IMG/VR virus record: IMGVR_UViG_3300010153_000056
Coordinates: 1 to 31,013 of that record
DNA: 31,013 nt
From: a virus
Reading direction: 5' to 3' (one strand)
In this document: in pieces, positions 1-31,013 of the stretch
Layout: every line of letters begins with the position of its first letter
Position numbering within the stretch: position 1 is the first letter of the stretch
Notes under the pieces: model-generated
Seen by the model: only the letters and a program-made list of their open reading frames with translations
Told to the model about the DNA's origin: nothing
Database searches by the model: none
Translations under genes and position numbers: made by a program

Positions 1-123
1 CTTTCAGCATCAGAAATATCAGGAATCAACACTCTCGGCAGACATGGTAATCTCTTAGATAAATACTCAGAGGGGTTAAAAGCCTATTATGCGATGTCAT
101 CACTTGATGCCTCAACAGGATTA
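1..123. repeat. Terminal direct repeat, left copy (circular overlap)
   Basis: These 123 bases are identical to 30891-31013. The long LamG gene reads through the join without a frame break, so the repeat most likely records the overlap of a circular assembly and gives a unit genome of 30,890 bp. Confidence 0.95.
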
Positions 124-279
124 AAAGATGTCGGTAATGGCACTATATATGACCGAAGTGGTCAAAGTAATCATGGAACAGGGACTAACACCGAAAGTAG
201 TGATTTAGCAAGTTCACCAAACGCTACCCCTCATGGGTATAGTTCTGGTGATACAAATCGTTCAAGTTCAAAACCTTAA
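1..279 (+). CDS. C-terminal end of the giant LamG adhesin (continues from 27534)
   Basis: Position 1 is in frame with the open frame that starts at 27534 and is still open at the window end. Joined over the 123-base overlap, the frame ends at the TAA at 277-279 and gives a protein of 1,211 residues. The stretch seen here holds the end of the fourth LamG domain and a Ser/Asn/Thr-rich tail with no recognisable domain. An internal ATG at 94 could be read as a separate 61-residue gene, but no ribosome-binding site precedes it and the continuous frame explains it better. Confidence 0.9.
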   Translation, partial: LSASEISGINTLGRHGNLLDKYSEGLKAYYAMSSLDASTGLKDVGNGTIYDRSGQSNHGTGTNTESSDLASSPNATPHGYSSGDTNRSSSKP

Positions 280-290
280 AGGAAAATAAT

Positions 291-617
291 ATGAGTGAAG
301 AAATTACAAGTCGTTGGTCAGATGACTATAGTGGAAGATGGGTAAACAGATGCTATATCATAGTACCTGTAGCAGATATTAACTCTGCTGATTCAGATGA
401 TGGCAACCCATTAATAGATAACGCTATACAATCAAGCAAAGACACATTAAGAAAGAATAGTGGTGATGATGGAGATAGTTCCAAAGCACTATTAAAGTAT
501 AGTTGTGATAATGATCCAGATAATGATCCTAGCTGTTATAGTAGCTATGATAAATATTCTCATAGTCAGATTATGACAGAACTCGCTAAAACAGAATGGA
601 CAACCTCTATTGAATAA
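291..617 (+). CDS. Hypothetical acidic protein next to the adhesin
   Basis: This 108-residue protein is not recognised. The start ATG has a good Shine-Dalgarno sequence (AAAGGAAAATA) 11 bases after the adhesin stop codon. The protein is rich in Asp, Ser, Asn and Tyr and has three Cys residues, at about 22, 72 and 82; the stretch around the last two is full of Asp-Pro. There is no signal peptide or membrane segment. Its last 8 bases overlap the next gene, which suggests translational coupling. Its place between a LamG adhesin and a pilin-like gene hints at a virion or host-surface role, but this is inference only. Confidence 0.7.
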   Translation: MSEEITSRWSDDYSGRWVNRCYIIVPVADINSADSDDGNPLIDNAIQSSKDTLRKNSGDDGDSSKALLKYSCDNDPDNDPSCYSSYDKYSHSQIMTELAKTEWTTSIE

Positions 618-1101
618 TAGGGGTAATTCATTAGCTGAATTTGCAGTTACGATGGCTATTATGGCAACATTAGCCACTACATCAGCACCTGCATTTAGTC
701 GAATAGGGGAAGGTGCTAAAGCCAAACAAACCAAAGCAAACCTAGATAAGATAATTAGTTCTGCTCAAATGTGGTACAATCAACAGATAGAGATCAATGG
801 CATGGGCAAGTTCCCAAGTCAACCACATAGAACTACAAGCATAGGTAACATTGTTGATTACAATGATAATAGAAGGATTGAAGAAGAAGAACTAGAAGGT
901 GCAGAGTTTGTGCCTGTGTGGGCAGATACTTCCTTCTTACACTTGTTTGATAATGACACCATTAAATCACCTTATCAAGAAGGTGGTTATCGGTATGCTA
1001 TTATAGGTGGCTCTGGAACAGGTAATAAGATAGTAAGTCCTATCTTTGTTGTGATAGATAAAGAGAAACCAGAGGATTTTTATAAGTATTACAAGCCATG
1101 A
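610..1101 (+). CDS. Type IV pilin / pseudopilin-like protein
   Basis: The 163-residue product begins with a short basic leader ending in Gly, then NSLAEF, then about 20 hydrophobic residues. This is the class III (prepilin) layout: cleavage after Gly with Glu at +5 of the mature protein, followed by a membrane and assembly helix. The rest is a polar globular part with a SPYQEGGYRY stretch that resembles the SPY-type loop of GspG/GspH-like pseudopilins. The start is a TTG at 610 that overlaps the previous gene by 8 bases, and no strong ribosome-binding site is seen, so translation is probably coupled. Members of this family build type II secretion pseudopili or type IV pili in the host inner membrane. 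A phage copy might decorate, block or use such a fibre; the role is not known. Confidence 0.75.
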   Translation: MNNRGNSLAEFAVTMAIMATLATTSAPAFSRIGEGAKAKQTKANLDKIISSAQMWYNQQIEINGMGKFPSQPHRTTSIGNIVDYNDNRRIEEEELEGAEFVPVWADTSFLHLFDNDTIKSPYQEGGYRYAIIGGSGTGNKIVSPIFVVIDKEKPEDFYKYYKP

Positions 1102-1223
1102 ATAAGAATGATGTGATTAGGGTTCTTGGTGTGTTGGCTTATGTCGCAATCATTTACTTCTTAATTACCACAGTTACAGGCTGTGAAGATGTCTACCTCT
1201 GTGGGCATGAATTAGATGTTTAA
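1098..1223 (+). CDS. 41-residue membrane protein with a lipobox-like VTGC
   Basis: The ATG at 1098 overlaps the stop of the pilin-like gene (ATGA), and its stop overlaps the next start (TAATG). The product has a short charged N-terminus (MNKND), a hydrophobic stretch of about 18 residues, then V-T-G-C, which fits the lipoprotein lipobox, and 12 more residues with a second Cys. It could be a tiny lipoprotein, which in a lysis neighbourhood recalls outer-membrane spanin subunits (Rz1-like), or simply a single-span membrane peptide. The coupled overlaps on both sides support a real gene. Confidence 0.6.
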   Translation: MNKNDVIRVLGVLAYVAIIYFLITTVTGCEDVYLCGHELDV

Positions 1224-1516
1224 TGGAAAAAAACAAGGGAGCAAGATCATATAGATTCGATGGGATAGTCGGATCAGATTCAATGGCGATTACACTTAAC
1301 TTAAAATTCTTAATCAATATTTTTGCCATTTTTGGATCACTCATATTTGCTTATACAACACTAGAGAAAAAACTTTACACCATAGAAACAAATATAGAAC
1401 AACAAAGTGAACGCATACAAAAACTTGAAGAAAGACATCAAAGAGAAATTGAGCAACTTGAAAAGGCTTGGTATGAAAAAGCCAACCCTCTTAAATGGGG
1501 TAAGTCTAGAAAGTAG
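1223..1516 (+). CDS. Membrane-anchored coiled-coil protein (lysis region)
   Basis: This 97-residue protein has one hydrophobic segment at about residues 28-46. A long charged heptad-like region follows (about 50-85, rich in Glu, Gln, Lys and Leu), and the protein ends in a basic tail. The layout of one N-terminal membrane anchor plus a periplasmic coiled coil is that of inner-membrane spanins (Rz-like) and of some holin-associated proteins. The preceding tiny lipobox gene could be its partner. The start is coupled through TAATG at 1221-1225. An internal ATG at 1284 (MAITLN) just before the membrane segment is an alternative start. The function is inferred from layout and neighbours only. Confidence 0.65.
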   Translation: MEKNKGARSYRFDGIVGSDSMAITLNLKFLINIFAIFGSLIFAYTTLEKKLYTIETNIEQQSERIQKLEERHQREIEQLEKAWYEKANPLKWGKSRK

Positions 1517-1561
1517 TGATGTGTCACATGAATTTTTTATTAATAGGGAACTACGCTACAA

Positions 1562-1855
1562 ATGACAGAATTAGCAGATTTATATCTTCAGTTGGGGAGT
1601 GCAGGGTTTATTGCCTTACTCTTCGGATTTATGATTTATAACCTAATACAAAGCCAGAAAGAACAGAGTGATGATCTTGAAGAGATCAAACAATCTATTC
1701 ATAAAATGGAGTCTGTACAAGATTCGGCTATGCAGATTAATGTAAAGCTGATTGACAGAACTAATAAATCAGATGAAAAAAGAGAAGAGTTCTGGAGGCA
1801 GTTATCTGATGACCTCGCTTACTTAAAAGGTCGTATTAATGGGAGTGCAAAATAA
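1562..1855 (+). CDS. Holin-like protein, one membrane span plus coiled coil
   Basis: The 97-residue product has an N-terminal hydrophobic segment (about residues 11-30, GSAGFIALLFGFMIYNLI) followed by a charged helical region that ends in a Lys-containing tail. Short phage proteins with one N-terminal span and a polar coiled coil include BhlA/UviB-type holins and other lysis regulators. It lies about 450 bases upstream of the endolysin in the same operon. The stop TAA overlaps the next ATG (TAATG). A holin role fits well but cannot be proved by sequence. Confidence 0.65.
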   Translation: MTELADLYLQLGSAGFIALLFGFMIYNLIQSQKEQSDDLEEIKQSIHKMESVQDSAMQINVKLIDRTNKSDEKREEFWRQLSDDLAYLKGRINGSAK

Positions 1856-1998
1856 TGGATAGCGTAAAAGTAGCATCCGCTAGTTTAATGAATTATGGGT
1901 TATCACTTACTGCGATAAGCACAGCCTTACAATGTGTGGTAGCTATAATGACAATTATTTATTTAGGATATAAAATTAACAATATAAGGAAATCATAA
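1855..1998 (+). CDS. 47-residue small membrane protein (holin candidate)
   Basis: The frame starts at the ATG of TAATG (1853-1857) and ends at the TAA of another TAATG (1996-2000), so it is coupled on both sides. The product has one clear hydrophobic span (about residues 19-40, with CVVAIMTIIYLGY) and a basic C-terminus (INNIRKS). Its small size, positive C-terminus and place upstream of the endolysin fit a pinholin or holin-like peptide. It may act with the other membrane proteins of this cassette. Confidence 0.7.
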   Translation: MDSVKVASASLMNYGLSLTAISTALQCVVAIMTIIYLGYKINNIRKS

Positions 1999-2147
1999 TG
2001 GAGTGGATAATAGAAAATTGGGAATATGCTTTAATCATTATTCTCAGTATGGACAAAGCAGTTGCATTAAGTCCATCTACTTGGGATGATCTAATCTGGA
2101 CATCTATCAAAAAAGCCATATACAAAGCGGCAGGAAAGGGGAAATAA
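1998..2147 (+). CDS. 49-residue membrane-associated lysis-region protein
   Basis: The start is coupled through TAATG to the preceding gene. The product has an amphipathic to hydrophobic N-terminal part (MEWIIENWEYALIIILSM) followed by a Trp-rich stretch (WDDLIWTSIKK) and a basic tail. I do not recognise a named family. It lies inside a run of tiny genes that ends with the endolysin, so a part in lysis or its timing is likely. Confidence 0.65.
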   Translation: MEWIIENWEYALIIILSMDKAVALSPSTWDDLIWTSIKKAIYKAAGKGK

Positions 2148-2149
2148 AT

Positions 2150-2308
2150 ATGAGTATGTTATCTTCATATATTAAAAAACAAGTTAAAAAGCATGGTGCT
2201 AAAGCGTTCATAATAAAAGTTATTGATTTTGTTGTAAAAGCTACACCATCTAAAAAAGATGATGAGATGGTAGCAAAGATAAAAAAAGCTATGGAATCAT
2301 TTAAGTAG
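2150..2308 (+). CDS. 52-residue basic protein before the endolysin
   Basis: The ATG at 2150 lies two bases after the previous stop, and the TAG stop overlaps the GTG start of the endolysin (TAGTG). The product is Lys-rich, with an amphipathic helix in its first half (KAFIIKVIDFVVKA). No family is recognised. The tight coupling to the endolysin start supports translation. Confidence 0.65.
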   Translation: MSMLSSYIKKQVKKHGAKAFIIKVIDFVVKATPSKKDDEMVAKIKKAMESFK

Positions 2309-2712
2309 TGCCTCGATTTGGTAAAAGATCAAAGCAAAGGCTAAAGGGTGTAGATGATCGCTTAGTGAGTGTTTTAAATGAAGTAGTTAAATATTTCGAT
2401 ATAACAATTATTGAGGGAAAACGTAGCCAAGAAAGACAAAATAAACTCGTTGAAGAGGGTAAGTCTAAGACAAAGTTTGGTAAGCATGTTCAAGGTAAGG
2501 CTGTAGATATAGCACCATATAATAATGGGATTGATTGGAAAGCTAGGGATGATTTTCACATGCTAGGTGGGTTTGTTTTAGGTGTAGCTAATCAAATGGG
2601 ATTAAGAGTTAGATGGGGAGGATGTTGGAGATATGATAGTTTATATGAAGGACAACGCACTACCAAGACAAATAATTTTGATGATTTAGTACATATAGAA
2701 ATAAAAGATTGA
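2308..2712 (+). CDS. Endolysin, M15-type L-Ala-D-Glu peptidase
   Basis: The 134-residue protein carries the zinc-peptidase signature of the M15 family (VanY/T5 lysozyme type). KHVQGKAVDI supplies His60 and Asp67, and DLVHIEI near the end supplies Asp126 and His129. It would cut the stem peptide of peptidoglycan at the end of infection. Its length matches single-domain phage peptidases of about 130-140 residues. It has no signal peptide or membrane segment, so it needs a holin, and several candidates lie just upstream. The start is the GTG at 2308 that overlaps the stop of the preceding gene. Confidence 0.93.
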   Translation: MPRFGKRSKQRLKGVDDRLVSVLNEVVKYFDITIIEGKRSQERQNKLVEEGKSKTKFGKHVQGKAVDIAPYNNGIDWKARDDFHMLGGFVLGVANQMGLRVRWGGCWRYDSLYEGQRTTKTNNFDDLVHIEIKD

Positions 2713-2865
2713 TTGTTCGATATATGTCCTATTATCAGCAGACAATGCCCTTTCTGTACTAAAGAGAAAGATTTTACTTATTGTGGTATAGCCACAAATG
2801 AGAACAGGATAGAAGTATTAAACAAATGTCCTAAAAAGCCAAATAAAAGATGGGGGAGAAGATAG
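2713..2865 (+). CDS. 50-residue Cys-rich mini-protein, TTG start
   Basis: A TTG directly follows the endolysin stop and opens a frame to the TAG at 2863-2865. The product has five Cys residues, in the pattern C-x6-C-x2-C-x8-C and one more in NKCP, followed by a strongly basic tail. The spacing looks like a small metal-binding or disulfide knuckle. It has no ATG start, and it fills the gap between two well-supported genes exactly, which makes a real gene likely. Function unknown. Confidence 0.55.
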   Translation: MFDICPIISRQCPFCTKEKDFTYCGIATNENRIEVLNKCPKKPNKRWGRR

Positions 2866-2869
2866 TTTT

Positions 2870-3634
2870 TTGAAAAGAGCAATAGTAATACCAGATCAAC
2901 ATTTCCCGATTCACGATCAAGATGCAGTAGATGTCACTTTACAGGCAATAGAGTTAGTTAAGCCAGATATGTTTATTAACCTCGGAGATGTTGGAGAGTG
3001 GGAAACAGCATCACCGTGGAAGTATAAAGGTAAGAAATGTCCTCCTTTGGAGTTTCAACTGCCGCTAATAGATGAGGAAATAAAACAAGTCAATGAAGGG
3101 ATAGATCAGTTCGACAAAGTGCTAGATAAAGTGAATTGTAAAAAACGCTATATATGTGCAGGAAATCACGATGAGTGGCTCACCTATGGCTTGGTTGAGA
3201 AGTATCCATATCTAAAGGATTATACCTTTAGAAAGGCATGTCGTTGGGATGAAAGAGGTTACAAATACCTATCATATAATGAGCCTTTAAAAATTGGAAA
3301 ATTAAACTTCATTCATGGAGCATACGCAACAGTTTATCACGCTAAGAAACACCTAGAGGCTTATGGTGCTAACATTATTTATGGTCATGTTCACGATATA
3401 CAAAGACACTCACTTACTAAACTCGATTCTGGTACGATTGGAGCGTGGTCAATGGGTTGTTTAAAAGATATGAGTAGGGAAAAGAATAAATGGTTAAGAG
3501 GCAGGTTACATAATTGGAATCATGCTTTTGGGATCATCACATTCTTTGATAGTCCAAGAGGAAACTTCCAAGTGGAAACTATTGAGATTGTTAAAGGACA
3601 AGCATCAGTATGGGGAGAAAGAATTAGTGCGTAG
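2870..3634 (+). CDS. Calcineurin-like metallophosphoesterase
   Basis: The 254-residue protein shows the ordered metal-binding motifs of this superfamily: D-x-H (Asp9, His11), GD at residues 39-40, GNHDE at 98-102, a His in FIHGA and GHVH near residue 174. Such enzymes cut phosphomono- or diesters with two bound metal ions, so the target could be a nucleotide, a nucleic acid or a protein phosphate. The start is a TTG at 2870 with a strong GGGGGAGAAG ribosome-binding site. It sits between the lysis genes and the neck/tail genes, so it is probably expressed late. The substrate cannot be told from sequence. Confidence 0.9.
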   Translation: MKRAIVIPDQHFPIHDQDAVDVTLQAIELVKPDMFINLGDVGEWETASPWKYKGKKCPPLEFQLPLIDEEIKQVNEGIDQFDKVLDKVNCKKRYICAGNHDEWLTYGLVEKYPYLKDYTFRKACRWDERGYKYLSYNEPLKIGKLNFIHGAYATVYHAKKHLEAYGANIIYGHVHDIQRHSLTKLDSGTIGAWSMGCLKDMSREKNKWLRGRLHNWNHAFGIITFFDSPRGNFQVETIEIVKGQASVWGERISA

Positions 3635-3848
3635 AGAAACGAAAATGATGAAAGCATTAAATGAAGAATTTGAAGTAGTGAGTTCATTCAAATCATTGAA
3701 TAAATGTATTGAACTCGCTAAAGATATGAAATTAACAGAATTAATTAATCCAAGTTCTAAGATAACAGGCGATTTAGCAGAACTTATTTACAGACTACAA
3801 AACCTAGAAGAGTTTGAGGTCTTAGACTTTAATCATAATGAGGCTTAA
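3627..3848 (+). CDS. Hypothetical small protein, probably helical
   Basis: I place the start at the GTG at 3627, 9 bases after GGGGAG and overlapping the phosphoesterase stop. The frame is open further upstream to an ATG at 3522, but that part lies inside the phosphoesterase and looks like a shadow. The 73-residue product is rich in Leu, Glu and Lys and probably helical. It ends next to the start of the adaptor-like gene. No family is recognised. Confidence 0.65.
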   Translation: MRRETKMMKALNEEFEVVSSFKSLNKCIELAKDMKLTELINPSSKITGDLAELIYRLQNLEEFEVLDFNHNEA

Positions 3849-4838
3849 ATGAGTACATACGAGGCTAATTATTGTTCACAGGCAGATGTTGCCTTTGTAC
3901 TGCCAGAACTTAACAAATACAATCAGCGTTCTATTCTTGCTCCGAATTGGGTAGCGAGTGGAGTGAGTAATTTATATTATAATCATTCAGCAGGGAGTGG
4001 CTTTAGTGTCCTATTTAAAGATGGTAAAGACTTGGGTGCTGAACAAGGATCACAGCCAGGATCAGATGATCAATGGCGATATGTAGAGGCAGATGGAAGG
4101 CTAGAGTATTTTTTAGCTAGTTCTAGTGCTAGTGCTTTAAATGGTAGTGTCTGGGAGTTTGGTGAGGATTCAGATTCTAACCTTACTAAAGTAATTGCCA
4201 GAGCATCAGACTTTGTACGCTCAATGAGTGGCATACCAATCTATCCAAGAAAGGGAGTCGGTGTTGCATCAGCTACAGGTAACGACTACCCAGAAATAAT
4301 AGTAATGGCAACATCACATCAAGCGGCAAGTTTTATAACTGCACCATACGATGAGGAACTATCTGATAGATTAGCGAGTAAAGTATCAAACCCAGAAGGC
4401 ACAGGTTGGCTTGATCTAATCAGAAGGGGAGAGGTATCAATTTACCAACAGGAATCTCTACAAAAGGGGAAGGGAATTTTGAGAGAAATTTCTATTAATG
4501 GATCAACTACAGGATCAATTACAGATGTGAAAGGGAAACCAACTTGTGAGTGGGATTGTATAAAGATAAGAATACAAACCACAGGCACTTTTGCAACAGG
4601 TTCAGCATCTGGAGTAAAGTTTGATTCTTATATAAGTGACTCAACAGGATTAAAAACATCACAAGTTGCTAATGCTGAAATAATAGATGGATCATATCAA
4701 GATGTCGGGAGAGGTATGGCGGTACGTTTTTCTCCTGGAGTTTATAATTCAACTTCAGACGAGTGGGAACTAGAGGTTTCTGGTGTAGTGGACGCATCAA
4801 CAACCCCAATCAAAATGGCTACAGTTGAACGTATATGA
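3849..4838 (+). CDS. Virion structural protein, possible head-tail adaptor
   Basis: The 329-residue protein is not clearly assigned. Its N-terminus (YCSQADVAFVLPEL) resembles the first helix of gp6/gp15-like head-tail adaptors, which often begin with a Cys-Asp-Val pattern. The rest is rich in Gly, Ser and Thr and looks beta-structured, which is longer than usual for an adaptor (about 100-200 residues). The next gene looks like a tail terminator and the one after a tail tube protein, so a neck position is sensible. The start ATG directly follows the previous stop and the stop overlaps the next ATG (ATGA). Confidence 0.6.
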   Translation: MSTYEANYCSQADVAFVLPELNKYNQRSILAPNWVASGVSNLYYNHSAGSGFSVLFKDGKDLGAEQGSQPGSDDQWRYVEADGRLEYFLASSSASALNGSVWEFGEDSDSNLTKVIARASDFVRSMSGIPIYPRKGVGVASATGNDYPEIIVMATSHQAASFITAPYDEELSDRLASKVSNPEGTGWLDLIRRGEVSIYQQESLQKGKGILREISINGSTTGSITDVKGKPTCEWDCIKIRIQTTGTFATGSASGVKFDSYISDSTGLKTSQVANAEIIDGSYQDVGRGMAVRFSPGVYNSTSDEWELEVSGVVDASTTPIKMATVERI

Positions 4839-5248
4839 TAGACTACAATAACAAGATTTTTGATATTGTAGATAAGGTGCGTGATCTGGTTGCTAATGAG
4901 ATGACCATACCGATATTCATGGACTCCCATCAAGGGAATCATTCAATCCTTATACAACCACTCTCAGACAACCTAACAGAATTAATTGCTACAGGGCAGA
5001 CCAGAAGTTATGCTATAATGATCTCTTATGAACTGCATATAGGTGGTAACTATACCCAGAACACCTTAAAGCAGGTAACAAATGTAGCAGAGCATATTAA
5101 AAGATTATTCGCACCAGATAACAATTTTAGTGTTTCTGGATATTGGCATAATGCAGAGATCGAGTCAGTAGAATATGAAAGAGAAGAAGGCGATGAGAGT
5201 GTAGTAAGAGCATTATTAACATTTAATTGTTTATCACTAGAGGTATAG
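4835..5248 (+). CDS. Probable tail terminator / tail completion protein
   Basis: The 137-residue protein opens with helices around DIVDKVRDLVANEM, then mixed strands with QTRSYAIMISYELHI, and ends with RALLTFNCL. The size, the alpha-beta pattern and the position just upstream of the tail tube gene fit the tail terminator family (lambda gpU, HK97 gp10-like), which caps the tail tube and joins it to the head. The assignment is by position and fold pattern and not by a unique motif. ATGA overlap with the previous gene. Confidence 0.6.
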   Translation: MIDYNNKIFDIVDKVRDLVANEMTIPIFMDSHQGNHSILIQPLSDNLTELIATGQTRSYAIMISYELHIGGNYTQNTLKQVTNVAEHIKRLFAPDNNFSVSGYWHNAEIESVEYEREEGDESVVRALLTFNCLSLEV

Positions 5249-5249
5249 C

Positions 5250-5438
5250 ATGAAAATAAAACTTAAAAATAAAGAGAACCACATACCCCCTAATTCCATG
5301 TGGTGCTTTAGTTACTCTGGATATGATTCAGAGATCATAAAAAAACTTAATTCGGGAGAAAGTGTAGAGGCGGATAAGATTCCAAAACCTGCACAGGAAT
5401 ATGTTAAGCAAATTAAATCAAAAAAGGAGAATAAATAA
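5250..5438 (+). CDS. Small lysine-rich protein before the tail tube gene
   Basis: This 62-residue protein starts and ends with Lys-rich stretches and has a central NSMWCFSYSGYDSEI segment. It sits between tail terminator and tail tube, and its stop overlaps the next ATG (TAATG). Genes of this size are common at this place in siphoviruses, but I cannot name a function. Confidence 0.65.
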   Translation: MKIKLKNKENHIPPNSMWCFSYSGYDSEIIKKLNSGESVEADKIPKPAQEYVKQIKSKKENK

Positions 5439-6463
5439 TGGCTATTTCAACAGCGAGTTATTCAGCATCATCTTTTAAGGTAGCTATTGCAGAGCAGGAT
5501 GATTTCGGCACAGTAACTGCCGCAGGTGGTAATGCGTATCATGCTCTCGATGTGGATTCAATCAGTACACCATCATTAAATGCCAATCAGGCTTTAGATG
5601 TTCGGAGTGGTAGCAGAGTTCTACAAGCAACAGACTTTTTTCACACAAAAGTAGGAGCAATATCAGAGATTAGTGTAAGTGGCACAGCAACAACAAATGC
5701 TTTAGATATGTTATTAGAGAACATCATGGGCGAGGCAGAGGCATCTGCTAGTGGTGTTTATTCATTTCTATCAAACGCATCTGCTCAAAGTGTGGGTTCT
5801 GGATCAACAAGCCAAGCAGGTACATTATTATCATTGGCAATAATATCACCTATTTCTAATATGGATTTAGGATTTAAAGACTGCGTAGTAACTGCATTGT
5901 CTTTGTCTGGCGATATGGGAACAGAAGGCGGTAGGATAAAGTTCTCTGCTACGTTTAAATCTGGTTCAGCAGTTGATGCAACTCAAGTAACTACAGTCGG
6001 AGCAGTTGACACAGCTTTTACTGCGGCATCTGAAAACTACACCATGAATAGTTGGACAGCGGCATATAGGCAGTTGGTAGGTGTAGCTGATGTGGTAATG
6101 AGTAGCTTTAATCTAAGCCTTACAAACGAGGCAAACTTTATTGGCTTGGTTAGTACAGGTTATGAAGTAATAGCTAGAGCAGGGGAGTTTTCAGCAACCT
6201 TAGACTCTACAATTAAGTATGATGATAAATGTCAGGCTTTTTTTGAAAACTATCTTGATCAAGATACAGGTACATCAGAGGGTGCTACATTATTAAATAA
6301 TGATGGCAGTTTAACAGATGGTGCTTTTGGTATTAGTATACCTAGTTCAGTATTGACCAATGTGGCTTTCAATGAACAGGCTATGATGATGTTAGACGTA
6401 TCAATGAAGGCAGTTGGAGCAGGAGCAAGTTCTAGTACAGCATTAGTCGAAGTTGCTTGTTAA
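5438..6463 (+). CDS. Major tail (tube) protein
   Basis: The 341-residue protein is rich in Ala, Ser, Thr and Gly with little Lys or Cys, typical of an abundant virion protein. It starts with AISTASYSASSFKVAIAEQDDFGT, a pattern common in siphovirus tube proteins. Its place directly before two overlapping chaperone genes with a slippery site and a tape measure gene is diagnostic for the tube protein. The ribosome-binding site AAAAAGGAG is strong, which fits high expression. Confidence 0.8.
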   Translation: MAISTASYSASSFKVAIAEQDDFGTVTAAGGNAYHALDVDSISTPSLNANQALDVRSGSRVLQATDFFHTKVGAISEISVSGTATTNALDMLLENIMGEAEASASGVYSFLSNASAQSVGSGSTSQAGTLLSLAIISPISNMDLGFKDCVVTALSLSGDMGTEGGRIKFSATFKSGSAVDATQVTTVGAVDTAFTAASENYTMNSWTAAYRQLVGVADVVMSSFNLSLTNEANFIGLVSTGYEVIARAGEFSATLDSTIKYDDKCQAFFENYLDQDTGTSEGATLLNNDGSLTDGAFGISIPSSVLTNVAFNEQAMMMLDVSMKAVGAGASSSTALVEVAC

Positions 6464-6478
6464 TTAAAGGGGGAGGAT

Positions 6479-6763
6479 ATGAAAGTAGAAGTTGATGGTC
6501 ACATCATTCAGATAAAGCCTATCGGTTATGTGGATAGGTTGGGTATTAAAGGGGAATTTGCAGACGTATATAAAGATGGTACAGACAATATTACAACTAA
6601 AGCATTTTACTTATTACTAGGTAGTGTTTCAGAGATAGCATTTGATGATTCAGAGAAGTCTTTAAAGGGTTATGATGATGATACCCAAATCAAAATATTA
6701 ACAGCTATTCTTAGTGAATATTTAGGTCTGAGTGACAACCAAAAAAAATCAGATGGGGATTGA
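6479..6763 (+). CDS. Tail assembly chaperone, upstream frame (gpG-like)
   Basis: The 94-residue product lies between tail tube and tape measure genes, the place of lambda gpG. A GGGGGAGG ribosome-binding site precedes the ATG. The last codons before the TGA at 6761-6763 contain a run of eight A. In this frame they read A AAA AAA, so a minus-one slip would join this protein to the downstream frame. Chaperones of this type bind the tape measure protein and recruit tube subunits. Confidence 0.75.
   Translation: MKVEVDGHIIQIKPIGYVDRLGIKGEFADVYKDGTDNITTKAFYLLLGSVSEIAFDDSEKSLKGYDDDTQIKILTAILSEYLGLSDNQKKSDGD
6742..6748 (+). promoter_or_regulatory. Slippery heptamer A AAA AAA for minus-one frameshift
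   Basis: The zero-frame codons are AAA at 6743 and AAA at 6746, preceded by A at 6742, which is the canonical X XXY YYZ form. A slip of one base back leads into ATC AGA TGG GGA TTG with no stop before 7146. This matches the gpG-gpGT arrangement of many long-tailed phages. Confidence 0.75.
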
Positions 6764-7146
6764 GTTATGCGTGTTGGTATTGGTTTCTTCAACCGAAATC
6801 TCACGATCAGTTTATCCTCCCCTATAATGCTCAATCCCCCATCTCTAATAAAGATAGGGATTTTAATAACGTAGATGACATCTGGCAAGAAATCAGTCTT
6901 ATTGTTGATGCTCACGACCAAAAGAGAACTCTTGGACAGGAGTTATGGTATCTTGTACCATTATTTGCCAACCCTCAGTATCTATTGGATGAATCTCACT
7001 TTAATCTTATTAACGAATATCACTACGTTAAAGAATATAACATACCACTTGGCAGAACACTTGATGAAACAGATGCAATCAAGTTGGATCACTTTACAAT
7101 TATTAAAAATGAATTAGCATCGGTTATAAAACACAAACAGGAATAA
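6748..7146 (+). CDS. Tail assembly chaperone, frameshift extension (gpT-like)
   Basis: This frame has no convincing start of its own. A TTG at 6760 has only GGGG a base or two upstream. The frame joins the upstream chaperone by minus-one slipping at 6742-6748, giving a fusion of about 222 residues (90 from the first frame, 132 from this one). The extension carries LSYACWYWFLQP, a helical middle and a basic end, and stops just before the tape measure gene. This is the usual size and place for the T part of lambda-type gpGT. Confidence 0.75.
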   Translation: MRWGLSYACWYWFLQPKSHDQFILPYNAQSPISNKDRDFNNVDDIWQEISLIVDAHDQKRTLGQELWYLVPLFANPQYLLDESHFNLINEYHYVKEYNIPLGRTLDETDAIKLDHFTIIKNELASVIKHKQE

Positions 7147-7147
7147 A

Positions 7148-8710
7148 ATGGCAGATCAAAAAGTTAATATAAAAATATCAGCACAGGGTGCAAAAAAAAC
7201 ACAGGGTGAACTAAAAGGTGTATCTGGTTCTATTAAAAAAATGGGCAAAGCAGTTGTTGGTGCAACTACGGCTTTTTATTCAGCAAGAGGTTTAATTAAT
7301 GGAATCAGTCATGTAGTAAAAGTGTCATCTGAATTAGAAAATGTTAAAAAAGGATTTGACAATTTAGCTAGATCATCTGGTTTTAGTGCAAATACATTAC
7401 AAAAATTAAAATCAGCAACTGATAACACTATGAACAGTATGGAGTTAATGACTCAAGCAAATAATATGATGCTTTTGGGTATAACTGATTCAGAAGATCA
7501 AATGGCTGAGATGTTTGATGTTGCTCAAAGGTTGGCAAGTGCTTTAGGTAAAGACACAGCTTTCGGTGTAGAGTCATTAACTACAGGATTAGGTAGGCAA
7601 TCAAAATTAATGTTAGATAATTTAGGTATTATGTTAGATGCTAATGAGGCTAATCAAAAATATGCAGATTCAATAAATAAATCTGTAGATGAATTAACTG
7701 ATCAAGAAAGAAAACAGGCTTTTGTAAATGAGGCTATGTCTCAAGCAAAAGACCTAGTAAGTAATTTAGGTGAAGAACAATTATCTACTGCTGATTCTAT
7801 TGCTCAAATGAAATCATCACTATTTGAATTAGCTGTTACATTGGGTGATCAATTATCTCCATTTGTAATTGATTTATCTGGAAAATTAGTTACGCTTACA
7901 AACCAATTTAGTAGTTTAGTAAAAGGTATAAAAGGCATAGAAACGACAGAAGAAACAATTTTAGCCTTATCAGAACATATTAATAAAGTTAATGATGTGA
8001 TGGAATTAACTAAAGAATTAACAAGTGATCCGTCTGGTGCTTTCCCTATAAAGACTTTGAAAGAATTTAATGACAGTATGAAAGAAATTGGTTTTAGCCA
8101 AGAAGATATTGCAAATAGTCAGATATTATTAGGTAATAACTCTGAAGAGTTTAATTCACACATGAAAGAACTTATAGCAACTTTGCAATCAGAAATAGAT
8201 TTATTATTAGATAAACAGCCTAAAGTATTAAAGGGAATTGAAGCACAATCAAATGCAACAAAGAGCTTAACTACTGATAAGGAAAAACAATTAATGACTG
8301 ATTTAAAATCGGCGGCTTTATCTGGTCAGTCTGCTATGTCTGCTATGAAATCTGTAGTGAGAGCAGAAACTATGGAGGCTGTTTCTGGTTATATATCTAG
8401 CGTATTAAAAGGCACACCATACCCTTTAAATCTTATTCTAGCGGCAGGAGGTGGTGGTCTTGTTGCAGGACTTATGGATAATGCCTTATCATCTGTTACA
8501 GCAGAAACAGGATTTGAGGGAGTTGTTACTAAGCCTACAATGTTTTTAACAGGTGAGAACAATAAACCAGAACAAGTATCAGTCACGCCATTAGGGGGTG
8601 GATCAGCTAGTGGAGTTACAATCAATATTTCAGCACCTCTTGTAGATGATACAGTAGTTGAGTCAATTATTCCTGCTATTGAACGAGCCAAAAGAATGAA
8701 TCTTGCATGA
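7148..8710 (+). CDS. Tail tape measure protein
   Basis: The 520-residue protein has the layout of short tape measure proteins: an N-terminal VNIKISAQGAKKTQGEL segment, long helical regions with regular Leu, Gln and Asn, a Gly-rich hydrophobic stretch (about 425-445, AAGGGGLVAGLM) and a C-terminal domain with FEGVVTKPTMFLTGENN, common at the end of tape measure proteins. It sets tail length. At about 0.15 nm per residue a tail of 75-80 nm would be expected, if the whole protein is stretched. The stop overlaps the hub gene start by four bases. Confidence 0.88.
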   Translation: MADQKVNIKISAQGAKKTQGELKGVSGSIKKMGKAVVGATTAFYSARGLINGISHVVKVSSELENVKKGFDNLARSSGFSANTLQKLKSATDNTMNSMELMTQANNMMLLGITDSEDQMAEMFDVAQRLASALGKDTAFGVESLTTGLGRQSKLMLDNLGIMLDANEANQKYADSINKSVDELTDQERKQAFVNEAMSQAKDLVSNLGEEQLSTADSIAQMKSSLFELAVTLGDQLSPFVIDLSGKLVTLTNQFSSLVKGIKGIETTEETILALSEHINKVNDVMELTKELTSDPSGAFPIKTLKEFNDSMKEIGFSQEDIANSQILLGNNSEEFNSHMKELIATLQSEIDLLLDKQPKVLKGIEAQSNATKSLTTDKEKQLMTDLKSAALSGQSAMSAMKSVVRAETMEAVSGYISSVLKGTPYPLNLILAAGGGGLVAGLMDNALSSVTAETGFEGVVTKPTMFLTGENNKPEQVSVTPLGGGSASGVTINISAPLVDDTVVESIIPAIERAKRMNLA

Positions 8711-11679
8711 GTTTAAGTTTATCAACTAAGTGGACTGAAAACACCTATATAAAAGAGAATTGGCTCTTTCAATTATACAACCAAGACTCTTATCTTAGTC
8801 TTGATGGAACAAATGACTACGTTGATTTAGGTACGACAACATCATCATCTTCAATAGCAGTAACAAGTTCCACAGGAATAACTATCGCTTTCTGGATTAA
8901 TTTCCCAACAGCAGGGGAATCTGAACCAATCTTTAGAAGTCACGACCATGCGACTAATTATGTCGGATATGGAATTACTAAAAGAACTGATGATAAAATA
9001 CAGATAGATTGGTATGATGGGAGTGGTTCATCTAGTGGGGATAGAAGAACAATGTATGGTGATACAGTTCTATCTATAAATACATGGTATTTTGTAGTTA
9101 TTACTAGCACTTTTGCACAGGCTACATCTGGAACAAAAATTTATGTAAATAGTGCAGATACAAGTGATAGCATTTCAGATGGTGGTGGTACAGCATCAAT
9201 TACAACTCCAAATTATTCTGGATCAAGTTTAAAAGGAATCATAGGGCAAAAACTACCTTCGACAGATTTATGGGGAGAGTTCAAATTAAAAAATCTTGCT
9301 ATTTGGGGTGCTAGACTAGATGCAACAAATACTGATCCTATCGGTGCTATTTATAATAGTGGCTCTTTTTTGAGTCTTGCAGAAGATTCTGGTAATTATA
9401 CACAAGCCTCTGATTTAAAGGGTTATTGGGAATTTAATAATGGTAATAACAAAGCCATTGATCTTACAGATAACACTTCACCTGCAACAATATCAGGTGC
9501 TAAGTATGGGGGGTTTCTGGGATTGTCTTTTTATGATACCGCTGTAGAGTCTATTGATTATTTTGGTGCGATTTTAAACAAGCCTAGCATCAGAGAATCA
9601 ATTAATCTTGAAAGTTCAACAGCTAAAACATCCAATGTATCTTTAAGTCTAGCTAATTTTAGATACTTAGATGATGATCTATCTGCTGAATTATTTGGTG
9701 GAGATAGAAATTATATTAATAGACCTGTTAAGGTTTACATACAGCCTAATGATGATGTAGATATGGGAGATTGTTTACAGATATATAATGGCAGATTAAC
9801 TGATGTATCTCATAATGCTAGTAAATTGAGTTTAAGCATCTCAGCAGTAATGCCCTGGGATAATATTTCAATTCCTTCAGATAAAACAACTAATTCAAAA
9901 TCCTTAGTTCCTATTGTTTATGGAAATTATACTGCGGAAACTAGCACAAATTCATCTCCACAATTTTGTGATGGTGCAAAGGTGTTTCCTTTGGAAGTAG
10001 ATAGAGTTATGAATGATGAGTTTATTTGTGTTGCTCATCAAACAGTATCTTCTAATGGTCGTTTACATATATATGAAAAAAATGCCACAAAAAATGGAGT
10101 TCCAATATTTGTTCCATTAGATGATGCTCAAAATTCTAGTGTCGTATTTGATGGAAAAACAGGATTGAAAACTGATTTTGATTTACATAGATCGTCAAAG
10201 ATAAATGCGATAGATATTCATAGTTCTGGTGATTATGACAAATTTGATGATAATGGGTTAGAGTCTGTAGATGGCAATAGTGCAACATATTCACAATTAA
10301 CGGAGGCTGATTTTGGGACTACAAGCGGTTCTGGTACAACTGTTAGGGGAGATGATCTTGATTTTTATTATGACATTCCTCAGTTTACACATGAAATGCA
10401 ATCTGTTAAGGTTGGTGTCTTTGTTCAATATTCAGCGACAGTAATATTTGTAGGCACAGGCACAAATACTGTTAATTTTAGTATATATGACAATACTAAT
10501 GGATTTACAGCAATAAGAAGTGAGCAGTTACAATATGCTTATAATGGTGGAATAGCCTCTGGAGCATCTATCTCATTTAGTGGAACATCAACACAAAGCG
10601 GAGGCACTATATCTGGTACAAACGCTAATCCTACACTTACGATTACTAATTCATCTATAACTGAATATACAAGTGTAGATAGAGTTGGTGGTATAAATGG
10701 ACAACTCCCCGATAAGTTACAAATAAGGATAGGGTGTACAGCACAGCAGACTGATGGCTCTGGGGTAGTTACATCTATGGATATTGATGTGAGGTTAGCA
10801 GGTGTTTATATTATTCCAGAAATTAAAATACCTACTAATAGTGATGACAAGGCATCTATAGCTAATGAAACTATAGATAAGGTAAAATATTTATATAGCG
10901 GAACAGATGGACTTACAGATAATGGTTGGAATAGTAGCGGTGCAATTACTGAGATACATGAGGCACATCGTGATCTACTACATAGACATACTTCTTACAC
11001 TAAATCAAACACCCCAACAAATTGGTCTAGTGGCACTAATTTGAATGGCAGTAAGGATTGGGATATTAGATATTGGCTTTTAGAATCCACTCCATTAATT
11101 AAAGTTTTAGAAAAATTACAATTCGAAGGTGGCTTTATCGGAAGATTTAATGGACAGGGTGATTATGTTTATATTTATCTCCCAGACTCTCCAAGTGCAG
11201 AGCATACTTTAACAAAAGACGATATAGAAGATATAGATATTTCTATGACACCACTATCATCATTAATAAGTAAAATGGAAATTGAGTATGAAAAGCATCC
11301 TGCTGAAAGCAAATATCTATCAAGTGCTACATCTACCAATTCAACTACCAGAGCAAAATACAACATTAAGAGTGCAGAAAATATTAAAAGCGTTAAGCTA
11401 GACGCTAATGTATCAGCACCAAGCACAACTTCAGGATCAGCAAGTAATAAAAATGATGATTTTTATAGGTATTATGATTGGATTCTTGGATCACCTAAAA
11501 TTATTGTAAGCGGCACGATTGTTAATCCTATATATATGGGAGTAGATGTTGGTGATATTTTAGGTTTTAGTGATATGCAGGTTGATCCCTTTGGGGAGGC
11601 TTGGTCTGGCAAAACATTTATGGTGACATCAACTCAGAGAACACCGGGAAAATTAAAATTCACAGCGAGGGAAATATAA
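8707..11679 (+). CDS. Tail hub/tip protein with an N-terminal inserted LamG domain
   Basis: The 990-residue protein begins with a short tail-protein segment (about 1-27, with ENWLFQLYN). A LamG/concanavalin-like domain then starts at SLDGTNDYVDLG and runs to about residue 262 (AFWINFP, NTWYFVV, AIWGARL and GYWEFNN are typical LamG strands). After that the hub sequence goes on with SFYDTAVESIDYFG and NKPSIRESINL. Later parts have beta-rich repeats and a C-terminal domain with GDILGFSDMQ near the end. It follows the tape measure gene, as expected for a baseplate hub (J-like or Dit/Tal-like). LamG domains bind glycans or proteins, so the insert probably helps to recognise the host. Confidence 0.75.
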   Translation: MSLSLSTKWTENTYIKENWLFQLYNQDSYLSLDGTNDYVDLGTTTSSSSIAVTSSTGITIAFWINFPTAGESEPIFRSHDHATNYVGYGITKRTDDKIQIDWYDGSGSSSGDRRTMYGDTVLSINTWYFVVITSTFAQATSGTKIYVNSADTSDSISDGGGTASITTPNYSGSSLKGIIGQKLPSTDLWGEFKLKNLAIWGARLDATNTDPIGAIYNSGSFLSLAEDSGNYTQASDLKGYWEFNNGNNKAIDLTDNTSPATISGAKYGGFLGLSFYDTAVESIDYFGAILNKPSIRESINLESSTAKTSNVSLSLANFRYLDDDLSAELFGGDRNYINRPVKVYIQPNDDVDMGDCLQIYNGRLTDVSHNASKLSLSISAVMPWDNISIPSDKTTNSKSLVPIVYGNYTAETSTNSSPQFCDGAKVFPLEVDRVMNDEFICVAHQTVSSNGRLHIYEKNATKNGVPIFVPLDDAQNSSVVFDGKTGLKTDFDLHRSSKINAIDIHSSGDYDKFDDNGLESVDGNSATYSQLTEADFGTTSGSGTTVRGDDLDFYYDIPQFTHEMQSVKVGVFVQYSATVIFVGTGTNTVNFSIYDNTNGFTAIRSEQLQYAYNGGIASGASISFSGTSTQSGGTISGTNANPTLTITNSSITEYTSVDRVGGINGQLPDKLQIRIGCTAQQTDGSGVVTSMDIDVRLAGVYIIPEIKIPTNSDDKASIANETIDKVKYLYSGTDGLTDNGWNSSGAITEIHEAHRDLLHRHTSYTKSNTPTNWSSGTNLNGSKDWDIRYWLLESTPLIKVLEKLQFEGGFIGRFNGQGDYVYIYLPDSPSAEHTLTKDDIEDIDISMTPLSSLISKMEIEYEKHPAESKYLSSATSTNSTTRAKYNIKSAENIKSVKLDANVSAPSTTSGSASNKNDDFYRYYDWILGSPKIIVSGTIVNPIYMGVDVGDILGFSDMQVDPFGEAWSGKTFMVTSTQRTPGKLKFTAREI

Positions 11680-12447
11680 ATGGCTAAAAAGTTTTATTAT
11701 GATACAGTAGGTTTATTAGATTTATCATCTGGATCAGTTACAGCAGGTACATACAATTCGAGTACAAATGTTTTTTCTGTAGCCGCAGGTGAGGTTACGA
11801 ATGAACATTATATTAATGACCAATCTATAGGACACGCAGTAACAGATTTTGATGATGAAGATACGATAAGGATTGATTTTGGTAGTTCGCAATCAATAAC
11901 AGATATAGTATATTATAATAATTCCTCAAAAGACTATGATGATTTATTTATTTATGCGAGTTCTAGCGGTACAACATCTTTAGCACTAAAGTCTGAAATA
12001 GCAGCTACATTTGCAGGGTGGACTGCGAACACTTTAGACGCATCAGCTAGTGCAAGGTATTGGTTTCTAAGAAGTGAAGATGCTACACTTAGCGGAATTA
12101 GTGAGGTAATCTTAGGAACTCCCCTAGCGTTTGAAAATGAGCCAGATATAGGTATAGCTACACAGGAAGTATTTGCAACCGATATAAACAAAAGCTATGG
12201 TGGTGTAGAGTATGCTAATAAAAGACATGAGCCACAATCAACTTGGACACTAAACTTCTCTAATATATCATCAACCTTTAAAGGCAATCTAGCATCTATG
12301 GAGGCGATTGTAACCGACTATAAGAAATTTGTTTATTATGATGATAGTGCTTACCACTATGTACGATTAGATGCTCCTATTAAATTTACTGAAGTGGCTT
12401 ATCAACGCTTTAGTGCATCTTTGAAACTAAGGGAGCAGTTATCATAA
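11680..12447 (+). CDS. Minor tail protein with a discoidin-like middle part
   Basis: The 255-residue product starts one base after the hub stop codon. The first half holds a segment (DTIRIDFGSSQSITDIVYYN and following) that resembles the beta-sandwich of F5/8 type C (discoidin/CBM32) domains. The second half, with SYGGVEYANKRHEPQSTW, resembles tail proteins that contact the hub. It is the last rightward structural gene before the convergent integrase, with which it overlaps by 38 bases. The domain match is by pattern only. Confidence 0.65.
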   Translation: MAKKFYYDTVGLLDLSSGSVTAGTYNSSTNVFSVAAGEVTNEHYINDQSIGHAVTDFDDEDTIRIDFGSSQSITDIVYYNNSSKDYDDLFIYASSSGTTSLALKSEIAATFAGWTANTLDASASARYWFLRSEDATLSGISEVILGTPLAFENEPDIGIATQEVFATDINKSYGGVEYANKRHEPQSTWTLNFSNISSTFKGNLASMEAIVTDYKKFVYYDDSAYHYVRLDAPIKFTEVAYQRFSASLKLREQLS

Positions 12448-13333
12448 TTGCCTCAAATGGTTTTAGATAGAGTTCTGTTGTTGCCACTTTATCATGTCCT
12501 AGAAGTTTTGATATTTCAAATATTGAATAGCCTTCTAAAAGTTTAGTTACTGCAAATGTCCTTCTTAGATCACGAAATTGCAAATCTTCAAATAGTCCAG
12601 ATTCATCTATATGCTTATTTTTTTCTATCCCCCAATATTTATTTAATTGGTGTCGGGTTATATCCCACTCCCTATATATATAAGGTGTGGCATCAAATAA
12701 CTGTATGGCTTTTTTCTTAATAGATTTTTTTGTTTTGGTATGTACAACAATATAATTATCAAAATGAGCAGATAACTTAAATGATAAAAGTTCCATCTGT
12801 CTTGCACCTGTAAGTAATGAGATCATGCAAATATCTTTATAGATACAAGGTGTAAAGTGGTCTTTGAAAATTTGCGATTCTTTAGATGATAAAATTCTAG
12901 TGCGTGGGTTGGTTTCATTAACAGAATATTTTATTTGATCGGTTGAATAACCCTGTCTATCACCCCAATTAATAACTCTGTTGATGGTTCTAACCCACAT
13001 TGATCTGGTGGTAGGGTGTGGCGGCAGTTTCTTTTTCTTACTAAACCTAGTAAGTATATCAGTATATAATTCTATAGTTCTTGGCTTATAGCCATGATCA
13101 TATTTTAAAAATATTTTAACAAGTTTTTTAAAGGCTAGAGTCTGTTTTGTTGGATAACGTAATTCATTAAAGACATTAGGATATAATTTCCTAGCTGTCT
13201 GTACTGCCAACTTATGATCCTTAACACCTGTAGATAGTTGCTTACGCTTATAATTGTAGCAAAGCTGATAGATGTAATAACCATTCCTATCTTTGTATAA
13301 TGAGCCAGAGAAAGGTAGTTTCTTACTTGCCAT
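12410..13333 (-). CDS. int: Tyrosine recombinase (phage integrase)
   Basis: The 307-residue protein has an N-terminal arm-binding-like part (SGSLYKDRNGYYIYQL), a SAM-like core-binding domain (about 60-135) and a C-terminal catalytic domain. Catalytic residues seen are Arg in LLTGARQMELL, Lys in HTKTKKS, Arg in FRDLRRTFAV, His in LLGHDKVATT and Tyr in ELYLKP. The position usually held by the first His (HDLRRT) is Arg here. The start ATG (complement of 13331-13333) follows a GGTGG ribosome-binding site and lies next to attP, the classical place. The end converges with and overlaps the minor tail gene. It integrates and excises the phage at a tRNA-Ser gene. Confidence 0.93.
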   Translation of the reverse strand: MASKKLPFSGSLYKDRNGYYIYQLCYNYKRKQLSTGVKDHKLAVQTARKLYPNVFNELRYPTKQTLAFKKLVKIFLKYDHGYKPRTIELYTDILTRFSKKKKLPPHPTTRSMWVRTINRVINWGDRQGYSTDQIKYSVNETNPRTRILSSKESQIFKDHFTPCIYKDICMISLLTGARQMELLSFKLSAHFDNYIVVHTKTKKSIKKKAIQLFDATPYIYREWDITRHQLNKYWGIEKNKHIDESGLFEDLQFRDLRRTFAVTKLLEGYSIFEISKLLGHDKVATTELYLKPFEAIMITAPLVSKMH

Positions 13334-13443
13334 TTACTTGCCACCATATTTTAAAGAGGGGGGTTAAACGCTTGGAAAGCGTGTAAACGTTTACGCGTTT
13401 CGGGGGTTCGAATCCCTCCCTCTCCGCACTTTATTTACTTGCC
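13323..13443. other. attP region with three TTACTTGCC arm-type repeats
   Basis: The 9-mer TTACTTGCC occurs three times in the same orientation: 13323-13331, 13334-13342 (11 bases apart) and 13435-13443. They flank the tRNA-derived core on both sides. The layout matches arm-type integrase-binding sites around a core. The left copies overlap the integrase start codon and the right copy overlaps the repressor stop codon, so integrase binding could also affect its own expression. Confidence 0.75.
13367..13426 (+). pseudogene. 3' half of a tRNA-Ser(GGA) gene (attP core)
   Basis: The sequence has an anticodon arm ACGCTTGGAAAGCGT with anticodon GGA, a long variable arm (AAACG/CGTTT stem), a T-arm GGGGGTTCGAATCCCTC and the acceptor strand CCTCTCC followed by G73. 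No matching D-arm or 5' acceptor strand lies upstream. This is therefore the tRNA 3' half that restores the host gene after integration. CCA is not encoded after G73. The crossover probably lies in the anticodon loop (13371-13377). Confidence 0.88.
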
Positions 13444-13785
13444 TATATTTTTAAGTTTTTTCTTCATTGATTTTACTTTTTTTTCAAGTTGTTCAATTTT
13501 TTCTTTTTGCAATTTAATGATGTAACTAGCATCCATATTCATATTTAGATTTTCCTCCATTATTTGAATATCACTCTCGATTATATTAACTGAGTTCTTA
13601 TCAACCCATGATAGATTGATTTTCAAGATGTCAGCTAATTTGTTTATGCTAGACTTTTTGGGGATCGTTTTGCCATCCCTCCAAAAATAAAAGTTAGACC
13701 GAGATATTCCCATTCTATCTGTCATTTCTTGGATAGTCATGGTACTCATATTGAGTAAAGTTTGCATGACCTCTAGCTTATTCAA
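13435..13785 (-). CDS. Cro/CI-type repressor with C-terminal coiled coil
   Basis: The 116-residue protein has an N-terminal helix-turn-helix of the XRE/HTH_3 type (about residues 13-60, with MTIQEMTDRMGISRSNFYFWRDG as recognition part, then LADILKI). The last 40 residues are a Lys/Glu/Leu coiled coil (KLQKEKIEQLEKKVKSM), probably for oligomerisation. There is no LexA-like peptidase domain, so induction would not be by RecA-driven self-cleavage. The first start is a TTG at 13785; an ATG at 13767 behind AGAGG is an alternative. It is divergent from the early genes and has operator-like palindromes upstream, so it is the likely lysogeny repressor. Confidence 0.82.
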   Translation of the reverse strand: MNKLEVMQTLLNMSTMTIQEMTDRMGISRSNFYFWRDGKTIPKKSSINKLADILKINLSWVDKNSVNIIESDIQIMEENLNMNMDASYIIKLQKEKIEQLEKKVKSMKKKLKNIGK

Positions 13786-13793
13786 GTCTTAAT

Positions 13794-13837
13794 ATAATAC
13801 ACCTTATAAGACTTTGCTGTATATAGTAGTGTATTAT
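13794..13837. promoter_or_regulatory. Inverted repeat ATAATACAC / GTGTATTAT between divergent genes
   Basis: The 9-base arms at 13794-13802 and 13829-13837 are perfect reverse complements. The space between them is 26 bases and AT-rich (TATATAG). The site is next to the repressor start. It can serve as an operator pair or overlap promoters of both directions. Confidence 0.5.
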
Positions 13838-13850
13838 GTTCTTGTTTATT

Positions 13851-13870
13851 AATGTACAGTACTATACATT
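13851..13870. promoter_or_regulatory. Operator-like 20-bp near-perfect palindrome with promoter
   Basis: AATGTACAGTACTATACATT matches its reverse complement at 18 of 20 positions. It contains TATACA, which could be a -10 element, with TTCTTG 18 bases upstream (13839-13844) as a weak -35. A repressor bound here would shut the rightward early promoter. The ATG codons further downstream fit translation starting after this site. Confidence 0.6.
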
Positions 13871-13877
13871 CCAAGTA

Positions 13878-14258
13878 ATGAGACTAACAAATAACATAAA
13901 ATTAGACACAGATATGGGGAGTGATCTTCGGTTAGTCTCGTGTACTCCCCTAGTGTCATCAAAGAAAAGCGAGACTAAAATGCCATTAATTAACGTAGAT
14001 AAAAAATACTGCACAGATGGACAGTATTTTTGGTTTAATTCTATTCCCAATATAAAGATTGGCGATATTGTACAATTAGAAAAAATACATGGTATGCGTA
14101 ACGGACAGCATAAATCTAAATTATTTCAAGTAATCGAAATCAGAAAATATGCTAACGATATAAATATCTTTTTTGAATTTCAAAGCGTAAAAAAAGATGG
14201 TTCTCTTGGTGAAATTTATGAAGAGCGTTTTTGTAAAAATATTAAAGGGGGTAAGTAG
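13878..14258 (+). CDS. First early-operon protein, unknown
   Basis: The frame is open from an ATG at 13836, but that start lies upstream of the palindromic operator and -10 box. I prefer the ATG at 13878 (MRLTNNIKLD, 126 residues); ATG 13980 (MPLINVDK) is also possible. The part from 13980 has alternating strands (DGQYFWFNSI, IGDIVQLEKI, KLFQVIEIRK), like a small beta-barrel. It ends in GGK with the same 13 bases that end the next gene. Function unknown. First gene after the divergent promoter, so it is probably expressed early. Confidence 0.55.
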   Translation: MRLTNNIKLDTDMGSDLRLVSCTPLVSSKKSETKMPLINVDKKYCTDGQYFWFNSIPNIKIGDIVQLEKIHGMRNGQHKSKLFQVIEIRKYANDINIFFEFQSVKKDGSLGEIYEERFCKNIKGGK

Positions 14259-14259
14259 G

Positions 14260-14559
14260 ATGAAAATAGGCGATAGATATACATTTCCTACTAGCGAGGG
14301 GTTCGAGACTTTTTTCGAAGGCGATATAATAGAGGTCAGAGATAAAGCTATCTGCTTTGAAAGCAGACAATACATTTGTAAGAATCATGGACATCATGAT
14401 TGTATGGTTTCTGATGTTATCTGGTTGCCTAAATCAATAGTAAAAAAACATGGCTACTATGATGAGCCTTTTGAATTAAGTAGGGTTGATGTGCCTTTTT
14501 GGATGAATGTATCACCTAGAATAAAACACTATAATAGATTTACTCAAGGGGGTAAGTAG
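14260..14559 (+). CDS. Hypothetical early protein with His/Cys cluster
   Basis: The start is the ATG at 14260 behind AAAGGGGGTAAGTAGG. An upstream extension to 14197 lies within the previous gene and is not needed. The 99-residue protein has CFESRQYICKNHGHHDCM in its middle, a possible metal-binding cluster of Cys and His. It ends in GGK through the AGGGGGTAAGTAG string shared with the previous gene. No family is recognised. Confidence 0.65.
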   Translation: MKIGDRYTFPTSEGFETFFEGDIIEVRDKAICFESRQYICKNHGHHDCMVSDVIWLPKSIVKKHGYYDEPFELSRVDVPFWMNVSPRIKHYNRFTQGGK

Positions 14560-14562
14560 TAA

Positions 14563-15024
14563 ATGATTTTTAATGGCTTAGTGGGTTTGCTTTCTAGATT
14601 CAAATCAGCAGGTAGTGATGACCGAAATGCAGTCATCGGAGACTCTGGAGTCTCTAGTAAAACTAAAAGTAGCTACCAAATGCTAAGTCCTGAGGGGGTT
14701 AAGAGTGATGTATATATGGATTCAATTTTAGTTGACTCCGCAAGTCCTCAAACATCTGAATCTTTTTCTCTTAATTCCCTCTCCAAATTAGTCAACTCAA
14801 GACTAGGTATCATAAGATTTTTGGCAAATGGGGAGATGGGTGATTTAGACCATCAGCAACTCATGGAACAATTTAATGAAATTGACAATCAAGTGGAGAA
14901 ATTAGAAAATGAACTCGATCAGCACAGCAGAGGGATTCGTAGCGTTTATAAAAAAGAACAACAAAAAAAAGCTAATAACCTGCTCAAAAAATCAGTTTTC
15001 GATGATTATGACGATATTACATAA
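14563..15024 (+). CDS. Hypothetical early protein, C-terminal coiled coil
   Basis: The 153-residue protein starts at an ATG 11 bases after GGGGG of the previous gene's end. The first 60 residues are Ser-rich and look disordered. Residues about 95-145 are charged and helical (NEIDNQVEKLENELDQHSRG), a likely coiled coil. Two perfect 6-base hairpins lie in its first part (14617-14654). No family is recognised. Confidence 0.6.
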   Translation: MIFNGLVGLLSRFKSAGSDDRNAVIGDSGVSSKTKSSYQMLSPEGVKSDVYMDSILVDSASPQTSESFSLNSLSKLVNSRLGIIRFLANGEMGDLDHQQLMEQFNEIDNQVEKLENELDQHSRGIRSVYKKEQQKKANNLLKKSVFDDYDDIT

Positions 15025-15157
15025 ATATAGCCAAATGCTTAAAGATAAGGCGGTTATAGATGAATCTATGGATGTGATAGAGTTAGATAAACTTGTTCAT
15101 CAATTAGAACCAAATATAGAAATACCAATACTAGAGGAATGTGAAGAGTGCGAGTAA
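15002..15157 (+). CDS. Small acidic protein, unknown
   Basis: The frame opens further upstream, but that part lies inside the previous gene in another frame. Starts at ATG 15002 or 15008 give 51 or 49 residues. The product has a helical first part and an acidic end with three Cys and many Glu (EECEEC). Its end overlaps the next GTG start by 10 bases. No family is recognised; the start is uncertain. Confidence 0.5.
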   Translation: MIMTILHKYSQMLKDKAVIDESMDVIELDKLVHQLEPNIEIPILEECEECE

Positions 15158-15558
15158 TTAAGATACATAGTATCATGTGGGGAACATACCCATACAAAGC
15201 AATTTCTATTGCTACATATAAAGTCAAAGGTCTGGACAGATTTTTAGTAAAAATAACTGATAATTATTATGAAGGTACTTATTTAGTACAAACCAAAAAC
15301 CTCAAGAAAAAAGACAAGTTTAAGTATGGGTGGGGTTGGGTTATAGATGTAGAGGATTATAGCGTTTTAGAGCCATATACACCCCCTTTAGAGCATGATA
15401 AGATGAATCTAAAGGACTCATTCAACAACATTATGAAATCAGCCAAAGAAATGCCAGAAGAAGAAGAGTCTGCTACCTATGAAGAAGTGAGTCAAATGGT
15501 AAAAGAGGCTCAAGCAAAAATTAATGAGATTAGTAAAAAGAAAGCTAATGCAGTCTAA
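15148..15558 (+). CDS. Hypothetical early protein
   Basis: The GTG at 15148 lies behind AGAGGAATGTGA. The 136-residue product begins with beta-like segments (MWGTYPYKAISIATYKV, YGWGWVIDVEDY) and ends with an acidic helical part (EMPEEEESATYEEVSQM). No known family is recognised. It overlaps both neighbours by about ten bases, typical of this operon. Confidence 0.65.
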   Translation: MRVIKIHSIMWGTYPYKAISIATYKVKGLDRFLVKITDNYYEGTYLVQTKNLKKKDKFKYGWGWVIDVEDYSVLEPYTPPLEHDKMNLKDSFNNIMKSAKEMPEEEESATYEEVSQMVKEAQAKINEISKKKANAV

Positions 15559-15814
15559 AGAAGTATTAGAAAATGTACCTCACAATTTTAAGTATCATGC
15601 TGAGATAAAGTATGAGACTGAGAATGGTTTTGGATATACAAATGCGATGGGTAATTCAATAAATGAATTGATGGAAGGCATTAGTGAAAGACTTGAGTAT
15701 TACAAAAATAGAGAACCTTATCTACAAGAGGTTCTATATGATCCTAATGGTGAAAAAGCGGATGTAACCTATAAGATCAGAAATTTACTTGAGGGCATTA
15801 AAGATGCCATTTAA
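15548..15814 (+). CDS. Hypothetical early protein
   Basis: The preferred start is ATG 15548 (MQSKEVLENV, 88 residues), which overlaps the previous gene by 11 bases. An ATG at 15524 would lengthen it by 8 residues but has no ribosome-binding site. The product looks alpha-beta, with FKYHAEIKYETENGFGY and a helix ISERLEYYKNREP. No family is recognised. Confidence 0.6.
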   Translation: MQSKEVLENVPHNFKYHAEIKYETENGFGYTNAMGNSINELMEGISERLEYYKNREPYLQEVLYDPNGEKADVTYKIRNLLEGIKDAI

Positions 15815-15839
15815 AAAACACATACTAAAGGAGATAATT

Positions 15840-15953
15840 ATGGACTTCATAATGGATTTATTTGAGTACCTAATGTATTGGGTAGAACGAACAGCACCTT
15901 ACCTTATTTCATTCTGGGTAGGGTTTTTAGTTTGTGAAATAGTAAGACTTTAA
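15840..15953 (+). CDS. 37-residue single-span membrane peptide
   Basis: An AAAGGAGATAATT ribosome-binding site precedes the ATG at 15840, the strongest in this part of the operon. The product is nearly all hydrophobic (with FEYLMYWVERTAPYLISFW and a second half GFLVCEIV) and spans the membrane once. A role in superinfection control or host take-over is possible, but there is no direct evidence. Confidence 0.65.
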   Translation: MDFIMDLFEYLMYWVERTAPYLISFWVGFLVCEIVRL

Positions 15954-15977
15954 TTAACAAAATAGGAGAGGAAAAGA

Positions 15978-16616
15978 ATGGCTTTTCAAATTAAAAAAGA
16001 CCTTCATCTTGGTACAGGTATCTATATAGAACTACTAGATGACCTAACAAATGCAGAGGTCAAAACAGATCAATGGGATAATACAAAGTATATCATTCCT
16101 ATTAAGTGTATAGGGAATGACTTAACAGAAGGTGGTGGCTTAAAGTGGTTTCAAGATAAAAACACTAAAGAATGGGTAATACTAAAAGATGGAAAAACGA
16201 CAGATATGGAATTGACTCAATCTCAATATGAGAGATTAGTTAAATATGAAAAAGGTAGTAAGGTGCAGGTAACGATGAAAGAGATGCAAAGTGAGAAAGG
16301 ATCATATACAGGGATAGAGGTAAAGCCTCTTAATGGTGTAGCCTCTGGCAAAACTGTTAAAGAAGATACTGATAAACCTGTCAGAATTGTTTCTAATGGT
16401 AGCTATGGAATTACTTGGGGGATGTGTGTAAAAGAGGCAACTAACATAGTAATTGCTAAAGGTAATAAGGTGGCTAATGAAGATATATTTGGTGATATTG
16501 AGTATTATACAAAAGGCTTGATGAATGTGGCTGTTGATGGATTAAAAAGATGGGAAGAGAACAGACATCAGAAGGATCAGAACTCTACACCTAATGATGA
16601 TGACTTGCCATTTTAA
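15978..16616 (+). CDS. Single-stranded DNA-binding protein (SSB-like)
   Basis: The 212-residue protein ends in PNDDDLPF, the acidic C-terminal tip that SSB proteins use to bind partner enzymes. The first 110 residues look beta-rich (LHLGTGIYIELLDDL, SKVQVTMKEMQ, YTGIEVKPL), as expected of an OB fold, though not close in sequence to bacterial Ssb. It lies upstream of a resolvase-like nuclease and a DnaD-like initiator in the replication region. It would cover single strands at phage replication forks and recruit repair or replication enzymes. The ribosome-binding site AGGAGAGGAAAAG is strong. The tail motif is clear; the fold is inferred. Confidence 0.75.
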   Translation: MAFQIKKDLHLGTGIYIELLDDLTNAEVKTDQWDNTKYIIPIKCIGNDLTEGGGLKWFQDKNTKEWVILKDGKTTDMELTQSQYERLVKYEKGSKVQVTMKEMQSEKGSYTGIEVKPLNGVASGKTVKEDTDKPVRIVSNGSYGITWGMCVKEATNIVIAKGNKVANEDIFGDIEYYTKGLMNVAVDGLKRWEENRHQKDQNSTPNDDDLPF

Positions 16617-16978
16617 TGCCAATTAACAGCAAACAAAAGGGAAACAGAGGGGAGCGTGAGGTGGTTCGTATTTTAAATAGACACCTCGGTACTAAGATGC
16701 GAAGAACCCCTCTGTCTGGTGGTATGTCATTTAAAGGTGACATAATAGATATATCACCAGATAATCCTTTATATGACTTTCATATAGAAATTAAAAATAC
16801 AAAAACTTTACAGATACCTAAGTGGCTGAAACAAATTGATGATGATATGCCATTAGGGAAAACAGGACTACTTATATATAAACAAAAAGGTACTTGGAGA
16901 GCAGACATTACTTTAAATGATTTTATAGGTTTATTATTACAAATTAAAGAATTAAGGGAATTGAGTGGTGGCGAATAG
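16616..16978 (+). CDS. PD-(D/E)XK nuclease, Holliday junction resolvase-like
   Basis: The 120-residue protein starts with KQKGNRGEREVVRILN, whose Glu lies in a helix as in Hjc-like resolvases. It goes on with MRRTPLSGG, FKGDIIDI and HIEIKNTK, which together form the E...GD...ExK catalytic pattern. Size and motif order fit phage resolvases or related endonucleases that cut branched DNA. The start is coupled to the SSB-like gene (TAATG). Substrate specificity is inferred from family knowledge only. Confidence 0.8.
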   Translation: MPINSKQKGNRGEREVVRILNRHLGTKMRRTPLSGGMSFKGDIIDISPDNPLYDFHIEIKNTKTLQIPKWLKQIDDDMPLGKTGLLIYKQKGTWRADITLNDFIGLLLQIKELRELSGGE

Positions 16979-17017
16979 AAAGGCACAGGTATTTAGCCAC
17001 CATACCCCTCATGGGAG

Positions 17018-17302
17018 ATGAATAATGCCAATAGCAAAACACAGAACAAAGAAAACACCTCATTCCTTATGGGTGAAACGAAGGAACAAAAGAAAGTATC
17101 AACGAAAGTATCATGCAAAACATACCTCATCAAACAAGCAGGTGGATATGGCGGCTTTATCAGAGCCTATAAAAGAAACCCCTTTGAAACCTCAGAAAGA
17201 CAAGCCAAAGGGATTTATTCAAAAAAGTTTGGCAGGAATAAAGAATGTTTTTGTGGATCAGAAAGAAAATTCAAAAAGTGCTGTTTAAATGCGAGTCCTT
17301 GA
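17018..17302 (+). CDS. SEC-C motif protein (ORF B of an overlapping pair)
   Basis: The last 25 residues of this 94-residue frame read FGRNKECFCGSERKFKKCC, a SEC-C zinc-binding motif (CxCGSxxKxKxCC) as found at the end of SecA and in many small phage proteins. The ATG at 17018 has GGGAG only one base away, so initiation looks poor. The end overlaps the methyltransferase by 14 bases. The motif is too exact to be chance; how this frame is reached is open. Confidence 0.55.
   Translation: MNNANSKTQNKENTSFLMGETKEQKKVSTKVSCKTYLIKQAGGYGGFIRAYKRNPFETSERQAKGIYSKKFGRNKECFCGSERKFKKCCLNASP
17025..17288 (+). CDS. Basic protein (ORF A of an overlapping pair)
   Basis: The 87-residue product begins MPIAKHRTKKTPHS and is very basic in the first 35 residues (KRRNKRKYQRKYHAKH). 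The start ATG lies 8 bases after GGGAG, the better ribosome-binding site of the pair. The stop is directly followed by the methyltransferase ATG. The same DNA holds another open frame (17018-17302) with a clear SEC-C motif. One of the two may be a shadow, both may be used, or a frame change may link them. Confidence 0.5.
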   Translation: MPIAKHRTKKTPHSLWVKRRNKRKYQRKYHAKHTSSNKQVDMAALSEPIKETPLKPQKDKPKGFIQKSLAGIKNVFVDQKENSKSAV

Positions 17303-18365
17303 TCTATTTAGTGGTATTGGTGGGTTTGCTTTGGCAGGTCAATGGGTATGGGGTGATGATCATGAGATTGTGGGGTTTTGTGACATTGACAAATATTGTC
17401 ACAAAGTCCTCAATAAAAACTTTCCTGGTGTACCCATATATGACGATATACAACAATTAAATGGAAAAGATTTTAATAATATTGACCTTATTACAGGTGG
17501 TTTCCCTTGTACCGATATTTCAGTCGCAGGTCGTGGAAAAGGATTAATTGATGAAGAAACAGGAGAGAAAACGAGGTCTGGTCTTTGGTTTGAAATGCTT
17601 AGAATCATTAGCGAGGTACGACCAAGATTTGCACTTATTGAGAATGTCCCAATGCTCACTATTCGGGGTGGAACAAGAGTCATTGCAGACCTTACCAAAA
17701 TCGGGTATGATGCAGAATGGACTATTATCGGAGCAGACGATGTTGGAGCATGGCACAAAAGAAAAAGAATCTGGATTGTTGCCTACCCACGAGAAATTTC
17801 CAACTCCAAGTGCGAGAGATTTCAAGGACTCTGTAAATGTAATTCCACCATGCACAGGAAAAACAAGGGGAGAAAACCTTGCAAACAAAATTGCAAGATT
17901 AAGAATAGAAGAAAATCAGAAGATGAACTTTCCAACTCCAACAGTAGCAGACACATTCACAGACAAACTAAAGAGCAGTCAGCAGAAAGAGGGTTCGATG
18001 CACTCGGTCAATCTGAGCCAAGCAGTACACATGACAAAGATGTTTCCAACTCCAACAGCAGGCCTAGAAAAGCACAGCACCAAGAAAGAGTATTGGGAAA
18101 ATCGAATAAAGAAGGGAAGGCAGAACGATATTCAAATGCAAATATACAAAGAAGAAGGGAAGGGAACACTAAACAGCGAGTGGGTGGAATGGCTAATGGG
18201 TTATCCGATAGGTTGGACAGATATTGGATTAGAGAACCAGAAGGAATCCCAAGAGTTACAACAGGACAAACAAAAAGAGTCCAAAGACTTAAAGGACTTG
18301 GGAACGCTATAGTGCCGCAGGTAGCATATAAAGTAATGAAAATGATAAAGGAATGTGATGAATAA
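17289..18365 (+). CDS. DNA cytosine-C5 methyltransferase
   Basis: The 358-residue protein has the ordered motifs of the Dcm family: I, DLFSGIGGF (5-13); IV, GGFPCTDIS with the catalytic Cys at 74; VI, ENV (118-120); VIII, HKRKRIWIVAYP (156-167); and IX/X near the end, RLKGLGNAIVPQVAYK. It moves a methyl group from S-adenosyl methionine to cytosine in a short target and could protect phage DNA from restriction. The target-recognition part (about 170-320) is rich in Asn, Ser, Arg and Lys and looks of low complexity. An ORF in the +1 frame overlaps residues about 88-341. No restriction enzyme gene is seen nearby. Confidence 0.92.
   Translation: MRVLDLFSGIGGFALAGQWVWGDDHEIVGFCDIDKYCHKVLNKNFPGVPIYDDIQQLNGKDFNNIDLITGGFPCTDISVAGRGKGLIDEETGEKTRSGLWFEMLRIISEVRPRFALIENVPMLTIRGGTRVIADLTKIGYDAEWTIIGADDVGAWHKRKRIWIVAYPREISNSKCERFQGLCKCNSTMHRKNKGRKPCKQNCKIKNRRKSEDELSNSNSSRHIHRQTKEQSAERGFDALGQSEPSSTHDKDVSNSNSRPRKAQHQERVLGKSNKEGKAERYSNANIQRRREGNTKQRVGGMANGLSDRLDRYWIREPEGIPRVTTGQTKRVQRLKGLGNAIVPQVAYKVMKMIKECDE
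17551..18312 (+). CDS. Overlapping +1-frame ORF with phage methylase C-terminal motifs
   Basis: This frame is open for 253 residues entirely inside the methyltransferase gene. It has FPTP motifs three times (FPTPSARDFKD, FPTPTVAD, FPTPTAG), LQTLPKSGMMQNGLL and WVEWLMGYPIGWTD. I recognise these strings from the C-terminal half of other phage-borne methylases. The ATG at 17551 has AAAAGGA 7 bases upstream. The methyltransferase frame in the same DNA also looks genuine. It may be a separate protein, an overprinted relic, or a product of frame switching. Expression is unproven. Confidence 0.4.
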   Translation: MKKQERKRGLVFGLKCLESLARYDQDLHLLRMSQCSLFGVEQESLQTLPKSGMMQNGLLSEQTMLEHGTKEKESGLLPTHEKFPTPSARDFKDSVNVIPPCTGKTRGENLANKIARLRIEENQKMNFPTPTVADTFTDKLKSSQQKEGSMHSVNLSQAVHMTKMFPTPTAGLEKHSTKKEYWENRIKKGRQNDIQMQIYKEEGKGTLNSEWVEWLMGYPIGWTDIGLENQKESQELQQDKQKESKDLKDLGTL

Positions 18366-19236
18366 TGGTTGGATAAAACTGCATAGGCAGTTGCAGGATC
18401 ATTGGATATGGAAAAAGCCAGAGCAGTTAAAAGCGTGGATAGATATACTGCTAATGGTTACTCATACTGAAAGAACAAAATTTATAAAAGGTCAAGAGGT
18501 TGTATTAAAGCAAGGTGAGGTAGATGCCTCATTTAGATACTTAAGAAAAAGGTGGGGGTGGAGTATAGGAAAAGTACAGCGATTTTTAAAAAGGCTAAAA
18601 AAATGTTCCATGATTGAAGTCAAAACGAGTACAGGACAAAATATCATAAGTGTTTGTAATTACGCAAGTTACCAGATAGAGCAAAATCAAAACGATACAC
18701 AAGTAGGTACAGCACCGATACAGGAGCGATACGAAAACAAGAAGGGTAAGAAAGAAAGAACTAATATATATAGTTTAGAATTTGATGAATTATGGAAATT
18801 ATATCCTGTTAAGAAAAACAAACACATATCTTTCCTTAAATACAAAAAAGCATTAAAAGATAAATCACATGATCAATTAAAAACCATTCTACAAACTCAT
18901 ATTAGTTCATGGGTTGGTAAGGAAAAGCAATATCTACCACACCTATCAACCTGGCTTAATCAAAAGCGTTATTTAGATGAGATCACAAAAGAGGACAATC
19001 AACCTGTTAAACAACAAATTAAGAAAAAATATATCTGTGATGGGTGTGATACTGATAAGGTGGTAGATGGTGAATTGAGGTCTGATGATCTGTTCTGCGG
19101 CTGTGGGGGTGAGTTTCTCCAGGAATGGGAGTATAAGCATCGGAAGGGCATTGTTAAATCACCACCCATAAAAACAGAGCAACAAAAAGAAATAGAAAAC
19201 TTAACTAAAATGGTAGCGGAAGGGTTTAAGGCATGA
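18358..19236 (+). CDS. DnaD-like replication initiator with zinc knuckle
   Basis: The 292-residue protein has an N-terminal winged-helix domain typical of phage replication proteins (NNGWIKLHRQLQDHWIWKKPEQLKAW, then LRKRWGWSIGKVQRFLKRL). A linker follows, then a DnaD-like part with FDELWKLYPVKKNK and LPHLSTWLNQKRYLDE, and a C4 zinc-like segment (CDGC ... CGCG). Such proteins bind the phage origin and load the host helicase. The start ATG at 18358 lies 6 bases after AAAGGA; a GTG at 18355 is possible. It overlaps the methyltransferase stop. No phage helicase or polymerase is seen, so host enzymes are probably recruited. Confidence 0.82.
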   Translation: MNNGWIKLHRQLQDHWIWKKPEQLKAWIDILLMVTHTERTKFIKGQEVVLKQGEVDASFRYLRKRWGWSIGKVQRFLKRLKKCSMIEVKTSTGQNIISVCNYASYQIEQNQNDTQVGTAPIQERYENKKGKKERTNIYSLEFDELWKLYPVKKNKHISFLKYKKALKDKSHDQLKTILQTHISSWVGKEKQYLPHLSTWLNQKRYLDEITKEDNQPVKQQIKKKYICDGCDTDKVVDGELRSDDLFCGCGGEFLQEWEYKHRKGIVKSPPIKTEQQKEIENLTKMVAEGFKA

Positions 19237-19451
19237 ATTTATTTAAAGATCAAGTAGTAATAAGTGAGAGAATTGCAGGTAAAAAGAAACATAATCCACT
19301 TAAAAAGTCAGATACTAAACTATTTGTATGTCCTAAGTGTAGGCAGGTCTGGGAGATTGTAAGAAAAACAAACGGAACAAGAAGATTAGTAACCTATACC
19401 CATATACCTAGATATGGAAAGAAAAGAGAAATATGTAGGGGGTGTAAATGA
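19233..19451 (+). CDS. Small zinc-ribbon protein
   Basis: The 72-residue basic protein has CPKC at about 47-50 and CRGC at the end, a C4 zinc ribbon. The ATG overlaps the preceding stop (ATGA), and the last Cys-Lys codons overlap the next gene. It could bind nucleic acid or a host protein; the exact role is unknown. Confidence 0.7.
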   Translation: MNLFKDQVVISERIAGKKKHNPLKKSDTKLFVCPKCRQVWEIVRKTNGTRRLVTYTHIPRYGKKREICRGCK

Positions 19452-19594
19452 TTATACTAAACTTATATGAGATCATCATTAACCTATTAGCATTATCTAC
19501 ATCACTTGTGTTAATGCCGATAGGGATATTCTTGTGGATATTTTTAGGAACATTTATCTACACAACAATTAAAGATTATTTAAGACAAAAATGA
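19448..19594 (+). CDS. 48-residue membrane peptide
   Basis: The ATG overlaps the zinc-ribbon stop (ATGA) and the stop overlaps the next ATG (ATGA). The product is almost wholly hydrophobic (LYEIIINLLALSTSLVLM, PIGIFLWIFLGTFIYTT) with a Pro between two segments and a basic end. It could cross the membrane once or twice. Function unknown. Confidence 0.65.
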   Translation: MIILNLYEIIINLLALSTSLVLMPIGIFLWIFLGTFIYTTIKDYLRQK

Positions 19595-19797
19595 GTGATC
19601 AATTTATAAGAATATATTATGTGGAAATGCCTAGCAATCTAAAAGGAAAGTGGTTTTATGATAGGTCTGATGCTATTTTTTTTGCACAACTTTTATATAA
19701 TACAAAACATATATTTTTGAATAAACCACCATTCTATGAGCATATTATAGATTTAAATGCTAAAGCAATTTGTGAATTTTTAAATAAACAGGAGTGA
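19591..19797 (+). CDS. Hypothetical 68-residue protein
   Basis: The product is alpha-beta in pattern: a strand (IRIYYVEM), a helix with AIFFAQLLYN, and a helical end. No family is recognised. Coupled to the upstream membrane peptide by ATGA. Confidence 0.6.
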   Translation: MSDQFIRIYYVEMPSNLKGKWFYDRSDAIFFAQLLYNTKHIFLNKPPFYEHIIDLNAKAICEFLNKQE

Positions 19798-19800
19798 TTA

Positions 19801-19926
19801 ATGGATCAAGAAATAAAAGAATTGCTAAAAGAGGTAAGTGATTTATTATCTGAGCAAGGACATTTTAAACTAATAGATTTAAAAAGAGTTGAAGAAATCA
19901 ATTCCAAAATAAAAGAATTGGTGTAA
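19801..19926 (+). CDS. 41-residue helical peptide, end of the early operon
   Basis: The ATG at 19801 lies behind ACAGGAGTGATTA, a good ribosome-binding site. The product is charged and helical (KELLKEVSDLLSEQG, then KRVEEINSKIKEL), probably a small coiled coil. It is the last gene before a 157-base gap. Confidence 0.6.
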   Translation: MDQEIKELLKEVSDLLSEQGHFKLIDLKRVEEINSKIKELV

Positions 19927-19935
19927 AAACCAATA

Positions 19936-19949
19936 TGTCACTTTTGACA
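19936..19949. promoter_or_regulatory. Palindrome TGTCA-CTTT-TGACA with a -35-like TTGACA
   Basis: The 5-base arms are perfect. TTGACA at 19944-19949 equals the consensus -35 box, but the -10 options downstream are weak, so an activator might be needed. It lies at the border between the early operon and the late-regulator gene. Confidence 0.35.
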
Positions 19950-20018
19950 ATGAAAATAATAAATAACTAGGGTGTTAAGCCCAAAGAACGTTTTCATGTT
20001 AAAGCGACTGATAAATGA

Positions 20019-20063
20019 GTCTAGTGGGTAGATTGGCGTTTATTCACTAGACAAACCTTTTTT
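20019..20063 (+). terminator. Hairpin GTCTAGTG/CACTAGAC followed by T-run
   Basis: An 8-base perfect inverted repeat (20019-20026 and 20045-20052) with an 18-base loop is followed by AAACC and six T. This could end the early operon. The loop is long for a strong terminator, so it may instead be a regulatory structure upstream of the sigma-like gene. Confidence 0.4.
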
Positions 20064-20083
20064 CCACATACTAAAGGTAATCA

Positions 20084-20377
20084 ATGAACAAAGTAGAACC
20101 ATGCGAGATGTGCGGCAGATACGATGGAGACATGAAAGAGAAATGGCAGGTAAGAAAATTAGAGGTAGATAAAATGAATCTCTTACTAGCAGGTATCTTA
20201 TTCGCACAAAACGCAACATCAAGACAAATAGAACTATTTATGGCTAAATACTATATAGGTAGAGAATCCTATTCAGACATAGGTAGGGATTTTGGCATAG
20301 CAAAACAAACAGTAGCAGAAACAATAGATAGATCATGTGACATAATAACTAACATAATTAATAAATTAACTACCTGA
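20084..20377 (+). CDS. Sigma region 4-like helix-turn-helix regulator
   Basis: The 97-residue protein has a short N-terminal CEMCGRYDG segment and a C-terminal region 4-like helix-turn-helix (SRQIELFMAKYYIG, then YSDIGRDFGIAKQTVAETIDRS). This pattern resembles ArpU-like and other phage late-gene activators. Its place just before the non-coding region and the terminase genes fits a role in turning on the packaging and structural operon. TAAAGGTAATC precedes the ATG. The specific DNA site is unknown; the ACCTGAC repeats downstream are candidates. Confidence 0.68.
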   Translation: MNKVEPCEMCGRYDGDMKEKWQVRKLEVDKMNLLLAGILFAQNATSRQIELFMAKYYIGRESYSDIGRDFGIAKQTVAETIDRSCDIITNIINKLTT

Positions 20378-20564
20378 CGATTTTAGCCTTATTTCAAGGC
20401 TAGAACCTGACGATTAAAAACTTTTTTATATTTTTTAACTCTAGCAATAATAGAGTTTATAGCAACCCCCTACTTTAAAACACTTCAAAAACACCCTAAA
20501 ACTACCTGACTTTTACTACTATATATAGAGGCTCTAGTGTGCCTCACTCGCTATTAAGTAATAG
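20372..20564. other. Non-coding region with ACCTGAC repeats and hairpins
   Basis: The gap between 20378 and 20576 holds no convincing gene. ACCTGAC occurs at 20372, 20405 and 20504 (steps of 33 and 99 bases); the first two are extended to ACCTGACGATT. Hairpins are TAGCCTT/AAGGCTA (20384-20402, between the first two repeats), AACTCTA/TAGAGTT (20437-20457) and GAGGC/GCCTC (20528-20545). A palindrome CTATTA-AG-TAATAG is at 20551-20564. Such a cluster upstream of terminase could be a packaging (cos/pac) site, a late promoter region or an origin. Confidence 0.6.
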
Positions 20565-20576
20565 AATAAGACACTT

Positions 20577-20813
20577 TTGGTGCAAGAGGGCGATAGACAG
20601 GAAACACTATTATACAGTTGTAGCTACAGCTTTTTAAATATGGAAGATAAGGGAGTCACACTCAATGTCGAATTAGTTGGCATCAAGAACCTAAAGACCA
20701 CTCATAATTGGCGATTAGAGTTTGATGTTTACGAAATAGACTCAGATAATGTGAAGAATATAATGGATAAACTAAATAAATCTTTAGTAATGGCATTGGT
20801 AGAGTATGAGTAA
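20577..20813 (+). CDS. Hypothetical protein upstream of the small terminase
   Basis: The frame may start at TTG 20577, GTG 20580 or ATG 20640, and none has a clear ribosome-binding site. The full form has 78 residues, with strands (VTLNVELVGIKNL, NWRLEFDVYEI) and a final helix. The stop overlaps the next ATG. No family is recognised, but the overlap and amino-acid make-up support a real gene. Confidence 0.5.
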   Translation: MVQEGDRQETLLYSCSYSFLNMEDKGVTLNVELVGIKNLKTTHNWRLEFDVYEIDSDNVKNIMDKLNKSLVMALVEYE

Positions 20814-21117
20814 AGAAAAGGCGGTTAAAAGGCGGTCTAATGGTCAATTTGTTAAGGGGAACAAAGAAGGTAAGAAGTTTAAAAAGGGTGATATACCTAA
20901 CCCAAATGGTAGGAATGGTGCTTTAGCTGATATTATAAATAAAGTATTTGATGAAGAAGTAGATAAAAAGACCAAGAAAGAATTAATGATACGAAAAGTA
21001 TATCGTATGGCTATGAATGGCAGTTTAGGGGCTGTCACCTATCTTAGTGATCGTACAGAGGGTAAAGCTAAAGAAACCAAAGAGATCACTCATAAGGACA
21101 CCCTCATCATTGAGTGA
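20806..21117 (+). CDS. Probable small terminase subunit (DUF5681-like start)
   Basis: The 103-residue protein begins with KRRSNGQFVKGNKEGKKF and GDIPNPNGR, a basic GxFxKGN-like segment typical of DUF5681 proteins that often precede terL. The second half is helical (LIRKVYRMAMNG-like, YLSDRTEG). Position directly before the large terminase supports a DNA-recognition role in packaging. Its stop overlaps the terL GTG start (GTGA). Confidence 0.65.
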   Translation: MSKEKAVKRRSNGQFVKGNKEGKKFKKGDIPNPNGRNGALADIINKVFDEEVDKKTKKELMIRKVYRMAMNGSLGAVTYLSDRTEGKAKETKEITHKDTLIIE

Positions 21118-22325
21118 GTCAGTTCAGAATACAGAGAAAGAATTTCCTACCACATCAGTTACGATGGTGGGATTTACAAACATTTTACAAAGTTCTCATA
21201 GGTGGCTACGGAAGTGGGAAAACTTATATAGGGGCATTACGATCAATATATCTGAGTTATATCAATGCTCCACATCCTGGGATGTATGTGAGTCCATCAC
21301 ATGGACTTTCACAGAGAACAATAGTCATAACCTTAAAGGACATACTTAATCGCACAGGAATAGACTACACCTACAACCAGATGAAGGGTGAGTTTCATAT
21401 CCATAATTGGGATGGACATATTTGGTTGGGATCGGGTGATAAGCCAGATTCATTAAAGGGTAGCAATTTGTCTTGGAGCGGCATAGATGAACCATTTATA
21501 CAAAAGAAGGAAGTGTTTGATCAAATGATAGCTAGGGTAAGACACCCAGAGGCATCTCACATGGAGATATTCTTAACAGGCACACCAGAGCAACTTAATT
21601 GGGGATATGAGTTGTCTAATCGTACTGATATAGATGTTGGTATCGTTATTGGATCAACTCTAGAGAATACACACCTACCAGATGAATATAAACAAAACCT
21701 CTTAACAGCTTACTCTGATGATGAGATAAAAGCCTATGTACATGGGCAGTTTGTTAATCTAACGCAGGGCAGAGTATATAAAGACTTTGATCGCAATAAA
21801 CACATTACTAAGAGATCAGATATTAAAGACCTCCCTGTTATTATTATGCAAGATTACAATGTTGATTATGCCTCGGCTTTAGCGGCATATCTTGGTAATG
21901 GTTGGATTCATGTATTTAAAGAGTATCGAATGAGTAATGTAAATACTTATGATATGGCAGAGATAATAAAAAAAGACTTTCCTAATTGTGATCTATATTG
22001 TGATGCAAGTGGTAACTCTAGAAAGAGTTCAGCAACCCAGAGTGATCATCAGATCATGCAAAGTTTTGGGTTTAAAGTTAAAGCACCTAGAAAGAACCCT
22101 GCTGTCAGGGATAGGGTTGCTAGTGTTAATAAGCTGATACGCTCTGGAAATTTTAGTGTAGATAATTGCCCTAATCTAGTAATGGATTTAGAGCAAAATA
22201 CTTGGAGGCTTGGGGATATAGATAAAAGAGATATGAAACAGACACATTTATCTGATGCTCTTGGGTATGGGATCAATTTTTTATTTCCTATCCGCAAGAA
22301 AACAATGGCTAGTAAATCATGGTAG
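21114..22325 (+). CDS. terL: Terminase large subunit
   Basis: The 403-residue protein has an N-terminal ATPase with Walker A GGYGSGKT (30-37), Walker B-like WSGIDEPF, and ILTGTP-type motif III (FLTGTP). The C-terminal RNase H-like nuclease shows acidic residues in IMQDYNVDYA, LYCDASGNS and HLSDALGYG. It drives DNA into the prohead and cuts it. The start is a GTG at 21114 that overlaps the small subunit stop. The size is in the lower part of the usual 400-550 range and the domain set looks whole. Confidence 0.95.
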   Translation: MSQFRIQRKNFLPHQLRWWDLQTFYKVLIGGYGSGKTYIGALRSIYLSYINAPHPGMYVSPSHGLSQRTIVITLKDILNRTGIDYTYNQMKGEFHIHNWDGHIWLGSGDKPDSLKGSNLSWSGIDEPFIQKKEVFDQMIARVRHPEASHMEIFLTGTPEQLNWGYELSNRTDIDVGIVIGSTLENTHLPDEYKQNLLTAYSDDEIKAYVHGQFVNLTQGRVYKDFDRNKHITKRSDIKDLPVIIMQDYNVDYASALAAYLGNGWIHVFKEYRMSNVNTYDMAEIIKKDFPNCDLYCDASGNSRKSSATQSDHQIMQSFGFKVKAPRKNPAVRDRVASVNKLIRSGNFSVDNCPNLVMDLEQNTWRLGDIDKRDMKQTHLSDALGYGINFLFPIRKKTMASKSW

Positions 22326-22471
22326 AGTTCTTGCTAGGTATTGTAGTAGGTATTGTTACCATGTTCATCTTCTTGAATTGGTATGGCAAGAAATTAGAAT
22401 TAAGAGATAAAGAACAAGTAGGGGAAGTAATACAGGAATTTGTAAAGGCAAATGAATATGCTATATCCTAA
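22319..22471 (+). CDS. 50-residue single-span membrane protein
   Basis: The ATG at 22319 overlaps the terL end and the stop overlaps the next ATG (TAATG). The product has an N-terminal hydrophobic span (FLLGIVVGIVTMFIFLNW) and a charged tail. It lies between packaging genes and is of unknown role. Confidence 0.65.
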   Translation: MVEFLLGIVVGIVTMFIFLNWYGKKLELRDKEQVGEVIQEFVKANEYAIS

Positions 22472-22611
22472 TGGGTGAGACAGTAGTTATATCACAAGGT
22501 TCTAAAATGCAACAGGTTGTAGTAAAGACCATTGTTAAGGGGAAGAAGAACAGGAAAGGTAAGCCATATCAAATGTCTACAACCAAGCATATTAAAAAAA
22601 AGAATAAATAA
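22471..22611 (+). CDS. 46-residue basic protein before portal
   Basis: The frame is coupled on both sides by TAATG (to the upstream gene and the portal gene). It is Lys-rich (VKGKKNRKGKPY and a KKKNK end) and could bind nucleic acid. No family is recognised. Confidence 0.65.
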   Translation: MGETVVISQGSKMQQVVVKTIVKGKKNRKGKPYQMSTTKHIKKKNK

Positions 22612-23948
22612 TGGAATTTCACGATAAGATAATGCTCCCCGATCTAGGCAAAGAGGCAGTAATGACCTCTATTCGTAATGCTGAAGATCAAATGGCAAGA
22701 AAAGAAGTAGCTGAGAAACAAACAGCTTTAGACTTCTATTACAACAGAAACTTAGATACGCACCTAGAGCAATGGTTTCCAGGCACAACATTAAATCAGA
22801 TACCTCCCTTTGGAATGAGGGTAGTACCTCGCTTTGCAAGAAATCGAATGATGTTATATAAAAATCCACCGATAAGACTAATCAATGGATCAGAAGAAGT
22901 ATCAGAAGATTATCTATTACAGGCACATCACTTAGATTCTAAGATAAGAGAGTTTAGTGAAATAGGTTGGCTATTAGGTAAGTGCCACATCAGAAGTAAG
23001 TACAATGAGAAGAAACAACGCTTAGAGTATGACATACTGCCTCATGTTAAAGAATATTACTTAAACAATGGTGAGACTGATCCTTATGGTGTTAGTTATG
23101 AGATAGCCAAAGATGCTAGGGGGAATAGGCAGTTTGTATTCTGGTCTGAATCAAGAGATGGTGAGCAGGGGATGCACTTCATCTTTACAATGAATGGCAA
23201 GATAAGACCTGTAGGGGACAACTTAGACATGATTAACCCTTATCAAATTTTACCGATCTCTAAGATACAATTTCAATCTGATTCAATGGATGTAGCGAGA
23301 GCGGCACTTCAAGTAAGTATAGCCATGACAGAGATAGCACTAGCAACCAGATATGCACTTGGTCAGCCTGTAATCACAGGAATAGATACAGAGATACCAA
23401 ATTTAAAAGGTGGCATTGAGCGAGTCCTTGTTCTTCCAGAAGGTGGATCATTTAACTATGTATCACCTCCAGGATCAATCAGAGATATGATCGAGTCGGT
23501 TAAGATGATGGTCAACCAAGTAGGTCAGAATCATTCGCTATCTATTAGATGGGGAGAAGGTGGTACACCTCCAAGTGGTGAGGCATTAAAGATATTATCA
23601 ATGGAGAACCTAGAATCAAGAGAGTCCGATATTCCTCTATTTAAAGAATGGGAGCATTCCAGATATGAAATAGATAGGACTATCTTACAAGTACATCAAG
23701 GTAAGAACTTATCCGAGTCTTATGCAGTTGATTTTGAAGAGGCAGGGTTTCCAACTACATGGGCAGAAGAGAAGGATAGATTGCAGTTTATGATGGACAA
23801 CAATCTTATGTCTCGTAAAGAATTAATCAGATACTTCAATCCAGACATCTTAGAAGAAGAGTTGGAAAAGAAAATGGGTGAACTTCAAGAAGAAGAGCAA
23901 CCAGAGCAACCATCTAACCCATTACTAGCGGCACTACAAAATGGCTAA
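22611..23948 (+). CDS. Portal protein
   Basis: The 445-residue protein follows the large terminase and precedes the minor head protein, the standard place. It has an RMMLYKNPPIRLI segment, a central WGEGGTPPSGEALKI loop and long helices with acidic ends, as seen in SPP1/HK97-type portals. The portal forms the ring at one vertex through which DNA passes. The C-terminus is Glu- and Gln-rich (EEEQPEQP). The assignment rests on order, size and general pattern. TAATG coupling at the start. Confidence 0.85.
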   Translation: MEFHDKIMLPDLGKEAVMTSIRNAEDQMARKEVAEKQTALDFYYNRNLDTHLEQWFPGTTLNQIPPFGMRVVPRFARNRMMLYKNPPIRLINGSEEVSEDYLLQAHHLDSKIREFSEIGWLLGKCHIRSKYNEKKQRLEYDILPHVKEYYLNNGETDPYGVSYEIAKDARGNRQFVFWSESRDGEQGMHFIFTMNGKIRPVGDNLDMINPYQILPISKIQFQSDSMDVARAALQVSIAMTEIALATRYALGQPVITGIDTEIPNLKGGIERVLVLPEGGSFNYVSPPGSIRDMIESVKMMVNQVGQNHSLSIRWGEGGTPPSGEALKILSMENLESRESDIPLFKEWEHSRYEIDRTILQVHQGKNLSESYAVDFEEAGFPTTWAEEKDRLQFMMDNNLMSRKELIRYFNPDILEEELEKKMGELQEEEQPEQPSNPLLAALQNG

Positions 23949-24705
23949 CGCACCAGATCAATTTGCCAAAGCAATCGAAAGAGTCCAGAGGGAACTCGTT
24001 GCACAGGTCTTTGATCTTAAAGGGCAGGGATTAAGTAAGGATGAGATACTCTTAGTGTTGCAGTCATTAGACATGGAAGATATTATCTTAAACAAACTCA
24101 ATCTACAGGCAGACATAGACAGGCTAATGATAGAGTATCAATCAGTTCTTAAAGGCATGGAGATGACAGGTGCGGTAACAGGTGAGGCTTTAAATGCTTT
24201 AGTGCAGATGGATAGAGTGACCTTTATGAAACAAGCAGGGATGATGGGGGAAACCATTAAGAAAGAAGTAGCTAGGGGAATATTAGCTAATGCTACTGAG
24301 AAACAAATAGCTGAAGGCATTTTAAAGGGTGCAGGTGGTGTTCTAAGAGCAGACCAAGCACAAACCCTAGCCAATACAGCACTCAATACATTTGAGAGAA
24401 ATGTAACAGTTCAGATGGCAGAGTTCGATCCTGAGAACGCTAAATATGTGTATCTAGGTGTGATAGATAATAAGACCAGAGATATATGTTTAGAGATGGC
24501 AAGTGCAGGAGCATTAACAAGAGATGAAATAGACTCAGCTTACTCTGGTGCATTTAGTGATGGTGGTGGGTTTAATTGTAGGCATAGATGGGCAAGAGAA
24601 ACTTCCAACTCATCTAAACTTATCAACCCATCCAAAGCAAAAGATTTTATAGGAAGTAAAAAGAATTTCAGACCTGTAACAGCAAGAGGTGAGGCAGTTG
24701 GGTAA
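23941..24705 (+). CDS. Mu gpF-like minor head protein
   Basis: The 254-residue protein is helical in the first two thirds and ends in the MuF-like motif: D-x-x-T-R-x-x-C in IDNKTRDIC followed by GGGFNCRHRW. Such proteins join the portal vertex and can be ejected with DNA. The start overlaps the portal stop by eight bases. No toxin-like domain is fused to the C-terminus. Confidence 0.82.
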   Translation: MANAPDQFAKAIERVQRELVAQVFDLKGQGLSKDEILLVLQSLDMEDIILNKLNLQADIDRLMIEYQSVLKGMEMTGAVTGEALNALVQMDRVTFMKQAGMMGETIKKEVARGILANATEKQIAEGILKGAGGVLRADQAQTLANTALNTFERNVTVQMAEFDPENAKYVYLGVIDNKTRDICLEMASAGALTRDEIDSAYSGAFSDGGGFNCRHRWARETSNSSKLINPSKAKDFIGSKKNFRPVTARGEAVG

Positions 24706-25213
24706 TCTAGCAAAGATACCAGAATTTGATAAAGCATTCTGGAAACATATTGGTGATGAGATATGTGATGAGATCAGAGTGCAGACACAGGTCAATAGTA
24801 AGGATGTACATAATAGAAAATTCAAAGCATATAAAAAACACGCACCATTCTGGTTTAGTAAAAAAATAAATGGAAAAGTAATTAGGATTTACGCAGAAGA
24901 TTACCCAACAAGAAAACCAAAGATTAAAAGGGGTAGTGGTAGTGGTAGTAAGGTTAATCTCACATTAACAGGGGATATGATGAGAAACCTACAGACCAGA
25001 GGATTCAGTAAGGATAGTGTGACTATAGGGTGGAATGGTGTAGATGCTCAGAAGATACAATATAATGAAGAGATGGGCAGAGCAGTTACTACTAAATCCA
25101 GACCATTATCTAAAGGATCATTAAGGCTGATCGAGGTACAAACAAACAAAAGAATTAAGAGAAACGCAGACAAAGAAACTGCAAAGCCAATCAACTTTAA
25201 GATAGGCAAATGA
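24689..25213 (+). CDS. Probable connector / virion morphogenesis protein (Mu gpG-like)
   Basis: The 174-residue basic protein starts at a GTG at 24689 behind AAGAGG and overlaps the minor head gene by 17 bases. It contains LTLTGDMMRNLQTR and QKIQYNEEMGRAVTTKSRPL, a pattern like that of phage virion morphogenesis / tail completion proteins, in which a small helix and a RPF-like end follow. It probably helps to close the head or join it to the tail. Confidence 0.6.
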   Translation: MRQLGNLAKIPEFDKAFWKHIGDEICDEIRVQTQVNSKDVHNRKFKAYKKHAPFWFSKKINGKVIRIYAEDYPTRKPKIKRGSGSGSKVNLTLTGDMMRNLQTRGFSKDSVTIGWNGVDAQKIQYNEEMGRAVTTKSRPLSKGSLRLIEVQTNKRIKRNADKETAKPINFKIGK

Positions 25214-25240
25214 TCTTATTAACTCAATCAAGAGGTTAAA

Positions 25241-25798
25241 ATGGAAAACGAAACAGTCAAAGAAGTCCAAGACGTTAAAGAGGACACCACTACTGCAAGT
25301 GAAGAAAAGCAGATCGTCAACTCAGTTCCTTATGCACGATTTAATGAACTTGTTGCCGAAAAGAATGAACTCAAGACTCAGCTAGATTCTATTAATAAAC
25401 AGATGAAAGCAGATACTGAGGCTACCAAACTCAAGCAGATGGAAGATAAAGGGGAGTATGACAAGATCATGTCAGATATGAACCAGAAACTTGAGGTAGC
25501 TGAGAAGAAGGCAACTGCGTTTGATGAATATCAGACCAATCGGAGGGATTCGTTATTATCCAAGTTGCCAGAAGATGATCGTGCAGTTTATAGTGGACTA
25601 TCTCTAGATAATCTAGAAGTCCATGTTGATAAAGTTATTACTAACCCCAAGCCTAAACAGGTAGATAATTCTATTCCTGGCACTAAGATGGGTTATAGTT
25701 CGATGGAGGAGTGGGCACATACCGATCCTGATGGATACGAGAAAGCCAACAACCCCCAGACTTCAGGAAGTATTAAAGTAGCATATAGTGGCGAGTGA
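25241..25798 (+). CDS. Capsid scaffolding protein
   Basis: The 185-residue acidic protein is mostly a charged coiled coil (VAEKNELKTQLDSINKQM, MNQKLEVAEKKATAFDEY) with a short C-terminal part, and lies just upstream of the major capsid gene. This is the usual composition and place for a scaffold that guides procapsid assembly and then leaves. AAGAGGTTAAA precedes the ATG. Confidence 0.82.
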   Translation: MENETVKEVQDVKEDTTTASEEKQIVNSVPYARFNELVAEKNELKTQLDSINKQMKADTEATKLKQMEDKGEYDKIMSDMNQKLEVAEKKATAFDEYQTNRRDSLLSKLPEDDRAVYSGLSLDNLEVHVDKVITNPKPKQVDNSIPGTKMGYSSMEEWAHTDPDGYEKANNPQTSGSIKVAYSGE

Positions 25799-26033
25799 CA
25801 GACTAAAAGAGTATCTCGATCCGAACAATGACATTACTACGAAAGTGGTAGATGGTGGTTCTGATGCTGAATGTACTTATAAAGGTAGGTCAGTTAGCTA
25901 TGATGATGTGATTGATATTTATGAAGAACGAGCAACCAATCTTGGTAAAGGAAAACCCCATACCCCTAAAAAGTATTTCGGTGGATGGGGAGAAGGTACG
26001 CTGAATAAGGCTTGGAAAAATAAGGAGTCATAA
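25788..26033 (+). CDS. Small protein between scaffold and capsid
   Basis: The GTG at 25788 overlaps the scaffold end by 11 bases. The 81-residue product is polar, with ECTYKGRSVSYDDVIDIYEE and KYFGGWGEG. It may be a head accessory (decoration or connector) or a small assembly factor; no family is recognised. Confidence 0.6.
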   Translation: MASDRLKEYLDPNNDITTKVVDGGSDAECTYKGRSVSYDDVIDIYEERATNLGKGKPHTPKKYFGGWGEGTLNKAWKNKES

Positions 26034-26036
26034 AAA

Positions 26037-26921
26037 ATGGCTGAAACAGATACAGGGGTAGCGGTCGGTGGTCTAGGTAAGATCGTCGGTGATGCCGTTA
26101 TAGCCTTTAATCATACAAATGTAATGTACCCTTTAGTCACAGCAAAACAAACTGTGAAGGGTGCAATAACAGTTCAATTTCCAGACTATACTAAGGTAGC
26201 ATCAAGTTCAGTAACTGCGGCCTCGGATGGTGCGGATATGTCAACAGTAACCTCAATTACTACAGCCGCTAGAAGTGCGACTATCTCTGAGCATGTTATC
26301 AGAGCAGACGTAACCGATTTGGCAGTAATGGGTAATGCAGAGGATTTGACAGGTAACGTAGGTAAAATTCTCGGGAATGCGGCTTCTGCAAAACTAGATG
26401 CTGATTTAACTGCTTTAGGAACAGGTTTTTCTCAAACTGAGTGTGGAGCAGGTACTGCGTTAGCATTGTCTCATGTATTTGGTGCTATGAGACAGCTTAG
26501 AGCCGCATCGGCACCGTTTCCATATAACCTAATTTTAAGCCCAAAACAGGTGTGGGGAAGCAAAGGTATTATTAGCTTATTGCACGATGATGCAGTCACA
26601 GGTAGTAACTCTAAACCAATGAGCCTAATGGGTGCTAAAGGTGAAGAGGCTATGGCTAATGGTTGGGTTGGATCAATCGCAGGTTTTAATGTGTATTGGT
26701 CAGACCAGATTGGTGAAGATATAGGTTCTGGTGGTGATGCCGCAGGATTTGCTTTCTCAAAAGGAGCAATCGGTCTTGGTGTTGGTGCTAATGGACTTTT
26801 CCGCATTGAATCAGAACGTAACGCATCATTCAGATCAACTGAATATGTGTGCACCGGGTTTTGGGGTGAAGTTGAAATTAAGGACACTTTCGGAGTTTAT
26901 ATACTCTCAGACGTTTCTTAA
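26037..26921 (+). CDS. Major capsid protein
   Basis: The 294-residue protein is rich in Ala, Gly, Ser and Thr, has one strong ribosome-binding site (AAGGAGTC) and follows the scaffold. Pattern elements include VQFPDYTKV, SEHVIRADVTDLAV and a C-terminal FWGEVEIKDTFGVYIL, consistent with an HK97-fold coat of about 290-300 residues in marine siphoviruses. It ends just before a GC-rich hairpin. Confidence 0.85.
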   Translation: MAETDTGVAVGGLGKIVGDAVIAFNHTNVMYPLVTAKQTVKGAITVQFPDYTKVASSSVTAASDGADMSTVTSITTAARSATISEHVIRADVTDLAVMGNAEDLTGNVGKILGNAASAKLDADLTALGTGFSQTECGAGTALALSHVFGAMRQLRAASAPFPYNLILSPKQVWGSKGIISLLHDDAVTGSNSKPMSLMGAKGEEAMANGWVGSIAGFNVYWSDQIGEDIGSGGDAAGFAFSKGAIGLGVGANGLFRIESERNASFRSTEYVCTGFWGEVEIKDTFGVYILSDVS

Positions 26922-26941
26922 TCGTTTATTATCATAATGTT

Positions 26942-26960
26942 GGGGTGGCTAGTCCACCCC
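26942..26960 (+). terminator. GC-rich hairpin after the capsid gene
   Basis: GGGGTGG-CTAGT-CCACCCC is a perfect 7-base stem with a 5-base loop, followed by TTCATT. The stem is the most GC-rich structure in this AT-rich region. With only a short T tract it may be a partial terminator or a barrier that raises the relative amount of capsid mRNA. Confidence 0.6.
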
Positions 26961-26982
26961 TTCATTAACTAGGGAAAAATTT

Positions 26983-27129
26983 ATGAAATATTACAAAAAG
27001 CCTAATGGCACTATTATAGAATATGATCCACTTAATCATGATGAAAAGTCTTTAAAAGACAGATTTGAGGAATGTGATAAGGATGGAAATAAACTTAAAA
27101 AGAAACCAAAGGCTAAAAAGAAAAAATAA
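26983..27129 (+). CDS. 48-residue lysine-rich protein
   Basis: The ATG at 26983 follows AGGGAAAAATTT. The product starts MKYYKKPNGTIIEYDP and ends in a poly-lysine-like tail. Small lysine-tailed proteins of this kind are common near head genes; the role is unknown. Confidence 0.6.
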   Translation: MKYYKKPNGTIIEYDPLNHDEKSLKDRFEECDKDGNKLKKKPKAKKKK

Positions 27130-27191
27130 ATAACCGATATGACCATGAGACTATCTGGCTCGGCAAGTCATACGAATAGGAGAACAACAAG

Positions 27192-27533
27192 ATGAGTTTA
27201 AGACAATATGCAGTCAATGAGGCTAACAATTTATCACTAGGACAAGGCGGTGGAATACTTGTAACGGGCACAACAGCGTGTACTTGCGGAGCAGGTTCTG
27301 GTGTATTTGTAGCAATACAATTTATAGAAGATAGCGTTTTCGCATCAGGTTCTGGTGGACTTATAGCAGAAATAGAACAACTATACCCAGATGATACAGG
27401 CACAGGTACTTTAATAGATTCTAACGCAGGTGCGGCAATAGATTCAGTTACCTTTCCTGCCGGATCAATACTATATGGTCGTTACACAGGGTTTACACTA
27501 GCATCTGGTAAAGTCATAGCCTACGTTGGTTAA
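27192..27533 (+). CDS. Probable small virion protein (head fibre or decoration)
   Basis: The 113-residue protein follows AATAGGAGAACAACAAG. It is rich in Gly, Ala, Thr and Ser with short strands (GGILVTGTTAC, FVAIQFIEDSVFA, SILYGRYTGFTLASG), a jelly-roll-like pattern seen in small decoration or fibre-attachment proteins. The stop abuts the ATG of the giant adhesin, which suggests the two may act together. Confidence 0.6.
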   Translation: MSLRQYAVNEANNLSLGQGGGILVTGTTACTCGAGSGVFVAIQFIEDSVFASGSGGLIAEIEQLYPDDTGTGTLIDSNAGAAIDSVTFPAGSILYGRYTGFTLASGKVIAYVG

Positions 27534-30500
27534 ATGCTAGGACTAGGCAACTTATTAAGCAAAGGGAAGGTTCTCGGCTTTCCCAACAAATACTCTTTCA
27601 ATTTCGATGGTTCTGATGATTATTTAGTAACTCAAAGTAATGTTGGAATAAGTGGCTCTAATGCTTATACAATGAATTGTTGGTTTAAGTTAGATGCTTA
27701 TGGTTCTTTTCCTGTAATAATGTCAAGTGGGGAGATAGCAGGATATAAAGAAAATTCATTACTTATTCGTACAGACCATAACACAGTTGGGTGGGGAAAT
27801 CAAGCAGGTGCTAATGATTTTGCAAATGCCTCTGGTACTACAATATCTTTAGATACTTGGTACATGGCTACTCTTACTTTTAATGGTAGTGATACAATAA
27901 AAATTTATATAAATGGAGCGTTAGATGGTACAAAATCAGTAAGTAGTATTAATATTACTGATAGTGTTTTATATGTAGGAAAAAGAGTAAGTGGATTACA
28001 ACTTGATGGATGTATTGACGAGGTTGCTATTTGGAATACAGAACTAAGTGCCTCAGATGTCGCAAAGCTTGGTTCTAAGCCTTTAAACCTTTCCAAAGCA
28101 ACTTCTTACGATACAGACCGAACGAGCAACCTTAAACTATGGCTCAGAGCAGGGGATAAGGTACTACCAGAAGAAGATACCTCAATCGCCAGAAGTGACT
28201 TTTATACTGATTTTGATGGTACGGATGATTATGTAGATGCAGGAACTACGATGGGAACAGCACTTGGAGATAACTATGCAGGTAGTTTAACAACTTGCTT
28301 TTGGTTTAAAGCAGATGTAACAAGTGGAGATGATGGTTTATTTAATATTGGAAGTTTTAGTAGCAGTGAAGGTGAGTGGTCAATATCAATAGTTGGTGAT
28401 AAACTAAGATTTAAATTAAATAATGGTGGTTGGAAAGTAGAATTAAATCCATTTACATCAAAAGATTGGAATCATTTAGCTTGTATTTATAGTACAGGAA
28501 GTGAGTCTAATTCAAAAATGTACTTAAATGGTGAATCTGTTGGAACAGCAAGTGGCACATTTCCATCTGCATCAGACATTGATTTAAATGGGTTAAAAAC
28601 TATTCTTGGCGGTTATTATAGTTCTTCATATCCACTTGATGGTGCAATATCAAATGTAAGCATTCACCAAACCGCCCTCGATGCTCAAACCATAAAGCAG
28701 TTTGCAAAATCAAGGTTTACCCCAATGCGTGATAATCGCTTTTCTGTAGTGGATTTTGATGGTACGAATGATTATATCGATTGTGGTAATGATTCTTCTT
28801 TGAACCCATCTTCTGCTATTACTATTTCAGCATGGGTATATCCAGAAACATTAGATAATTATAGATATATTGTAACAAGAGATGTAGATGGGAATGGTGC
28901 TTATAGAATGGAGCTTGGTGCAAGTAATTTTTATGTTGCATTCGGGACTGGAAGTGCCCAATCTTCTATATCTGTAGCTCATGGGATGTCAGTTAATAAT
29001 TGGTATCATGCAGTAGTTACTTACGATTCAACAACAGCAGAGGTTTTTGTAAATGGTGTTTCTAAGGGTACTGCATCAATATCAAGAGCCATGCTACAAT
29101 CATCACAACCTACAAAGATTGGAAAGCCTCACGATGGAACAAGTAGTAACTATTGGGATGGCTCTATTTCATCTGTTTCAATTTATAATGTAGCCAAATC
29201 AGCAGAGGAAGTTTACGCTCTGTATAGCAAGGGTATTACTTATGATGAATCTTCACTTAGTGGACTTGTTGGATATTGGAGAATGGGCGATGACACAAGT
29301 AGGGTATATCCTACCATAGCAGATTCAAGTTCTAACTCAAACGATGGTACGATCACAAATGGTGCAGTAGGTGACATAGTACAGCAAATGGTTGCAGGTT
29401 GGGATTTAGGTGCATTTGAGAGTAGTTCAGAAGAGTTGGGTGGAGACTTAACTAAGGGCGTAGGAACTATGGAAAGCGGTTCTGGTTGGTCAGCATTCGG
29501 TGGTTCTCCTACTATAGCATACTCAACAAGTAAACTTTATGAAGGTACACAAAGTATTCACATTACAGGAGCAACTAATGGTCATGGCATTCAATTAGGT
29601 AATCAATTTGGTGTAATTAGTGGAGAACGAATATATTTAAGTGCTTGGGTTTATGTTGTAGGTGGAGCATACATATCTATGGGTATGAGTGGAATGACTG
29701 AAGCATTAGCTAAAGAATTTACACCAACTGCTGATACTTGGGTAAACCTTACTCATACATTTACATCAAACTCTACAGGTAGTTCATACATTGGATTTTT
29801 TGCAAGGGATGGTAATAGTGAATTTTATGTTGATAATGTAGTGGCAAATAAAGTTCTCCAATCAGAAGTAAGTGACACTTACCCTGCCATCATAGATGTA
29901 AATGAGCCTGTTCTTGGAGCAGAGATACTTACTACTAATGTTAATACAGATTGGAGTGCTTATGGAAGTAATGATGTAGATACTGTTACTGGTGGTGTCA
30001 AAATAACCCATGATGATAATGCAGGTGGAGCTTCAAGAACTATTGCAGGTAGTTCTGGTAAATTATACAAAGTAGTATTTAATGCTTATTATAGTGGTGG
30101 TACTGCACCTAATGTTAAAGTATGGACAGGAGCAGTTAATTCTGGAACTCAAGCATTAACAACATCAAGTACACAACATACTATTTATTTTGTAAATGCA
30201 GGTACATCCTCATTGTATTTTGATTCTGTAAATGGTTCACAAGAAATATATATTTTAAATCTTTCTGCAAAGGAAATACAAGGCAATGTTGGCACAATGA
30301 CCAACCAAGCCGCAGATGATTTAGTCTATTCCTCAGTTCTGCCAGATCAATCCTTTCTCACAGGGGTAAACTCTGCGTATAACTTTATAGACTTGGATGG
30401 AAGTAATGAATACATTGATACAGGCAGTCCATTTGAATCATTATTCAAGCAAAGTTTTACACTTTCTGCTTGGGTTAAGATAGATGATGGTCAGCCATCT

Positions 30501-31013
30501 GCTATAAATGTAATATTCTCTACAGTTAAACAATGGTCTGGATATATTTATTTTCAAGTTGAAGATGATGGGAGAATTAAATTTGTTCATGGTACACATG
30601 ATGCAAAAGAATTAAATACATATACTGATAGTGCTGTCTTTGCAGATGGTGCAAGTGATTGGACTCATGTAGCAGGTGTTTTCAGTAGGTCGAGTGCAAC
30701 AAGCGGTTCAGTAACAATATATGTAAATGGCTCAAGTGCAGGATCAAGCAGTTCTCCTGTTGCAGGATGGAACGCAGATAATTATGATAATAACTTATAT
30801 GATGTTGCAATAGGTACAAGGAATAACCAAGATAGCCATGATAGATTTTTTAGTGGAGATATAGGTCAAACAGCTATATATAGCAAAGCACTTTCAGCAT
30901 CAGAAATATCAGGAATCAACACTCTCGGCAGACATGGTAATCTCTTAGATAAATACTCAGAGGGGTTAAAAGCCTATTATGCGATGTCATCACTTGATGC
31001 CTCAACAGGATTA
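27534..31013 (+). CDS. Giant LamG-repeat adhesin / receptor-binding protein (continues at 1)
   Basis: The frame starts at the ATG at 27534, one base after the preceding stop, and has no stop in the window; it is finished at 279 across the circular join (1,211 residues). LamG-like domains start at about residues 24 (FDGSDDYLV), 224 (FDGTDDYVDAG), 408 (FDGTNDYIDCG) and 949 (LDGSNEYIDTG), each with AFW/CWF-type strands and an IDEVAIWN-like end. Between domains 3 and 4 are two jelly-roll-like parts (about 620-780 and 790-918) that resemble carbohydrate-binding modules. No signal peptide is seen. It is most likely a tail or head fibre that binds host glycans. It sits after the capsid genes and not with the tail genes, which is odd. 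Confidence 0.85.
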   Translation, partial: MLGLGNLLSKGKVLGFPNKYSFNFDGSDDYLVTQSNVGISGSNAYTMNCWFKLDAYGSFPVIMSSGEIAGYKENSLLIRTDHNTVGWGNQAGANDFANASGTTISLDTWYMATLTFNGSDTIKIYINGALDGTKSVSSINITDSVLYVGKRVSGLQLDGCIDEVAIWNTELSASDVAKLGSKPLNLSKATSYDTDRTSNLKLWLRAGDKVLPEEDTSIARSDFYTDFDGTDDYVDAGTTMGTALGDNYAGSLTTCFWFKADVTSGDDGLFNIGSFSSSEGEWSISIVGDKLRFKLNNGGWKVELNPFTSKDWNHLACIYSTGSESNSKMYLNGESVGTASGTFPSASDIDLNGLKTILGGYYSSSYPLDGAISNVSIHQTALDAQTIKQFAKSRFTPMRDNRFSVVDFDGTNDYIDCGNDSSLNPSSAITISAWVYPETLDNYRYIVTRDVDGNGAYRMELGASNFYVAFGTGSAQSSISVAHGMSVNNWYHAVVTYDSTTAEVFVNGVSKGTASISRAMLQSSQPTKIGKPHDGTSSNYWDGSISSVSIYNVAKSAEEVYALYSKGITYDESSLSGLVGYWRMGDDTSRVYPTIADSSSNSNDGTITNGAVGDIVQQMVAGWDLGAFESSSEELGGDLTKGVGTMESGSGWSAFGGSPTIAYSTSKLYEGTQSIHITGATNGHGIQLGNQFGVISGERIYLSAWVYVVGGAYISMGMSGMTEALAKEFTPTADTWVNLTHTFTSNSTGSSYIGFFARDGNSEFYVDNVVANKVLQSEVSDTYPAIIDVNEPVLGAEILTTNVNTDWSAYGSNDVDTVTGGVKITHDDNAGGASRTIAGSSGKLYKVVFNAYYSGGTAPNVKVWTGAVNSGTQALTTSSTQHTIYFVNAGTSSLYFDSVNGSQEIYILNLSAKEIQGNVGTMTNQAADDLVYSSVLPDQSFLTGVNSAYNFIDLDGSNEYIDTGSPFESLFKQSFTLSAWVKIDDGQPSAINVIFSTVKQWSGYIYFQVEDDGRIKFVHGTHDAKELNTYTDSAVFADGASDWTHVAGVFSRSSATSGSVTIYVNGSSAGSSSSPVAGWNADNYDNNLYDVAIGTRNNQDSHDRFFSGDIGQTAIYSKALSASEISGINTLGRHGNLLDKYSEGLKAYYAMSSLDASTGL
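30891..31013. repeat. Terminal direct repeat, right copy (circular overlap)
   Basis: This is the second copy of the 123-base identity with the window start. It lies inside the coding region of the giant LamG protein and falls on a codon boundary of the same reading frame at position 1. Confidence 0.95.

Follow-up and report, generated by a model that had tools for sequence, protein, structure and literature searches.

A shortened type IV pilin gene beside the lysis genes of a phage, very likely homologous to pilins of Ca. Neomarinimicrobiota (SAR406)

The stretch of DNA analysed here in full (the window) comes from an uncultured marine virus that infects bacteria and makes up an IMG/VR record of 31,013 bases, of which bases 1-123 and 30891-31013 are identical, forming an exact 123-bp direct terminal repeat. 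Because its first and last 123 bases are the same, the gene of a giant adhesin is read as spanning the record ends, and the window is likely to represent an entire genome of ~30.9 kb, circularly permuted. The N-terminal 1160 aa of the adhesin are encoded at 27534-31013 (+), from where the ORF continues across the record ends to the C-terminal end at 1-279 (+). This is followed by a small ORF (291-617, +), which differs among phages and has a homologue at 13 of 80 loci, and by the gene under study (610-1101, +), which codes for what is very likely a shortened type IV prepilin of 163 aa (P0001), named from its ORF, its relatives and its homology to host proteins. Immediately 3' of the pilin gene lies a 41-aa membrane ORF (1098-1223, +), and then come two lysis-block proteins of 97 aa each, namely a membrane/coiled-coil protein with weak Rz-like spanin and holin matches (1223-1516, +) and a membrane protein with a distant likeness to a 105-aa protein of related phages (1562-1855, +). 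An M15-type endolysin (2308-2712, +; PHROG 465, E = 7.7e-36) closes the lysis block. Further along the genome are an integrase (12410-13333, -; PHROG 1, E = 6e-19), which makes a temperate phage likely, and the large subunit of the terminase (21114-22325, +), used as the query in the search for a host. Since the genome encodes a tape-measure protein, a terminase and an integrase, the window probably represents a temperate siphovirus. A scan for promoters and terminators found seven promoter-like sites, against 13.4 expected, and one terminator-like site, against 1.2 expected, numbers that carry no signal.

The pilin ORF opens with a TTG codon that overlaps the stop of the preceding ORF (291-617) and is the sole usual in-frame start codon between the preceding stop and the prepilin motif. 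The N-terminus reads M-N-N-R-G / N-S-L-A-E-F, with Gly at -1, Glu at +5 (E10), a hydrophobic helix and Pro at +22 (P27). The predicted leader is MNNRG (610-624, +), and cleavage by PilD is expected after Gly5, as inferred from the motif. The spine comprises residues 6-63 (625-798, +), including Glu+5, Pro+22 and the predicted helices 6-23 and 34-63, and is delimited by the structural model and by conservation. The roles of Glu+5 and Pro+22 in pilins, and proline at +22 as a pilin rule, are general background. Residues 83-94 (856-891, +) form the loop DYNDNRRIEEEE, which we call EF-hand-like on the basis of the generally known EF-hand consensus; calcium binding by this loop is putative. An SPYQ loop follows at residues 120-123 (967-978, +); S120-Q123 is invariant in 22 of 22 aligned sequences, and most host pilins have SPFQ or SPYQ. 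A preliminary description, made from sequence alone, had reported the prepilin layout (Gly, then NSLAEF with Glu at +5, then a hydrophobic helix), the SPYQ loop, and the giant adhesin and lysis genes as neighbours, and all of these held when the sequence was read again.

Relatives of this protein occur in IMG/VR, where a scan returned 90 in 102 candidate stretches. The best 80 were retained and, with the window copy, make up a set of 81 short pilins that are equal in length except for two truncated at contig ends. Gly-1, Glu+5 and Pro+22 are each found in 81 of 81, as are Asn at +1 and the EF-hand-like pattern D-x-N-x-N-R-R-[IV]-E-x-x-E, and residue -2 is K or R in 79 and S in two. The window pilin differs from the other short pilins by a pS of 0.56-0.75 and a pN of 0.11-0.16; the median pN over the first 30 codons of the short pilins is 0.048, and the median dN/dS is 0.135 (79 complete sequences; 1,531 of 3,081 pairs with dS 0.1-1). 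Some 102 of the 163 positions are invariant among 22 phage forms. As synonymous sites are strongly diverged and pN is low, lowest of all in the first 30 codons, we conclude that purifying selection maintains the short pilin, most strictly in its spine. The retention of Gly-1, Glu+5 and Pro+22 in every sequence, with high pS and low pN, likewise indicates that the prepilin motif is not a product of chance. As a separate observation, 11 of the 81 short pilins (L006, L012, L016, L022, L023, L024, L037, L039, L040, L071 and L074) carry a C-x-C...C-x-C motif before the cleavage Gly; C-x-C in the first 40 residues is absent from every host pilin examined.

Pfam, PHROGs and NCBIfam alone would leave the window pilin without a name. 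Its match to Pfam N_methyl (13.9 bits) falls under the curated cut-off of 21.2. Among the PHROGs, at E <= 1, it matches only phrog_11596 (E = 0.04, unknown function) and none of known function, and it is not matched by the profile of the cyanophage pilin, PHROG 3433. Its NCBIfam matches are weak, and the GspG model (TIGR01710) is not among the four families listed at E <= 5. Searching the phage collection with the window pilin gave zero matches, and a profile of 22 short phage pilin sequences (A1), run against PDB sequences, returned pilins in four of six rows, none of them significant (best E = 0.2). AlphaFold2 with 22 close sequences gave an unusable model (pLDDT 40), and a usable one only once full-length phage pilins had been added (alignment of 36 phage pilins; pLDDT 79.2, pTM 0.70). 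This model has helices at residues 6-23 and 34-63 and strands at 127-132, 145-150 and 158-161, with low confidence at residues 19-31, and predicts a pilin-like fold in which an N-terminal helix packs on an antiparallel sheet. Rows 1-16 of its VIA-align comparison are all pilins or pseudopilins (Z 6.1-2.8; next row Z 2.6), and Z values near 6 lend this predicted fold middling support. Foldseek of the model against PDB and BFVD found no neighbour at E <= 0.001.

Stronger evidence was obtained from Ca. Neomarinimicrobiota (SAR406). The A1 profile matched 45 of 245 genomes of this phylum at E <= 0.05 and 17 of 245 below 1e-12 (best 2.2e-25), and profile residues 3-79 and 108-163 matched the same host frames. 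In the control phylum of Chlorobium, by comparison, one of 247 genomes was matched (E = 0.036, N-terminus not included), and in that of a Desulfobacterales MAG nine of 247 (best E 4.2e-6). Scanning species genomes for the exact pattern of A1 brought up 21 candidate stretches, none of them with a relative, and A1 had no match in five genomes holding terminase relatives. The matched host pilin lies in an operon whose order was drawn from twenty host stretches, the upstream part not being in view in all. Typically a response regulator comes first, followed by PilD (Peptidase_A24; at 1191-2012 in L228), PilB (T2SSE with MshEN), a sigma-54-type regulator, PilC (T2SSF), the pilin and further pilins of the GFTLIEL type; the Pfam names come from L228, and the response regulator and the sigma-54-type regulator were assigned by eye. 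Some host genomes have a 336-aa protein between PilC and the pilin (L228, L229), and some a secretin on the operon contig (G152:C12, G158:C1). Secretins are present in 15 of 16 host genomes, and PilT is above its cut-off in 12 of 16. As the host PilB and PilC models score under their curated cut-offs and GspF scores are equal to those of PilC, the operon may specify either a pilus or a T2SS- or MSHA-like filament.

BLASTP of the window pilin against the host pilin that follows pilD-pilB-pilC (L231:7931-8560) gave E = 2e-39, with 36% identity over 200 columns, 41 of them gap columns. Over residues 4-34 phage and host pilins are 81-83% identical, and across the last 55 residues at most 51%. The gap falls in the central region, which is long and variable in most host pilins, and from mature lengths the phage form is ~40-80 residues shorter than most of them. 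It thus shares with the operon pilins (L231:7931-8560, L228:7655-8326) homology over its full length, the C-terminal SP[FY]Q...G.GSG...P and the final Pro, but has a shorter middle bearing the EF-hand-like loop and a shorter leader, and stands alone in the phage late region. The D-x-N-x-N-R-R-[IV]-E-x-x-E pattern occurs in none of the host pilins examined, although nine of 36 host pilins, like 15 of the 78 full-length ones from phages, have a D-x-[DN]-x-D-G motif somewhere in their sequence. There is also one short paralogue in the host (L245, 159 aa), but it lacks the EF-hand-like loop. In a tree of 62 rows, eight short representatives form one clade (100/100) on a stem of 1.96 (support 83/47), and the full-length phage pilins are scattered, one of them beside host L231 (100/94); the bootstrap was unsettled, and the origin of the short clade among host pilins is unresolved.

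From the homology to the pilin of a PilD/PilB/PilC operon, the conserved prepilin features and the predicted pilin-like fold, we conclude that the window gene is very likely a type IV pilin homologous to the SAR406 pilin, which supports the identification in the preliminary description. That identification would have been refuted by a predicted structure without a long N-terminal helix and pilin fold, or by homologues found only among tail proteins. The model has the long helix, with a low-confidence break at residues 19-31, and a pilin-like sheet, and the homologues are pilins. A search with GspG, GspH and PilA profiles had been proposed as a further check; the general profiles gave little support (N_methyl under its cut-off, GspG unmatched), and this came from host pilin homology instead. 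Pfam likewise fails to recognise the host pilin L228:7655-8326 at E <= 0.01.

The probable host of the window phage is a lineage of Ca. Neomarinimicrobiota, an indirect assignment in which the pilin profile was run against two control phyla, Pseudomonadota not among them. Eighteen relatives of the window terminase were found in genomes (14 in Chlorobiaceae, two in Ca. Neomarinimicrobiota, one in a Desulfobacterales MAG and one in another bacterium), the best match, at 53%, being in the Desulfobacterales MAG. The fourteen terminase relatives in Chlorobiaceae genomes (L178-L191; 43-49% identical) imply that relatives of the window phage also infect green sulfur bacteria. A fragment with terminase and structural phage genes lies inside a pilin-rich Neomarinimicrobiota genome (L403, G143:C43). 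The neighbouring phage genes on this contig are 27-28% identical to those of the window and 40% (terminase) to that of L086; the contig could derive from a free phage that was binned together with this genome. Among 61 genomes of the order, searched without a control phylum, the best relative of the integrase (32% identical) is in G160, a pilin-bearing genome.

The short pilin is a mobile, optional accessory gene under purifying selection. At least four types of genome carry it, one of them being that of the window. A second type (L085, L086, L091, L105) is distinguished by its tape-measure type and by a terminase only 22-24% identical to that of the window, and two further types (L129, L132) have a different head protein family (PHROG 1328), their head proteins being 26-29% identical to each other over ~300 residues. 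The short pilins placed before the lysis genes of phages with such unrelated heads and terminases are 75-84% identical to that of the window, and those of the types just named 80-84%. In the phage collection the L132-type head protein had no match and the L129-type a single one, at 26%, to a Microcystis phage; no cultured phage or host of the short-pilin group is among the records searched. We also surveyed the best 80 of at least 595 loci around the conserved 105-aa lysis-module protein. The pilin is present within 2.5 kb upstream in 48 of these 80 and absent from 21 with at least 1.5 kb of upstream sequence, 16 of which were read; the remaining 11 were too short. Where the pilin is present and lysis genes are in view, the two are always near each other. 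L394 lacks the pilin, although the genes on either side resemble those of L085 and L091.

Full-length pilins of the same family are encoded by other uncultured marine phages. A scan with the host pilin alignment gave 186 relatives in 232 stretches, and from the best 80 (L248-L327) 78 full-length phage pilins were read, with mature lengths of 194-205 residues. Two pilin-like ORFs are present in 30 of these stretches, three in 15 and four in 27. L272 and L251, at least, are T4-like phages, as the neighbours of the pilins are a UvsX-like recombinase, a gp32-like protein, a DnaB-like helicase and an SbcD-like nuclease; the status of the remaining loci was judged by eye. Clusters of two to four pilin-like genes are seen in L249, L251, L259, L263, L272, L273, L316 and others, each headed by a gene for a full-length pilin whose identity with the host pilin of SAR406 reaches at most ~80%. 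These pilins differ from the short form in being full length, host-like and mostly clustered, and stand apart from the short clade in the tree. Two further genes were noted at these clusters. A protein of ~200 aa upstream of the pilins (L251:6508-7155, L249:2371-2973, L263:6776-7411, L316:6889-7467) resembles at its start the first residues of PilB, but this likeness is unproven and no relationship is claimed (BLASTP E = 0.15, no Pfam MshEN match). A small, probably secreted thioredoxin-like protein adjoins the pilin cluster in L251 (7165-7539; Pfam Thioredoxin E = 0.0004, under cut-off), with similar ORFs in L259, L263 and L316.

Phage-encoded pilins as such are already known from cyanophages. 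The family PHROG 3433 (Synechococcus phages ACG-2014f and S-CAM7), filed under moron, auxiliary and host takeover, comprises GFTLIEL-type pilins located in a region with psbD and talC; its pilin matches the second pilin of a T4-like phage at the N-terminus only (~43% over 42 residues) and does not match the window protein. A hypothetical protein near the terminase genes of Vibrio phage 033B (L402, record 39233-39706) also has the look of a GFTLIEL-type pilin, and is 30% identical to the second pilin of a T4-like phage. The earlier statement that pilin-like proteins are not standard phage parts therefore needs qualifying, as cyanophages have an annotated pilin family: such proteins are rare, but not unknown. 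Notable in the present case are the host origin that could be traced, the trimmed form, the exchange among phages that are not related and the clusters of several pilin genes. In the open-access literature, searched by title and start of abstract, no paper on pilins of SAR406 phages was found.

We favour, with a probability of roughly 0.55, the reading that the gene supplies a host-derived, shortened pilin that co-assembles into the host filament and changes its surface. This reading is inferred, without data on cleavage, assembly or expression. From the gene order, the pilin would be made late, together with the tail-fibre and lysis genes. Host PilD would cleave the prepilin after Gly5; processing by the host prepilin peptidase, as proposed in the preliminary description, is compatible with the motif, and cleavage itself is an inference from sequence. 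The mature subunit would reside in the inner membrane, docking through Glu+5 and its near-host-identical helix, and host PilB and PilC may polymerise it alongside, or in place of, host pilins. With its core retained and most of the variable central region gone, the phage pilin would give the filament an altered surface. The likeliest benefit, also inferred, is that neither competing filament-dependent phages nor the progeny of the phage itself would still adsorb to the doomed cell. On balance we lean slightly towards co-assembly, an inference in its own right, and lean slightly away from exclusion of filament-dependent adsorption as the benefit, which is likewise inferred and without phage-exclusion data. 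The earlier proposal of altered host pili or secretion, or of exclusion of other phages, thus stands as unproven.

The literature offers some context for this reading. Variability of exposed pilin regions is supposed to serve escape from phages (PMC7994388), and some phages are known to exclude others by way of type IV pili (PMC8764522, PMC11436027); the known phage inhibitors act on PilB or PilC (PMC11436027, PMC8764522). The excluders of Pseudomonas phages (PfsE and others) may share the outcome proposed here, namely a changed filament and the exclusion of pilus-dependent phages (PMC8764522, PMC11436027). However, PfsE-type proteins act on PilC, PilB or pilin expression and are not described there as pilins, whereas here the filament subunit itself is proposed. 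Several points count against our reading, among them the missed N_methyl cut-off, the absence of a significant Foldseek neighbour, the middling Z values and the indirect host assignment described above. The host filament could possibly be T2SS- or MSHA-like instead of a retractile pilus; no phage has been shown to use a SAR406 filament, which bears on exclusion; and the full-length, host-like pilins of T4-like phages ill fit a need to remove the variable region.

The alternative that survives best is that of an auxiliary gene, by which the phage pilin maintains or enhances the host filament during infection for adhesion, suspension, uptake of DNA or nutrients, or secretion. It remains possible: T4-like phages have clustered full-length pilins up to ~80% identical to those of the host, and cyanophage pilins lie near psbD and talC in a PHROG filed as moron, auxiliary and host takeover. 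However, the window gene is trimmed and placed before the lysis genes, which is late for a metabolic helper. It is unlikely that the pilin is a poison subunit, entering the assembly machine and capping or stalling the filament so that cells become bald. A near-identical spine with a changed globular part could dock without packing, and phage inhibitors targeting PilB or PilC set a precedent; but conservation extends to the C-terminal domain (up to 51% with the host over 55 residues; some 102 of 163 positions invariant among 22 phage forms), beyond what a plug needs, and a short host paralogue (L245) exists. Two other explanations can largely be set aside, the gene being optional and shared across phage types. 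A lysis-block membrane protein using the pilin route or the secretin for release would account for the constant proximity to visible lysis genes, but is very unlikely, as the lysis blocks without a pilin (21 loci) are complete and the full-length pilins of T4-like phages adjoin other genes. A virion role, as part of a tail or fibre built on a pilin-like stem, is suggested by the adjoining adhesin gene and small companion ORF but is very unlikely too, as the same dispensable protein occurs across phages with unrelated heads and tails and has its prepilin leader and spine in common with host pilins.

Returning to the co-assembling, host-derived pilin, its recurrence in trimmed form in unrelated viruses suggests that these viruses rebuild or jam host filaments during infection. 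A bolder version, to which we give rather less than even credence, holds that unrelated SAR406 phage lineages trade host-derived pilin genes to rebuild the host surface filament, T4-like phages with clusters of pilins and smaller phages with one trimmed subunit, in which a putatively calcium-binding loop replaces the exposed variable region. The function of the pilin is testable, as similar phages with (L085, L091) and without (L394) the gene exist. Type IV pili are known phage receptors, and inhibitors of their assembly are known to be encoded by phages; a trimmed, host-derived filament subunit would control the receptor in a different way, and if the bolder version is true, a virus would decide which other viruses still see the cell. 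The finding also provides a lead on the biology of SAR406, pointing to which filament matters and to several phage lineages that probably attack the same clade.

Follow-up and report, generated by a model that had tools for sequence, protein, structure and literature searches.

The DNA methyltransferase locus of the window (the whole stretch of 31,013 nucleotides of viral DNA that was analysed, IMG/VR record IMGVR_UViG_3300010153_000056) is very probably a nested two-subunit cytosine-5 DNA methyltransferase of the M.EcoHK31I kind, obtained from one piece of DNA. The open reading frame (ORF) that lies in the +1 frame inside the C5-methyltransferase gene (beta) is confirmed, by comparison of homologous sequences, as a real protein maintained by selection, and the frame-0 product (alpha) and beta are most likely two halves of one cytosine methyltransferase, the first responsible for catalysis and the second for recognition of the DNA.

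In the proposed scheme ribosomes that start at position 17289 would produce alpha, in which a flexible, unconserved linker joins a large catalytic domain with motifs I-VIII to motif X, and initiation at the internal ATG 17551 would produce beta in the +1 frame, with a short N-terminal part, three FPTP modules, and motif IX. The beta modules and motif IX together would form the small DNA-recognition domain, alpha and beta would assemble into one enzyme, and this enzyme would methylate the phage DNA, probably protecting it against host restriction. Frame 0 would remain open across the beta modules only to keep motif X on the same chain as motifs I-VIII.

The locus of the window and the start of beta

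The features of the locus are collected in Table 1. The sequence-only reading had described a +1 frame open for 253 amino acids with LQTLPKSGMMQNGLL, three FPTP motifs and WVEWLMGYPIGWTD, the string TTTCCAACTCCA at 17797, 17929, and 18043, and AAAAGGA ahead of ATG 17551, and all of these strings and positions proved to be correct. The complete Dcm motif set that it had assigned to frame 0 required correction: alpha possesses motifs I-VIII and X, and no canonical motif IX was found there by pattern. The alpha protein matches PF00145 over 1-354 (Pfam, 9.3e-44) and TIGR00675, and the beta protein of the window matches phrog_1008 “DNA methyltransferase” (PHROGs, 8.3e-24).

Table 1. Features of the nested methyltransferase locus, in window coordinates unless a locus is named.
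Feature	Position	Strand	Basis
Alpha (frame 0), C5-methyltransferase catalytic subunit, 358 aa, motifs I-VIII and X	17289..18365	+	ORF, PF00145
Beta (+1 frame), putative target-recognition/motif IX subunit, 253 aa, phrog_1008	17551..18312	+	ORF and profile match
Motif IV catalytic Cys codon (GGFPCTDIS), alpha	17508..17510	+	
AAAAGGA, Shine-Dalgarno-like site for beta within the alpha GKG codons, 7 nt 5' of ATG 17551	17537..17543	+	
Beta N-terminal part, over alpha motifs VI-VIII; apparent constraint in both frames	17551..17796	+	
Motif VI (ENV), alpha	17640..17648	+	
Motif VIII (KRKRIWIV), alpha	17757..17780	+	
FPTP module 1, beta	17797..17928	+	
FPTP module 2, beta (KSSQQK...HSV.L.QAV type, common to distant phages)	17929..18042	+	
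FPTP module 3, beta (another module in its place in the 97%-identical relative L324)	18043..18168	+	
Motif IX (LNSEWVEWLMGYPIGWTD), beta	18169..18222	+	
Alpha frame-0 linker, motifs VIII to X; open, sequence unconserved	17790..18287	+	
Motif X (RLKGLGNAIVPQVA), alpha	18288..18335	+	
Natural fusions	L169:3386-4642; L244:2001-3068; L245:1998-3227		

Besides alpha and beta the contig encodes a tape-measure protein, a RusA-type resolvase, and a large terminase, and a DnaD-like loader gene is the immediate downstream neighbour of alpha. No restriction gene was identified among ten neighbouring proteins scanned, so self-protection of the phage DNA is the likely role of the enzyme. Directly upstream of alpha there are two overlapping ORFs (17018-17302 and 17025-17288), the first of which has a terminal CFCGSERKFKKCC (SEC-C-like) motif and shares 14 nt with the beginning of alpha.

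TTG 17548 is a possible alternative start codon of beta besides ATG 17551, the latter being kept in the relatives L325-L328 and L331. In 172 loci the candidate beta starts cluster 68-98 nt before motif VI. They follow AGKG codons, where the Lys-Gly pair itself encodes a Shine-Dalgarno-like sequence; a Shine-Dalgarno match of at least 4 nt is present at 107 of the 162 best candidate starts, 34 of the 162 are without a Shine-Dalgarno-like site, and in 10 of the 172 loci the stretch from motif IV to motif VI offers the beta frame no ATG, GTG, or TTG. The existence of loci without an obvious beta start is in favour of programmed +1 frameshifting near motif VIII, which would yield one chain with motifs I-VIII, modules, and motif IX beside the full-length frame-0 alpha, and the natural fusions are evidence that a chain with its parts in this order is workable. 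However, about 75 codons of beta precede the end of motif VIII and are under constraint, which a shift at motif VIII leaves unexplained, a shift upstream of motif VI would cost catalytic motifs, the product would be without motif X, and the clustering of the starts and their Shine-Dalgarno matches also speak against frameshifting, which is considered improbable. The constraint on beta ahead of motif VIII is better accounted for by internal initiation than by a frameshift at this motif, and it is internal initiation that we infer for beta.

Recurrence of the +1 offset and the place of motif IX

Protein searches performed with each frame separately found homologues for both; those of the +1 protein are many, and the +1 frame is not filled with stops where frame 0 is conserved. 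With both frames open in hundreds of loci and with purifying selection on the +1 protein, the overprinting proposed in the sequence-only reading is real. In tblastn the +1 protein of the window found 82 phage records and a second beta member (from L001) found 117 records, the examined matches being situated at methyltransferase genes, and additional loci were obtained from three IMG/VR scans and one GTDB scan. The +1 offset recurs in 370 loci, where frame 0 is mostly open through to motif X. In a set of 315 loci, mostly found with beta as query, the nested +1 form accounts for 277, the split +1 form for 17, and the segment in frame 0 for 4, and a recognised IX motif is missing from 17. When the sample was drawn by the alpha N-terminus only (n = 81, window included), beta was in +1 in 77 loci, in frame 0 in 4, and absent in 0. 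Motif X is located in frame 0 at or past the end of the overlap, and 107 of 130 viral loci have 53 nt between the IX landmark and the GN of this motif.

Among the bacterial carriers are Acinetobacter, Pseudomonas, Paenibacillus, Burkholderia, Geothrix, Nitrospirae, Spirochaetia, Verrucomicrobiales, and clostridial genomes. The second protein of such phage and bacterial genes usually lacks annotation: frame 0 alone is annotated despite an open +1 ORF in Acinetobacter phage ABMM1, Lacticaseibacillus phage R9.1, E. coli PT62, and a Leptospira plasmid. Both ORFs are annotated in Paenibacillus phage Leyra (gp61, 1501-2538, and gp62, 1685-2389, offset +1), and in Microcystis phage Mwe-JY08 (L006) the alpha frame is unannotated and the sole CDS annotated at the match, 392-652, belongs to the +1 frame. 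All 105 members of the beta alignment A3 match phrog_1008, which is the one model of beta in PHROGs; Pfam contains no beta model and gave no match for any of the 105 members, and none of the scanned beta proteins matched NCBIfam.

By pattern search motif IX is absent from frame 0 in all 370 loci, and the LNPxWVEWLMG motif is found in the +1 frame of 332 of them. Since beta has neither a solved structure match nor a Pfam model, the designation of WVEWLMGYPIGW as motif IX rests on its position, its pattern, and published precedent. The beta profile found no solved structure among PDB sequences, and the fusion profile found the catalytic part only. The predicted structure of beta alone (pLDDT 63, pTM 0.29) is not usable, and in the model of the fusion L244, built with a mixed alpha/beta alignment, the catalytic domain is confident and the module/IX region is mostly below pLDDT 50. 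In Foldseek the catalytic domain of this model alone matches HhaI, and as the module region is without confidence, this search supports the catalytic part only.

In the single-chain fusions L169/L244 and L245 one frame runs from motifs I-VIII through at least one PTP module and DWVECLM(G/N)(F/Y)P to motif X. As these natural fusions place the +1 segment between motifs VIII and X, it corresponds to the target-recognition/IX segment of an ordinary methyltransferase. The old frame switch that the sequence-only reading had offered as another possibility is thereby retained in one part, namely that this segment sits in the +1 frame, and abandoned in the other, since the +1 segment is no copy of a frame-0 domain. 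L169 and L244 retain an open +1 remnant over motifs VI-VIII, and this remnant suggests that both were re-fused from a nested ancestor; L276 is doubtful as a fourth fusion. In the splits L002, L003, L007, L242, and L243 the +1 gene carries the modules, IX, and X; for Wizard007, Camperdownii, Lilbooboo, ArV1 (L242), and Firecracker it was seen that frame 0 ends right after motif VIII and the +1 gene spans the modules, IX, and X. In the alpha tree the fused and split forms fall inside nested clades.

Several loci show further variation of the same parts. The alpha of Arthrobacter phage ArV1 (L242:906-2376) has an insert of about 75 aa (RDMDSTPETLALDAEIEELTTRRD...) between motifs VI and VIII, ahead of the +1 split; in the viral contig L051 alpha ends before motif IX and motif X is in the beta frame, another rearrangement; and in L226:2490-4390 alpha with a nested +1 beta is followed directly downstream by a stand-alone second beta with different modules, the two betas being possibly alternative specificity subunits for one catalytic subunit.

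The stand-alone beta of L226, together with the lack of a solved or Pfam relative, is compatible with beta being a separate protein, e.g., a regulator or an anti-restriction factor, that overlaps an active monomeric methyltransferase. This is very improbable, as frame 0 is without motif IX by pattern in every one of the 370 loci, and both the fusions and the split form put the beta sequence exactly at the place of the recognition domain and motif IX.

Selection in the two frames

The substitution check by codon position, run on the homologues, indicates purifying selection on the +1 protein. In the +1 overlap beta position 2 is alpha position 3. Between motifs VIII and IX, in 22 pairs with 95-99.5% identity, the per-site change was 0.061, 0.013, and 0.002 at beta positions 3, 1, and 2, respectively, and the amino acid identity of the same pairs was 98.8% for beta versus 93.0% for alpha. 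According to this positional pattern the +1 protein is the conserved product in VIII-IX, and frame 0 is an open unconserved linker. In the alpha-only N-terminus position 3 is the fastest (0.121, 0.051, and 0.267 at alpha positions 1, 2, and 3; 80-90% pairs), and in motif IX alpha position 3 is the slowest (0.237, 0.075, and 0.041). The comparison of the window with L328 gave 16/83, 10/83, and 35/82 changes at alpha positions 1, 2, and 3 of the alpha-only part, 30/50, 8/50, and 9/50 in the modules, and 10/15, 2/16, and 1/16 in motif IX. The blastn alignments of 70-80% pairs contain gaps that are not multiples of three.

For the N-terminal part of beta, which lies over alpha motifs VI-VIII, both frames appear to count, a point weaker than the others and judged against motifs I-IV of the same genes as baseline. 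Fourfold sites are slower in motifs VI-VIII (0.065, 0.204, and 0.336) than in motifs I-IV (0.094, 0.281, and 0.433), and between the window and L324 the third-position changes are 2/80 in VI-VIII versus 17/82 in I-IV.

The openness of frame 0 was considered through the contexts in which T at beta position 3, standing before AA, AG, or GA, would stop alpha. T makes up 20% at beta position 3 in other (neutral) contexts, and there are about 42 alpha-stop contexts per nested locus, so that alpha would stay open by chance with a probability near 0.8^42 for each locus; that T is never counted there in nested loci is itself a product of locus selection, and the evidence lies in the high share of nested loci. 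By this reckoning the alpha frame is kept open across beta, though it is unconserved in sequence.

The same data bear on the possibility that frame 0 alone is translated, and that the +1 frame owes its openness and its conserved look to codon bias and to conserved residues of frame 0. Alpha is strongly conserved over VI-VIII, and part of the beta N-terminal similarity is therefore automatic (GYDAEW read as SGMMQNG). Nevertheless, in the modules and motif IX alpha is the less conserved protein and its third positions are the slowest, the fusions and splits use the +1 sequence as protein, and when synonymous codons were shuffled without altering the frame-0 protein of the window, an open +1 frame survived in 0.2% of trials, against an expectation of 3.8 stops (the median was 0 in the same test over 137 homologous loci), which leaves this explanation with almost no probability. 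That a methyltransferase gene was broken by compensating indels into two non-functional products is scarcely credible, since despite some broken relatives, e.g., L236 of E. coli with its internal stop in alpha and its annotation as a pseudogene, phages and many bacterial phyla share the arrangement, both products are under purifying selection, and motif X and the catalytic motifs are retained. The L236 copy (L236:2500-3261, E. coli PCP07014) is a prophage copy that also has a nearby +1-frame stop.

Putative recognition modules and comparison with known enzymes

Beta proteins contain 0-7 segments headed by (F/W/Y/L)PTP with a median length of 41 aa. There are 291 module pairs that are at least 70% identical despite alpha catalytic parts less than 55% identical, and 104 of these 291 are at different ordinal positions. 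Among alpha pairs with 90-99.9% identity, which are not independent of each other, all modules are shared in 90, some in 102, and none in 75. The closest relative of the window, L324, in which alpha is 97% identical, has modules 1 and 2 the same and module 3 different, the latter resembling the last module of L325. The swapping of FPTP modules between relatives suggests exchangeable and possibly multiple specificities. The repeated string TTTCCAACTCCA was also considered as a recombination site, and this was dropped, as the within-locus synonymous identity of the PTP codons is hardly above the GC-matched between-locus level (third-position identity 0.386 versus 0.353); the identical 12-mers are explained by the FPTP amino acid motif and AT-rich codon use.

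The multispecific C5-methyltransferases of Bacillus SP-beta-type phages (SPR, phi3T, and H2) have tandem exchangeable recognition modules of about 40 aa. Beta likewise has tandem modules exchanged between relatives, and by analogy with these enzymes the modules may be the units of DNA recognition; the Bacillus enzymes differ in being single chains in one frame. Titles on these multispecific enzymes are cited in PMC8936443 and PMC12707154.

The nearest precedent as a whole is M.EcoHK31I, the small chain of which is reportedly read from another frame inside the large-chain gene; in the window, too, ORF geometry and selection on the +1 frame point to a small chain that is encoded out of frame inside the gene of the large one. 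In PMC3404938, which cites Lee et al. 1995, the large chain of M.EcoHK31I (YGGCCR) is described as containing motifs I-VIII, X, and a predicted recognition domain, and the small chain as containing IX only. By comparison with this published description, the window also has I-VIII and X on the large chain and IX on the small chain, but the predicted recognition domain of M.EcoHK31I is on the large chain, whereas the evidence from the window places the recognition modules in beta.

M.AquI is a C5-methyltransferase naturally divided into two chains near the variable region (PMC3404938), and the actinophage relatives are built as a split of this type. In AquI and the actinophage genes motif X is on the second chain, while the window has motif X on alpha and a nested beta. 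The window also differs from the HhaI-type monomer, as frame 0 is without the motif IX pattern and thus not all of I-X are on one chain. The existing cluster phrog_1008 contains beta but lists it only as a methyltransferase, and the record is silent on its being read inside another methyltransferase gene. The ShiLan element is an out-of-frame HNH endonuclease inside a phage methylase gene (PMC11855218) and resembles beta as a second protein out of frame within such a gene; however, it is a mobile insertion in some copies, whereas beta is integral, almost universal in the family, and without an HNH match (no Pfam match, 105 beta members).

A search of the openly accessible literature found M.EcoHK31I, M.AquI, and the ShiLan element and no description of a widespread nested family. 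The arrangement known from a single studied enzyme, M.EcoHK31I, is found here in hundreds of phage and bacterial genes, and its breadth, as well as the evidence that places recognition modules in beta, look under-appreciated. It is on balance likely that there is a large clade of C5-methyltransferases, carried mostly by phages, for which coding in two nested frames is the standard form and in which the specificity subunit is an out-of-frame array of recognition-module cassettes that can be swapped and multiplied while the other frame serves as an open linker, and that annotation as one Dcm gene misses the specificity part. Few cases are documented in prokaryotes of long same-strand overlaps for which selection on both frames has been shown, and the alpha/beta overlap is found repeatedly, always with a fixed offset, among phages and in many phyla of bacteria. 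Cloning or specificity prediction from the annotated frame-0 gene alone would use the linker and leave out the probable recognition subunit, resulting in inactive or misassigned enzymes. The alpha/beta locus is a natural system for module exchange inside a two-frame gene, and the family is a ready source of naturally split methyltransferases.
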